From Deltaproteobacteria bacterium RIFOXYA12_FULL_61_11 (GTDB lineage Bacteria; Bdellovibrionota_F; JAHFAK01; YA12-FULL-61-11): 7,988 nucleotides of DNA. The DNA lies in contig MGSU01000196.1 in assembly GCA_001799195.1 (NCBI GenBank), positions 1-7,988 on the forward strand, given 5' to 3'. The notes under the pieces are model-generated. The model saw nothing but the letters and a program-made list of their open reading frames with translations, did not search any database and was not told the origin of the DNA. Made by a program: the position numbers and the translations under genes. Below, piece by piece: positions 1 through 7,988 of the stretch (its first letter is position 1; every line of letters begins with the position of its first letter).

Positions 1-128
1 CATGGTGGGGGCGACCGCAAGGATGCGGACCTCCAAGCGACGCGCAGGATGCAGCGGCGTCGGGGTGAGAGGCGACAGGACCCCTCGGCCCACCCACGAG
101 TGGACACGTCCCTCCCTGCACTTCGCGG

Positions 129-157
129 TTGCCTTTCCGACCTCGTCGGGCTACACC
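129..157 (+). promoter_or_regulatory. possible weak promoter before the large lipoprotein gene
   Basis: TTGCCT at 129-134 and TACACC at 152-157 are separated by 17 bases and could be -35/-10 elements, matching the sigma-70 consensus at 4/6 and 3/6 positions. A 5-bp inverted repeat (CCGAC, CTC, GTCGG at 137-149) lies in the spacer and could bind a regulator. In GC-rich DNA such matches are frequent by chance. It is listed only because it is the best candidate in the short leader. Confidence 0.2.
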
Positions 158-187
158 TTGGCCATCACAGTACTCGGGAGTCGTGTC

Positions 188-3100
188 ATGTCGCTCAACT
201 ACTTGCCCTTCCTCTTGTTCATTCTGTTGGCCGTGGCCTGTTCCTCCGGGAGCGGGAAGAAGGATGAACCCGCTGATCCCAGTGCCGACACCTCGGACGC
301 CTCGGACGGCCGCACCATCAACGCGGAGAAGAACGGTCTAACCATGTTCATTCCCAACTCGGGCCTCGAGGGTAGCACCGAAGCCTCGATCGAACAGACC
401 GACCCCGAAAAAGTCCATACTGCCCTCGACGACCTGGACCTACCCATCGAGTTGCCCGAGGGCTCGACCGTGCTGGCCTCGATGAACATTTCGCTCGGCA
501 AGAGCGGCGAGACCTTCAAGGTCAAAGCCCAGATAACCGCGGCCCTGCCCGCCTCAGCTCTCCCGGCCTCGGCCCTCCCGGCTTCCGCCCTGCCGGCCTC
601 CATCGCCGCAGGAGCCCTGCCCGCGTCGGCCCTACCAGCATCGGCCCTGCCTGCCTCGGCCTTGCCCGCGTCGTATCTCCTCAAGCTGCTCAGCCAGGAT
701 GCCAGCACCGACGAGAGCACCGAGTGGACCGTCGAGAACGTGCAACACATTATCAAGAGCTTCTACCTCCTGCTCGGCCCCAAGGGGAACCTGCTCTCGG
801 CCCCGATCAAGGGCGAACTGAGCTGGGATGCCGAGCAAGGAGCCATCGTCGCGCACCTCCGGCCCCAGCACTTCGACAGCGCGGGCATGCCCGGCGGCAC
901 TCAAGTCCTGGTCGTGCTGGTGCTCATGGAACGCGGTCGCCTGACCGTGCGCCTCGGCGGCGTCCTCCTCGACGACCTGTCCGACGAGTTTACCGTCTTC
1001 GTCGCACCGACCCCGACCAACCGACCCCCGACGGTGGACGCCACCACAACCGACACCGTAGCCGAGGGCGAGACGAAGACCATCACCCTCGCGGCCACAG
1101 ATCCCGACGGCCAACCCGTCACCATCACGGCCGACAAGAACCTCCCCGCCTTCGCCACCCTGACCGGCGACACCCTCACCGTGGAGCCCGGCTATAAAGA
1201 CGCCGGGACCTTCACCTTCGTCCTCACCTATCAGGACAACGCCACCCCCCCGGCCAAGGCGACCCAGACCGTGACCCTGACCGTCACCGACGTCAACCAA
1301 CCCCCGGTGTTCATGCCGCTCGACGCCGACAACCTCTACGAGACCCAGCCCATGTCCCTCGAGGTAGCCCCCCTGGCCATAGATCCCGACGGCGACACCC
1401 TCGTCTACTCCTTCCCCGACTTACCGGCATTCGTCACCTATGAGAAGGCCGACGGGCTCCTGGTCTTCACACCCGAACTCGGGAACGCCGGCACCTATAC
1501 CCTCACCTTCCACGTCAGCGACAACCGCACGCCGACCCCGCTCACCGCGGAGTACGTCTACACCCTGAACGTCCTGGTCTACCCGCGCGTGACCTCCCTC
1601 ACCTTCACCACCCTCTTCGACACGGCCGAGTTCGTCTTCGACGGCAACCTCGACACGCTGGCCTTTACCTGCGAGCTCGACGGTGTTGTGATCAACCCCT
1701 GCACCTCGCCCTACCCGCTCTCGGGTCTCGCCGAGGGCGCCCACACCTTCGAGGTCTTCGCCAAAGACGGCGATCGCACCTCCGAGGTCCAGACCCGCAC
1801 CTGGACAGTCTCCCTGCCGCCGCAACCCAAGTACTTCTCGGTCTTGTGGGACAACGCGGCGCCCACCGGGTCCTTCCTGCACGACATCCACGGCCGCTCC
1901 TCGGACGACGTCTGGGCGGTCGGCGGCAACGGTCAAGTCCTCCATTACAATGGATCGACCTGGATTACCGAGGGTATCGGAGCCATGGTCGACCTGTGGG
2001 ACGTCTACGCGATAGGCGAGAACACCGCGATCGCCACAGGTCTCGACGACGTCGAGGGCCGCTCGGTGGTCTACTCCTGCGCCGCCGATCCCTCGGTCTC
2101 ATGCCAACGCATCTTCCTCGGTCATCCCTACCTCGGAGACCTCTCCGACGTGTGGGCCAACGGCCCTAACGAGCTGTACTTTGCCGGCACGACCGGCAGC
2201 GCCACAGTGCGGAGCGGCACGGGTCTGCCCTACGTTCTGCACTACAAAGGCACCAACTACTTCGACGGGACGGCCTGGGTCTATCACACCACGGCCGGCG
2301 ACGTGACCAATGATGCCTCTTTCCACCTCACCAAGGATCTGCCAGCGGTCCCCGGCAACCTCAAAGCCATTCACGGTATCCCGGGGGTCAGCCCGACCAT
2401 CGTCGCTGTCGGCGAAGGCGGTCGGGTCCTGCGCAAGATCGGCACCCAGGCCTGGACCAGCCTGGCCAACGCCGCGACCTTCGACTCCTTCACCACGGGT
2501 TCCGACCTCGTTCTCCAGGCGGTCTGGATCGACCCGGCCACCCCGCACCCCTGGTACGTCGGAGGGTTCGGAACGGACAACGTGCCCGAAGCCTTCGCTT
2601 ACAACGGCACAGCGTGGAGCAGGGTCACCGACTCCTCGAACCTGGGCTCGAACGGCGGGGTCAGCGCCATCAGCGGCGCCCCCGGAGCAGCCCCCTACTT
2701 CCTCACCGGGTGGGACGGCGTCGTCCGTACAAGTCCCTTCACCTCCCCTGTGTCCACCTATTACGATCTCTTCAACACGAGCGGCGAATGGGGTATGTGG
2801 GTCGCCCCGAATGACGGGCAGGTCTTCGGCGCGGGCCCCTTCGGCGCGCTTTTCAGAGACGACGTCAACCAGACCACGGGGTACGTCGCCTCCAGCACCA
2901 ACGGCTCCAAGGTCACCGACCTCAACGCCCTGCCCAACAGCATCGGCTATGCAGCGGGAACCAACGGCCTCCTCCTCCGGCGTACCACGTCCGGCTGGCA
3001 AGCCCCCTACTTCTCGAGCATGCCGCGCACCTTCGCTGCCGTGGCCGGCACCGATGCGACCCATGCGGCGGCCGTGTGCAACGGGGGCGTGATCGACACC

Positions 3101-3838
3101 TGGAACGGCACCGCCTGGAGTGTTACCAACTTCCACACTACCTGTTCCGGGGGCGGCAGCGGCGGTTGGTACGATGTGCTCGGTTTCCAGACCGCGGGGG
3201 ACCCCGAGTTCTATGCTGCCGGTTCCTGGTACGTCTCCTCGGCCCAAGCCACCTTGCTACGCTTCACGATCGCCGGGGATTGCGAGGTCGTGAACCTGAC
3301 CAATGCCCAGTTCGATCCGACCAACATCACCTTCTACAGCATCGACGGTTCTTCCAGCACCGACCTGTACCTCGTCGGCAGCCATGCCACCGTGCTCCAC
3401 GTGGTGAACGACGCAGCGACCGTGATCACACCCCCCACGGACCTCAGCTCTCCGGACACCTTCATGTGGCAGCAGGTCCTGGACCTGGGTGACGGGGGAA
3501 TCTACGTGCGCGGCACGGATTACGCGTCCTTCCCCGGCACCGACCCGAGCACCAAGCTCTACGCCTATGACGGCGGAACCTGGACCCCGCTCGAGCTCAC
3601 CCCTACCGGGGATCCCTCGCCCATCGAGATCCAGAGGATGCACCTCGATGATACCGGCCGTTTATGGCTCCTCGGCGACGACAACTCGCTCTATGTCCAC
3701 GACGGCGAAACCCCGAAGAAGGTCTTCATGTCTCACGGCTATCAGTCCTTCAGCGCCCTCCACGGCGTCGGCACCGACCTCTGGCTGGGCGGCGATTATC
3801 GCACCATTCTGCGCGGCTGGGGGTACGAGGAAGAATAA
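188..3838 (+). CDS. large secreted lipoprotein with cadherin/Ig-like domains and a C-terminal beta-propeller-like region
   Basis: A 1216-residue surface or periplasmic lipoprotein. The frame is open upstream to the window edge, but I start it at ATG 188: GGGAG at 176-180 is a well-placed ribosome site, and the first 18 residues form a lipoprotein signal (short hydrophobic stretch, lipobox LAVAC, Cys18). A Gly/Asp/Ser-rich linker follows. Residues 119-162 hold eight ALPAS pentapeptides, split four and four by IAAG. Two cadherin-like repeats with DPDG motifs lie at about 278-369 and 370-463. At about 467-544 an Ig-like domain carries the CELDG...CTSPY...GLAEGAHTF signature. From about 563 to the end, roughly a dozen strands of the type DVWAVGGNGQVLHYNG suggest one or two beta-propellers. 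Such proteins are common in Myxococcota-like bacteria and probably bind surface or extracellular ligands. No catalytic motif is visible and the function is unknown. It converges on the minus-strand gene 21 bp downstream. Confidence 0.9.
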   Translation: MSLNYLPFLLFILLAVACSSGSGKKDEPADPSADTSDASDGRTINAEKNGLTMFIPNSGLEGSTEASIEQTDPEKVHTALDDLDLPIELPEGSTVLASMNISLGKSGETFKVKAQITAALPASALPASALPASALPASIAAGALPASALPASALPASALPASYLLKLLSQDASTDESTEWTVENVQHIIKSFYLLLGPKGNLLSAPIKGELSWDAEQGAIVAHLRPQHFDSAGMPGGTQVLVVLVLMERGRLTVRLGGVLLDDLSDEFTVFVAPTPTNRPPTVDATTTDTVAEGETKTITLAATDPDGQPVTITADKNLPAFATLTGDTLTVEPGYKDAGTFTFVLTYQDNATPPAKATQTVTLTVTDVNQPPVFMPLDADNLYETQPMSLEVAPLAIDPDGDTLVYSFPDLPAFVTYEKADGLLVFTPELGNAGTYTLTFHVSDNRTPTPLTAEYVYTLNVLVYPRVTSLTFTTLFDTAEFVFDGNLDTLAFTCELDGVVINPCTSPYPLSGLAEGAHTFEVFAKDGDRTSEVQTRTWTVSLPPQPKYFSVLWDNAAPTGSFLHDIHGRSSDDVWAVGGNGQVLHYNGSTWITEGIGAMVDLWDVYAIGENTAIATGLDDVEGRSVVYSCAADPSVSCQRIFLGHPYLGDLSDVWANGPNELYFAGTTGSATVRSGTGLPYVLHYKGTNYFDGTAWVYHTTAGDVTNDASFHLTKDLPAVPGNLKAIHGIPGVSPTIVAVGEGGRVLRKIGTQAWTSLANAATFDSFTTGSDLVLQAVWIDPATPHPWYVGGFGTDNVPEAFAYNGTAWSRVTDSSNLGSNGGVSAISGAPGAAPYFLTGWDGVVRTSPFTSPVSTYYDLFNTSGEWGMWVAPNDGQVFGAGPFGALFRDDVNQTTGYVASSTNGSKVTDLNALPNSIGYAAGTNGLLLRRTTSGWQAPYFSSMPRTFAAVAGTDATHAAAVCNGGVIDTWNGTAWSVTNFHTTCSGGGSGGWYDVLGFQTAGDPEFYAAGSWYVSSAQATLLRFTIAGDCEVVNLTNAQFDPTNITFYSIDGSSSTDLYLVGSHATVLHVVNDAATVITPPTDLSSPDTFMWQQVLDLGDGGIYVRGTDYASFPGTDPSTKLYAYDGGTWTPLELTPTGDPSPIEIQRMHLDDTGRLWLLGDDNSLYVHDGETPKKVFMSHGYQSFSALHGVGTDLWLGGDYRTILRGWGYEEE
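542..673 (+). repeat. in-frame 15-bp tandem repeat encoding ALPAS x8
   Basis: Eight copies of a pentapeptide ALPAS are encoded as two blocks of four, separated by IAAG (residues 119-162 of the lipoprotein). Copies differ by synonymous changes (CTC, CTG, CTA, TTG for Leu; CCC, CCG, CCA, CCT for Pro), so the peptide is kept while the DNA has diverged. It probably forms an extended Pro/Ala linker. Confidence 0.9.
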
Positions 3839-3859
3839 TCAGCATACCGCCCCCCCCCC

Positions 3860-4048
3860 TCAGTACCGCAGCACGAACGGCAGTAGCGTCAGCACCGCGC
3901 CCACCACCACTCCCACCACCACATTGTCGACCAGGTACGGAAACCCCATCAAACCGATCCCGCACAGCATCGCCACGATCCGCTGCGCCTTCTTCCCATA
4001 GAGGAAGAAACCAAGACCAATCATCCCCCAGAAGAAGGAAAGCAGCAT
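3860..4048 (-). CDS. small two-helix membrane protein (conserved hypothetical)
   Basis: A 62-residue protein starting at the ATG at 4048-4046 and ending TGA at 3862-3860. It begins MLLSFFWGMIGLGFFLYGKK, then has a second hydrophobic segment (about residues 27-38, LCGIGLMGFPYL) and a third (40-61, VDNVVVGVVVGAVLTLLPFVL). This pattern of short helix, YGKK, GIGLMGFPY and ALTLLPF matches a short inner-membrane family I recall from Proteobacteria, often loosely labelled amino acid transport protein. No experimental role is known to me. The frame opens further upstream, but that extension is Arg/Gly-rich and unlike the family, so I use the internal ATG. The upstream G-run is at best a weak ribosome site. 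It converges with the large lipoprotein gene, and a run of ten Cs (3850-3859) lies just beyond its stop. Confidence 0.75.
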   Translation of the reverse strand: MLLSFFWGMIGLGFFLYGKKAQRIVAMLCGIGLMGFPYLVDNVVVGVVVGAVLTLLPFVLRY

Positions 4049-4388
4049 CGCAAACCCCCACCGTCCTCGCCCCACCCCATACCACTCGCACCAACAACCA
4101 GGCCTTCGAGTTACCCGCAGGATACTCCTGGAACCCCTCAATAGAAACCCCGCACCATCGTCAAACAAGCCCGCCCCACCAACCCATCCGGTTTCCATTA
4201 GGTCCACCTAATCACCCCGCCCGCACCTCCACACCCCACTCCCCCACCTCAAGTACCAACGCAATCACATACCTTATTCTTTCATTTCCTTATCTATCAT
4301 CTCACGCCCTACTCTCCGCCAACCCGCTTGACTTCGCTCCCCGCTTATGTGAAAGGTGGTGCAGATTGAAGATGTGGACTAATTGTAG
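4049..4388. other. intergenic stretch between backbone and cassette array
   Basis: No gene is supported here. The plus strand is strikingly poor in G between about 4180 and 4320 (C/A/T-rich). It should hold the promoter of the minus-strand membrane gene, but I cannot pick one out. No integrase gene or integrase remnant is recognisable. The segment ends at 4388, the G of the first GTTAGAA, where the cassette block begins. Confidence 0.6.
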
Positions 4389-4649
4389 TTAGAAGGCCTC
4401 GGTATACACGCCTGTGCCATACCAACCATTCATCGAAACGAAGCCGATGGTTGGGTAACCCAACGCATCTGCATCACCGTGCCTCGGGTTCCCAAATCGC
4501 CTCGGCTTGTCATCCACTCGCCATCGTGCTACCAATAACCGGTGTGCTTTACCGAAGGGGAAATTCTTGGTTCACCACCTATCAAGCCAACAAGTTACAT
4601 TTCTAACAATACCACTGCAGCGGATGCTTTGCACCGCTGACCGGTGGCG
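4389..4649 (+). mobile_element. cassette 1: ORF-less 261-bp unit
   Basis: This cassette runs from the TTAGAA after G4388 to the cleavage G of its own attC. It has no credible ORF. It contains the conserved noncoding module shared with cassettes 3, 5 and 6, including TGCTTTACCGAAGGGG at 4545-4560. It also holds two overlapping, mutually exclusive inverted repeats: CCAACCAT/ATGGTTGG (4422-4429 and 4447-4454) and TTGGGT/ACCCAA (4451-4463). The second is retained in part (GTTG, 7 nt, CAAC) in cassettes 3 and 5. Confidence 0.8.
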
Positions 4650-4655
4650 TTAGAA
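4601..4655 (+). repeat. attC site 1 (55 bp)
   Basis: The inverse core is TTCTAAC (4601-4607) and the core GTTAGAA (4649-4655), exact complements of each other. Inside, CCAC pairs with GTGG. CAGCGG and CCGCTG then form a stem, interrupted by one unpaired A, that continues as TGC/GCA around a TTT loop. The extrahelical base and short loop are hallmarks of integrase-recognised attC hairpins. Confidence 0.9.
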
Positions 4656-5094
4656 GACACAATATTTTATGAATGTTGTCGGCAAATCGTATTCACTACT
4701 CCTCGCAATTGCCTGGAATTGCCTGCTCCCTGGTGCTTACAGTTCGAAACATTTCGGCAATCAAATTGGCATCGTACAAATGCTTCTCTTTTTTACGCTT
4801 GGTATTGTATACGCATGCACCGATTCGCACTTGATAATATTTTCCATAGTTGCTGTCTGGGCATGGTCGGTTGTAACAACCTATTACTTGATTGAAAAAG
4901 AACGCAATATTGCGAATTTGTAACAACCACTCTGTTTTCTTTTTCCTTGCCTTTAGCCATCGCCTCGGCTATTCATCTCCCCAGGTTTACAACAGCCGAG
5001 CAACCGTGGTTCACCACCTTTCATACCAACATGTTGCAGTTCTAACATACCACTCCAGCGGACGCTCGCACGCTCGCGCCGCTGACCGGTGGCG
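4650..5094 (+). mobile_element. cassette 2: 445 bp, carries a small membrane-protein gene
   Basis: The cassette starts TTAGAAGACAC, unlike the GGCCTCGG start of its ORF-less neighbours, and the gene begins 19 bp into it. After the stop there is about 115 bp of noncoding sequence. Its last part (about 4955-5039) resembles the 3' end of the ORF-less unit, sharing CGCCTCGGCT and GGTTCACCACC and the ATGTTGCAG leading into the attC. Confidence 0.8.
4669..4923 (+). CDS. cassette-encoded small membrane protein, three predicted helices
   Basis: An 84-residue hydrophobic protein with start ATG 4669, 14 bases after the attC core, the usual position for a cassette gene. Three hydrophobic segments can be read: about residues 8-24 (LLLAIAWNCLLPGAY), 33-50 (IGIVQMLLFFTLGIVYAC) and 54-75 (around IIFSIVAVWAWSVVTTYYLI). 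A charged tail (EKERN) follows. The ribosome site is poor (AGAAG, over-spaced). The frame is AT-rich compared with the backbone, consistent with acquisition. A GTG-start frame overlapping it (4644-4895) has no membrane pattern and starts inside the attC, so I prefer this one. I do not recognise the family, and transcription probably depends on upstream read-through. Confidence 0.6.
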   Translation: MNVVGKSYSLLLAIAWNCLLPGAYSSKHFGNQIGIVQMLLFFTLGIVYACTDSHLIIFSIVAVWAWSVVTTYYLIEKERNIANL

Positions 5095-5100
5095 TTAGAA
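5040..5100 (+). repeat. attC site 2 (61 bp, enlarged apical stem)
   Basis: TTCTAAC at 5040-5046 and GTTAGAA at 5094-5100 enclose the same CCAC/GTGG and CAGCGG/CCGCTG stems as attC 1. The tip differs: an 8-bp tandem duplication (ACGCTCGC twice) enlarges the loop region. One A of the usual CAATACC is missing. Confidence 0.9.
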
Positions 5101-5356
5101 GGCCTCGGTATGTTCCTCTGTACCTTTTCCACCCTTCATCAAAACGAAGCCGATGGTTGTGTAGCTCAACGCGATTGCGCCGCTCCCATTTCTCTTCACC
5201 AATCGCCACGCTTGTCATCAACTTACCATCGTGCTACCAATAGCCGGTGTGCTTTACCGAAGGGGAGATTCTTTGTTCACCATCTTCTGTACCAACAAGT
5301 TACACTTATTATTTGCCGCCAGACTGGCCTTCCGCCAAGTGACAGCTTTGGTTGCG
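5095..5356 (+). mobile_element. cassette 3: ORF-less 262-bp unit
   Basis: It is the same noncoding unit as cassettes 1 and 5, with visible divergence, and begins TTAGAAGGCCTCGGTAT. The identical 16-mer TGCTTTACCGAAGGGG lies at 5250-5265. Its right boundary depends on accepting the diverged attC at 5306-5362. The resulting length (262 bp) matches cassettes 1 and 5 (261 and 260 bp), which supports that boundary. Confidence 0.65.
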
Positions 5357-5362
5357 TAACAT
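5306..5362 (+). repeat. strongly diverged attC site 3
   Basis: It sits exactly where an attC is expected, starting 40 nt after the conserved 16-mer as in the other units. The inverse core has become TTATTAT. The right side GGTTGCGTAACAT aligns with the normal GGTGGCGTTAGAA. The middle can form ACTGGC/GCCAAGT with one bulged A around a CTTCC loop, so an extrahelical-base hairpin persists although the sequence differs. Core complementarity is weak, and it may be a degenerate or differently derived site. Confidence 0.5.
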
Positions 5363-6166
5363 TATGAGAGTGCTAGTTTCTAACCACTTAGTATACATGA
5401 AACATTTAAGGTTAGTTACAATTCTATTATTATTGCTATTCGTCAGCTGCACCAAGCAATACCTGCATGCAATTAAGTCGGACTTTCATGATGCAATAAA
5501 AGCTAGTGTTGGCGTGGGTCTTGGTCTTCATGCCGATGTTAAAGTTACTGCTCTTTTCCATCCAGGCATCGGTTGGTTTGGCTGGTGGAAAATGGCTGGG
5601 ACTGAAAGCAGGTATTCCTATGGCATTTATGAACATTTATTTAGTTGTTTGTTTCCGCTCGGCTTTACCTTTATTGATGATAAACAATTGATATTGCAAT
5701 CTTTAGATTTTACTTGTTTTAAAGGTTCTGAAGAACTTGTACGGAGAAAGCATGGTGATACTATGTTTGCTAGTGCCCTCTTCGATCCGCAGAGCGTATT
5801 GAGTCTTAAAGCTTATCAACCACAAAAATATTCAGTGCACCCATGGATACTTTCCGGCAATCAAAACTCCGGTTATGATCCCACATTCACAGAACAACCC
5901 TTTGGATTGGAGATGGGACTTGGCATCATCTTCTTCTCGATACGTCTTGGCTTTGATTTAATTGAATTTATTGATCTGCTAATGACTATTTTTGGATATG
6001 ATATTCTGCACGACAATGATGAAACAAGTAAAACGATCGGATTAAATAATTCAATTATAAATGTTCATCAGAATGTTCCACAGCCATCTACCACTTCCAC
6101 CGCCATCCAATCTCATAACTTGGCTGCAGCGTATCGCCAAAAGCCGTCGACCGTGGCCCATTATCG
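5357..6166 (+). mobile_element. cassette 4: 810 bp, carries a lipoprotein gene
   Basis: Bounded by the diverged attC on the left and the attC at 6113-6172 on the right. Nearly the whole cassette is one ORF, as in typical gene cassettes, and it is the most AT-rich part of the window. If the left attC is rejected, this fuses with cassette 3 into a single 1072-bp cassette (5095-6166). Confidence 0.6.
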
Positions 6167-6170
6167 TTAG
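5397..6170 (+). CDS. cassette-encoded lipoprotein of unknown function
   Basis: A 257-residue protein starting MKHLRLVTILLLLLFVSC, a clear lipoprotein signal with lipobox LFVSC and Cys18. The mature part begins with a helix-like segment (YLHAIKSDFHDAIKASVGVG). A glycine-rich stretch follows (GLGLHADVKVTALFHPGIGWFGWW), recalling short lipoproteins from spirochaetes and related bacteria with a D..D....G.G.G..V.V pattern; this is a loose resemblance only. A hydrophobic segment with FFSIRLGFDLIEFIDLL lies at about residues 181-200. An in-frame ATG at 5364 would add MRVLVSNHLVY and is closer to the cassette start. I prefer 5397 for the signal peptide, though neither has a good ribosome site. The last 19 codons lie in the attC, and the TAG stop is within the core GTTAGAA. 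Codon use is AT-rich compared with the backbone. Confidence 0.75.
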   Translation: MKHLRLVTILLLLLFVSCTKQYLHAIKSDFHDAIKASVGVGLGLHADVKVTALFHPGIGWFGWWKMAGTESRYSYGIYEHLFSCLFPLGFTFIDDKQLILQSLDFTCFKGSEELVRRKHGDTMFASALFDPQSVLSLKAYQPQKYSVHPWILSGNQNSGYDPTFTEQPFGLEMGLGIIFFSIRLGFDLIEFIDLLMTIFGYDILHDNDETSKTIGLNNSIINVHQNVPQPSTTSTAIQSHNLAAAYRQKPSTVAHYR

Positions 6171-6172
6171 AA
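6113..6172 (+). repeat. attC site 4 (60 bp, diverged interior)
   Basis: The inverse core is TCATAAC (6113-6119) and the core GTTAGAA (6166-6172). The interior retains CTGCAGCG...GACCG.TGGC from the main attC type but with many changes, so the stem is imperfect. The stop codon of the lipoprotein gene is formed by TAG of the core. The next cassette begins TTAGAAGTCTCCGGTAT, a variant of the usual start. Confidence 0.7.
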
Positions 6173-6426
6173 GTCTCCGGTATATTCATCTGAACCATTC
6201 CCACCATCCTCAAAACGACGCAGACAGTTGTGTACCCCAACTCAACTGCATCACCGTGCCTCTGATTCTCAAATCACCTCGGCTTGTCATCAACCCTCCA
6301 TCGTGCTATCAATGACCGAGGTGCTTTACCGAAGGGGAAATACTTGGTTCACCACCTTTCATGCCAACATGTTGCAGTTCTAACAATACCACTGCAGCGG
6401 ATGCTTCGCACCGCTGACCGGTGGCG
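6167..6426 (+). mobile_element. cassette 5: ORF-less 260-bp unit
   Basis: Third full copy of the noncoding unit. The identical 16-mer is at 6322-6337, and its 3' part (GGTTCACCACCTTTCAT.CCAACATGTTGCAG) is nearly the same as the end of cassette 2. No ORF with coding character is present on either strand. Confidence 0.8.
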
Positions 6427-6432
6427 TTAGAA
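6378..6432 (+). repeat. attC site 5 (55 bp)
   Basis: TTCTAAC at 6378-6384 and GTTAGAA at 6426-6432. It differs from attC 1 by one base in the loop (TTC for TTT) and keeps the same single-base bulge stem. Confidence 0.92.
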
Positions 6433-6605
6433 GGCCTCGGTATACACGCTTGTAACATCCCCTCCATCCTCAACTCAAAGCCGCTGGTTAGGTTGTCCCG
6501 CATTGCGAAGGACCGGCCTGGGGTGCCCGATTTGCAACTGATGGCACAACGTCACAACAACCATATACATGGAACGAAAGCAATACGTTGGAGGCGAGCC
6601 CAGGG

Positions 6606-6628
6606 CGAGCCAGGGACGGGCTGGCTCG
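6606..6628. repeat. perfect 8-bp inverted repeat, 7-nt loop
   Basis: CGAGCCAG (6606-6613) and CTGGCTCG (6621-6628). It is the first of three consecutive hairpins in the insertion within cassette 6. Confidence 0.7.
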
Positions 6629-6634
6629 GTCCTT

Positions 6635-6646
6635 CGCTTCGAAGCG
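6635..6646. repeat. 12-bp perfect palindrome
   Basis: CGCTTCGAAGCG, directly between the two larger hairpins of the cassette 6 insertion. Confidence 0.75.
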
Positions 6647-6654
6647 TTTCTTTG

Positions 6655-6686
6655 CCTTCTTTCTTGTCGCTCAACAAGAAAGAAGG
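6655..6686. repeat. perfect 13-bp inverted repeat, 6-nt loop
   Basis: CCTTCTTTCTTGT (6655-6667) and ACAAGAAAGAAGG (6674-6686) around CGCTCA. No T-run follows on either strand, so it is not a standard intrinsic terminator. It resembles dispersed palindromic elements seen in many bacterial genomes. Confidence 0.8.
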
Positions 6687-6859
6687 TCGAACGGCGGGGT
6701 TATCAAATCCAGCGTATCTTGATCCGCTGGTCGAAACCGCGCTTGAGTTCTCAAATCACCTCGACTTGTCATCAACCCCCTATCGTGCTACCAATAACCG
6801 GTCTGCTTTACCGAAGGGGAGCTTCGTGGTTCACCACCTATCATGCCAACATGTTACAG

Positions 6860-6898
6860 TTCTAACAATACCACTGCAGCGGATGCTTCGCACCGCTG
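6860..6898 (+). repeat. attC site 6, truncated by the IS
   Basis: TTCTAAC (6860-6866) through the apical stem to CACCGCTG (6891-6898) is identical to attC 5. The expected ACCGGTGGC and GTTAGAA are then missing and IS sequence follows. The right half should lie beyond the IS, outside the window, unless it was deleted. Confidence 0.85.
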
Positions 6899-6963
6899 CC
6901 CTTTGTGCCAATGAAGAGTGAGACAGAAATGGAGGTTAAGTTTATTGTAGAGGAGAGGGCGGG

Positions 6964-6969
6964 AAGGAG
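6964..6969 (+). promoter_or_regulatory. ribosome binding site of orfA
   Basis: AAGGAG ends 8 bases before ATG 6978. This decides the start in favour of the longer orfA, with a basic N-terminal extension of about 47 residues before the helix-turn-helix. Confidence 0.7.
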
Positions 6970-6977
6970 CACGAAGG

Positions 6978-7448
6978 ATGAAGAAGGAAGAGAAGGAAGC
7001 AACGAGAGCCGGGTCACCGGAGGGAGACCGGAGGTCGACCGGAGGGGACCCGGCTGGGCAGGTCAGGAAGATCGTACGAGGGAGTGGACCGGATCCGGAG
7101 GTGATCGGCTGTGCGCAGCGAAGGACGTTTACAGCCGGGTACAAAGTGAGGATCCTGGAAGAGGTTGATCGGTGCCAAGAAGGCGAGATTGCGGCGCTGC
7201 TGCGGCGGGAGGGCTTATACTACTCCCATCTGCAAGCCTGGCGTGAGCAGAGGGCACAAGGTACCCTTGCCGGGTTGTCACCGAAGAAACGAGGGCCTGC
7301 GCAGAAGCCGATCGGCCGGGACTATGTGAAGAAGTTGGAGCACGAGAACGAGCGATTGCGTAAGAAGCTCGCCATGGCCGAGGAGATCATCGAGATCCAA
7401 AAAAAAGTATCGGCCCTGCTCGGCAACCAGCAGCTCGAGGAATCGTGA
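6978..7448 (+). CDS. IS3-family transposase OrfA (DNA-binding subunit)
   Basis: A 156-residue protein that recognises the IS ends. After a hydrophilic N-terminal tail (1-47) comes the helix-turn-helix region at about 48-100, with RRTFTAGYKVRILEE, LLRREGLYYSHLQAWR and a GLSPKKRG linker. A leucine-zipper-like coiled coil follows at about 115-150 (YVKKLEHENERLRKKL...), ending QKKVSALLG. This order is typical of the OrfA group whose proteins start RRxFTAEYKLRIL. The TGA stop overlaps the ATG of orfB (TGATG). Near its end there is an A8G run and an inverted repeat that may couple or frameshift the two frames. It appears intact. Confidence 0.92.
   Translation: MKKEEKEATRAGSPEGDRRSTGGDPAGQVRKIVRGSGPDPEVIGCAQRRTFTAGYKVRILEEVDRCQEGEIAALLRREGLYYSHLQAWREQRAQGTLAGLSPKKRGPAQKPIGRDYVKKLEHENERLRKKLAMAEEIIEIQKKVSALLGNQQLEES
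7399..7407 (+). promoter_or_regulatory. A8G slippery run, candidate -1 frameshift site
   Basis: Eight As and a G fall in the orfA frame as CAA AAA AAA GTA, so A AAA AAA (7400-7406) is a legitimate slippery heptamer. A -1 slip enters the orfB frame, which is open from here through the orfB start. IS3 elements commonly make an OrfAB fusion this way. The motif also encodes the conserved QKKV, so it may simply reflect codon choice. Confidence 0.45.
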
Positions 7449-7476
7449 TGACCTCGATCCTTGCCCGGCAGGGCCG
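7411..7476 (+). promoter_or_regulatory. 9-bp inverted repeat enclosing the orfA stop and orfB start
   Basis: CGGCCCTGC (7411-7419) pairs perfectly with GCAGGGCCG (7468-7476). It starts 4 bases after the slippery run. Its 48-nt loop holds the GAGGA ribosome site (7437-7441), the orfA stop and the orfB ATG. It could stimulate frameshifting or control access to the orfB start. Confidence 0.4.
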
Positions 7477-7988
7477 GCTGCCCATCAGGAGCCTGTGTAG
7501 CGCGCTGGAGATTGCGCCAGCCAGCTATTATCCGTGTTTTGCACCGCGGCCGAGCCCCGAGCGTCAGCGAACTCGGGGCCGGCCACCACTGGCACTTAGT
7601 GCCGAGGAGGAGCAGCAGGTCATGGACTTGGTCAACCGTCCCGAGTTCATGGAGCAGGCTCCGGCCAGCATTAATGCAATCCTCCAGGAGCGTATGCCCT
7701 ACGTGTGCTCGACCAGGACCATCTATCGCCTCTTGGCCAAGCATCGTCAGGTGCGGGAACGTCGAAACCAACTCCGGCACCCCGTGTACACTCGACCGGA
7801 ACTGCTGGCCACGGGACCTTGCCAGCTCTGGTCCTGGGATATTACAAAACTCCGGGGGCCGATTCCCTGGACCTACTACTACCTCTATGTGGTCCTCGAC
7901 GTGTTCAGTCGCTATGTGGTCGGCTGGCTCATCGCTGACACCGAGACCAGTGCCCTTGCCCAGCAAGTGCTCGGCGAGAGCTATCACA
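7448..7988 (+). CDS. IS3-family transposase OrfB (DDE catalytic subunit), truncated by window edge
   Basis: The first 180 residues of the integrase-like transposase, which carries out strand cleavage and transfer. Start ATG 7448 overlaps the orfA stop by one base and is preceded by GAGGA with 6-base spacing; GTG 7445 is an alternative. The N-terminal part (IRSLCSALEIAPASYY, then EFMEQAPASINAILQE and STRTIYRLLAKH) is the usual helical domain. The rve domain opens at QLWSWDITKLRGP, where Asp131 (7838-7840) is the first catalytic Asp of the DDE triad, followed by WTYYYLYVVLDVFSRYVVGW. The second Asp and the Glu lie beyond the edge. No stop or frameshift is seen. Confidence 0.93.
   Translation, partial: MTSILARQGRLPIRSLCSALEIAPASYYPCFAPRPSPERQRTRGRPPLALSAEEEQQVMDLVNRPEFMEQAPASINAILQERMPYVCSTRTIYRLLAKHRQVRERRNQLRHPVYTRPELLATGPCQLWSWDITKLRGPIPWTYYYLYVVLDVFSRYVVGWLIADTETSALAQQVLGESYH

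Follow-up and report, generated by a model that had tools for sequence, protein, structure and literature searches.

The region from 4389 to 6898 of the window (the whole stretch of 7,988 nucleotides that was analysed, contig C196) is an integron cassette array, and its gene-less units are best read as a new, lineage-private family within the known class of gene-less integron cassettes. The element that recurs is the 3' trailer of these units, for which the gene-less cassette of about 260 bp is one context. As a mechanism we tentatively prefer that the trailer restarts translation and thereby acts in cis on how the next cassette is expressed, a proposal built on the arrangement of signals in the DNA sequence. 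The contig is part of a draft genome of 4.64 Mb in 342 contigs, from a phylum that is barely sampled.

Searching with a covariance model trained on the genome's own attC sites yielded 14 attC matches genome-wide, on contigs C95, C124, C196, C74 and C99; in the window the model placed sites at 4602-4654, 5041-5099 and 6379-6431, plus a truncated site at 6861. A single integron integrase scored above the curated cut-off in the genome (C95:1082-2026; TIGR02249, 455 bits, cut-off 265), which provides the intI that belongs to the class of gene-less integron cassettes. At the head of the window array lies an attI-like site (4330-4392) with 92% identity over 63 nt to the region beside intI on C95, including an identical 20-nt core. 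No integrase gene was found beside the attI-like site of the window, and only C95 carries one. A third attI-like site, in a decayed state, was observed at C53:10081-10133. If the attI-like copies are not an effect of the assembly, more than one attI would be served by one integrase.

The features of the window described here all lie on the forward strand. Cassettes 1 (4389-4649) and 5 (6167-6426) are gene-less and run from one G/TTAGAA crossover point to the next, with attC sites that the covariance model scored at 70.4 bits (4602-4654) and 72.8 bits (6379-6431), respectively. A 3' attC and G/TTRRRY crossover boundaries are likewise present in a further full-length copy of the unit at C124:141-413, but not in copy 3 of the module (5095-5356). 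The preliminary description had listed cassettes 1, 3 and 5 as units of 261, 262 and 260 bp without ORF. Both lengths stand for cassettes 1 and 5, whereas copy 3 has lost its attC, none being detected by the covariance model, so that 262 bp is a guess for "cassette 3"; this copy has probably become joined to the gene cassette that follows it (cassette 4). When gene-less is taken to mean the absence of any ORF of at least 70 aa (PMC11014356), cassettes 1 and 5 indeed qualify, but copy 3 contains a 92-codon ORF (5089-5367) and the C124 copy one of 91 codons. Neither of these ORFs is conserved and both are frameshifted in cassettes 1 and 5. The similarity along the whole unit was also confirmed, at 85% between cassettes 1 and 5. 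Cassette 6 (6427-6898) is, as described before, the same module with an insert (approximately 6499-6740), of which the part 6645-6738 is a hairpin repeat dispersed in the genome; its truncated attC (6861-6898; 27.2 bits over 6861-6923) adjoins an IS3-type element (transposase). Cassette 2 (4650-5094) carries an 84-aa ORF for a small, membrane-like protein (4669-4923) and a type B trailer, with a CTCGGCT...AGCCGAG hairpin, ahead of the common tail and an attC of 81.6 bits (5041-5099). The gene of cassette 4 (5397-6170) is lipoprotein-like, has no Pfam family and ends with its stop codon within the GTTAG core. The gene-less units would be copies of one ancestral cassette that was mobilised by the IntI of this genome; their 3' end is the common trailer of this integron.

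The module contains the 16-mer TGCTTTACCGAAGGGG, the 3' end of which is the Shine-Dalgarno (SD)-like GAAGGGG. It occurs in four exact copies in the window (4545-4560, 5250-5265, 6322-6337 and 6804-6819), as had been noticed before, against a chance expectation of 0.04 matches with three mismatches allowed. Two further exact copies were found on C124 and one with a single mismatch on C74. Where an attC exists, the end of the 16-mer lies 41 nt upstream of the TCTAAC of the attC, which agrees with the fixed distance first described. Divergence along the unit is non-uniform (p 0.005, four full copies). The longest invariant run is 18 nt in the four full copies (p 0.007) and 15 nt in the seven copies of the 3' part (p 0.009), in both cases above shuffles. 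The excess is modest, with p 0.048 for the best 16-nt window in the seven copies. All these p-values come from column shuffles, which ignore the relatedness of the copies. Conservation of the 16-mer beyond chance has moderate support.

Similarity reaching so far beyond the attC had been called unusual, but it is not confined to the ORF-less cassettes. In an attC-anchored alignment of all cassettes, the last 36-40 nt or so before the attC (nTGGTTCACMACC...CCAACAnGTTnCAGT) were common to gene-less and gene-bearing cassettes, namely to the gene-less units, cassette 2 and a HicBA toxin-antitoxin cassette on C124 (HicA assigned by Pfam, HicB only from its position); other places have weaker versions of the tail. 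The distance between 16-mer and attC is constant because this tail is shared with gene cassettes, and not on account of the 16-mer alone. On its 5' side the tail is preceded by a type A element, which contains the 16-mer, by a type B element (in cassette 2, at C124:2279 and C124:4107, and on C99) or directly by a gene. Homology of the type A and type B trailers was considered and dismissed, as they resemble each other only weakly. Contig C95 has a gene followed by a diverged type A element that has not retained the 16-mer. The copy on C74, located near a tRNA-Arg, adjoins a lone attC. Since these copies on C74 and C95 lie outside the window array and do not have the 5' half of the module, what recurs is the 3' trailer rather than the 260-bp unit.

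No reading frame of the module is under protein-level selection. Base changes in the 3' part are spread evenly over the codon positions (18/15/16), the open frames of this part have a pN/pS of 0.85-0.87, the 5' half one of 1.4, and synonymous changes are not in excess in the short frames (pN/pS 0.85). A conserved structure of RNA or single-stranded DNA was rejected as well, because it was not significant in comparison to shuffles. Folding of the alignment gave z-scores of -1.4 to -1.8 for the top strand and about 0 for the bottom strand, and cassette 1 folded no better than its shuffles (z -1.0). The bottom-strand fold of cassette 1 reached z -2.7, but the stretch includes the attC, and the value for the alignment without attC was about 0. 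With no match to the module in Rfam either, the earlier suggestion of an RNA-producing element was not supported.

According to the translation-restart proposal, GAAGGGG, the 3' half of the 16-mer, would serve as ribosome-binding sequence for a conserved ATG, GTG or TTG located 6 nt downstream and 36 nt before the CTAAC of the attC. Ribosomes starting there would translate 28-30 codons through the attC hairpin, which they would open in the mRNA, and would terminate at the TAG within the GTTAG core, with the start codon of the following cassette gene 1-15 nt further on. The putative short ORFs of cassette 1 (4567-4653) and cassette 5 (6344-6430) each start with TTG, 6 nt past the 16-mer in cassette 1, and extend for 28 codons across the attC to the TAG of the R' core. 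In the copies with the 16-mer, GAAGGGG and the start codon are separated by 6-7 nt; the type B and HicBA trailers do not have a good SD. Of 12 trailers, 11 have ATG, GTG or TTG at the start site; the remaining one is copy 3, in which the attC is lost as well. In eight of the 11 trailers checked (cassettes 1, 2 and 5, C124_88, C124_354, the HicBA cassette, C74 and C95a), the frame crosses the attC and stops at the R' TAG of the GTTAG core; at C124_2279 it stops after nine codons, and at C124_4107 and C99 it does not end at R'. The start codons of following genes were found 1, 11 and 15 nt past the TAG. The HicBA cassette has an ATG as start, one codon past the HicA stop (TAA-TAC-ATG), and the length difference between the 53- and 59-nt forms of attC, 6 nt, is divisible by three. 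The anti-SD pairing energy of the exact 16-mer copies is -7.9, for which the anti-SD sequence had to be assumed since the 3' end of the host 16S rRNA was not found in the assembly. Among the 347 NTG sites of the arrays, 11 attain this energy, and SD, start codon and open frame occur together in about 3% of shuffles, two figures that are not independent tests because the hypothesis was framed post hoc and the copies are related. Transcription, translation and coupling at the trailer are what we infer from this geometry. In the fuller form of the proposal, which we hold to be slightly less likely than the action of the trailer itself, the whole unit would be a mobile restart cassette without gene, in which the ribosome-binding site of the trailer and the short ORF across the attC pass ribosomes to whatever cassette follows; it would thus be the portable equivalent of ORF-11 of attI1. 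The lack of amino-acid constraint is compatible with a restart function, since ORF-11 was little affected when its amino acids were changed (PMC8876359). The 5' part of the cassette, about 115 nt, is left unexplained by the restart of translation.

We rank translation restart slightly below the passive spread of empty cassettes, which is a real possibility without being probable. In that case, degenerate or gene-free cassettes would have been spread by IntI and homologous exchange, the tail would be kept as part of the attC-proximal end on which recombination or exchange relies, and chance would account for the conserved stretch of the 16-mer. The pN/pS values near 1 in open frames, the lack of significant structure and the borderline conservation of the best 16-nt window are consistent with this, as is the sharing of the tail in graded lengths with gene-bearing cassettes. 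The long, non-conserved ORFs in two copies resemble relics or chance frames, and decayed genes were found among the gene-less cassettes of Vibrio (PMC11014356). However, the uneven divergence along the unit and the invariant run above shuffles argue against purely passive copies, and so does the isolated and diverged copy on C74, which retains 15 of the 16 bases. As passive spread constitutes the null explanation, we chose restart of translation, the active mechanism, as the explanation to commit to.

Alternatively, the trailer might contain a promoter that is directed at the next cassette, as in many gene-less cassettes of Vibrio and Treponema, which we consider unlikely but worth weighing. 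A motif TTGnnn-17 nt-TA(C/T)nnn is equally placed in trailers of type A and type B, although these differ in other respects. Most of 29 gene-less Vibrio cassettes tested had promoter activity on the sense strand (PMC11014356), and activity was also detected in ORF-less cassettes from oral metagenomes (PMC6557892). In the region 4200-6950, however, no strict sigma-70 site was found compared to 4.9 expected from shuffles, the second hexamer of the motif does not have the final T, and the number of bases common to types A and B reached only p 0.04 to 0.11. Furthermore, the 16-mer is located downstream of the supposed -10 box. It is improbable that the cassette encodes a small regulatory RNA similar to sRNA-Xcc1 with the 16-mer as pairing or seed region. 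The unit has no conserved gene, and in three full copies CCTCGGTATA at the start of the cassette is able to pair with TTTACCGAAGG in the 16-mer. Against it speak the folding, which is no better than in shuffles for cassette 1 and only weakly better for the alignment, the missing Rfam family and the retention of the 16-mer in the C74 copy, from which the 5' arm is absent. A small protein gene, to which the open frames through the C124 copy and 5089-5367 and an ATG 7 nt past AGAAGG in both might point, was already disfavoured and is very improbable, the protein-coding reading having been rejected because pN/pS is close to 1, changes are spread evenly over the codon positions, cassettes 1 and 5 have frameshifts and cassette 5 has a stop.

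In long integron arrays, the expression of the distal cassettes still calls for an explanation. Gene-less cassettes with promoters offer one, and restart of translation across the attC by a cassette would, if true, offer a second. That empty and gene-bearing cassettes share the trailer to graded extents is also relevant to the way in which new cassettes arise. The alignment of copies envisaged in the preliminary description could be extended within the genome, to C124, C74 and C95, but not to relatives, as none were found in 386 related genomes, in the one other genome searched from the host phylum, or in phage and plasmid collections, and the tail pattern was absent from viral contigs. Genome contigs contained 57 matches to the 16-mer, all of them single and together below the chance expectation of about 120 (2 x 257 Gb / 4^16). 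They were rejected as relatives, since few align to the module and these over only 19-23 nt.

Compared with the gene-less cassettes of Vibrionaceae and oral Treponema, those described here constitute one family with a conserved 3' trailer that is common to gene-bearing cassettes, come from a barely sampled host phylum and have no strict promoter that could be found. They share with them the attC, the absence of a long conserved ORF and the occurrence in several copies in chromosomal arrays (PMC11014356; PMC6557892). Like clusters of attC sites lacking an integrase (CALIN; PMC9024848), the window array combines attC sites with the absence of intI from its contig; unlike in CALIN, it begins at an attI-like site and intI is present elsewhere in the genome, and a link between the two could be hidden by the draft contigs. 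The small RNA sRNA-Xcc1 of Xanthomonas campestris (cited in PMC6557892 and PMC8876359) is likewise encoded by a non-coding integron cassette, from which the present module differs in having no conserved structure. The closest parallel to the proposed restart is ORF-11 in attI1 of class 1 integrons, the stop codon TAG of which is supplied by the core site of the cassette, and short ORFs in attC sites were reported to relieve the hairpin (PMC8876359). Both ORF-11 and the trailer frame combine a ribosome-binding site, a start codon and a short frame ending at the TAG of a GTTRRRY core with little amino-acid constraint. The trailer frame comprises 28-30 codons and crosses the attC, and most copies have GTG or TTG as its start codon; since it is located at the attC and not in attI, we do not class it as ORF-11, although by analogy it perhaps works like it.

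Three attI-like regions occur in this one genome, at 4330-4392 of the window and on two further contigs of the draft assembly (C95:834-896 and C53:10081-10133), and only one integron integrase gene is present; no intI adjoins the attI-like region at the head of the window array. Upstream of attI, a palindromic motif lies at 4198-4211 of the window (TTAGGTCCACCTAA) and at 1013-1026 of C95 (L072; TTAGGTCAACCTAA), there in the intI region. This motif is possibly a regulator site for intI.

Part of the insert of cassette 6, the last of the window array, is a hairpin repeat dispersed in the genome (CCTTCTTTCTTGT...ACAAGAAAGAAGG, 6645-6738), with further copies on contigs C56, C325 and C332. An IS3-type element with HTH_Tnp_1 and rve domains is located immediately 3' of a truncated attC (6861-7987 for both together), and the contig ends within this element.

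The array on contig C124 (L070) includes HicA/HicB-like toxin-antitoxin cassettes at 1317-1693 and 4182-4599. In one C124 cassette, the short frame that crosses attC, a putative ORF that starts in the trailer and terminates at the TAG of the R' core, has its ATG one codon past the HicA stop (TAA). A solitary diverged attC with type A trailer, the cassette 3' end carrying the conserved 16-mer, was observed on contig C74 (L071, 1822-1980), flanked by a tRNA-Arg gene on one side and a restriction-helicase-like gene on the other.
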